49,429 nucleotides of DNA from Planoprotostelium fungivorum (lineage: Eukaryota; Evosea; Variosea; Cavosteliida; Cavosteliaceae). Below the pieces are notes generated by a model. It did no database searches, was not told the origin of the DNA, and was given only the letters and a program-made list of their open reading frames with translations. A program made the position numbers and the translations under genes. Location: positions 1 through 49,429 of the forward strand of contig MDYQ01000205.1 of NCBI GenBank assembly GCA_003024175.1, given 5' to 3'. Positions 1 through 49,429 of this stretch are shown one piece after another. The number at the start of each line of letters is the position of its first letter. Position 1 is the stretch's first letter.

Positions 1-60
1 ACTTCCAACATCAACAAAGCCTTTCTTGACGCAGCAAAGGACATCCTCAAGAAGAATTGA
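1..60 (+). CDS. 3' end of an unidentified gene, possibly Rab-like
   Basis: The first 60 bases read open in frame 1 and end in TGA at 58-60, giving the tail NINKAFLDAAKDILKKN. The pattern N-(x)3-AF-(x)3-A-K-(x)-I resembles the last helix of Rab-family small GTPases. However, the chain stops without the terminal cysteines that Rabs use for prenylation, so the assignment is weak. Only the end of the gene is in the window. It could also be the tail of another helical protein. Confidence 0.35.
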   Translation, partial: TSNINKAFLDAAKDILKKN

Positions 61-120
61 ACAGCCTTGTGAGGCACAAATAAATTGAATCCTCTGCAGA
101 GGATTACCAAACAGAACACA

Positions 121-162
121 GGAGGCGAGCATTTAGTGCGAGGTGAGTTGTAGAGAAATCCG
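121..162 (+). repeat. diverged dispersed repeat, copy 1
   Basis: The stretch GGAGGCGAGCATTTAGTGCG followed by AGGTGAGTTGTAGA closely matches 5427-5464, about 5.3 kb away, with only a few differences over some 38 bases. A second matching block (TATTCCCTTTT..TATGATG) follows just downstream here, but about 200 bases later in the other copy. The shared AG/GTGAGT looks like an exon end and donor, so the copies may be relics of a duplicated gene. Confidence 0.5.
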
Positions 163-412
163 CTATAATATTCCCTTTTACTATGATGGATGTTTTGCTC
201 GGCACGTTCGGACAAGATATGACAAATGCTGATACCAGTCGTTTCAACTTTTTGTTGTGATGACAAGCGTAGTGGTATCTCATCATCTTCTCCCCATCTT
301 GACAGATTGATGCTGATGATGACATATAGGAACTCGAGGTTGTCACCGTAGGACACACTGAGAAACAAAAGCGTGGTGAAGCCGTTTCATGTGGTTGACA
401 GGTAGAACGTGT

Positions 413-665
413 GAGACGGACAATTTGACTCAGCTGGTTGTCTCTTATCTGTGCAAAGTCTTCAACGAGGAGAAATTTCCACAGGGTTTAGGTTCCAAGA
501 CGGTCAAGTCTTCTGATTTTCAATTGTTGAAACTGTTTGGTCGATATTGATGGTGAGTGTAACTCGTTTTCATCGATGGATGAACCAGTGCTAAACGGAG
601 AGTTCATCAAGTTTAACAATAACGCAACTATGTGCAAGATGCTGAGAGAAGAGGGAACTATGTGA
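413..665 (+). pseudogene. alpha-kinase-like gene fragment (decayed)
   Basis: Two short open stretches in different frames resemble consecutive parts of an alpha-kinase (MHCK/eEF2K) catalytic domain. The first (413-550) contains YLCKVFNEEKFP, like the A..FN.K.P helix. The second (576-665) contains EPVLNGEFIKFNNN, a strong match to the family signature EP.I.G.(F/Y)IK(F/Y)NNN. The first ends in TGA at 548 and the second in TGA at 663. No upstream ATP-binding part or downstream zinc-binding part is readable, and an acidic, stop-containing tract follows. Seen: the motif and the stops. Inferred: a dead or heavily truncated copy. Confidence 0.55.
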
Positions 666-1076
666 AGTCACCAAAGCTAGAAAGGCGCAAGAGGATGAGG
701 AATCGAAACGGCAGTCTGAATCAGACAATGAAACAACAGACGATCCTGAGAGCAAGTCATCAATGAGTAGATGAGAGATAATTGAGGGGACGGAGGAGGA
801 AATGATTGAGGAGACAGAAGGTGAAGAAGAGGTAGAACACACCGAGCGAAGAGGATGAAGATTGTGACAACGAGAGGATTCACCAAGAAATAGAGGGAAG
901 CAGAAGTAGCGATCCTCAGATACACATCTAAGAGTCACATGTGAAGAGGAAACAGAAGAGAGGTAAATTTTGGTGCTTTTTTCTATCACTAGAAGAGAAG
1001 AATTGGTTCACTTAGGTCTCTTCCGATTCTGCACGGGTATTTTCCTTCAATCTGAAGGCGGTCTATAACTCCGTTC

Positions 1077-1166
1077 ATGATATTGGTGAGGAAATATCAG
1101 GAGCAAGTGTTGGTGTTAGCCGATCCTGGCGTCTTTTGTATCGAAGAGTTCGATGGGTTTGAATGA
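1077..1166 (+). pseudogene. MCM-helicase-like Walker B fragment
   Basis: A 29-codon open stretch starting ATG at 1077 and ending TGA at 1164 contains LVLADPGVFCIEEFDGF. This matches the MCM AAA+ Walker B consensus (LVLADxGxCCIDEFDxM) at most positions. Weaker possible continuations lie in other frames downstream (HITVAVKVRG near 1266-1297, PDIRRNLTYA near 1338-1368), in the order expected for an MCM domain. No Walker A or arginine-finger segment is readable. I read this as the eroded remnant of an MCM gene; chance similarity is less likely but possible. Confidence 0.4.
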
Positions 1167-1745
1167 GCTCATCCAAAACGTCTCATCAGAACACATTCGA
1201 TCATTTGGACACCTTATGATGTTGCGGCTGAAGAACCAAACACGCTGGTTTGAGTTCTTTCATAAACATATCACTGTCGCAGTCAAGGTCCGGGGAGGGG
1301 AACCTTGTGATCAATTCATCTCATGTTTTATTAGCTCCTGATATACGAAGGAATCTCACGTATGCAACATTACCATGCCCAGTCCAATGATGTGACGTGA
1401 AAGAACGAAGAGAAACAGAGAAGTGGCGTCCGGCAGAAAAGTAGTTTTGGATGGATTGGATGCACGACGACCCCTCGTTAAATACGAGGCCCGACTTCTC
1501 ACGCGATTGCTCATCCCTGATCAGCACTGGAAGAAGAAAGGTCTCTATACCGAGGACCTCTGAGTGGCTGAATTTTATTGGAAAAATATTCCAAAATTTT
1601 GTCCCCCTACAATTTCCAATCACGGATCAGCTCTATCGCCTGAGCACGACGAGCACACCTGATAGACACAGTTATTTCGATTTGGAACATCATTCAGTTA
1701 CACTGAAAGTCTGTTTGAGAAGACAGATCGGTGGAGGCACCGTAG

Positions 1746-4601
1746 ATGAGCATACCAACACGGCCACCGATTCCACCACCGAGGAATAAGATCGGAAAAA
1801 TTGTGGCCGAACGTTGGGTGAGCATCTGCACAGAAATCATTTGGTCTTCAGGGCCACTCAGGACTGTGTTGATTGAGATTATAGCGTCTTGAGACGAGAA
1901 TAGGGAGCGGAGCAAAGGGATTAGTCTATAAGGCCACAGATTTACGAGATCACTCACTGATTGCTCTCAAAGAAATCAGCACAAAGAAATTCTCGCCCCG
2001 CCAGAAGACTGAAGCCATCGTGAGTCACTCGGTCTGATCCATATGAGTTGACTGGAAGAAGGGAGAAGCAGAAATACTACATAAATTAGATCAGCCAAAC
2101 ATCATCAAAGTGTACGAATGGCTCGAATGGGAGGGCAGCTTGTACATCTCTTTCGAGTGAGAACAGACATCAAGATTACCATTGAGCGTGTCAGGTTGAT
2201 GTCAGAAGGATCTCTAGGTAAGACTTTGAGGCAGCACGGAGCTCTTCCGGAAGAGGTGGCTGGTAGATACATATACCAGATTCTATCGGCTCTGGAGTAC
2301 CTTCACTCTCAGCAATTGATTCACCGGGACATTAAAGGTAATTGAGAGCCAGTTCAAGCATAACCCGTACAGGAGACAACATCCTCATCTCAGCAGATGG
2401 GAGGGCTGTGCTAGCTGATTTTGGATTAGCCGTCAAGGTGGACAACAGTGACGGCTGTACCGATGATCTCGAAGATGCTGAACCAGTTGGCACTCCCTAC
2501 TGGTGTGCGTCTTTCACATCATATCTGCACTCTCCATTCGCTTCGTATCTTCCTCACTGATGATCCTTAGTGGCTCCCGAGGTCATTCTGATGATGGCAC
2601 AGACGACAGCATCGGACATATGGTGTGAATGATCGTTCTCACTCGGCTGAAGAGAGAAGGTCCATCGGGTGTACGATCATCGAGCTGTTGACGGGTTCAC
2701 CCCCTTATGCTGTCTTACCTCCCATGGCTGCAATCTTTCGAATGGTCCAAGACGAGAGACCACCCCTCCCCGAGGGTCTGTCACCTGTGATCATCTCATA
2801 GTCACTCTCTTATCTCTCTCTTATTTTTCTTGACAGCACATGGAGTCCTTTCTATTGAAATGTCTCACCAAGGAGGTCTCCTCACGACCTTCAGCCACTC
2901 AGCTGTTGGAGCATTCTTACCTTGAACCTCATCGCACGGTGATTACAGACCTTCATTCATGGCCTAGAGGACAGTGGTTGACGAGATACAGGCTGCTTGT
3001 ATGGCGCCTGAAGAGATGTATGATCGCGTGAGATTGTACAACCGACGGCCCACAGTGCACAGTATGCTCGATTTCCGTCGCAGCACCGTTGTGTTTGAAG
3101 GTAAAGGAGAAGGATTGAAGAGTCTGAAGAGAGTAGAATCACCCATAGAGATCCCGGAGGTCACTTCGGATGCTGCATCTGATGTCAACGAGCGATCACC
3201 CAGGATTGAGCGCATTAATTTGATGAACTCAGGGGACAAGAACAATGAGATAGCAAGATTCAGTGGTGGTAGTTCACCGCGAAGATCTTCTGTTGTGACG
3301 GAAGGTGAGAGAGGTGATGAGAGTGATGAAGATAATAGGGTCAGGTTTGATGGACAAATACAATACAATTCTACAGAGAATATACAACAAACAGATGCAA
3401 CAGAATCTGTTGTTAAGGCTCTCCAAGCTGTATCACAATCATCTCCGGGAAGAGAGAGAAAATTGCGAAAAACAGCTGAAACTACTCGAAGAGGGAATTT
3501 CAAAGGACCTGGCAATGAAAGAGAGTGAGTGAGAGAGGGAGATGAGGACTGAATCGACAAGGCATCACGAAAGCACTGAAGAAGCACAAGATGAACATCT
3601 ACGACGTGGGAAGAATCATTCACGATGTTCAGGGTGACACTGAGCTCATTTCCGTGAAATCTGGCGAGCTGATCTTCATCCTATCCATGGACGGTCCGTT
3701 GTGGCAGGGCGAGAATATCACTGGTGAGGTGATGGTGCATCAGTGAGGTGACCATTGACAGGAGAAGTAGCGGGATGGATACAGCCCACCAACATCGAGC
3801 TTCTCAATAAATCGGCGAGGAGACACACATCTTCCAACTCCACATCACCCACAGTGAAGCTGAGGAGTGGCACAGGAGATGAACAAGACTTGTGAGCGAT
3901 CCGTTGTAACCCACCTCATGGCAACAGGAAACACGATTCAGAGAGGCTGAGAGACAAAATCTCTTCCTTCTTGGGTTTGTCATCACCAGATCGAAAGAGT
4001 TTTCTCGGATTATCACCGGAGAAGAAGAGTTCGTCCTTCAAAAGGAGGAATGGAAACAAGAGTGTAGTCAAGGTGAGGAGGTGAGGAAAAAGGGGCTCAT
4101 TGTCGTAGGATCAAGTGGCACCAGAAAAACTGAAGCTGTATGCCCTGATAGCAGGAGATGGGGTGATAGGCATAATTGAGTGAAGCTAATGGGAGAAGGT
4201 GTCAGACGCTACAAATCTGATGCGAGATTATATCCGAGACGGTGCCTTCACTGTATCCGTGAAACACAAGTTATCAGAGAGACACGTCTTCCTCTTCTCA
4301 GATTGTTTGATCATCAGCAAACAGAAGGAGAAGAGCAGCGAGTTGCGGACAGTCCTTCGCATTCCTTTGGGTGAAGAGTGCAGGCTTATCATGGATATCG
4401 ACACACCAGGTCATCTCATTGCCTCCCGTTATTTATGGTTACTCATTTCATTCAGACGTCTTCTGGGTTGGCCACAGAGACATCGATTATACATTCATGC
4501 CCATGTTGGGCACTGCCAGTCCATTCACTCCATCTCAAGCGTGCCGGCAATGGTTCACTGCAATCAAAGAAGTGAGGGTGTTGCAACGTTGGAAGGGTTG
4601 A
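1746..4601 (+). CDS. Ser/Thr protein kinase (Cdc7/MAP3K-epsilon type) with SH3-like and PH domains
   Basis: The start ATG at 1746 gives a proline-rich leader ([15 protein letters not shown]), then after an intron the glycine loop [13 protein letters not shown] and the lysine in IALKEI. Catalytic features are intact: HRDIKGDN, DFG at LADFGLA, and the activation segment GTPYWLAPE. The lobe with [19 protein letters not shown] matches the septation-initiation kinases Cdc7/SepA and plant MAP3K-epsilon. After the kinase (ending near 2940) come a charged linker, a short coil ([13 protein letters not shown]), an SH3-like fold ([23 protein letters not shown], about 3635-3810), a serine-rich stretch, and a PH domain ([20 protein letters not shown] to [11 protein letters not shown], about 4240-4580). 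The TGA is at 4599-4601. More than ten introns of 38-80 nt are needed. The kinase class is fairly sure; the SH3 call is less so. Confidence 0.85.
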
Positions 4602-5193
4602 CCAGTGCAGGTGTCCAATGATTTACTGCGGAAACGTTTCAATGGGAAGTGATGTGTTCCTTCTCAAGAACATTTTTGAAGAGAGTATAAAAAGAGGATC
4701 AGAAGAATACCGGCTGACTTTTATTGCATTTATATACAAGAAGGCGATGGGTCTTCCACGTGCGATATGACATTAATCGTTATTCCCTTGACCCACGATA
4801 TCATGGCCTCCAATATTCACGTGAGTGAGAATCATATTGATGCAATCCTATGTCTACGTCATACAAACTGTCCAGATTTTGATGGCTGATAGAGAGGAGT
4901 TTTGTCTATTGATATCATCCGTCCAATGTGATCAACAATGCTATCTAATGCAATTCTCATCTCATTAAATTGAGTATTTTTGCTGTCATCAATATTAATA
5001 TTCTGCCATGCTTCAAACAGAATACAGAAGATGTAGGACCTGCAGAGACAGTTCCAATGCAGTAAGCTTAACATGCAAGACGGTCTTGTGTCCTTGAGAA
5101 GATGTGATATGAATATGGGCAGATATTAAGAGAACTCATATGATGCAAACCCAAGGCCTCAAGGTACAAAAACACCCAACAAGAATTTACAAT

Positions 5194-5270
5194 TCAATGT
5201 CCAACAGCAGCTCTGTGGGCTTGTGCATTTTTAAACAATTTGTAGCAAATAGGACACTGTGTCTTTGGAT
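5194..5270 (-). pseudogene. C2H2-like zinc-finger tail fragment
   Basis: Reading leftward to a TGA at 5194-5196, the frame gives CPICYKLFKNAQAHRAAVGH. This has a CxxC knuckle, a hydrophobic core and two spaced histidines like a short C2H2/U1-type finger. It is preceded by a Gln/Tyr/Pro-rich piece (YPYQQATKQAAS). The frame upstream (5270-5417) is open in a different phase, so either a splice or a frameshift separates them. No start or full gene is visible. Confidence 0.4.
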
Positions 5271-5426
5271 TAAGGGAAGCAGCCTGTTTGGTAGCTTGCT
5301 GATATGGGTAGCCTTTGTAGGGGGATTGACAGATGGGGATTGACCCAGTGTTGAAGGATTATTAGCCAGGCCAGGATAAGGTGATGTAGAACAGTTTGCC
5401 AGGTGCACCACTGCCATGACATCTGG

Positions 5427-5464
5427 AGGAGAGCATTCAGTGTGAGGTGAGTTGTAGATAAATG
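5427..5464 (+). repeat. diverged dispersed repeat, copy 2
   Basis: GGAGGAGAGCATTCAGTGTG followed by AGGTGAGTTGTAGATAAAT matches 121-162 closely. A second matching block (TATTCCCTTTTTATATGATG) lies near 5660-5680, so this copy carries about 200 extra bases between the blocks compared with copy 1. Confidence 0.5.
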
Positions 5465-5904
5465 GAATACAATACTGGAATTATATTATATTTATTTTTG
5501 CACACAAATGGTGAGCTGGCAAGCTCTCAGATGTCAATATAGCAAGGATAATAGGCAGTGATATTATTTCCAACAAAATTGCATCAAGTGTGCTCTGAGT
5601 GTGGACCAGAATCCAAGTGTCATTATTGCACTCACGTTCTGAGTTGTATTAAATGTACTGTGTATTCCCTTTTTATATGATGACTTTATATCCGTCATTT
5701 TGTGCGTTCTCTTCCTCCATCACCCTCGCGACTTCAGAGAAACCTCTTTTTTTGTGAAAATTGTGCAATGTGTAATGACCAGACCGATACAGTGATTCAT
5801 CTCGAGTGTCTCCTCACTCGATCGGACTCTCCTTCTCCCCACTCGGGAAGGTGTGTGTCAGCTTCTCATACCTGCTCCCATCAGCCCAGTCTCCTCTCCG
5901 TCAC

Positions 5905-7929
5905 TCACCGCTCACGATACATGCTCACGATCTGCAGGTAGCTGATCATCTCGGGGATCTGCTCACATCCCGATCGTATGAAGATGTCATATAGTTGATC
6001 CAGACAGTGCAGCGAACTCGATGTGTGCTTCATCAGAAACTTCCTCAGTACCTCCTCGAAGTTGGAAGTCTTCTCGTTGAGGAATGATTTTACAAACGCC
6101 TGACGCTCTTCAGTGAGACCGAGCGAGTGCCTCACCTTGTCCAATTTGATCCTCTCGTCCTCGTTGGCTGGTGTCTTTCCCTTTGCGAGCTCGTGGCAGT
6201 ACCGAAAGATCCCCCTCCTGATGTCTTCCGGCCTCTTGGTGTAGAGCCTCTTTGTCTTCAGGTGAAGCAGTGCCTCTGCGTAGTCTGCGTAGAGGGACTC
6301 CACCATGATCGAATTCTCCCTCAGTTGGGCCTCCGCGCTGGTGGTCAGACTGGAGATGATCTCACTCAGCTTCTTCTCCTCCTGCTTCCGCGGTGACTTC
6401 TTTCCGTTCGATGGTTTCGCCACCTCCATCAACTGTCGGGGTCAATTCTCCTTCACTGTACAGTCTACCTGATCGAAGAGGGCATCCAAGACGATCTCGA
6501 AAGAGTCGGCAGAGAAGACCCACGATCTCCTCGACTTGATGACAAACTTGATGTCGATGGTCCTCAGTCCCATCTCACCGATGGTGATGAGAGACCACGA
6601 TTCACTGTTGCTTTCGTCCTCCACCTGCTCTCCTCAGCTCTCTTCCGTCGCTCCACTCACCTTCACAGAGTCCAGAAAAAACTTTTCGTACACATCTCTC
6701 ACGGTGAGCTTCATGTTCATCTCTTCCTCGATGATGTCACACAGCACTCCCTCTTCAATTTGCAACACCTCGTGGAATTTCACCTGAGAATGTCAGCCAC
6801 ATCTCGTGTTTCTACGCACTGTCTTTGGGACGTAAAAACAAAAGTCGATGTCATTGATGACATGCTCGTGATTTGGATTCGAGAAGAAATTCTCGTCGTC
6901 CATGAGAGTGTGAGCTGCACCACTTCCTACCAGACGTATTCCTGTGTCCAGGCTGTGGATCGAATTCTCGCTCAACTTGGCAATCAAGCGGGCGATCAGC
7001 TTGTAGGGTGAGATGGTGAATCGTATCGTTCCGTCCTGCTCTCTTCAGTCCTTCTCCTCTCTTCCTCTCACCTTAGAGACGATGTTGTACTCTTCGTCCA
7101 ACAGTCCCGTCAGTCTCTCCGTCTGCTTCTTGTTCAGTCTCCCCCTGGCCACGTCCCATGCGTTCATCTCTGGATGTGGGATCATCTGTTCTTTCGACAC
7201 GTTCCTCGCCCGATTCCTCTTCTCTCCGCTCCCTTCAGCTGAACTGGGCTGCTGATTCGTCACTTTCTCCGTGTGACTGCCTCGATTCCTGTAGTTGGGA
7301 TGGTTCGGATGGTTCGGATGCAAGTACGTCTTCCCTTTGCTCCCGTTCGGTGAATTTCCTGCAACGCTCAATTTTCTTCCTCTCTTCTGTTCTCACCTCG
7401 GGTGGGTGTGTGTATTCGATCGACTGCGCTGATGGGTAGCTTCACGGACACCATGCTGGCGGAGTGGGGGGTAGGAGGGGTGGAGGTTGCTTTCCCTTCC
7501 GTTCGGACTTCAGTCTGACGATTTTCTGATGCCGGTCGATTTTCTGATGTCTGTCGGTTGTCTGTGAGCCGATGTGATCCGGTGGGTGTTCGGCTGAGAT
7601 TCTTTCTATTCGTTTCGCTTCTCATGTGAGCTCCTCCCTTCTTTCCTGCCCACACTTTGTCTTCATTCATACTCGCTGGCTGCACCATAGGTGATGTTGG
7701 ATATGACTGTTCACAATTATTTTTTTTGACAAAATCTCAACTCTACTTACCACGCTAATCACTCGAACATCAATGTCTTGCTGCTCGAAAGAACTGTCTG
7801 TTTGAGTTCTCCCTGGTATCTGTTTTGTATTAGACCAGTCTATGTGCCTTTTGGGAAGCCTACCTTGTGATTGTAGGAAGATGATAATGAGCCTGAAGCC
7901 CTCTTTTCCTTGTTCTTCTGCGCTGCCAT
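5905..7929 (-). CDS. TENT5: TENT5/FAM46-type non-canonical poly(A) polymerase
   Basis: Eight exons (7929-7864, 7819-7751, 7706-7397, 7358-7072, 7035-6820, 6783-6661, 6624-6469, 6432-5905) join in frame. The first about 200 residues are a basic, low-complexity leader rich in Asn, Arg and His. The nucleotidyltransferase core follows: the GS loop RLVGSGAAHTL, the acidic pair in INDIDFCFYV, then WSLITIGEMGLRTIDIKFV and SRRSWVFSADSFEIVLDAL, the FAM46 hallmark. The C-terminal helical part holds KRPEDIRRGIFRYCHELAKG. Animal TENT5 enzymes extend poly(A) tails in the cytoplasm of mRNAs for secreted proteins; that role here is inference. It is transcribed away from nothing upstream for 630 bp and lies beside the gene for CFIm25, another mRNA 3'-end factor. 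Confidence 0.88.
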
Positions 7930-8562
7930 TGTGTTGTTAGATGAAGTATTTGTATGTGAGGGTCTAAAATGAGGTGATTGTGACGGCCTTGGTTGGGGCG
8001 CCAAAGATGTCATGTAGTAGATGGACTACCCAAAGAAGGCTATTCTTTTCTATTATGTTTCAGTGGTTTAAGTCGACTATCGACCGTCGCATGACCTGAG
8101 GGAAAAAATGTAGTCGGTAAACTCCTCCGTTTGGGAAAGGTTCTATCGAGGTGGATTTGTAACGGGTTGTGTATGTATTCAAAACCTGGCTTGTCAGGTG
8201 AGAAATGGATTAGGATCAAGAAATGAAATGGTCGGGTCTCAGTTGAAGATAGAGAGTATAAATGTCACGTGTAGAATCATCTGGTCGAGAATAGACAAGA
8301 CAGAAGTCTTTCTGCCTACCTGATGTTTGAAACAGCGCTGAGGTCTGTGAGATCACCTTGAGGAGAGAGTGTCCTTGACTATGTGATGTCCTCTTTCGCC
8401 TCAGATATGAGATGAGGTCTGTGGTTCGGCAGGTCCCTATGTTGCAGCGAAGACAATCTTGCAAATGAAAAAATCCTCGTCTACATTTCTCTACCAGTTG
8501 TTTCCGTCTAAAAATGATTATTCGAGAATTTATTTACACCTCGGAGGCTTGTTGCCGTTTAT
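7930..8562. other. intergenic stretch between TENT5 and CFIm25
   Basis: About 630 bases with no gene I can support. An open frame on the minus strand (8216-8464, starting MQDCLRCNIG) has no recognisable domain and lies in the likely 3' UTR of the CFIm25 gene, so it is probably fortuitous. The right part must hold the CFIm25 terminator and the left part the TENT5 promoter; no TATA box was seen. Confidence 0.4.
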
Positions 8563-9717
<1,155 letters not shown>

Positions 9718-9812
9718 GTTGCTTTCCCTCTACAACCCTCGTGACGTCCGATGTGATCTGATACAAGGGCAATCGGAAGATGTGAGGACATCCACAAGTG
9801 CCTTTTTTATGA

Positions 9813-10794
9813 TTAACTCGAAGAAGGACTGTGACATCCAATATAATACTAGGCACAACAGGTGCTATATGCAAGGGCATATTAGCTTGTGCAAAGCAGG
9901 TCAAAGTGCACAATCAAAAGACACTACAGCGTGCGATCGATGCGAGGTGTGAGATGAGCTCGAGAGAGATAATAAGATCCACAGACCAGCAGGACAGAGC
10001 CTTATCACGATCTGCAATCACCTGTCAACGGTAGATGACCCTGCCATCTGGGGTGCTCTTCAGTGAGATAAATGGACATGGATTGAAGATCTGTAGGTGC
10101 TGCACTCCCTCTACGGACCCTCTTTCAGTCAAACAAAATGAGGTGGACCATGGGAGCCAAAGAAATCATGTTCAACAATAAGATCGATTCGTGGTACTTT
10201 GGCAATGGAAAGGTAACCTCCGTCTCTGATCTTCGCCGACTCTTCAGGTTATCCCCACCGTCAGAGGTGCTGGAATCTTTCAAGAGAGCGTGGACATTGC
10301 AATTGCCAAGATGAATGAAGGACAATGGGTCCACATGTTTCCTGGTGAGACATGTCTGCATGATCATCAGTCCACTTGGTCCTCATTCGACATCACCTTG
10401 AGAGATGATTGAAGAGTGCAGAGGGGTACGTGAACCAGACGGGAAAGATGCGTCGATTCAAATGGGGAGTGGGAAGGATGATCGAGAGCAGTGAGAAGGC
10501 CCCGTGGATACTTCCAATCTACATCAAGGGATTCGATCAGATGATGCCAGAGGGGAAGGTGTACATCCCCAAACCGTTCGGAAAGGTGAGAGGGAGGAGG
10601 AGTGAGGCTGAATGAGATAGGAGATGCACGTGTACGTGGGGGATGTGATTACAGACGTGGAGGAGATGAGAGTGCGTGCGATGAGAGAGGCGGAGGGAAA
10701 CAAGACGGAGGCGTATCGAGTGATGACGGCAGAGTTGCAGGAGATCATGCAAGACATGGCAGACCGCGTGGAGATTGAACATAAAGAGAAATAG
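9813..10794 (+). CDS. TAZ: Tafazzin (monolysocardiolipin acyltransferase)
   Basis: Supported exons run from the open frame at 9813 to TAG at 10792-10794. The acyltransferase motif HX4D is present as NHLSTVDD after RPAGQSLITIC, then WGAALPLRTLFQ, KMRWTMGAKEIMF, VIPTVRGAGIFQ and WVHMFPEGYV, which carries motif III. RFKWGVGRMIESS and ILPIYIKGFDQMMP follow, all in tafazzin order. The enzyme remodels cardiolipin in mitochondrial membranes. Introns include one at about 10052-10095 whose donor and acceptor both sit at GGTGCT. The first exon could not be resolved: no ATG joins this frame cleanly, and the region abuts the CFIm25 start. The 3' end is only 33 bp from the stop of the convergent coiled-coil gene. 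Confidence 0.9.
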
Positions 10795-10827
10795 GAATAT
10801 GTCAATTTATCATACAGAATAACAATC

Positions 10828-13800
10828 TCAGGACACTTCAGCGAGCTGTTCCTCAAGCTCTCTCGTTTTGGATGCGATGTTCCTCAGCTCCTTCTCCATT
10901 CCGTCCTTCTCCTTCTTGTGCTTCTTCTTCAACTCGTCCTTCTTGTCCTTCGACTTGGTCCTGCTCTTGTCCTTCTTCTTCTCCATCCCCGCCTCAAACT
11001 CTGCCATCATGGCCGACAGTGAGTCCTCCAGCGCTGACTTGGACGTGGCCGTGGCCTTCTTCTCTCTGTTCTGCGTGTCCAGGGCCGTCTTGGCCATCTC
11101 GATCTCCATCTCCAGCTGTCTCGACGCCTCGTCGGAAGCTGCTCGGGTCTCCTCTGCCTCCTTCCGATTGCGTGCTCCCTTCTCCTTCTCTTTCGCCAGC
11201 TTCTCCTTCTCTCTCTTCACGCTACTCGATCTCGCGCTCGTCTTCGCCTCGTCGGTGACCAGTTTGATGCGCAGGTTGTTGAACTGCTCCTCCAGGTCTT
11301 GCTTGGCCCTCTCTGCTTCCTCCCTCTCGGCTGTCTCATTGTTGAGCTGCAGGTTCAGCTTGTTCACTTCCCTCTCCTTCTTCGACTTGGCAGCGCTCAG
11401 CTTGGCATTGGCTCTCGTCTCATCGTCTAATGCCTCTGCCAACTGTGCTGCTGACTCTTCGAGTCTCTTCTTCTCTTTCTCGGTCTTCTGAAGGACTCGG
11501 CTCATCTCTTTCTGCCCCTTGTCGAGGGCCTTCTTGTGCCTCTCCTCACTCTCTTGCACCGACTTGTCCAGTCTTCTCCTCTCGTCTTCCAGCTCCTCGT
11601 TCACGTTGTCCAGCTTCTTCTCCAGTCGGGAGGCCTCCTTCTGCTTCTCCTTTCTCATTCTCTCTTCCTCTTCGATGTTCCCCTTCTTGCTGTCCACTCT
11701 GCTCTTCAGTTCTTCTGTCTCGTAGACCAGTGCTTCTTGTTCCTATCCTCGTCACTTTCCTCTCTCTCTCCTTCCCACCTCTCTCTCTTCGTCCAACAGC
11801 TTGTTGTTCTTTCGAATCTCCTTCTGATGGGCCTGTCTCTGTCTCTCAGCGTCTCTGTGAGCCTTCTTCTCTTCCGCCAGCATCCTTCTCGTCTTCTCTT
11901 CTTCGATCTCGATCTCTTTGATGTCTTGGCTCAGTGTGCTGACGATCTTCTTGTTCTCTTTCAGCTGCTCGCTCAACAACCTGGCCTCCAGCTGTGCCTG
12001 CTCTCTCTGAGTCTTGGCCACATCCAGTCGGTGCGTCTCGTCTTGGATGTCGTAGTTGATCAGCTCATTCTCGTCTTCAATTCGGCTCTTCACTTGATTC
12101 ATCTTCCTCTTCTCTGTGATTCCCTCTCTCCGTTTCTACTCTCTTCAGTTCCACTCTTTCCATCCTCTCACCTTCTCGAGGTCTGACTTCTGCTCTGCGG
12201 CAACTCTTCTCAGTTCAGCTCTCGCCGACTCCGATGCATCCTTTCATCTTCAGTCTCTCTCTTTCTCTCTCCTTCACCTCTGCTTCGTCTTCCAGTACAT
12301 CGAGCTCCTCCTGGAGTTGCTTGTTCACAGTTGTATTCTTCTTCTTCGAGATCAAGTGGTCTTCTAACTCTCCTTGCAAGCTATTGTCTTCCTCTTGCAG
12401 GATCAGCACTTGATTCAATGCTTCCGTCTTTTGCACTCTGTTCTCCTTCAGTATCTCATCTCTTGTATCTAGAAGCGTCTATTCTTCCGCAGGGACATCT
12501 CTCTGTCTGATTAGAATAGAACCTCACCGTAATTCGTCTGCCTTCTTCTCTGTTCTGTCCTTACGAAGTTGGAGTCTGTGTTTCGCCCTCTTCTCAACGT
12601 CCACCTCTTTCGTCTTCTCTTTGACTTCACTCGTGGCCTCTCTCAACGCAGTCTGGAGCTTATGCTTCGCCGCCTCGATACGCTCCCTCTGTGATATCTG
12701 TCTCTCTCAGTCTCCTCCTCTCCCTCTTCCTCACCTCTTCGTTCAGTGTGCGTGTCAAGTTCCTCTCTTCTCTCCTCGCTTGGTGAACCTATCTCTGTCA
12801 TTCTCCTTCTCCTCTCCTCCTCACCTCTTCTTTCAGAACGTCCTTCTCGACGATCTTCTTGTCCAAGGTCTCAGCCAACTTCTCTTCTTCCATCTTGGCA
12901 TTGATGACCCTCAGCTTCAATCTCTCCAGTTGCGTCTTGTGTCTCAGTTGTGCCTTCTTCAGCTCCTCTTCGATGGCATTCTTCTTGATCTCTGCTTCTT
13001 TTCTCAGCATCACCTGCACCCATCAGCTCCCTCTCTTCTCCCCTCTCTTCTCCCCTCTCACCTGCTCCTCCAGTTCTTCCTTCACACTGTCCAACTTCTC
13101 TTCCAGCTTCTTCTGGTCGGCGGTGATCTTTCTCTTCTCTGCTTCTTCCATCTCGATTCTCTTCTTGATCTCCACCACACCTCCCCCCTTCAGTCTCCTC
13201 TCATGCATCTCTCCTCACCGTCCGTGCTGTTGTTCTCCTCCGACAGCATCTGCAGACGGTCCTTCAGTGTCCTCAGCTCATTGTCCTGCTTTCGACTCAA
13301 AGCCGACACTCGCTCCCTCTCCTGCTCGAGGGCCTTCTGCAGCTCTCCCGTCTCCTTCTCCAACTTCTCCGTGTACACCTACTCCCTCAGTCCTCCCTCT
13401 CTCTCTCTCCTCACCCTCATCTCTGCCTCCTTCTGCGTGTCCTCTTCCTCCAATTTCTTCGATTCCTCCATCAGCCTCTTGATCTCGTCCTCGATGCTGT
13501 GAATGTCCTCGTCAGCCACCGTCTCCACCACGGGCACTGCCTTCGGTGGCTGTTCATGTCAGCTTCTCCTCCATCGCTCCTCCCACCTCCACCACTGGCT
13601 CTTCAATCCGGTTGAACTTCATGAACAGGTGAGCCACAAAGGCCACGTTGAGTCGCGGGTTGTTACCCTGTGTCCTTCAGCCTCTCACTTCTCTCTCTTC
13701 TCACCTTGTAGATGTCGCTGGCGTTGATGAACTTTCTGCATTGGATCTTGGCCGCTGCCTCTAAGAACCTCCATCTCGTCAGATGGTGGTGAACGTACCG

Positions 13801-14713
13801 CACTCACTTGCTGGCTCTCATCTTTGGGTCTGTGATGTCACGCAGCGACAGAGAGATGTTCTTTGGACTCAGGTGATTCAGCAACACGATGTATGCCATA
13901 CAGTCCTGACCCGTTCAATTCACACGGAGAGAGAAGAGGAGGAGGAGGAGAGACTCACCATGATGTCGGATGAGAAGTTGGAGATGGACTTGTCGTGTCC
14001 GGCGGCCTCCAGATTGAGATTGACCCACCTCAACAGAATCTCCTCCGGTAGCATATCTTCCGACAAGTCCTTGTCTCTCTTGGCAATGGTTCCCACCTTG
14101 CGGAGGAGATCGTACTGACCTCATTCATTCCATGCTCCTCCATCAAGGACACTCACCCTGACTAGCTGCCACAATAGACCGAGAACGATTTTAGGATTCT
14201 GAAGAGTGTCAGAGGAGAAAGGAGGGGACCCATGTTGTGGGAGTGGTGAAACTCACTTTGCCCTCAGAAAAATCTCTGGGACCCATATTCGTCAGCCTGA
14301 CACCATCCAACTTACTGGCACCATCGAGAGCGAACTCTTGATTCTCATTTGTCTCGAAGATGGAGTAATTCTTCCTGATCTTAATCTTTTCTTTTGGAAT
14401 AGTGTTGGGTGCGATCGAGTTGATCAGTTTTCTGTTGGAAGATTAGCAAATCACTCAATGCTTGTTTGGAAAGAGATCCGAAGCATGATGGAAGAAAAGA
14501 TTTCAAAATTTACATCGTGAGGATACCACTTCTGATGGACTCGAAAATATCCTCATTGTCTGGATCGATCGGCAGCATGGACTTGAGATCGGAATCATCG
14601 AGGAGTAGAGAGTTTATGTGCTCTACGATGGCTTGTTTTTCTTCTTGCGTGTACGAGTATACGACGTTGTCTGTCTCATTCTTGATGATCGTGCTGGACA
14701 GATTGTCAGACAT
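10828..14713 (-). CDS. Fimbrin-type CH1-CH2 actin-binding domain with long coiled coil
   Basis: ATG at 14713 begins MSDNLSSTIIKNETDN. CH1 resembles fimbrin/plastin ABD1: YTQEEKQAIVEHINSLL, LKSMLPIDPDNEDIFESI, KLINSIAPNTIPKEKI, NPKIVLGLLWQLVR. CH2 follows: MLPEEILLRWVNLNLEAAG, FSSDIMDCMAYIVLLNHLSP, KIQCRKFINASDIYKG, LNVAFVAHLFMKFNR. From about 13590 to the TGA at 10828 the protein is almost entirely Glu/Lys/Arg-rich heptad coiled coil, split over many exons, with a myosin-rod-like last exon (LEEQFNNLRIKLVTDEAK) and a very basic stretch KKKDKSRTKSKDKKDELKKK. Fimbrins normally have a second CH3-CH4 pair and no coil. Here a dimeric or filamentous actin cross-linker is inferred, by analogy with interaptin and cortexillin. 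Confidence 0.85.
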
Positions 14714-15056
14714 GATTGGTGGGCTCTATCTCTGTAAAGACGATTAGAATAACTTCAACGACGTTTATAAAGAGACATAAGAGGTGCCAGTATGCTATTT
14801 CGTCGCAGAGAGAAAGAGAGAAAGGAAGCACCTACCTCTGTAGAGAAATGAATGTCTGCTATCCGTTCCTTTCTATTCGTGTGGCCCCACCGATGCAACT
14901 CTCCAGTTCGTGGTCGCGGGTGATTTTCCTTGGGGCAGTCTGCCCTCCCGATCCCTCGTTTTCGCTCCAAAAAATATCCTTTTATAAAGGTATTTTATTC
15001 CTCCTCTTCTCCCAGACCTCCTTCGAAATATGCTCTTGTACATCTCATCCTCTTTA
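14714..15056. other. intergenic, between two leftward genes
   Basis: About 340 bases with no supported gene. It should contain the promoter of the coiled-coil gene (right flank of 14713) and the 3' UTR of the hydrolase gene. A/T-rich runs are present (CTTTTATAAAGG near 14980) but no clear TATA placement relative to a start could be argued. Confidence 0.4.
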
Positions 15057-16277
15057 TTACTTGGCCACTGCAGTCAGCAGTTGCTGAAACTTGGATAATC
15101 CGGAACCATCGATCGTGTGACCTCCCTGGAACGGAACGAATTCGAGATCAGCCTCGACTTCTTTCTCCAGAAAGGTCTTCAACACTTGTGCCATGGGGAA
15201 AGACAGGAGAGGGTCTTGTGTTCCGTGGCATTGGAGCACCTCAACAAGTCAGGACGAACCTTTGTCGGTGTCTCACTTTCAGCCCTTTACGGCTGGACGC
15301 TCTCGTCCGCAGCTGCGAGCGGTTGATAAGCACTCCGGAGAAGATAACCAACGCTGCTGGTGATTCTTCCAGATGCAAGGCCACGTCCGTCATGAGCATG
15401 GCACCCTGACGTTCTCAGTGGTGACGAGAGGAGAGGTGGCTCACTTGAGAGAAACCAGCAAGAACGATCTTGGATGTGGGGAGTCCAGTCAACTTCTTCA
15501 CTTCTTCGATGAGAGAGATGACGGTCGCCCGTGCCTTTTGTACGTCTCCGTTGAAATCAGAATCGAAGATGGCATCCACTTGGCCACTGAGAACCTTCAT
15601 CATCAGGTCCCCCATGTCCTTTCCTCCTTTCAGTTGACGAGACAGATCGATACACGAATACCAGATTCCACCAGGCTCTAGAAGTGCCGCCCAATGATAA
15701 GACTCCATCAGGGCAAACCACCAGAGAGCGAGGAAAGTTCTGATTTTGAACCAGAGCTCGACCGATGGGCACCAGATCTTCTTTGCTGGCTCCAAATCCG
15801 TGACTTCAACGAATGAGATCGACATCGCTACAGATGATTCGTGACGATTCATGTCTTACACAAAATGCATTATTAGATGTATACGATTCACTTCGTATAG
15901 TGATGAACACAAACTCACCAAGATATCAGAGCCAGCTTGTATGGTTCTTCGGATTTCGACGATTCCACACCAAAGCAAGTCAATCCTCCCAGTTCTTTAG
16001 TCCATTCAACGATCTTATGTGGTGTTATCTTCGGTGCGCGAGCTATTCGATCAATCAAATTCTCGGTCCATGGTTCCTACACTCACCCTCATTGTCGATG
16101 ATGCGTTGAACAAGATCAGCCTTCTCTACGCAATCTGAGAAGTCGATCTTGCGTTCTGTCAGTATTTGTTTCAGTTCTCTGGCGGGCAGAGCCATTAACG
16201 TCGTGGCATCGTTGCTGACCTGGAGGAATAAGTTATTTCAACGATGGAACTTGCACCTTATCATCGGTGCCGCTCAT
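15057..16277 (-). CDS. Acyl-protein thioesterase / carboxylesterase-like alpha/beta hydrolase
   Basis: ATG at 16277 (MSGTDDKVSNDATTLMALP), stop TAA at 15057. The N-terminal about 65 residues form a helical module (RELKQILTERKIDFSDCVEK) like the SAP-like/ARMET C-terminal fold. The hydrolase then has CHGFGASKEDLVPIGRAL (oxyanion region), VVCPDGVLSLGGTSRAWWNL, the nucleophile elbow GFSQG (KIVLAGFSQGAMLM), the Asp in LQCHGTQDPLL and the His in FQGGHTIDG. All three catalytic residues are therefore visible. The family removes fatty acyl groups from proteins or lipids; the substrate here is unknown. The N-terminal module is not typical of APT1/APT2 and may serve protein binding. It is divergent from APC11, with only 82 bp between starts. 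Confidence 0.82.
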
Positions 16278-16359
16278 GTTGTTGTGCTGGGGAATGATCG
16301 CTCGCAGATTCACGACATCCGAATTCCCGCCTAAATCATTCCATTCAATCAGGAGCTCG

Positions 16360-16690
16360 ATGAAGGTGAAAATAAAGAGGTGAGGTTTCTGAGAGACTCT
16401 TCATAATACTGGCAGTTATCATGCTGTAGCCGCATGGAAATGGCAGGTCAGTGACTCTGAGTGCGGAATCTGCAGGATGCCCTTTGATGGATACTGTAAT
16501 AGCTGTAAGCACCCAGGAGATGATTGTCCGCCAGGTGTGTTTCTGGATCTGCATCGCTGAACTGATCGATCTCACAGTTTGGGGAAAATGCACACACGCC
16601 TTTCACATGCACTGCATATTGAAGTGGATTGCTTCTCAAGATAATCCAACCTGTTGTATGTGCAGGAGACCTTGGGAGTTCAAGGATTGA
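16360..16690 (+). CDS. APC11: Anaphase-promoting complex subunit 11 (RING-H2)
   Basis: ATG at 16360 begins MKVKIK as in APC11 of other eukaryotes. Two introns are removed, joining SYHAVAAWKWQVSDSECGIC, RMPFDGYCNSCKHPGDDCP and VWGKCTHAFHMHCILKWIAS, and the chain ends CCMCRRPWEFKD with TGA at 16688-16690. The RING-H2 ligands (Cys pairs, HxFHxHC, final CxxC) are all present. APC11 recruits the E2 enzyme in the APC/C that ubiquitinates cyclin B and securin. At about 84 residues it has the usual family size. It shares a short divergent promoter region with the hydrolase gene on its left. Confidence 0.95.
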
Positions 16691-16970
16691 CACGAAGATC
16701 AACCGTTTTGTACAGAGATGACCGTTTATGTATTCATAAAAGGGGAATATAAACAAGAGAGGCATTTGTCTACCTCATCAGATCAATCCACTCTTCTCGA
16801 ACATCGCCCCTCTTCCATTTATTCACATATCCCTGATTCCATTTCGACTCAGCTTCAATGGGTCACAGACACAGCCACACCAATAGAGTGAAACACAGAA
16901 AAAGACACCATTGAAGCTGCATAGCATTCGATCCCGTACACTCATCTGTGGACATCAGAGCGATCCTGAA

Positions 16971-17661
16971 TCATCGCTCACTCTCTGGAAGATTCGAACA
17001 GTCTTCACTGACACCGCAAGAACTCTTGATGGAATAGCAAGCATTTCTGCAGACTCCCATGTAGTTGTACGAGGCATTGAACGCTGGAACACATTCTTTG
17101 TAGGCCATGAAACAGGCCATCCTCTTGATGCTGTCCAGACACTCACTGCTCTCCGATTGTCCCAAGAATAGTCCCACTCCTGCTGCTCGACTGTCGAATA
17201 TCAGGACGAGACTTATCTTCCCGACTCACTTGTAGTAGGATTTGGCCATGACCTCTAATTGATCTGTGGTGGAGTCAGAGAGATTTATCGTTCAGCACGC
17301 ACTGAGACCACAGATAGCGTAGAGACCGTTGAAGATACCGTCTGAGCCTGGGATGGCGATACAGTTACAATACGGATAGTCGATTATGCTACTGCCTGGA
17401 TCTTCTCAGTTCATCACTAAGCTCTCCTCCGACCTTTCGAGTCGTAGCAGAAGCTCCCATTATAGACACCGTAACAAGTCGTATTTGTGCATTGCTCCAG
17501 AAGAGGCTGACGAAGCTGAGCCAAGAAGGAATACTGAGAAGTAGTGGTCTCCACGAAATGCATCTGACCAAAAACTGATGACATCAGTGGTGTTCTAAGA
17601 AAGAAAGCCCACCTACTACATTACAGAAACAGAAGAAAGAGAGAAGCGAGGTGATATGCAT
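16971..17661 (-). CDS. Secreted cysteine-rich protein with Frizzled-type domain
   Basis: ATG at 17661 opens a hydrophobic signal peptide (MHITSLLSFFCFCNVV), and the frame continues through four or five short exons to TGA at 16971. The cysteine pattern CTNTTCYGVYNGSFC, YPYCNCIAIPGSDGIF, ECLDSIKRMACFMAYKEC, VCRNACYSIKSSC resembles Frizzled cysteine-rich domains (Fz), in particular the YxxVCRxxC segment. There is no transmembrane segment, so it is not a receptor of the seven-helix type. It is inferred to be secreted and perhaps ligand-binding. Amoebozoan genomes are known to carry Fz-only proteins. The family call rests on cysteine spacing. Confidence 0.65.
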
Positions 17662-17976
17662 CCCCATCTCTGTGTTGACGAAAATACCGGGTAATGCTTG
17701 TCTGCTTGTTTGATGATACAAGATAAATTTCACACACATCCACCCCGGTCATGTGGCCGAAGAGACATTCTACGGCAACGGTGCCGTGAGTTATCTCTGT
17801 CATACTATTGGAATTCAGATCTCTGACATTCATCCAGAGCTTCTGCACCTGTGATTGGCAGACAACGAGATTCACGAGCCATCAACTCTTCAAATGATAC
17901 AACACCGAGCAAATCAGCTCACCCTACCGAACGGTTCAAACATCTCTTTCCTGAAGTTTTTCAACTCACTGCATCC

Positions 17977-18724
17977 ATGGATGATGCTCTGCAGGAACTG
18001 GAGTCCGTCAGTGAAGGTGACAATATTCGGGTTTCCATCACTTGTCAACATGATCCAGAGGATTCTCTGAATGGATCCCTCTGTCTAGAAGACTTTGGCG
18101 CAGAGTCGACACTTGACCGATGGGACAAATTCAAGACAGAATACGAATACATCGACAACGACGCACAGGTGCGGTGATCTACACATCTCTCTTAACCAAC
18201 GTAGATGTGGGACGATCTATGTAGTTGTGACCCCATGTGGCTGGAACGTTTGAAGCAATCAGAGCCTCGTTTGGAGAGCGAATTAAATCGACTGGAGAGC
18301 AAGTTGATCGAGAAGGGCACCCTGCGGAAAAGTGTGTATCATTATATTCTTCTATTGCATCCTCCTTTCACGACGTGTCTTTCTTTCCTCTCATTCAAAA
18401 TAGATGATTCCTCCATATACCACGCATTAGAGGAGGCAGCAGCACCACGAGAGGATAAACTAGACTGGTGGGCTCAGATGAAGGACGAATTAGACGGTGA
18501 GACACCTCCCGAACTTCACAAACTGAAGAGAGACAGAGACCGCTCCCGAGGCGGACAAGAAGGAACCTGTCCTTCCATCGACATCTCCAAAGAGGCCACT
18601 GGGTGGTACTGCCAACATCAGGAGATCACTCTACGATATCTTCGTTGACCTGACGCCACCACCCGAGGAGAAGAAGGAGGATGATTGGTGGAGCGCCATG
18701 AAAGATGATCTCGACGGTTCATGA
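17977..18724 (+). CDS. Uncharacterised acidic protein with WWxxMKDxLD repeats
   Basis: ATG at 17977 (MDDALQELESVSEGDN); stop TGA at 18722-18724. Three introns join exons 17977-18169, 18205-18330, 18404-18499 and 18541 onward. The protein contains WLERLKQSEPRLESELNRL, then two copies of a tryptophan motif: LDWWAQMKDELD and, at the very end, DDWWSAMKDDLDG. A possible third related piece is WDDLCSCDPMW. I do not recognise the family. The repeated WWxxMKDxLD at the C-terminus looks like a short linear binding motif; no enzyme motif, signal peptide or membrane segment is present. Confidence 0.7.
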
Positions 18725-18892
18725 TCACCTCACGACCTTCGGGACGTTCAGTTCTGAGTCAACTCGAGTTTGAGAGAAGACAGACAGCCATCCACATTTC
18801 ACACGCCGATGCAACGGATGAGCTTACGACGAATAAATGTCAGAGTGAAGGAGAGGGATGGCTGATGCACTGTGAAGCAGTCGTTGTACAGT

Positions 18893-21800
18893 TTATTCGG
18901 CAAAGGAATCGTAGACGCGCTCCGCGGCCTCTTGTCTCTCCGCTGACACCGTCAATCGCACGGGCTGTTGGGTCGATTTGGCAGTGTTCACCTTCAGCAC
19001 CTCGCTCATGTGAACTGTCCGTCTGATCAGTCACGGCCACGATCACCCTCGCTCACCTTGCATGATGTCACTGAGAGAAGTGTATTGCCTCTCGTCGATC
19101 CAAAAGTGTTGGGTGTCGACTGTCTTCTGAGAACGGATTCTCCAATGTCCGACTTGTCCTCCGTTGCTGACGGAGAGTGTGTAGCACTTGGGCTGCGAGC
19201 TGAAGCGGAACAAGAAGGTTCCCGTGGGGTGCTTCAACAGGATCTACGTGGGTCAGCTCTACTCCAATCTTCCGTTCTTACCTTCTGGGTCTCAGAAGGG
19301 TCTAAGAAGCCCCAGAACCACCTGTCACAGTTAGTCTCGATACAAAGAGAGAGGAGAACGAAGCAGTGATGATGAGAGGAGACCCACTTGTACTTGACCA
19401 TGTTGAGGACGTCCTTGAGAGTGTAGAAGGGCACGGAAGATCGAGTGTCGCCGGTCTGTGCACTCTCGTCCAGAACAACCACCTCCGGCTCTTCTGCATA
19501 AGAGGGTACCAGAGGAGAGAACCACTGGATGAAGTTGTCCCACGTCGATTTGCTGACGATACCCTCTGTCCATCATCACTATGGAAGAGATGGAACTAGA
19601 ACTCACTGGGAGCCAGGATGTACTTTAGATCGTGGATCTTATCCTTCTCACGATCTCCCTTCACTTCCAAGAAGCTGGCCATGGTGTTGCGGAAGGTCAA
19701 CCAATCGACATCGCGGTCTAACGTCGCTCTGATCTTCGACTCAGCCTCACCAGCCTTGATGAACACTGTGCTCCTCCTCTGAGTGGATCCCAGAGCGGAC
19801 GGAATGAACTGCACGGAGTCAATATCACTCAATATGGATGGTAGGATGACGAGAGTCGTGAGTGGATAGATGGACAATAGTCGAAACACACCTCATCAGA
19901 ACGAGTGAGAGGAGAGCTGGGTCGATTGGGTGTGACAGCGCCGGGAGCGGGAGCGAGGGCGGAGCTGATGGGCATGAGAGGCTGTCCCATATTCATCGAT
20001 GCCGGTCTTCCGTTGATGAATCCTGTGTGGGTCAGAGGAGAAGGAGTGATCAATGGACCACCGGGTGGGTTGTAGAGAGCAGAGCCCGGAACAATGAAGC
20101 TCGATTGACCGGGTAAGTATGGATTGTGAGCCATTCCACTGGGGTTAGAAGGATTCAGAACGCCTGCGTTCATCAGACCTCGGAACACTTGAACGAGAGA
20201 GACGAATGAGAACTGACCTGCCGTGGGGGGTAATCGATCGTAAGCGGGAGAAGCGGCCGCCGCGGCGGAGATGGAAGAAGAATCGGGCTGTCTCTCGTGT
20301 GTGGGTACTCTCTGCACGCTCGTCTTCCCTGCAGCTCCCTCGCTGTTTGACTGCGACAGAGCCGTGGTTGAGGTTCTTCCATAGTTTCCTGCAGCGGAAG
20401 TCTCCGACTCGTCCCTCCTCTGCAGGGGGTAGCCCAGCGATGTGGCAGGTGGGTCGGATAGAACGTCCTCGTCCAATTGATCGTCGAAGGCTAATGCCTG
20501 GGACATCTGATCTAACAGAGTGTCGTGGTGCACCGTCTGTTGTGCGGGTGGTTGGACGGGGTGTGTCGCAGGTGTGGTGGGAGGATAGTGGGGTGTCACT
20601 TGTGTGGGTGGATAAGGTGATGCTCCAGGTGGGTACTGAGATGTCACGGGGGGATAAGGTGATGCCCCGGGTGGGTACTGAGATGTTGCAGGTGGGTACT
20701 GAGATGTTGCAGGTGGGTACTGTACGGTGGTCATCGGAAGAGTGACTGGAGTGACAACCTGCTGGACTGCATTGCCTCCACTGTTGCTCCTGTTCAATCC
20801 CTGTCTCGTTTCAATGGTGATGTTGCGGTGAGATGAGAGACCTGCAACTGGGCGATCTGGTGCTGCTGCTGCTGCTGGAGGAGAGCGACGGCGGAGGGGT
20901 CGAGTGACTTCCTGTACAGACTGGTGTTGGGTGACAGAGCGGGCTTCGCTTGGACGAGGTTCTTGTGTGATTCTGCGAAATCATGGTCCATCTGAGCTAA
21001 TCTCTGCTTGTGATTCTCATCAATCCTCACGTGCTCTTCCTTCTTTCGCTTGACCTGCTCCTCGTATTCTCTCTCCTTCACCTCCTGCTCTCCGTCATTT
21101 CTCTCTCCTCTCTCCTCCACTCACCTGCTGCTGCTTCAGCTCCTCGATCTCTTGGTTGCACTTGTCCCTCGCTTCTTGGATCTGCTCCAACTTTTCACTT
21201 CTGGCCTGTTGGGCCATCTGCAATTGCATCAATTCCAGTTGAATGGCTCCCTCGGTCTCAGCCCCAGCGATCTGTTCTCTTCAGTCTCTTCCTCTCTCTT
21301 TCATCTCTTCCTATCTCTTCTCTTCCTATCTCTTCTCTTCCTATCTCTTCTCTCTCACCTTTTCTCTCTGGAGCTGCTCATGCATTCCCTGGTCCACACT
21401 GGAATTCACGTTGATCTTCGATTCGTTCCTCTCCACGTTCTTGTGCTCCAATTGCACCTGGTCTGTCTCATTCTCCTTCCTGGTATAGATCTATTTCTTC
21501 TCACCTTCAGTGTGTTCAGCTGACCCTGCAGTTCGTTCATCATCCGCTGGTTCTTCAGTTGCTGTGCCAAGTGGTGCTGGGTCTGTCTGTCTTTCTCCAT
21601 GTTCTGCAGCCGTTCAGTCTCCGCTGCTGTCTCCCGTTCTCACCTGAGTGTTGAGACGATCCACCAACTCTCTCAGTTTGAAGAGCTCCTTCGCTTGGGC
21701 CGGAAGGGTGGCTGGTAAGGTCATATCTCGGCTTCCCACTCTGTCTCTCGTCAGTATAGAATGATGCATCATCGTGAGCTCGATGAGAGACGCATGACAC

Positions 21801-23107
21801 GTAGACGGTGAAGGATGATGCGTGGATGATGAAGGATGACGTCACCTGTTTCCATTCTCGTCGGTGAGAACCGTGAGATGCAATCCGAAGGGTAACCTGC
21901 GACGTCAATTTCAACCGTCTACAACGCTGTAGATCACCCGGTGGGCTCTACTTTGGACATGGCTATCCTTCCCCTGAGGAATTCTTCCTCGAAGGTTCTG
22001 AAGATGCGAGAGGCGGAGGGTCTCTGGTCTGGATTCACTTGAGAGCATTCGAATGCAATCTTTCTCAGTCCCATAGGAACTTCGGCCAGACAGGGATCCA
22101 TGATCGACTGGATGGGGAAGGGTATCACGACCGGCTGCGGAGTTGAGTCATAAGAGGCTGGATGACTTGGTCACCTGAGGATCTTCCTCGGAGGCTTGTG
22201 CCGTCTTCTCGAAGAGGTTGATGATGAAGTGACCGAATTGGAGGACGTCCAATTTAGCGCTCCGGCTCTCTTCTTTTCCGTCGGTGTGGACAAAGTTCTG
22301 GCTCGTAAAGGAATACTCTGTACAGATCAGCGTGGAGTCACGTTTTTAGCTCACCCGTCAACTTGATGCCGTTGCTACCACCACGGACGGTGTGCAGGTT
22401 GAGATTGCCGTGGATGAGACCGGCCGAGTGGAGCTGCCAGAGGGCCCATGCTACCTCCCACAGGAGAAGGATCTTCTGTGGCTCTTTCAATGCGGCCCAT
22501 TCTGGATGAACGTCAGTCTTCAGAACGCATATGATGCGTTGGTAAATCGATGTGTGGATGTTCGGATGGTAGAGAAAGTAGAAGAAAGGCTCACTAATGT
22601 CTTTCTGGATGAGGGAGTCCAAGTCGTTTCCTACAAAATCACCCTGAAACTCTACGACCTCTTCGACGGTGTAAGATTGCTTCTCTCCTGCGGGACCTCT
22701 CTTTATCATTCCAAAGACTCTTCCTACGTGGGGATGAGGGGGAAGAGCTCTGCATTATTGACATCAGCATCGGCTGCACAAACGCCTGATTAACTCACCG
22801 AAAGAGCCTCAGCTGCTCTTTTACATAGCTGGAATCCGTCGGATTCTCTGTCTCATATTAGCGGCTCTTCTGCGCTCTAAAACTCACCCGTGCATTTTCT
22901 AATTAGAACTACGTGAGAAGTCTCACTATGTATCCATCTTCCTTTGAATGTGGAACGGTTTCTGTCGTTGATAATCTCGATATCCTTCCATTTAATGTCT
23001 ACTTTGTGAACCTTTGAAACCTCAGTCTCGGTTCCTGTTGCTGCACTAGATTTGGGTCTTCTATGCTTCGCTGGTGAAGCCGCCCCGCGAGGGCTACCTT
23101 CCATCAT
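18893..23107 (-). CDS. Pseudokinase - coiled coil - YPP-rich - SH2 domain protein
   Basis: ATG at 23107 (MMEGSPRGAASPAKHRR), stop TAA at 18893-18895. A TKL-like kinase fold runs from about 23000 to 21960: VDIKWKDIEIINDRNRSTFK, VVLIRK, LHSAGLIHGNLNLHTV, GIKLTEYSF, KLDVLQFGHFIINLF, ECSQVNPDQRPSASRIF. The catalytic loop reads HGN instead of HRD, and DFG is replaced by LTEY, so it is probably inactive. A coiled coil follows (AQAKELFKLRELVDRL, EHKNVERNESKINV, QQQQQHQ), then a YPP-repeat Pro-rich segment, then a linker (GIVSKSTWDNFIQWFSPL). The SH2 domain carries the phosphate-binding Arg in GTFLFRFSS, preceded by WFWGFLDP. The overall plan joins a JAK-like pseudokinase feature to a STAT-like coil and SH2. 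Many introns of 29-90 nt are required; continuity of one gene is inferred from frame-compatible splice sites throughout. Confidence 0.75.
20580..20725 (-). repeat. YPP-containing tandem repeat in the SH2 gene
   Basis: Inside the SH2 gene, six to seven units of about 21 bp encode QYPPATS, QYPPATS, QYPPGAS, PYPPVTS, QYPPGAS, PYPPTQV. The proline- and tyrosine-rich segment resembles WW- or SH3-domain ligand sequence and offers regularly spaced tyrosines ahead of the SH2 domain. Confidence 0.85.
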
Positions 23108-23602
23108 CCTCTTTGTCTCTGCTCGGAAAAAATGTCAACAATTGTGTAGGCCGGAACACTTCTCCCTTGGTCCTGATAAAAAAAGTCAATATTCGCCTGT
23201 GATAGTTTCATCCACTCTGCCCCTCCTGACTCGAGTGACGAGCTCTGAACATTATATGACGAGAGGGGACCACAAGATAAACGGTGAAATTTGAGCGACC
23301 GACTGACTTATTGTGTTAACCATTTTTCCTCGTCGACAGGGTGCCTCTTCTGAAAAGAAACAATTTTGAAGACCATAGATGACACGATACCGCAAAGTAT
23401 TCAATATTCCCTCTCAGATTTGGTTGTCGTGTGGTATATCAAACAAACACAATTGAATGAACTAGGACAATCGACATGTTATCACCGATGATCGGATCAC
23501 CAAAACGTCTATTCACAGCCTTATCCGTAGGTCATCGAAGGAAATGTGGTCATCGCTCGCAGGTCCAAGATCGTCCTTTTTGGTATTACTTCCACACATC
23601 AC
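23108..23602. other. intergenic, no gene seen
   Basis: About 500 bases between the start of the SH2 gene and the end of the TFIIA gamma gene, both on the minus strand. It must contain the SH2 gene promoter. Open frames here (for example 23476-23778 on the plus strand) overlap TFIIA gamma exons and have no recognisable features. Confidence 0.5.
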
Positions 23603-24078
23603 CTACGAAGATAAGCTGGAAAACAGAGGAGATGCAGAATTACCGTCTTGAACTAAAAGTTTCACACAATCGACCCAGATGGTTTCGAGTCCTACCCGAA
23701 AGGTGGAGTTGGCAGCGATCATCGTCCACTGAGAGTCACTGTAGTTGTAGGATAGTAATTCACCCTAGAACACGTTAGGAGACGAATCGAGGAAGGTTCG
23801 CACGTCGAATGAGATCTCTCCCTCTGCATTTCCCTCTCGTTTTGTCTTCTCATGTTGTGCATCGAGGGCCTGAGTCATACTCTTCTCCAGATCAGGTGAT
23901 TGTTAACAAAAAAACTCACCACATCAAAGTCCCGCATGATTTGTTCCATTTGATCTTCGGTAAGCAGATTCTCTTCTCGTAATTCGATCGCGGCTGTGGA
24001 GAGGCATTGTCCTAATGTCGAGTCTCTGTAGATTTCGCTCTGTTGCTTCACTTTGCTCTTTGAGTTGATGCGTTCCAT
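23603..24078 (-). CDS. GTF2A2: Transcription factor IIA gamma subunit
   Basis: ATG at 24078 (MERINSKSKVKQQSEIYRDS), stop TAG at 23603-23605. The conserved N-terminal helix is EIYRDSTLGQCLSTAAIEL with TEDQMEQIMRDFD. Two introns then lead to MTQALDAQHEKTKREG and the beta-barrel strands GELLSYNYSDSQWTMI, NSTFRVGLETIWVDCVKLL. This matches TFIIA gamma (small subunit), which with TFIIA alpha/beta stabilises TBP on promoters. Length is about 130 residues, slightly longer than the usual 110 because of an extended N-terminus. It is divergent from the PAS kinase with 295 bp between. Confidence 0.9.
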
Positions 24079-24373
24079 GTGTTAAAAATTATGGGGCGAA
24101 AATGTGTGCTTCGTTATTCTTTCATGTTGAACCACAACGGAACACTGTATCACGGTTTCACGACGATGTCTAGCTAGCTATTTAACATCTTTATTTTCTC
24201 AATATTAGCCAGAGGGAGACAGGTGGTGTGACCTGGAATAGAATAGAAAAACATCTATACTCTCTAAACGAAGGCGTTCACTTCAGATTGGGACCGAATG
24301 GCCATACGTGTACTCGTGTGGTGTGAATTTATATCGAGGCGATTAAGTCATTTGAAGTGTATGGTGGGTTGTA

Positions 24374-27007
24374 TTGCATGAAACGCCAATTCTCAGCGAG
24401 TTTCCTCGGGCAGAGGTGCTGACACGAGCAGAGGCAACAGCAGGACCCATGCAGAACTCGACTATAATTACGATAACACCTGATGGTATTATACAGTCAG
24501 CCGATAAGAACTGCGCCAAACTCTTCGGTTATACGATCGATGATTTGGTTAAGCAGCCCGTATCCATCATCATTCCTGTTCCATACAAGGATAGACACCA
24601 AGACTATGTGGAGAGATACATGAGTTCTCAGGTGGGCCACCCTCAATTGAATGAGAGCTGATTCGTGGAAGGCACCCAAGGTGTTGGGCAAAGCAAGGAC
24701 AGTCGAAGGTCAACATAAGGACGGTTCTATTTTTTCCATTCGAATTACCATCTCCAGAGTGGGCGAAGGTGCTGACTGCATTTTCGTCGGTATGATCGAT
24801 AAGTTGGAGGATAAATCAGGTAAGTCACCGAATTGCAGAGGACACAAACTCAACTGCGACAATAGCCACCATTACCATCAAGGTCGATGGAACAGTTGTC
24901 TCTTGCAACCACAACATCGAGGAACTATTTGGATATAAGGCGAACGAAGTCATCAGTAACAACGTAACCATGCTGCTCCCAACACCATCTCATCAGACTC
25001 AAGAGACTCATCTGGCCAATTACATTACGGGCGGTAACAATGGCAAAGCGGGCAGAGTCAGAAACCTCCCAGGAAGACACAAGAACGGTGCACAGTCCCT
25101 TCCATCATATCATCTGATCTCCCGACAGGTGCCGTCTTCCCCATCAGTTTGACCGTAGAAGAGATCAAAGTGGGCACTATCCAACTCTTCAGAGCTCGCA
25201 TGGAAAAGGTTCTACCCCTCATCCATCATCCACCCATTCTCACCATCCCTAGGTCGATGAGATCGAGTCCCTCCTCGTTTTGGACGAGGCCGGAATCGTC
25301 ATGCAGTGCAACCACATCTTTGTTCTTCCTCTGTTGGGCTACACTGCCACCGAACTCGTTGGCACGCACATCAACATCCTCGTGCCTCCCGGCCACCAAG
25401 GAATCTCTTACATCTCATCCAACTCCCACTCCAACATCAAACAGGCCCCACCCCCGACTACTGAGGCCGATAGCAACGAGCCCGGAGCGAAACGCCCGAG
25501 GTGATTGGAACATCATCATCGATCGATCGTGAAGACGATCAGGTACCACGAATCGTTCGCAGAGAATCCAGATCTCTTCTGGCAGACTCCGGGAACGTAC
25601 AGCAAGCAGCTGCAGCACAAGGACGGTTCCCTCTTTCAAGTCGACATCGAGATCTCCACTCACATCCACCCGGAGACATCCAAGCCCACTCACTCTGTCA
25701 AGATCAAGGTGAGAGGAGAGGTGGAGGTGGACCTCATCGTCTGTAGAGATCAGACACGAAGGAGAGCAACAAGGAGTCATCGGACTACAAGATGATCGGA
25801 CCATACTTTGTATCGAAGACAGTTGGACAGGGTTCTTACGGTAAAGTGAAGCTGGCCTATCACAAGGATACGAGGGAGAGAGTGGCCATCAAGATATTGC
25901 AGAAGAGCAAGATGAAGGAAGTCGATCTACAACGAGCCAAGAGGGAGACGTCCATCCTGCAGGAGCTGAAGCATCCCTACATCGCTCAACTGTTTGACAT
26001 CATCGAATTAGAAGACACTCTCAACATCGTCATGGAATTTGCCGGGAGGACTCTGTTGTCTTACGGTGAGTTGCTGATGTGGTACGACGTGTGATGACGT
26101 CATACAGTCCTCGAGAAGAACGGACTGGGTGAGGACGAAGCCCTTCGATTCTTCATCCAGTTGATCTCCGGTATGGAGTACTGTCACAAGCGCAGCATCA
26201 TCCACAGAGACATCAAACATCAAGTGAGAACATCATACTACATCGATCGACGTCCTTCTATTCATCGTGTGTCTCACACCCAACAGAACATCTTACTGGA
26301 CGACAAATTCAACATGAAGCTCATCGATTTTGGACTGAGTAACTACATGGAAGAGGGAAAGATGCGCAGTACCTTCTGCGGTACCCCTGCCTACGCTGCC
26401 CCCGAGATGATCATCGGTAAGAAGTACAACGGTCCCGAGGTAGATATCTGGGTGCGTACACGCTTCTTCCCCTCGATCTCACCTTGACAGTCGATGGGTG
26501 TCGTCCTCTACTCTATGATCACCGGTGTCTTCCCGTTCGATAATGTGGGTGACATCATCAAGGGAAACTTTCAAGATCCTCCCACGGCATCGAAAGGTAA
26601 GAAGGAAGGTGTGGAGTCGACTGACAGAGACAGAATGCTGTGATCTACTGAGACGTATGCTCAACGTGGACTTGAACACTCGTATCACCGTGTCGGGTGT
26701 CATGGAACACGCTTGGGTCCAATCTGGCCTGCACCCGGAGCTACTCAACCAGCAGCCGGCCACTCTCATCGGTGCTCCCAGCACGGGAAACCTTCAGGAG
26801 GCACTGGCAGCGACGGCATCTTCTTCTCCCGTAGTGGGAGGAAGGAAGAGGAGCATAGAAGAGAGCCAGAGGACAGATGTTCCTCCCACGAGCACGGAGG
26901 CAACGAACGGCAACAGCAATGGAGGAGAGAAGACTGAGCCTGTCAAGATCATCGAGTGCACGGTGGTGGGAGAGCAGAACGGAGAGGAGAAGGTAGTGCA
27001 GCAGTGA
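24374..27007 (+). CDS. PAS-domain Ser/Thr kinase (three PAS domains, CAMKL kinase)
   Basis: The likely start is ATG at 24374 or the in-frame ATG at 24449. Three PAS domains occur in a row: IITITPDGIIQSADKNCAKL with FGYTIDDLV; ITIKVDGTVVSCNHNIEEL with FGYKANEV; and LLVLDEAGIVMQCNHI with LGYTATELV. Each ends in a strand with HKDGS- or HKNGA-type sequence. The kinase (from about 25790) has GQGSYGKVKLA, VAIKIL, HRDIKHQN (spliced), DFGLSNYM, GTPAYAAPEMI and VDIWSMGVVLY, typical of the CAMKL/SNF1 group, with all catalytic residues. The tail is Ser/Gly/Asn-rich and low-complexity, stop TGA at 27005-27007. The plan matches PAS kinase, a nutrient sensor, but with an extra PAS domain. Confidence 0.88.
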
Positions 27008-27429
27008 AGGAGGTGTCGCGTGGTTCATAACCACTAAGCCTGCCGTATGTCATCGATAAAACGCTCAAGCTTTTCGTGTCTAGCTGTGAGTCCCATTCAA
27101 TTCTACCGTTGTGGACGTCGTAGCGTACATCTTGAACTTGCTGATGCGGTTACGATGATGGATAGTAAAAGGGTGCAGAGTATCCCGGTAATCCACCAGT
27201 AGACAAGACAGCTCTATACGGATGGTACGACAAAAGAATAATGATAGACTACATACACTGTGCCATTTGGTTTACATGGCAAACAGTTTAGTGAAGAGGA
27301 TGTAATGAGTTGCCGCCAAGGCTGTCTATAATTCCCAAGGAGCTCTTCGTACGCATACCGGTGTACTAGGAGGTTTTGAAGTCTGGCGCCGTTGTTCAGC
27401 AGATACGAGACGAGCACCCTCGTTTTGTG

Positions 27430-27696
27430 CTAGAGCCCAGAAAGTTGAAGAATCTTCATCGTACGAGCGGTATCATTTCTTGCGTCATCAAGGTGACCAA
27501 TGTAAGATTTAAACTGTTCCGACGCAGCCATTGAGACTAGGTTAAACGGTGAGTGTCGTGTTGTCCATTGTGATGTGATTGTGTTCAATTTCGCTCCTTG
27601 ATCAGTTCGCATTCGCAGGTATGAGTTTTCTTCGCGAACGGGAAATGCGCGAAGAAAACAAACAGGACCGAAGATTACTACACGCACAGGAACCAA
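27430..27696 (-). pseudogene. ERI1-like 3'-5' exonuclease fragment
   Basis: An 88-codon open piece ends with YIGHLDDARNDTARTMKIL, matching the last catalytic motif of DEDDh exonucleases of the ERI1 family (GxHxxLDDAxNxA), including the key His and Asp. The earlier DEDD motifs are absent; upstream sequence runs into a hairpin and then the start of an adhesin-like fragment on the other strand. I see no promoter or start. Inferred to be a relic of a truncated exonuclease gene. Confidence 0.5.
27625..27659. repeat. perfect 12-bp inverted repeat with 11-nt loop
   Basis: GTTTTCTTCGCG (27625-27636) and CGCGAAGAAAAC (27648-27659) are perfect reverse complements around AACGGGAAATG. It lies at the seam between the leftward ERI1-like fragment and the rightward adhesin-like fragment. 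It could be a cruciform or palindromic protein-binding site, or mark a rearrangement point. Confidence 0.85.
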
Positions 27697-28265
27697 GTTG
27701 ACCGTTGCTGAGCAAAATGACGTACACAGCGTTCAGATTACTGTCGATCAACCATATACGGAGGTCAAGGTGACATCAACCATCACCTTCCAGGGGAGCT
27801 GATTCCAACTCGGTCATTGTGAACGTGGCTGCTGTGGGAGACACACCTTCCTTCATCATCACCCCCGCCACCGTGGAGGGTGACTCTCTCACCGGTGTTG
27901 CCATCGACATCAGCGGTAGCGATCTCGACGGTACCCCAGGTGCCAAGCTCGAATTGACCCTGGGAACGGTTCCCCAGAACGGTAACCTGGTGTACGACCC
28001 CGCCAACACTGCGGCCACTTCCGGCCTCACCGTGCCCTTCTCCCTGAACACCGTCGCCCCCACCGTCGTCGGTGCCAAGACCCTCAACAGCTCCAACTAT
28101 TTCTTGACCTACGTACCGAACAAGTACTTCTCCGGCCTCGACTCGTTGAGCTTCCTCAAGACCGACCCCCTCGGTGGATCCACCAGCGTTCACACCTCGT
28201 TGTCAACGTCACCTTTGTCAACCAACGGTCGCGATCATGATGGAAATCTGCTGATGCCGATCTGA
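27655..28265 (+). pseudogene. Fragment of a cadherin-like/VCBS-type repeat surface protein
   Basis: Open stretches in neighbouring frames encode beta-sandwich repeat sequence: TGTKLTVAEQNDVHSVQITV, then SVIVNVAAVGDTPSFIITPA, SGSDLDGTPGAKLELTLG, FLTYVPNKYFSGLDSLSF and, in another frame, HLVVNVTFVNQ. The order and style fit one or two repeats of a tandem-95/VCBS-like adhesion protein. The frame changes at about 27800 and about 28193 without good splice sites. GC content and Thr/Ser/Asn use differ from the neighbours. Neither a start, a signal peptide nor an anchor is present, so this is probably a broken copy of a gene lying elsewhere. Confidence 0.55.
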
Positions 28266-28598
28266 AACCCGCGATCCTCTCCATCTGATACATGAGGCCG
28301 CTCTGAATCAGAGCCCGTTGAACATGTAAGCTTTGGGCTCGTTTAAGGGTGGGTACCGCTCGTCTTGGCAATGGATCCACCTCTAACAGGTAAGATAAGA
28401 CTGGCTCGATTGACGATAAGATAAAAGTGTTTATTCATAGCAGGTTGTTCATTGTTATAGAGAGATTAACTTTTAAGGGGATTAAATCGAATTCTCCATT
28501 TAAATCATTCAGCGATCTACAATCTGGTAGCGTGACAGAACAAAGACGCATTGAGAGAACCATCGAAGGCTACTCATATCCCTTCCTCGGCTTTGTCT

Positions 28599-28948
28599 TC
28601 AATTCCATCTTCCGTTTCTGAAGGAGGACAAGAAGCTACGATACGATGGATTCCTGCGCGATCTCTCATCACAGTACTATCATCGCCCATGTTTGCTTAC
28701 CTGACGAGTTCGGCATGGGATCGTGGGTGATCAAGCAGGTATGATCGTAGCTGGGCGACTATACTGAACTTCTCGTACTCGTGGATTGAGGACGAGCTGA
28801 ACTGCGGAAGACATGAGATCCTTGTGGACGAAATTGACCATATATGTTGAGGGTCTGATCCCCTCCCCTCCAACTTTTCACCAGGAATATAAGGACTACC
28901 ACTGGGAAGCACATCAGGGAACACCATTAACCGTTTTTTTAGATCCAT
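28599..28948 (-). CDS. hypothetical short protein, weakly supported
   Basis: An open frame with ATG at 28948 (MDLKKRLMVFPDVLPSGSPY) can be extended by removing one intron (about 28649-28695) to a TGA at 28599. The C-terminal half (IHEYEKFSIVAQLRSYLL) could be helical. No family is recognised and no supporting promoter or poly(A) signal was seen. It may equally be a chance frame in the gene-poor stretch 27008-29031. Confidence 0.25.
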
Positions 28949-29031
28949 TCGATCGATGGACAGCCATCCAATGTTGTTGGTATGATCACAGCGAATAAGA
29001 ACAAAGACTTCCTTGATGCTATTTATACTTT

Positions 29032-32000
29032 CTATTCGGACAGCTCCGCCTCTCTCTTCGTTCTGATGGTCTCTGGTGCGTTGGCGACACCAGCCACGTG
29101 ATTGGGCTCGAAGAGGGGTGATCTGGTGGGTCCAGCCATGTGGTTGGGCTCGAAGAGACCGTCCTTGTCTGTCTTCTTTCGGTTCATCAGGAGCACCACG
29201 AGCACCACGATGATCACGACGGCGAAGATGGATCCAATGACGATACCCGCGATGGCTCCACCGGAGAGGCCAGACGAGCCGCTAGTCTCTTTGGTGCCCA
29301 CACTGTCTCCAGCGTTCGATCCAGGAGTGGTGACCACTGCGGGGGGAGCCATGAAAGATCGGAAGGTGGTCATGTGGCAGGTGTTGACGGTCCACGTCTG
29401 CGTCGTATTGTCCACTTGGTTGATTCTCAAGCTCGGAGAGCAAGTGGAGCCGGCCTGTCTGTACGTGCTGCTCGATTCGTCATAAAAGTAGAGGACCAGC
29501 TGGGTGGCGTTCTCGTAGGTGAGACCGAAGTCGTTGTAGTTGAAAGAGAGGAGAACCGGTCCGCTCAATTGGCTGGACTCTGCGAGACCACTCTTTGTCA
29601 CGGGCGAGAGCTCGAATGCCAATGGAACAGAAGCGTAGTCCGTCGGTGTGTTGGTGGGCAGCGAGCTGATGTCCAACCAGGCTGCACCGAGACCGACCGC
29701 CTGCAAGCTCGAGTTGAAGGAAGAGGTGGGGGCGGTGATGGCCAAGTAGCGACCACCCTGAGACAGAGCGGAGCTGTTGCTGGCGAGCTGAGAGAAGGTG
29801 GCGACCTTCATGGTGGACGCGAGGGAAGTGATGCTGTTCGATGTGGTGGCATTAGATGTCGTGCGATCGGCACACTGTACGGCGACAGTGAAGGTGTACG
29901 TCTGGGCGGGCTGAACTTGACAGGTGACCGACTCGGGGGAAGAACCGATGGTGCAGGTGACCGAGCTGTCCACTCCGGAGGAGTTGGAGGCCTGGATGAT
30001 GTACTTGGAGAAGGAAGACTGGATGAAGTCACAGCTGATGGCGTTGGTGGTGATCGTGAGAACGATGATGCCGGCGTCTAACTGATCGTCCAGGCCGGCA
30101 ACCACTTGCGTGGGTGCTCCCACAACGTTACCCGAGGCGGGGGAGGTGAAGGTGGTAGTGGCCGCAAGCGAAGACTTGATGACCGCAGTACAGACTTGAG
30201 AGATCGTGATGGTGGATGTCTTTCCGGGCTGGAGGCCACCGGGCAGAGTGTAAGCGAAGGGGCTGAAAGCGGCATCCTGGAAGCTGGTGGTGGTGTTGCC
30301 GGTGACAACGGTGATGCTCCAGTAGGCGAAGGAGGAAGCGGCGTCGACACAATCAAATCCACCGGAAGACCAGCTGAGAACGACTCCGGAGGTGGAAGTG
30401 GCCACGGTGGGTGACAGTGGAGCGGCGGCCCTCAATACGGTGACGTAGTAAGGAGAAGAAGTGATGGCACCGGATTCCAAGCTGGAGCACACGAGGGTGA
30501 GGGACATGTTCAACGTCTGACCGGGAAGGGCGACACACTCGACGGTTCTGTCCTGCTCTGCGGGCGTCCTGCAGATGACGTCACTGGACGATGCGGTCTC
30601 CCAGCGCTGGAAGTTAAGTCCTAAAGCCTGACAGTAGGACGTGTACGTGGGGAAGCTCCAGTTGACGGTGAAGAGGGCGGGAGATTCGGTCTTGACAAGG
30701 ACCGGACCGAATGGAATGAAAGTGGGCTGGTACGACTGGGCCACGGAGACGGAAGTGACGTAGTCTGTGGCGGGAATATTCTGCGCAGAGAGAATCCCGG
30801 GGTTCTGTGATACTGCGTTGGCCACCTGACTGAAGATGTCCTTCGAGTTGTTCCCACGGTTCTGGTAAGGGTCGGTGATGACTACGTCAAAGAAGCAGGT
30901 TCCGTCGGGGTTGAGGCTCTGAGATCGAACGAAGAAACGGAAAGCTGGGACACCCAGGGCCGTTCCCAGAGCTTGAGCGAAATCGGCCGAGTTGAGTGAC
31001 ACGTTGTAGCGAGTGTGATAGTAGAACTCGGTCAAAATGTTGAAGGCCGACGAGGGAGGGTTGTACAGGTTCTGGCGGTACACCGTAAACTGAGTGAAGT
31101 GGTTCGTCACCAGGGTAACCGCGGTACTCGATACGTCCGTCACGTTGCACCCGGCGTCGTGCGTCCACGGTGCAGTGGAATCCTGACGTGTGGCACAGAA
31201 GAGATCGGATGGGCCGTAGTACATGTCCGAGTTAGGAATGGCAACCGACAGTTTGACGGGAGACGTCAGACCGGCCACGGTCTGTCCCACGATCTGAATG
31301 GAGTAGACTCGAGTGGAGTTGAGGTTGTACAAGCTGGGCACGATCTTCGGGCCTTGGATGTCGTATTCGAAGAGTGCAAATTTAACCTGATGGCAGCTTC
31401 CGTCGGTGAACGAGGGGCTGGCCGAGCTGGCGTCGAAGACTCCGGTGGATGTGACCGAGGCGACGGGGTTCGTGTTGTAGAAGGCCTTCAAGCTCATGAC
31501 AGAGTTGCTCTTGGGTGTGATGGTCTCTCCACAGGCCATTCCAGATAACATGGCGCTCATGACGGTGTCCACGGCCTGGTAAGGTCCCAGTGAAGTCGCT
31601 CTCTTGTTTCCGCTCGAGAAAGAAGCACCGGCGATGGTGACCGAGAGGACCTTCAACCCCGCGTCGATGACCCTGGCGGGCAGCAGCTTATTCATGTTGA
31701 TCTGAGCCAATAAGACATTGACCAGAGTGTTCTGCGTCTGTTGGAGGACATCTGGAGTCAAAGTTGTTCTTCCGCTGACGAGCAGCTCCAAGAGGGAGAC
31801 CACTTGTGTCACTTGAGCGGTGGTCAGGCTGGCCGGGTTGGTTGCCACCAAATTGCTCATGGCGCTGGATGCGGTGGTTCGAATGCATCGCTCGACATCA
31901 GCCGAGAGGGTAGCGATGAGGGAGGGCTGAGAGAGGTAACTGAGCATCCTGGCCACATCAAGGGCCGACGTCATGTTGGCATTGCAGGTCAAGGTGGTGG

Positions 32001-34429
32001 GCACGTACGGCAGGAGGGAGATGGTGTACTGCGTCACGTTGACACCCTGCTCGAGATCGGACACGGTCAGCTGGATGGTGACCTTGTTGACTCCGTTGGT
32101 GGAGAAGAAGGTCTCGGTGAAAGAGAGGCGGTTGTCACCATCGACGGGGGTGGGGAAGGCGGGATCAGTCCACCAGACCCAGGAGTAGCTGAGGGTACCC
32201 AACACACGACTGCGGTAGGTGGTGGTCTGTACGGTGTAGGACTGAGAGAAGGAAGAGTTGGAGGTGATGGCGGGAATGAAGGAGACTCCTCCTCCGTAGG
32301 GTGGGCAAGCCGTACTCACGATGTACTGACTCTGTCCCTGGGCCCCCGTAACTTTGTCCGTGACGGTGAGGGTGACGGGGTACTGGCTGCAGCTGCTGAG
32401 AGCTCCGGGGGTGAGGACGAGGGTGGAGCCGTCGAGGGGTGTTGCCACGTTACCGCTCTGGGAAGTGACTCCAGAGATGCTCCACTGGTAAGTGTAGTTG
32501 GTCGATGCAGTCTGGGCCTCCAGGGTGATCTTCTGGTCGGAGTTCTGGGTGGGAACGGGGACCACTGGGACCTGTCACAGTGTCAGTGTATACGGAATAC
32601 GTACGGTACGTACCATGGGTACGACTCCGGCGACCACGACGACGATGATAGAGGCAGAGCTGGTGAGGCTGCTGGAGACTCCGGATGCTCCCACGACAGT
32701 GAAATTGTACGAGCCGGCGGACAATTGTCCGGCGGCCACGGTCAGGCTGGACGACTTGGCAGACGACAGATCCGGACAATTTGTCCCGGAGCACTTCCAA
32801 GAGAAGGAGATGGTGGAGGAATCGAGTCCAGGCTCTTCGTAATCGATGGAAGAGCTGGCGTCCAGGAAGAGTGCCTGAGACGTACCGGAGCGTAACTGGC
32901 TTCCCTGGGAAATGAGCATCATGGGTGGTCTGGCGATGACGGTTACGGCCACGGTGGATGGTGGTGAATATATTTGACCGTATCGATCGGCCAGATTCAG
33001 ACTCAGAATGAAGAAGGAAGGTGAGTGCAAGGTGAAGGCGGCGATCTGTGCTGACGTCATCACACGTCATCCTCCTCTCCTCACCTCCTGCACGGCACCC
33101 GCTGGAAAAGTCGTGGAATCGTTCGAGGTCCACTGGTACTGCGCCCCGGCGATGTTGCAGAGGGGAGTGATGACGTCCAATTGGATGAGAAGACTGCGTG
33201 ATATTGTGCTGGTCTCGGAGAGACCACCCACGACGGCGGTGAAGGCGGGAACCGCCCACACTACACTCATCTCGGTCTCCTCGGAGACTCCGAACTTGTC
33301 CTTGGCCGTGACGGAGAAGGTGAAATTTCCGGGAAGGAGCAGGTTCTGTGGAACGACGAGGGTGGCGCCATTGGAGGTGGAAGGGTTGAAGTTGGTGATG
33401 GAGGGTGTCACCGTCCAGATGTAGTAAGCGGCGTTCGTTGCATTGGCCTTGACTACGAAATCGTTGCAGAAATCGACGGAGGAAGATGAGAGGTCATGGA
33501 GATGGACGGAGGTGTCGGTGTCCTGGATGACGAGGCGGGGGATGTTCGAGCAGCTGGAGAAGAGGGAAGTGTAGATGTTGGCGCTGTTGCTTCCGTCTTC
33601 GATGAGACACTGGTACCAATGGGACTGGTTGGCATAGAAGAGACTGCCGTTGCTGATGCAGAATTGGGAGGCGTAAGGATCGGAGATGGAGTCCTCGCAG
33701 ATGAATTGGGTATCACTGCTGATGTGACATTGACGTCCAGCTTGATCGTAGAGAGCTCCACCGGTGAGGTTGAGGTAATAAGAGATGCTGCTGGATGGAG
33801 AGAGGTTGTATCGAAGCTGCGATGGGTGAGATTGAGAAAGGGGGAGGAAAGTATGAATCATAGGCACCTGTCCATCGGATAACTGTCCGACCGATTCGAT
33901 AGTGAAATAGCTGGGGTGAGATGGAGAGCAGGAGAGCTCATATCGCTCGAGAATCAGTGCAGAGATCTCACAGTTGATGTTGGCCTTCGTTCTGGATACG
34001 TAGTAGCCATTGGAGCTGGGACAGAGGAACCAGGCGTTTGTGCCCTCGAATGATAGGGTGTTGTCGATGGTACAGAATGATTCATCATTGCCGTTGGGTG
34101 AAGCACTACACAGGAGCTGATTGGAAGAGTTCAGGTAGCAGTATCGTTCCTCCTGATCTTGCAGATAAGAAGATTCGAGTGTGAAAAAGACATCAGATCC
34201 CGCAGTACTGTTTGACACCAGCGAGCCATCGGCAAGCTGTGTGATCCCCCGCAGTCTGAATTTATATCCTACATTACAATCGTCCTCGGCTGCGATGGGT
34301 CAGTCCATCTGCGACCTCTTAATGTTGTTCAAACTCACACGACCCTGACGTGAAGAACTCGTCTTGTGATCTGGCCAGCGATAGGCAACACGCCACCAGT
34401 AGAAGAGTCAGACTCACGTGCACCCTCAT
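29032..34429 (-). CDS. Large PKD/REJ-like single-pass surface protein
   Basis: ATG at 34429 opens a signal peptide (MRVHVSLTLLLVACCLSLA). After short introns the ectodomain has two related Cys-rich modules: LLCSASPNGNDESFCTIDN with NAWFLC, and CHISSDTQFICEDS with SHWYQC. Ig-like PKD modules follow (AAYYIWTVTPSITNF, FSVTAKDKFGVSEE, TISFSWKCSGTNCPDLSS, YTYQWSISGV), and then a very long exon (32565-29032) like the REJ region of polycystin-family proteins. It contains two GPS-like ends, TNHFTQFTVY and CHMTTFRSF. One transmembrane helix (GIVIGSIFAVVIIVVLVVLL) is followed by a short tail with LFEPNHMAG and LFEPNHVAG. About 1,790 residues in all. It has no channel or seven-helix part. A role in adhesion or cell recognition is inferred. 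Confidence 0.8.
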
Positions 34430-34943
34430 GTGTATGGTGATGGCGGAGAAAATGCTTTGCTCTAGCCAATGCCAAGGATTCACCTTTGACGTCGCAAATG
34501 TCATCTGTGTTTCCTTAAACCTGCCAACTGTAAACTCCTTTTGGTTAACTGGCGGCAGATTTCAACCGCTTGGGAAGTCCTGTTCGACCGAATGGCCAGC
34601 AAAAGGTCGATATTGGTGGTGAAACCATGGCTTTGTGCTTCGGCGAGGGCATTCATAGACCACCAGAACAGAAGTTTGGATGGATGTACACCAAGGGAGA
34701 CCTGCGATCATATCACGTATCTTGTCTGACGATGAAAAATGGGTCGCAGGAGGGCGGGAGCCGAAAGATATGACCCAGTACGACCTTTAGATCTGAGAAC
34801 CTTCGCCCAGTTTTTCAGAAGGGGAAGGAACAGAAGCTCTTCTGAGATGTCCTCCGTGCGTGTACACGGACACAGGGCTCGGGCCTTGATTTGGGAAGGT
34901 CTTTGTCTGAGGAAGAGAAGAAGAACGAATCAAAAATATCTCT
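34430..34943. other. intergenic, one unexplained plus-strand open frame
   Basis: About 510 bases between two leftward genes. It should hold the promoter of the REJ-like gene. A plus-strand frame (34570-34773) contains QKFGWMYTKGDLRSYHVSC, which looks protein-like, but no start context, flanking exons or family could be found. Confidence 0.4.
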
Positions 34944-35616
34944 TCATTGTATAAATAGTATCGTTGTCATCGCCAGGATGAACCACAGGGGCGTCGTGTG
35001 ACCCGCAGAACTCTCGGAGGCATCGATGGTCTTCATCAGATGGACCAGATCCTTCCCACAGAATCCACTCTTGGCCAACAAAGGCCTTGCGTTGACCCCT
35101 CCCGAGTGGGGAAGGCAAGCTTCGCCGTTGACTTCTGTCGCATCACAGGACGTGCTCAAGTCGATATGCAGACCGATGATCTGACAGATTCATCAGCTCA
35201 CATCTTTATGATGAAGACAGTGCGGCTCTCACCTGACTGCATGATGTGTCTGTGATGTTATAGTAGGCTGTGACGTTGGCATCGGCGGGTACGTTCGGTG
35301 TCGACTGGCCCAGTGTGACGTCCAAAGACTTCTGCTTCGTGAACATGGAAGAGCAACTGTACGTAAAGTTCTCCTTGAGTTGAGAAGGTCCCGTGCAGTC
35401 AGAGAAGAAAGGGTATCGCTTCGAGATGTAACGGTTGTTCTCGTCCACGTGAAACCAAGTGGAGTGGCCGTCAGGATGTGGTTGACAGAGAGGATTACTG
35501 AATAATTCATACCGAACTGGTGGTGTCGCACACATTGTGTAATCAAAGTGGCTGATCTTCAAGAAGGAAGCCTCCACCAGTGGGGCGACGAAGAAGAAGA
35601 AGAAGAGGTGAAGCAT
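34944..35616 (-). CDS. Small secreted GPI-anchored protein
   Basis: ATG at 35616 gives a strongly hydrophobic signal peptide (MLHLFFFFFVAPLVEAS). One intron (about 35182-35231) joins the two exons, and the frame ends TGA at 34944. The mature part, about 180 residues, has around ten cysteines and several N-glycosylation sequons (NFT, NVT, NIT). The C-terminus is SSAGHTTPLWFILAMTTILF followed by IQ and the stop. This small-residue site, short spacer and terminal hydrophobic stretch are the signal for GPI attachment. No family is recognised. It lies just upstream of the REJ-like surface protein, in the same direction, so both may serve the cell surface. Confidence 0.78.
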
Positions 35617-36672
35617 GTTTGAGTGTGATCTCTCGGTTCTGATTGTGTTCTCTTCTCATCTCGAGCTGGACCGCGGCGTCGGAGGGATTTCGGGGTCGGT
35701 GTAGGGCTCGGAATTCGATGTTTGACAGAGGACACGCTGAGAGCTTCACAGAAGAAACGGAAATGCTCACAAACAGAGGCGGAAAATATCAAGATGTGGA
35801 AGGAACGCTCTTCTTTGGATTTCACGAGCGAATCGATTGGCTGGTGGCTTCCTCGTAGACCTTGAGAATTCACCGAGGCACCATTCGGAGGATGTCGGAA
35901 CCGCACGGTCCGAAGGTTTCCTCGGTTGTGAAATGAATGCTATTGTGCGGCCCATGCGAATATTTACCTTTCTTTAGCATGCGGTACAATAACGCACAAT
36001 CACCATGGATACTCGTCTTCTTAACGCGCTTTTTAGAAAAGGTAAATAATCGCTTGGGCCGCACAATACGGAAAGTGAGAATTTATTTGTGAAATCGTTT
36101 GGATGCGTGATGGAAGAACGATGACTATGGATTGAGTGTACATTGAGTGAGGACGTTGTCTCTTGGTGAAACATATGGATTTGGAGCGAGAGAGGTCTCC
36201 GTGAGACTGGAAGAACACCAGGCTGCGAGGCTTCCGTGAGCTGGTGTCCTTCCACCAGATTCTTTCTGAAGTTTGGCATTGTTTCACACGTTCACGAAGG
36301 GTAACCAGAGTTCATCACCATCTGCATCCCACACTCCTATTCTTCCCTTCTTCACGACCACAACTCTACCTAACTCCCTGGTGGACTTCGATTCGCGTCC
36401 CCACGATAACGAATCCGTCGACAAAAGTTATACTCGACAGGTAGATGCCACTAAGTATCGCCGTATGACATACTACATCCAAAGCCAGGCTATATACTAC
36501 TGGTCGCGCTCTCTCGATAGAGTCTCTTCGATTGCAGGAGATGATAATTCGTTCGTTCATCGTCACATATTTATCAGGGCGATGAATTTCGATTTTTGTT
36601 CGAATTTTCGGTGTGCTCCTGTCATTGACAGGACCATTTACAACCCCAAACGAACACAACTACACGCACAAC
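35617..36672. other. 1-kb intergenic region with no gene
   Basis: Over a kilobase upstream of two divergent genes (the GPI protein leftward, the GH3 enzyme rightward) with no frame I can support. It contains the inverted-repeat element at 35942-36067 and probably both promoters. The open frame 36273-36728 overlaps the GH3 start and lacks recognisable sequence. Confidence 0.5.
35942..36067. repeat. 126-bp MITE-like inverted-repeat element
   Basis: The left arm starts ATTGTGCGGCCCATGCGAAT and continues ATTTACCTTT; the right arm read in reverse complement starts ATTGTGCGGCCCAAGCGATT and continues ATTTACCTTT. That is about 30 bp with two mismatches. The 60-base middle holds a further inverted ATTGTGCG (ending at 36000). 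Size, terminal inverted repeats and lack of coding fit a miniature inverted-repeat transposable element. No target-site duplication is evident, so a structured regulatory hairpin is the alternative. Confidence 0.65.
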
Positions 36673-39561
36673 ATGGGGAGAGTCACGCTTCTCCTCTTCA
36701 TCACATTTGTAGCTATAACTGTGGGTGAACTACCCAGCTGGTGCGATGGTTTCACAGACGAGACCGAATGTGCCTTTCAAATCATCACTAAGATGACTCT
36801 GGACGAGAAAGTGGGCCAACTGGGAAACACTGCGCCCGCTATTGACCGTCTTGGACTCACAGCATGGGAATGGTGGGGAGAGGCTCTCCACGGAGTGGGT
36901 AGAGAAGGTTTTGCAACCGTCTTCCCTCAAGGAATTGGATTGGGTGCCTCATGGGACCCTGATATGGTTCACAGAGTGAGATGACGTCTCTTAAACGAAA
37001 TGGACTCATCCAGAACAGATTGGAGACCAAATCTCGACTGAATACCGCATCAAGCGTTTCTTCTGGACGCCTTTCAAGGCATACGGACAACACGGTCTGT
37101 CCCTCTGGGCTCCCAACGTAAATGTATTCAGAGATCCCAGATGGGGAAGAGGTCCTGAGACATACGGAGAGGACCCTTTTCTCTGTGGAACGATGGGTGC
37201 CAACTTCATCAGCGGTATGTATCATCTTCTACTTCTTTGTCTCATACCATGCAGGTATTCAAGGCCCCGACGCCCCCAGATCCTACAAGGCTATCGCCAC
37301 ACCCAAGCATTTCGCTGTCCACTCCGGCCCCGAGCCCATGAGACACACCATCGATCTCTCCCCCACACCCTTCGACTTTGAAGACACTTACATGCCCGCA
37401 TTCCGCCAGGCCGTCATCGAAGGAAAGGCCGGTTCCATCATGTGCTCATACAATTCGGTCTACGGCAAGCCCGCCTGCGCTCAACCTCTCATCCTCGACA
37501 CCAAATTGAGACAAGACTGGGGTTTCACAGGTTACGTCGTGTCCGATTGCGATGCCATCGCCGACGAAGTGAGTCCATTCATCCCATCGACAACATGATC
37601 TCCCTTCCATCACCGACTCTTCCTCAATCGAAACAGGTCAGCACCCACAAGTGGGCCTCCTCTTACGAAGACGCCTCCGCCAAATCCGTGATGGCGGGAA
37701 CCGATCTCGACTGCGGTGGTACCTACAGCAACAACCTTGCCGCCGCCGTGAAGAACGGAAGCCTCGAGGAGTCTTACATCGATCGCTCCCTCTTACGTCT
37801 CTTCCTCGCTCGCCTGAGGACTCACGGCGATCCCATCCCCCCCTACAACTCTACGAATGACCCAGGCACCCCCGATGACAATGGATTAGCTCTAGAGGCC
37901 GCACGAAAGGCCATCGTCTTACTGAAGAACGACGGCATCTTACCTCTGAAATCTGGACTCAAGGTGGCCGTCATCGGTCCCACATCAGATCTCATCGAAG
38001 ACCTCGTGGACAGCTACAGAGGTATTCCACAGCATCCCATCACACCTCTCACGGCCGCTTACACCGAGTGGGGTCAACGTAACGTGAGTAACGTTTCATT
38101 CAAATGAAACTCAAGAGACAAGGTCCTCTACGCCCAGGGTAGTACTCTCGTGGAGAACATGGCACTGTCTGTTCCCAGAACGGCATTCCGAACTTCCGAG
38201 GGCCTCCAGGGCTTAGATGCGGAATACTACAACAACACAGACCTCTCCGGAGCACCCCTCCTCTTCCGAATCGATCCAAATTTAGATCTCGACCAGCAGG
38301 ACGCCGCTCCCGCCCCCGGCTTGTACCCCCACGGATGGTCCGCGAGGTGGAAGACCACATTCACTCCACCGGGAGACGGTGACTACAAGTTGGGCGTGAT
38401 GAACGATGGAGGCAACCAGATCAAGATCACCATGGACGGTCAAGTCTTGTTCGACGTCAGTGGAGGCCACGAGATCGACATTCACCTGAAGAAGAGGAGC
38501 TACCAACTCGAATTGGAGTACAGTTTCACGGTGAGGGGAATGGATGATGACGTCATCTGACTCTACGCAGGGGGGTAGTCGATTCAGACTGCAGTGGCAG
38601 CCACCTGCCATGGTCCAATTGAAGGAGGCCGTGGTCACTGCTGAGGCCGCCGATGTCATCATCGCCTTTGTCGGATTATCACCCAGCTTGGAATCGGAAG
38701 AAAACGGTTTATCCGGCGTCCCTGGGTTCTACGGCGGCGACCGTACTTCCGTCGAATTACCCGAGGCGAGTTGTAGATGAAACATTTCCATCTTCTGACG
38801 CCACGCAGAGACAGAAGAACTTGCTCACTGTCTTGGGCAGTCTGAACAAGCCAATCGTGGTCGTCCTCACTTCAGGCAGCGCCGTCGCCATCAACTGGGC
38901 CAACGAGAACGCCAACGCAGCCCTGGCCAACTGGTACGGTGGAGAGAGTGGAGGCAAGGCCATCATCGGCACCCTCGTGGGCCGTTACAATCCCGGTGGC
39001 AGATCGCCCGTCACCTTTTACGCTTCAGACAGCGACCTCCCCGCCTTCGATGACTACAGCATGGAGGGAAGGACTTACCGCTACTTCAAGGGCCAACCTC
39101 TATATGCCTTCGGGCACGGTCTCTCTTACACGACGTTCAACTACACGAACGTCACGGGACCCAAGATGGTGCAGGCTGGTTCAGACATGACGATTCAAGT
39201 GACCCTCCTTAACTCGGGCAACCGTGATGGTGAAGAGGTGATGCAGATGGGAGGTGATGGAGGTCACTGATACATGATGCAGGTCATCCAAGTCTATTTG
39301 AAGCCCGTGAACAGCCCCACCGCTCGACCTCTGAATCATCAGCTGGCAGGATTCTCTAGAGTGTCTCTCAAGGCCTCTAAGAAGTCCGTCTTCTCCATCA
39401 CCATCAAGGCCAGACAGTTGTCACTGGTCGATGCCGATGGGCAGAGAGCTGTGAGGGCCGGAGACTACGAGCTCCACGTGGGAGGAGGACAACCTGGCTT
39501 CTACGATGGAATGATCGTCCATCGCGTGAAGGTGTCTGGTAATGCTGTGATGCCCGCTTAG
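36673..39561 (+). CDS. GH3 family beta-glucosidase/beta-xylosidase with PA14 insert
   Basis: ATG at 36673 opens a signal peptide (MGRVTLLLFITFVAITVGEL), so the enzyme is secreted or lysosomal. The GH3 barrel shows MTLDEKVGQLGN, WEWWGEALHGVG, NVNVFRDPRWGRGPETYGED, KHFAVHSGPEP, GSIMCSYNSVYGKPAC and the nucleophile segment GYVVSDCDAI. The alpha/beta sandwich begins AARKAIVLLKNDGILPLK. A PA14 domain (LQGLDAEYYNNTDLSGAPLL to FRLQWQPP) is inserted, then LNKPIVVVLTSGSAVAINWA, NPGGRSPVTFY, YAFGHGLSYTTFNY and a C-terminal fibronectin-III-like domain. TAG at 39559-39561, with AATAAA at 39571. It likely acts on plant, fungal or bacterial beta-glycans in food. One intron (38766-38808) begins GC rather than GT. 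Confidence 0.93.
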
Positions 39562-39570
39562 ATGATGTGA

Positions 39571-39576
39571 AATAAA
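39571..39576 (+). terminator. poly(A) signal of the GH3 gene
   Basis: AATAAA ten bases after the TAG stop codon. On the other strand an AATAAA overlaps the TAA stop of the convergent FAM210-like gene (39595-39600), so both genes must be polyadenylated inside each other's 3' end. Confidence 0.7.
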
Positions 39577-39596
39577 TGCATTCGTTTTATTGTGTC

Positions 39597-39980
39597 TTTT
39601 GTTCTGGCTTCTTCACGCCGAGATACTGTGCGATCATGGGGGTGATGGCGAGTGTTAATAACATGCGAGGGGGTGATGTCACTTTCTGTAAGACGAACGC
39701 CTGTGCTGTGTTTAATGGAGGTTGTCGATTTGATTCTGTATGATATGATACTTACTGCTATGGCGGTCGCAGTCAGAGATCCCGTTGACCCTTTCTCTAC
39801 CTGAAATCCAAAATTGGCCAAGAGACTCGCGACGTCTATGCCAGAGGACAGCAGGGCGAAGAAAATGAGGAAGGTGAGGATGGAACCTAAGACATGGATA
39901 GAGACAGCAATCTTTCCGTATTGAACAAAGAGTGTCTTCAGACGGCTCGACAGACTGGGTTGTTCTACTTGATCGCTCAT
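39597..39980 (-). CDS. FAM210/DUF1279-like mitochondrial membrane protein
   Basis: ATG at 39980 (MSDQVEQPSLSSRLKTLF), stop TAA at 39597-39599. The frame contains the DUF1279 signature: QYGKIAVSIHVLGSILTF, FFALLSSGIDVASLLANFGF, and after an intron VLQKVTSPPRMLLTLAITPM, AQYLGVKKPEQKTQ. Two hydrophobic segments fit membrane insertion. FAM210A/B proteins act in mitochondria of animals; no clear targeting peptide is seen here, so location is inferred from the family. The stop is 36 bp from the stop of the convergent GH3 gene. Confidence 0.78.
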
Positions 39981-40124
39981 GTTGAAATTGAAAATGATAC
40001 AGCAGCAGAAATGGTGTTGTAGTGGTCGACCAGAGAAGGAATGATTGGCCTCATGGCTATTCTTTATGAACAGCCATCCATGTGAAGCCTTATAATCGAC
40101 TCGTGCAAAACTGGTTTATTCTTA

Positions 40125-42437
40125 TCACAGCATCTTGGTCAGCGTCTTATTCATATTCTTCGTCTTGATGTTTGCATGTTCCACCTTCGTGTCGATCTTA
40201 TCCAGCTGCTCGTTCTGTCTGTCCAATTCCCCTCCAATCGAGCTCGCGATGATTCCCAGATCATCCAACATCTTTTCCATCTCATCCAAGTCTTGATCTT
40301 GCTCTTGCAGGGCAAGCTTCACGTGGTCCGGCGCATCCTTTTCTCATCAGATGGTCGCGTCTTCTCATGATCGATCCCACCTGGAAGACTCTGTTCGAAG
40401 GGTTCGACGCCGGTGCCGTCCTCTTAAAACTAGAACCACTGCTCCCCTCTGTCTTCGTCAGTCTCCGAACTCATCATGATGATCTCACCGATGGCCCCGT
40501 TCGTCCTCACGAAAGAAGAAGAGCTACCCTCCGTCTTACCTCCCTCTATGACTGCTCGATTGAAGCTGGCCTGAGAGGACTGAAACGTAACGTTAGCGCT
40601 CATCCTCTTAACGTCTACTTACCTGCTTGGTGGTGGGTTCCATGTTGATGCCGTACTTGAACTTTCTTGAGCCGGACTCGAAGACGATGGGGATGCTCGT
40701 GGTGGACCTCTGAACAAACTCACCCACCAGTTGCTGCATGTAAGCGGACACGACGCGTAATCGTCCGTCTTTGAATCTGTAGGCGAGTCAGCCCTGCTGA
40801 TTTCTCTCGTTATATTCTCAATGTCTCTCGTTATATTCTAAATGTCTCTGACAGTGTTCGAGTCTTCGTTTAAAGGATAACAACGAACGAGAGATGGATA
40901 AGGAGACGATCTCACTTGATGTCGATGTGCTGCGGTCGCGTTCGGATGAGAATGGTGTTGATCTGTTCGTAGCTCTTGATGGTATCCGTGATCGGTTTCT
41001 TGTCCTTCGGGTTCAGAAACATGAATCGATCGTTACTGAACCTCAGAATGACGGGAACCACTGTCACTCCATTAACATCGTGACACTCGTGAGAACAACT
41101 CACGATTACAGTTCTTCAGTTTCTGCAGCACATCCATATCTGTGACCTTCGTGTCCAAGTCCAAATCGATCTGTCATCTCGTCAGCCTGTCTCTCTTCTC
41201 TGTCCTCACCTTTCTCTTTGGCAGGGCGGATGTGATCGCGGAACCGCCCGCTGTAGCCTTTTTATCTGGTGCAGTGTTGAAGAGTCCACCCATTCGATTC
41301 ATTCCCTTGGTGATCTTCTCTGCCGCATCCATGTTGGCATCGATCTTATCCAGGTTCCTCTCTACGCGATCCAATTGTTCTATGAATCATTAAATGAGAA
41401 TAAAATATATACTATTATACTACTTATAATATAGTGAGGTAAAGAGGCATATAGAGTGGAGTGAGAGTGAGATATTAGAATGCAGTAAGGACCATAAGAA
41501 GACTCACCGCCTTGTTGGTGTAGAGAATTCAAACTGAGGATACCGAGTTCCTTGGCTTCTTGTGCTTTCCGTAATGCCTCTTTACTCGCCTTCGTATCGA
41601 CCTGATGTGATGAGCCGATGAGAAGATGTGGAAGATGACGATGCTCACCGTTGCGTATTGCTTCGTACCACTGATCTCTAACGGCTTCTCCCTTCCAGAG
41701 TCCCTCAGTCTCCTGCGAATAAAACGTAAAGAAGATGAATTGAAACGGTCGACTCACGATGGAAAGAGACCTGGGTCATCATCTCTGACCGAACTGTGGG
41801 CTGAACTGGGAGACGAGACCGGCAGATCGTCATCGTCGTCGACCTGGATCCACATGGGAGGATGTTTGATGAGATAATTTAAGAGGTTGGCGATTTCTTC
41901 TAGGTTCTTATTTAAAAGAGTACGGAAGGCGTACTGGGAACATGATGAGAGGAGACGATCGGAGATGGACTCACGAGTGTGCCGTCCTCTAACGTGACGT
42001 TGACCGATGCACCCACTCCCATCAGTCCCTGTTTGTGTTCGACCGATCGGACTTGCATGAGAGGGATCAGTTTCTGAATCGAGTGAGATGGTGGGAATTG
42101 GGTGAAGATAGATAGACGTGACTGACCTCTGATCCGATCACGTCCGGAATGTAGCCGAGGTAGTTCTGAGTCACATAGATGTGGGCTGTGACGATACCAC
42201 ACGACACAGAATAGACTGATTCGTATTGATACAAAGGATGTAGAGTGACTTACCTTGTATGACACTCTCAGAGGACATGATATTGAACGTATCTTTCATC
42301 TTCTGATTGGAAGACTTGAGCTTACGCTCCTTGTCATTAATGATCTTCGACTGGAGCGGATCAACTTCCATAATCATCTCTTCACTATGATATATCGAAG
42401 ATCTTGAGGAGCGTGACCGGGGATCTGGACCCACCAT
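40125..42437 (-). CDS. SNAP47: SNAP-47-like Qbc-SNARE with PH-like domains
   Basis: ATG at 42437 (MVGPDPRSRSSRSSIYHSEE), TAA or TGA-free frame through about ten short exons to TAG at 40125. Order: a GRAM/PH-like domain (AHIYVTQNYLGYIPDVIGSE, VNVTLEDGTLYAFRTLL, NLEEIANLLNYLIK); an acidic linker; a Qb SNARE helix (EQLDRVERNLDKIDANMDAA); a second PH-like domain (VVPVILRFSNDRFMFLNPKD, FKDGRLRVVSAYMQQLV); and a Qc SNARE helix (ALQEQDQDLDEMEKMLDDLG, ELDRQNEQLDKIDTK) ending KTLTKML. Zero-layer glutamines are present in both helices (QGEQLDRV and DRQNEQLD). This is the plan of animal SNAP-47, which lacks the cysteines of SNAP-25. A membrane-fusion role is inferred. Confidence 0.82.
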
Positions 42438-42846
42438 CTTAAAGGATAGAACCCTTGCTCTTCTCCTCCTACGCTGCCACTCCTCTGCCGCGGCTTTTTC
42501 GGGTCTTTGAAATCCTGACAACTATGTGACGACCTGATCTACAATCCATGTTTGTAGACTGTGGCAATAAATCCATCTCTTCGATGGATATGGGGTCAGC
42601 GACGCAGGAGAAGTACACCCATCTTTGACACGATGAATGAGGTGAGGTCTCTGGTAGATTTTTCAGTGACTGTCATTGTTCGGCGTCATATCCAGGTTCT
42701 ACATACAACCGTGAGCAGACAAACACCAAAGTCGAAAAACGAAGTATTGAATGGTTTGTACATCCTCCTTTATTGCCCTATGATTAGCTTATCATGCAAG
42801 TCCACAAGCACAGTACAGGCCGACAGAAGGTGAGATAACCAAATGA
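42438..42846. other. intergenic, no gene seen
   Basis: About 400 bases between the 5' end of the SNARE gene and the 3' end of the copine-like gene, both on the minus strand. An open plus-strand frame (42561-42833) has no recognisable sequence. Confidence 0.5.
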
Positions 42847-43911
42847 TCAATAGTCCATGTTTGATTGTAAGTTAGTTAAGAGGCCCAGCCGTTGTATCTC
42901 TTTAAATTGGTAAGGGAGCTCGGCTAGTGCAGCTGCACTGAAGGCGATCTCTCTATTCTCTTGACCTGATAGTACCTGCCATCATATTAGCTTCTATGTA
43001 TGTCGTCAACAACTATCTATCACCTCATGAAAGGGGACGAACTTAAAATTGTCAAATTTGCGAGCTGGTAGACCCTCATCGAACCTTCGCATCATCTGAA
43101 AAAGTGAGAAGGTGTCCACGGAGGAACTGTCACCTCCCAAGGACCATCTCCTACACCAACCATGATAATAGATAGTGGAAAGCTCGAAGCGTCTACGATG
43201 GCGTCTGACGTTTCCTGTAGATCGATAACATCTCCGTCCGCAATGATGATCAAGATGTGAAACGATTTGGATGCTTTCGTGATGCGAATGGCCTCTGCAC
43301 CGTTTCAGTTCTTCTTTCGTCTCTGGACAATGTCTCACGCCAGATGATGGGTGCAAAATTGGTGGGGCCTGCGCATTTGATGTCTGGTGTGATTGCGTTG
43401 TATCTCTCGACGATGTGTTCGAAACCTGGTGGAATCCTCTCCTTCCAGAAAGGGAAGACGCTCTTATCCGTCGTGGCCGAATCACCAAAGCCATAAACCT
43501 CTCGCAGTCTCATTCTAGGTTTCGACCTCTGACAGACTCACTGGTACGATCTTATCGTCGTCGAATGCTTCTAATGTCCTCGCGATGATGGTGATCACTT
43601 CCTGGTACGGATTGAGGATACCATTGCGTATTCTGTGCAGACCATAACCTCCGAACGTCTTTACGCCACTCCACTCATTTGATTCCGTGTAATCGATGCC
43701 AATGATCACTGCCGCAGTATCAGCCTCGCAGCTTCCGCACGGTGCTCGTCTCACAGTTTGAGCTCTCTAATCCTTGTTCTTTCAATGCGTTCTGCACGTC
43801 CTGGATGGAGCTGAACTTTCGCGTGTCCACTTGGTTCGCATGGAAGGTCTTCGATTGCTGTTTGTGTGTTCCAAACTGATGACCAGCACCCTTTATCACG
43901 TTGATGCCCAT
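42847..43911 (-). CDS. Copine/RGLG-type von Willebrand A domain protein
   Basis: ATG at 43911 ([14 protein letters not shown]; Gly2 could be myristoylated). Exons join to [122 protein letters not shown] and [16 protein letters not shown], ending [18 protein letters not shown], with TGA at 42847. The MIDAS residues (DxTxS as DYTES, then the Thr and Asp) fit a metal-binding copine-type vWA domain. Plant RGLG ubiquitin ligases share this domain but add a RING; none is present here. C2 domains of classic copines are also absent, so it is a stand-alone vWA protein. Confidence 0.85.
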
Positions 43912-43951
43912 CCCATTACCTGTCTCTGCCTATTTTGGATTCTCTCCTTTC

Positions 43952-44011
43952 CAGATGGGAAAGGTGCCACTACAAAAACATTTCTATTTTCAAGACGACC
44001 TTTCCCATCTG
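43952..44011. repeat. 14-bp perfect inverted repeat
   Basis: CAGATGGGAAAGGT (43952-43965) and ACCTTTCCCATCTG (43998-44011) are perfect reverse complements around a 32-nt loop. It lies 40-100 bp upstream of the copine-like ATG and just beyond the MFS stop. It may be an operator-like palindrome of the copine-like gene or a structured 3' UTR element of the MFS transcript. Confidence 0.75.
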
Positions 44012-44058
44012 TCACTGCACTACCGGAATATATACAATAAAAGCAATAAAATGTTGTA

Positions 44059-46225
44059 TTAAAGTGCAGCTGCGGCCGTGCGACTGATCTTCTGGTTGCG
44101 GCTGGGCATGCTGATGCGGTAGAGAGGTATCGTGAGAAGGAATGCAATGGCAACGATTGGGATGGCCACATAGTAGAAGATCTGCATGGCCTTCGTGTAC
44201 GTCTCAAACACCAACGCTTGATCAGATGTCGTCAACTTGGAGATAGCAGTTCGACTCAAGTCCTTCAGGTCGATGGGGATCTACAACGAGTCAGTCTCTC
44301 GTCTACAACGAGACACCTCTGACCTGAGCGGACAGCTTGTAGTCCAAATAGTTCTGGATGATGAGCTGGAAGACTTGGACTCCCACGATGCCTCCGGCAG
44401 TTCTCACAAAAGTATCAGAGACAACGGTGGCGGGCACTTCTCGGATGGGCACGGCGGCCAACAGCATGACCGTCACGACCTGATGACGATGAGAAAAAGA
44501 GCCGCACGAGACGTGACTTCACCTGGGTGACAAATCCGAGACCGATACCAAGGATGGTGAGGAAAGCTAAGAACTCTCCGTAGAATGTGTAGACGCGGAT
44601 GAGAGTCAAGAGGCCGGTAGCGAGGAGAGTGAGGGCGGAACCGGTGACGAGGAAAGGGTATCCGATGCCCTGTCGTTGTGTTATGGATGGTTCGTCATCA
44701 TCATGGGCCGATCACCTTCTTCGAGATGATGAAACCGCAGATGGTCGATGCGATCATGAAACCAAACATGAGAGGTAACATCTTGACACCAGACATGGAC
44801 GGAGAGTTGTCTCTGATGATCTGTTCCACCGTCACATCATCATCATATCATCATCGCGATCACCTGAAAGTAGACGGGGACGTAACTGACAGTTCCCATG
44901 AGAAGAAAGTGAATGGAAAACTTGATGATGTAGATGGAGTCGATCCACAGGTTACTAAACTGCCTGAGTGGTAGAATGGGCTCCTTTGCCAAAAAGGCTT
45001 CGTTCAAGAGGAAGAGAACAAAGGAGGCGATACCTCCACAGAACAGTCCGATGACTTGAGATGATCTGCATCGTCATCATCATCACGATGGACACTGCAA
45101 CCCACCTCCAGGGGAAAGACCTCGCGGAACCGAAAGATGAAGCCAAGAGGGACAGCAATATACTCAACAAGAGCAACACCATACCCGGATAATCGATGGC
45201 CTTCAGCACCGTCTTCTTTGCTCTCCTCGGCTGGCTTCCATGGTTATCGTTGATGGGTGCATCTTGTGGCTCTTCTCTCGGTGACTCTTGCACCTTGTCT
45301 CCTTCTACTTGAATCTTCACCGCCTGCACCTTCTGCAGCTCGTCTAATCTCTGCTGCCTTTCTCTCTCGTAATTGAGAAAGTACCAGATACCGACGAGGG
45401 AGGGGATACCGATGGGGAGGTTGATCCAGAAGATGAGGCGCCACGTGTCGTGATCGGTGATGAGACCTCCGAAGACGGGGCCGCCGACGACGGAGAGGGC
45501 AGTACCGACGCCGAGGATGCCATTAAACTTTCCACTGTAACGAGGGGGGACGATGTCGGAGGCGATGATCTGCGATGGAAATGAGATGGAGGTGATATCA
45601 TTTGGAAATGATATCGATGGATGGGGAGGGTCTTAGACACTCACACCACCGACGGAAGAGATGGGACCGGCTCCGAGTCCTTGAACGGCACGGAAAGCGA
45701 CGAGCATGGCCATGTTGGTCGCGCAGCCGGATAAGATGGAACCGAGGAGGAAGATACCCGTGGAAACTAGAAAGAGGTTCTTTCTACCCATCAACTCGGA
45801 CAGTTGGGCAGAGATGGGGATCATGACGGTCGAAGCGATGAGATATGCATTGATAACCCAACCGTAGAGATTCTGTATGAGTCAGATGGAGGAACGTCTG
45901 GGAGATGGAAGCTTACGGTGTTGTTAAATTCGTTGGCGAGGAGGGGCAGAGCGGTTGAAAGGACTGAAGATGCAAGACCCGCCAAAAACATCAGAAGAGA
46001 GATGCTGGCAAAGATGATCATGAACCTGGAATATGTTCAGTGGATTGCGATGGACATTGTCTAAAAGAAAATGCAATTGGCTGACCTTGGATTCAGAGCG
46101 CTGAATTTCGGAGGTGGAAGCCCAAGCTGCTGGGCTTCTTGGTGAGCTTGTTCAGCTTCTATTGTGTAGATATCATCCAGAGGAACCACATGGGTATCCG
46201 ACTGTTGGCTGTTGTTATAGCTCAT
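44059..46225 (-). CDS. MFS multidrug exporter (DHA2, 14-TM type)
   Basis: ATG at 46225 (MSYNNSQQSDTHVVPLDD), stop TAA at 44059. After a hydrophilic leader the first helices read FASISLLMFLAGLASSVLST, then the MFS signature loop SAQLSELMGRKNLFLVSTGI and motif C-like GLGAGPISSVGG. Further helices include VVGGPVFGGL, IDYPGMVLLLLSILLSLLAS, IGLFCGGIASFVLFLLNEAF, FLVTGSALTLLATGLLTLIR, IVGVQVFQLIIQNYLDYKL and YYVAIPIVAIAFLLTIPLYR. A charged cytoplasmic loop (KIQVEGDKVQESPREEPQDA) divides the halves. Such proton antiporters export drugs or metabolites; the substrate is unknown. About nine short introns. Confidence 0.88.
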
Positions 46226-46369
46226 TTTCTCTTTCTCTCTGCGAAACAAGTCAGAAGAAATCTTTCGAGTCCAAACATACACAATTCAAAGGAAGATTGT
46301 CTATGGAAGAGGTTTGTTCTGATTTTCAATCAACATTCCATCACAGTCTCAACACTCACCAGATGATGG

Positions 46370-46377
46370 TATATAAG
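46370..46377 (+). promoter_or_regulatory. TATA box of the acetyltransferase gene
   Basis: TATATAAG lies 145 bp upstream of the divergent MFS ATG and about 150 bp ahead of the preferred acetyltransferase ATG (46524). It is about 25-30 bp before the small hairpin at 46380-46402 and the alternative ATG at 46407. Confidence 0.55.
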
Positions 46378-46379
46378 TA

Positions 46380-46402
46380 GAACCGAGGTCTCTGCTCGGT
46401 TC
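46380..46402 (+). promoter_or_regulatory. short hairpin at the acetyltransferase transcript start
   Basis: GAACCGAG (46380-46387) and CTCGGTTC (46395-46402) are perfect inverted repeats around a 7-nt loop, immediately after the TATA box. It would lie at or just upstream of the RNA 5' end and could be a binding site or RNA stem. Confidence 0.5.
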
Positions 46403-46523
46403 TTTCGTGCGTATCGTGTATGTTGCTGGTGCTTGCCTTGAATGGCGCACCGAGGGTTTCCTTCAGAGAAATTTCAGACAGAAGAAACTGCCATGGAGGA
46501 GTCCAAGAAGCACAGACCCAAGA

Positions 46524-47174
46524 ATGGCAGAGGAGAAGAAGATGTTAGATATCCGAGTGAGGAGGCTCACTCTGGATGATACACAGAATGTCGATCTGAT
46601 GGAAGAAGCCCACAACGTCATCCACCGAGCATATCGTGTCCCTGATAAGAACGCGTGGACTACGGAGACACATCTTGTCGATGGAGAGCGAGTGACCGTT
46701 CAGGGATTACAGGACAAGATCAATCATGGACACGTGTTGTGTGCGGAATTGTTTGAAGAGAATCAAAGGATTCGATTAGTGGGCACGATCGAGTGCGAAT
46801 TAGAGGATGCACACGAAGATGAGGTCATCCATCGATGCCTAAGGTTCCGTCTGACAAATACAGGTCCTCATCGGTCTTTTCTCTGTAGAACCTTCTTACC
46901 AATCGAAGGGTGTCGGTGGTATCCTGATGAGAGCGGCCATGAAGTATGCCAAGGTACATGACGATAGAGGATGAAATGTGTGTCCGTCTGACATCCATCT
47001 CAGGAAGAACTTCACAAGAAAACGGCTGTCTTGTGGATCATCGAGACGCGGCAAGAGTTGATCAACTGGTACTTGAAGTTGGGCTTCGTCGACACCAAAC
47101 AGAAGGTCCCATTTGTGATGCCCCATCTCCAAAAGTCACAATTTCAATTCGTCATCTTCAAGAAGGACTTGTGA
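46524..47174 (+). CDS. GNAT-family N-acetyltransferase
   Basis: The preferred start is ATG at 46524 (MAEEKKMLDIRVRRLTLDD); an in-frame ATG at 46407 would add 39 residues without conserved sequence. Two introns join the N-terminal strands (LCAELFEENQRIRLVGTIEC), the core VLIGLFSVEPSYQSKGVGG and ILMRAAMKYAK, which carries the acetyl-CoA motif Q-S-K-G-V-G-G, and TAVLWIIETRQELINWYLKL with GF. TGA at 47172-47174. GNAT enzymes acetylate small molecules, peptides or proteins; the acceptor cannot be told from the sequence. About 180 residues, normal for the family. Convergent with RRP42, 82 bp apart. Confidence 0.85.
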
Positions 47175-47255
47175 GTCTGATGCCCTCGAGACCTGCATGT
47201 GCATGCATCGTGAAGACATGATACAAAACATGAGAGAACAGAAGACAATCTTTCG

Positions 47256-48381
47256 TCATTGGTCTATGAAGAAACCGATGTTCTTTTTCGATTGCAGATC
47301 GTTCGACTCCGTGTGTAACGTCTTGTCCAAACCTTCGATCAGTCTCATCCCGATCTTCTTCGCGCTCTGCCACGTGTCATTCCCATGCATCGTGCCTTCC
47401 ATCACGCTCACCGCGATCATCTGATACATGGTCGTGGGGTCGATGGACCCGTGGCCTCCCTTCTGAAGGGTGCAGATGTTTCCCTTCTTGTTGACTCCCA
47501 CCGTCGTCCTAACTGACATGCATGATTCTTCCTCGATGGAAGCGTCTACGACGTAACCACTGCCAATCTGCGAAAGAGATGAGAAAAAATATAAATAAAA
47601 ATGGAAGGTGAAGAGGTGAGATGATGATGGAAGATGATGATGGACCTTGCAGAAGGTGACGCTGATGGGTATGTCAGAGACATCGATTCGAGTGAAGCTC
47701 TCTGGGTCGTCGCTCACGGTGAATTCTTCTGCTTCTATGTTGACGTCTACGTGGGGCACCCTGGGGTGATGTTAGAGGATGATGGAGGTTCGATCAACTC
47801 ACATAGTATTATGAAGAGCAGCTCTCGTTCCCAATGAAATGGCATCGAATAGGTTGCCTCCAGAATCGAGAACCTGCATAGATGAGACGTTCGAAGGAGT
47901 ATGATAATGATAGGACGTACCATGGCGTCTATGTATATGATCCAGACCAACTTTCCAGGAATGATAGAGAACTTGGATAGATCGAAACTACTCGTGTCCT
48001 TGATGATTCTCTCGATGACCAGTGTCAATTCATTGTTCAGACTCTCTCCTCCTCTTCCTTCGAACTCTGGTGACGCGCTAGGGCAACTGAGAGAAGAAGA
48101 AGTCAGGAGACGATCGCTGGATGGTTGAATCACCATTCAACGGAGACGTGAATGCGGCCGTGATGAGGTGCCTGGGCTTCTGGCTCTCCCGTTTCTAATT
48201 TAATACCAACTAAAACATCTGTGTTGGCCAGTTGAACACGAGCAGAGCCGTGTGTCTGGGTGAGGACGCCAGTCTTGACCACGATAGAACGAAAGTCGAG
48301 ATTAGCCCTTCCATCGTTCCTCACGTTCTGCAGGATGCCTCCCACGAGATACTCCCTCTCTGATTCAGATATTTTGAACAT
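47256..48381 (-). CDS. RRP42: Exosome core subunit RRP42 (EXOSC7)
   Basis: The preferred start is ATG at 48381 (MFKISESEREYLVGGILQNV); an in-frame ATG at 48420 adds 13 residues. The RNase PH fold reads RNDGRANLDFRSIVVKTGVL, GSARVQLANTDVLVGIKLET, CPSASPEFEGRGGESLNNEL, PGKLVWIIYIDAMVLDSGGN, LFDAISLGTRAALHNT, PISVTFCKIGSGYVVDASIE and the end SKKNIGFFIDQ with TGA at 47256. This is EXOSC7/Rrp42 rather than Rrp45 or Rrp43, judged by the start and the SGGNLFDAIS segment. It is a non-catalytic ring subunit of the RNA exosome. Four introns. Divergent from FCP1 with 144 bp between starts. Confidence 0.93.
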
Positions 48382-48524
48382 GATCGGTGATGTGATGATG
48401 TGATCTGATCTGATGTTCAAGAAGAAAAAGGATTGAAAGTTTTTATTCTCCGAACCCCGTCCTAATAATCACATCGACCATTCAATCGTAACACGTCTCC
48501 ACGTCCATCCATTGTCGCGCACAG

Positions 48525-49429
48525 ATGAAAGAGATACCTTTAACCGTAGATGGACAGATCGATAGTTGGTTAGTTCTCGTGAGAGATTCAGTTCAAGAGG
48601 GACAACTACTTGCAAAATACAGAGATGATAATGGCAACTTGAGAGATTTCACGGCACCTGCCACTGGTTTCATCAAGTCCATTTCGTTGAAGAAGACAGA
48701 GAGGTGAGTTTATCACACCGATCAATAGAGAAAAGATCGATCACGAACGATACATTGATATTGCTAACAGAAAGATTGGAGTACTGGTTGTCTGTGGACA
48801 TGATGTAATCTTCGCTGGAATGTGTGCTTCGTGCGGTGTAGACGTATCAAAATTAGGAACGAAGGCCATAGCCCACGCTCATCCCATGATAGGAGGTATG
48901 TATACCTCACAATCGTCATACATCCATCTGATTTCCCTCAGTTTCTCTCAACGAAGCCCAACGTATCGACACAGCCAAGGAGAGGAAATTATTATCGAAC
49001 CGTAAGTTGTCACTCGTGTTAGATTTAGACAACACCCTCATCCATGCAACAACCGATCAGATCCTCCGACAGGTGCACGTTGTTTCCATCTGTCATCGTC
49101 ACGGTCGACAATTTTTTTCCATTGAATAAGCATGTCCATCGATTTATTTCGAACAGGCACCTTCTATGAATCGAAGCGATATATTCGAGTTCATGCTACC
49201 ACCCAGCCCCATGAGATACTTTGTCAAATTGAGACCACACCTGAGAGAGTTTTTCTCTCAATTGGAAGGACTGTTTGAACTTCACATCTACACGATGGGC
49301 ACTCGTCAGTATGCATCAAAGATAGCTGAGATACTGGATCTAGTGAATGGTAAAACACTCTTTCCTGAGAGCAGAATCGTCGGAAGAGATGATTCAGTGG
49401 GTGAGACATTTTCAAGATTCACCTCAGAT
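48525..49429 (+). CDS. FCP1: FCP1-type RNA polymerase II CTD phosphatase (N-terminal part)
   Basis: ATG at 48525 (MKEIPLTVDGQIDSWLVLVR). A biotinyl/lipoyl-like N-terminal domain (QLLAKYRDDNG, TAPATGFIKSISLKK) leads to CASCGVDVS and then the catalytic motif LVLDLDNTLIHAT (DxDxT), RYFVKLRPHLREFFSQL, IYTMGTRQYASKIAEI and the region FPESRIVGRDDS. The gene runs off the window at the last donor (near 49400), so the remaining FCPH and the BRCT domain are not seen. FCP1 dephosphorylates Ser2/Ser5 of the RNA polymerase II CTD and recycles the enzyme. Four introns so far. Confidence 0.92.

Follow-up and report, generated by a model that had tools for sequence, protein, structure and literature searches.

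A proposed kinase-linker-SH2 gene with a degenerate kinase domain in the protist Planoprotostelium fungivorum

A contig of Planoprotostelium fungivorum (MDYQ01000205.1; the window analysed is its whole stretch of 49,429 nt) carries on its minus strand a chain of exons that encodes a kinase fold without its catalytic motifs and, at the other end, an SH2 domain. Does this locus unite parts otherwise found separately in animal JAKs and STATs, as the initial annotation had suggested, or does it belong with the kinase-SH2 proteins of Shk type? We propose, with modest confidence, that it is one intact gene for a general Shk-type kinase-linker-SH2 protein, in which the kinase has decayed to a pseudokinase and a long helical and YPP-rich insert is present.

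Reading frame and domains

Nineteen exons, running from 23107 to 18893 on the minus strand, join in compatible phase into one frame of 1084 aa. Both ends given by the initial annotation are exact, with a start ATG at 23107 and a TAA stop at 18893. The features are the following.

18893..23107, minus strand: whole gene model, 19 exons, 1084 aa (1115 aa with intron 3 kept), a phase-consistent exon chain
21967..23002, minus strand: degenerate kinase (pseudokinase) domain, aa 36-294, exons E1-E6 (Pfam PF07714, 7.2e-8; hhalign)
22502..22594, minus strand: intron 3, 93 nt, in frame, with weak splice sites (gene finder and coding scores)
22386..22418, minus strand: catalytic-loop position LIHGNLNLHTV, with HRD changed to HGN (sequence and alignment)
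22310..22355, minus strand: DFG position, reading E-Y-S, the E codon split by intron 4 at 22318-22354 (alignment)
21644..21896, minus strand: exons E7-E8, the bridge from kinase to helical stretch and the weakest part of the one-gene model (coding and gene-finder scores)
20842..21603, minus strand: Q/E/K-rich stretch, probably helical, exons E9-E12 (composition, periodicity)
20579..20719, minus strand: seven YPP units, spaced 7 aa apart with a final gap of 9 (sequence)
19388..19808, minus strand: linker module preceding the SH2 domain, aa 843-968, core VDW..F...GIVSKSTWDNFIQWFSPL
19057..19321, minus strand: SH2 domain, aa 970-1046, exons E17 and E18, final residues in E19 (Pfam PF00017, 1.7e-13)
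19199..19216, minus strand: FLFRFS strand with the phosphotyrosine-binding arginine (sequence; alignment A1)
18892..18897, minus strand: AATAAA overlapping the stop codon (motif scan)

Intron lengths fall between 37 and 49 nt in 13 of 18 cases. By our own coding model, whose self-training data included this gene, 18 of the 19 exons have positive scores (E7 just +0.4; E1 falls below zero), while reading through the introns scores negative in 17 of 18 and zero in intron 3. Our gene finder, run on the region alone, likewise gave one gene (23104-18893), with some exon borders different and intron 3 kept; this intron may be retained in the transcript, which would add 31 aa in frame. The AATAAA at the stop codon is the sole one on the minus strand from 18700 to 23400. 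About 500 nt upstream of the gene lies a TFIIA-gamma-like gene, whose last frame closes at 23603.

The kinase fold first read from the letters is borne out, since PF07714 matches the kinase segment at 7.2e-8 (4.1e-6 for the entire protein) and a profile of 10 kinases from the same genome, with filters off, gives the segment 29.5 bits versus 8.4 for the highest-scoring of 500 shuffles; with default filters, that profile reports nothing for the entire protein. An hhalign comparison with 12 kinase domains from this genome gives 97.7% over positions 3-252 of 259. The catalytic loop LIHGNLNLHTV is present at 22418-22386, as annotated, and the DFG position reads EYS; the glycine loop and APE are not recognisable, the catalytic-loop Asn is also changed, and β3 Lys and αC Glu are uncertain in the alignment. 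The αF Asp and the arginine of RPS are retained despite the lost catalytic residues. The domain is thus a pseudokinase in the general sense of a kinase fold without the HRD and DFG aspartates, and, because it has HGN and EYS where catalytically competent Shk-type kinases have HRD and DFG, the protein is classed as a Shk relative by its tail only and not as a Shk kinase.

Roughly 550 aa separate this domain from the linker, whereas in the relatives the SH2 domain follows closely after the kinase. The coiled coil claimed for the Q/E/K-rich stretch was not upheld, its best heptad signal being reached by 156 of 300 shuffles; hydrophobic power is raised at period 3.6 (2.8). The YPP repeats, seven by count, are the region where the near-identical contig C376 shows an in-frame length difference of 42 nt. 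The exon differences between the two copies amount to five substitution events, four of them silent, and that one in-frame 42-nt deletion; because C376 is short and two changes in E10 adjoin an assembly gap, the comparison lends mild support to a gene that is apparently not a relic.

At the C-terminus the SH2 domain (Pfam, 1.7e-13) holds, as had been noted, an intact arginine in FLFRFS at 19216-19199, and a dead kinase and an SH2 domain do stand in the single 1084-aa frame. The R of the RFS strand and the H of HWRI, which we take to be the phosphotyrosine-binding residues, are both present and do not vary in any of the 12 tails of alignment A1 (this tail and 11 of the 14 available from other genes), and the domain is apparently phosphotyrosine-competent.

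Relatives in the same genome and the origin of the pseudokinase

By computed comparison, the linker-SH2 tail is homologous to the tails of kinase-SH2 genes of the same genome. Identity with the remaining 11 A1 tails is 26-35%, and in an alignment of all 14 it is 21-31%; the conserved linker directly N-terminal to the SH2 domain, which was defined from genes of this genome and not from Dictyostelium, is found alone, with SH2 removed, at E 2.6e-9, with 0 of 200 protein shuffles reported. A PB1/ubiquitin-like reading of aa 850-905, made by eye, was dropped because this stretch aligns with the linker of the other genes. The best single tail match (tblastn) is L010 on contig C56, 39% over 163 query residues, and the tail phylogeny places the gene weakly near L011/L013 (bootstrap 31). 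The intron just 5′ of the SH2 domain is common in position and phase to L018, L019 and L024, a three-gene match with a chance of 0.02, uncorrected. The tree placement and the best match are in tension with this intron, which points to L018/L019/L024. A second exact tail intron match, with L011, falls at the ragged end of the L011 prediction and was left out of the evidence.

A kinase domain lies upstream of SH2 in the predicted gene at 12 of the 19 other SH2 loci examined, and Pfam on five of these 12 found kinase and SH2 in all five and PH in four. Dictyostelium Shk proteins also have the kinase first and SH2 last, and the suggestion that they offer the nearest known plan fits this shared order. 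In passages of the Dictyostelium kinome paper, Shk1-5 are members of the TKL group with SH2, and Shk1 is an active dual-specificity kinase (PMC1420674). Set beside them by description, the protein as predicted resembles Shk1-5 in joining a kinase domain and a phosphotyrosine-binding SH2 domain in one chain, but differs from the active Shk1 in lacking the catalytic residues and in its helical and YPP-rich stretch between kinase and linker. The gene appears to encode an aberrant form of the kinase-SH2 proteins that other loci of this genome specify, and not a mix of animal JAK and STAT parts.

Catalytic loss is seen among these relatives as well, the HRD Asp being lost at two of the 12 loci, both with PH, and the DFG Asp at a third. 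The PH-pseudokinase-SH2 genes L021 (C168; HGS and DYW at the HRD and DFG positions) and L027 (C133; HHI and EYW) have, like the present gene, lost kinase motifs and kept the SH2 arginine. Their kinase domains, however, are much nearer to active relatives (96 bits versus 29.5), they have four and three, respectively, of the five kinase introns that recur among PH-type genes, and their predicted proteins are without the long helical/YPP insert. Kinship of the pseudokinase with these two was considered and rejected, as their joint profile gave 14.2 bits (with 500 shuffles reaching no more than 5.8), below the 29.5 bits of the 10-kinase profile. The genome thus supplies its own control set, since relatives with an active and with a dead kinase share one tail, and what the catalytic residues contribute can be compared directly.

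The PH-type kinase-linker-SH2 genes L010, L012-L016, L023 and L028 (PH is Pfam-confirmed only for L013 and L015) have tails that align end to end with the present one, but the pseudokinase has none of their five recurrent kinase introns, and a Pfam search with an E limit of 1 finds no PH domain in the protein. The absence of these introns makes the pseudokinase a separate, orphan line. One kinase intron, in the DFG Asp codon, is common in phase with L019 at a level that chance explains (P 0.18), and a kinase profile of L019 and L024 did not bring up the pseudokinase among the eight best matches listed, where shuffles appear; together these results leave descent from a Shk kinase unproven. An unrelated, diverged kinase domain could instead have been fused to a linker-SH2 cassette, with a similar scaffold function. 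The missing introns, the very long kinase branch (4.1 substitutions per site in a tree of 13 domains) and a kinase tblastn whose sole matches up to E 0.01 are the gene itself and its duplicate contig all speak for such a fusion; the domain order, which is that of the kinase-SH2 family, and, without significance, the L019 intron speak against it, and we regard it as possible but rather unlikely. It overlaps with the decayed-kinase reading in all except origin.

More tentatively, dead-kinase-SH2 regulators may have arisen at least twice in this protist lineage, in the PH-kinase-SH2 subfamily (L021, L027) and separately here, with a clustering insert. If so, phosphotyrosine signalling controlled by pseudokinases would have been invented independently, with a logic parallel to JAK JH2 control and the phosphotyrosine reader in the same chain.

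One gene or two

The frame and Pfam place the kinase before SH2 in a single model, and one transcript would span both parts. Alternatively, two adjacent minus-strand genes could lie here, a kinase-like one ending in a TGA at 21936-21934 and a helical-YPP-linker-SH2 one starting from an ATG near 21724. This would account for a stop within 4 nt beyond the E6 donor, a suitable ATG in E8 and the neutral coding score of E7, and linker-SH2 genes with no kinase in the predicted gene do exist (at least two, L011 and L018). One gene scores 253.2 in the gene finder, and six forced splits reach 242.5 at best; about 9 units of the difference are the gene-opening penalty, so that a split costs about 2 units on top. 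The finder is prone to fusing adjacent genes: it ran this one together with the upstream TFIIA-gamma-like gene, and L013, L016, L021, L022, L027 and L028 are probable mergers as judged by eye. Against two genes, kinase then linker-SH2 on the same strand is the prevailing order at the other SH2 loci, the finder joins both parts even at a gene-opening penalty of 0 (many fragments come only at +4 and +8), and introns 6 and 7 have splice sites among the best-ranking 2.7-6.0% of GT or AG sites. A weak further point is that the supposed stop has neither AATAAA nor TAAA within 60 nt; at that distance AATAAA occurs at 14 of 69 predicted gene ends versus 9 of 893 internal exon ends, and TAAA at 32 of 69 versus 108 of 893. 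We consider two genes unlikely.

Possible role and likeness to JAK and STAT

For a single pseudokinase-SH2 protein, a likely role is that of a phosphotyrosine-recruited scaffold or an antagonist of active kinase-SH2 relatives. First, the SH2 domain could bring the protein to phosphotyrosine on targets that these relatives also bind. There, the dead kinase domain could offer a surface for binding, as an allosteric partner or as a decoy; the helical/YPP stretch could cluster the protein or recruit others, and the net effect would be that kinase-SH2 signalling is tuned or blocked with no phosphorylation by the protein itself. An active atypical kinase that dispenses with canonical HRD and DFG and phosphorylates SH2-bound targets is improbable: the divergent yet active BUB and SCY1 relatives, in passages of the Dictyostelium kinome paper (PMC1420674), offer a precedent, but here the catalytic Asp has become Asn and the DFG Asp Glu, the glycine loop, catalytic-loop Asn and APE have changed together with them, and β3 Lys and αC Glu are uncertain.

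Acanthamoeba has about twice as many SH2 domains as tyrosine-kinase domains (PMC4053784), and dead kinase-SH2 fusions provide a testable account for some of such surplus SH2 readers, as regulating, not relaying, kinase-SH2 enzymes. A limited search for pseudokinases with SH2 domains in Amoebozoa brought up only work on holozoan kinases, and the term pseudokinase was not found in the passages searched, including those of PMC1420674 and PMC4053784; the former tabulates inactive kinases of Dictyostelium.

The proposed union of JAK and STAT parts was not supported. JAK and the predicted protein both have a pseudokinase and SH2 in one chain, and the HGN seen here also marks the JH2 domain of JAK. 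In JAK, however, FERM and SH2 precede the pseudokinase, which is followed by an active kinase, whereas the protist protein is without FERM and second kinase, has SH2 last and shows no sequence match. Pfam at E up to 1 on the entire protein reports SH2, kinase and a sub-threshold V-ATPase_G only, with no FERM, second kinase or STAT model (coiled-coil, DNA-binding or linker), and, as to the suggested JH2 kinship, the 32 PDB matches of the kinase segment (E up to 1) include no JAK. STAT shares the general plan of helical stretch, linker and SH2, but the STAT-like coil fails the heptad test and the stretch before SH2 is the linker of the genome's own kinase-SH2 genes; STAT is absent among the best 60 of 333 PDB matches to a profile of the tail, and the best stretches of these matches all lie in the SH2 half, beginning no earlier than profile position 74. 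Thus, despite the HGN and the helical stretch ahead of SH2, a JH2-homologous pseudokinase joined to a STAT coil and SH2 is scarcely credible, given these searches, the reversed domain order and the HGS and HHI of other dead kinase-SH2 genes. Because those genes read differently at this position, the HGN resemblance to JAK JH2 looks convergent.

A gene model of 19 exons

Exons were joined by hand from a three-frame reading of the minus strand of the window (contig C153 of an SH2-rich genome, 36.86 Mb across 471 contigs, probably from an amoeba-like protist), and the resulting gene runs from the ATG at 23107 to the TAA at 18893, with 19 exons (E1-E19) in fully compatible phases and a product of 1084 aa, so that the single frame-compatible exon set claimed by the initial annotation was borne out. 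A simple gene finder, which we wrote and self-trained on the window and 19 other fetched SH2 loci, chained the region as one gene when run on the whole window, but absorbed with it the TFIIA-gamma-like gene lying upstream (Pfam 5.7e-7, 29.9 bits, cut-off 33); on the region alone it returned one gene at 23104-18893 with 22 exons, some borders differing from the hand-built model. It treated intron 3 as coding, and with intron 3 the hand-built model would give 1115 aa. Coding scores were positive in 18 of the 19 exons (E1 negative, E7 about zero) and, for introns read through, negative in 17 of 18 and zero in intron 3, which serves as a consistency check because this gene was among the training data of the coding model.

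Locus L009 (C376:1-6847) is a near-identical copy of window 20508-27154 (99.4% over the longest piece), representing either assembly redundancy or a second haplotype. In this short, gapped contig, which stops before the SH2, the exons show five substitution events (four silent and P629S) and an in-frame 42-nt deletion in the YPP tract, differences that would suit a translated gene. Within intron 10, the duplicate shows an N and a repeated stretch. The neighbouring gene on the plus strand (24651-26500) carries PAS-like sequence (sub-threshold in Pfam) and, after it, a protein kinase domain in which HRD and DFG are present.

An orphan pseudokinase with a family tail

The kinase domain was recognized by Pfam PF07714 (4.1e-6 for the full protein, 7.2e-8 for the segment), and HGN and EYS stand in place of HRD and DFG; the initial annotation had read HGN in the catalytic loop and the DFG as lost. 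A profile of 10 same-genome kinase domains left the full protein unreported under default filters; with filters off it gave 24.7 bits, and the segment 29.5 (best of 500 shuffles, 8.4). By hhalign, the segment matched 12 kinase domains with 97.7% probability over 234 columns at 21% identity. T occupies the catalytic-loop Asn position, the glycine loop and APE are unrecognisable, and the αF Asp and RPS arginine are retained; the β3 lysine is uncertain, as is the αC glutamate, which hhalign matches and MAFFT places one position off. The segment's PDB matches include LIMK1, MINK1, TNIK, MLKL and PKC (best E 6e-4), and JAK, to which the HGN loop had been likened, is absent among the 32 listed (E up to 1).

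The SH2 was recognized by Pfam in the tail (PF00017, 1.7e-13) and has the intact arginine noted initially. Over its ~180 C-terminal residues the protein aligns along the full length of the 11 other tails in alignment A1 (26-35% identity), and the linker was detected even with the SH2 removed (E 2.6e-9). Against the PDB, the tail profile matched SH2 domains, and its linker half had no match in the best 60 of 333. Genome-wide, six-frame search gave 79 SH2 matches at E up to 0.001, which correspond to fewer genes because matches are counted per exon; the 19 fetched loci are a non-random subset, chosen among the top tblastn hits of this tail. A kinase domain lies upstream of the SH2 in the same predicted gene in 12 of the 19 (L010, L012-L016, L019, L021, L023, L024, L027, L028), L022 being left out since its kinase motif is far upstream in a plain merger. 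Pfam, run on five of these (L013, L015, L021, L024, L027), reported kinase and SH2 in all and PH in four. The other genes with altered catalytic motifs are:

L021, C168:132000-141900: PH-pseudokinase-SH2, HGS for HRD and DYW for DFG
L027, C133:31500-41400: PH-pseudokinase-SH2, HHI for HRD and EYW for DFG
L013, C222:17500-27400: PH-kinase-SH2, HRD kept and GFG for DFG; from its motifs, possibly a fourth inactive member

With the 10-kinase profile, L021 and L027 reach 96 bits, against 29.5 for the window kinase. Intron positions, which for all relatives are gene-finder predictions, also set them apart: ten genes (L010, L012-L016, L021, L023, L027, L028) have a set of five recurrent kinase introns, every one of them matching exactly in position and phase in 7 to 10 members; L021 keeps four of the five, L027 three and the window gene none. 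Its one kinase intron match, to L019, is of a kind that chance yields in 18% of draws. The intron immediately preceding its SH2 matches exactly in L018, L019 and L024 (P 0.02 for three genes sharing a site, uncorrected), matches that are non-independent because L019 and L024 are closely related. Judged from sequence, the tail thus belongs to the kinase-SH2 family, and the pseudokinase is an orphan. The latter would be either a long-decayed kinase of the kinase-SH2 type or a separate fusion.

A single gene or two neighbours

The model is weakest at the boundary between the kinase and the helical stretch (21938-21740), where two genes might be supposed, a kinase part ending at a TGA and a separate SH2 part. 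Such a TGA does occur no more than 4 nt beyond the donor of E6, and the kinase-to-linker distance is ~550 aa, whereas in relatives the SH2 is much nearer the kinase. The single gene scored 253.2 and none of six forced splits more than 242.5, but ~9 units of this gap are the gene-opening penalty of a gene finder prone to merge adjacent genes. With that penalty at 0 the kinase and SH2 were still joined; at +4 and +8 the region broke into fragments. Introns 6 and 7 have splice sites in the top 2.7-6.0% of GT or AG sites. TAAA occurs within 60 nt of 32 of 69 predicted gene ends versus 108 of 893 internal exon ends, and it is absent within 60 nt of the supposed kinase stop, while AATAAA is present at the SH2 end. 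The main argument for a single gene is the domain order in the kinase-SH2 relatives, as predicted from their sequences; it is tempered by the readiness of the finder to merge genes and by the much shorter kinase-SH2 distance in those relatives.

Proposed role and other SH2 proteins

Most likely, the protein would be recruited to phosphotyrosine by its SH2, because the SH2 arginine and histidine are intact, and it could there serve as a scaffold or compete with active kinase-SH2 relatives. For amoebozoan pseudokinases combined with SH2, the literature covered yielded a single study, which treats holozoan kinases. In Dictyostelium, Shk1-5 belong to the TKL group and carry SH2 domains; Shk1 is dual-specific and depends on its SH2 to localise to the membrane, and 29 Dictyostelium ePK domains are predicted inactive (PMC1420674). 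SH2 proteins number 18 in Physarum, 15 in Dictyostelium and 48 in Acanthamoeba (PMC4758236), the last count recurring in a second source (PMC4053784).

By eye, several kinase-SH2 proteins have a tyrosine in a short post-SH2 tail, among them the window protein, which ends YDSFAE. Two loci, L017 (C57:46500-56400) and L020 (C286:8000-17900), each contain two closely spaced SH2 matches, followed in L017 by a region that looks, by eye, like RhoGEF-PH.
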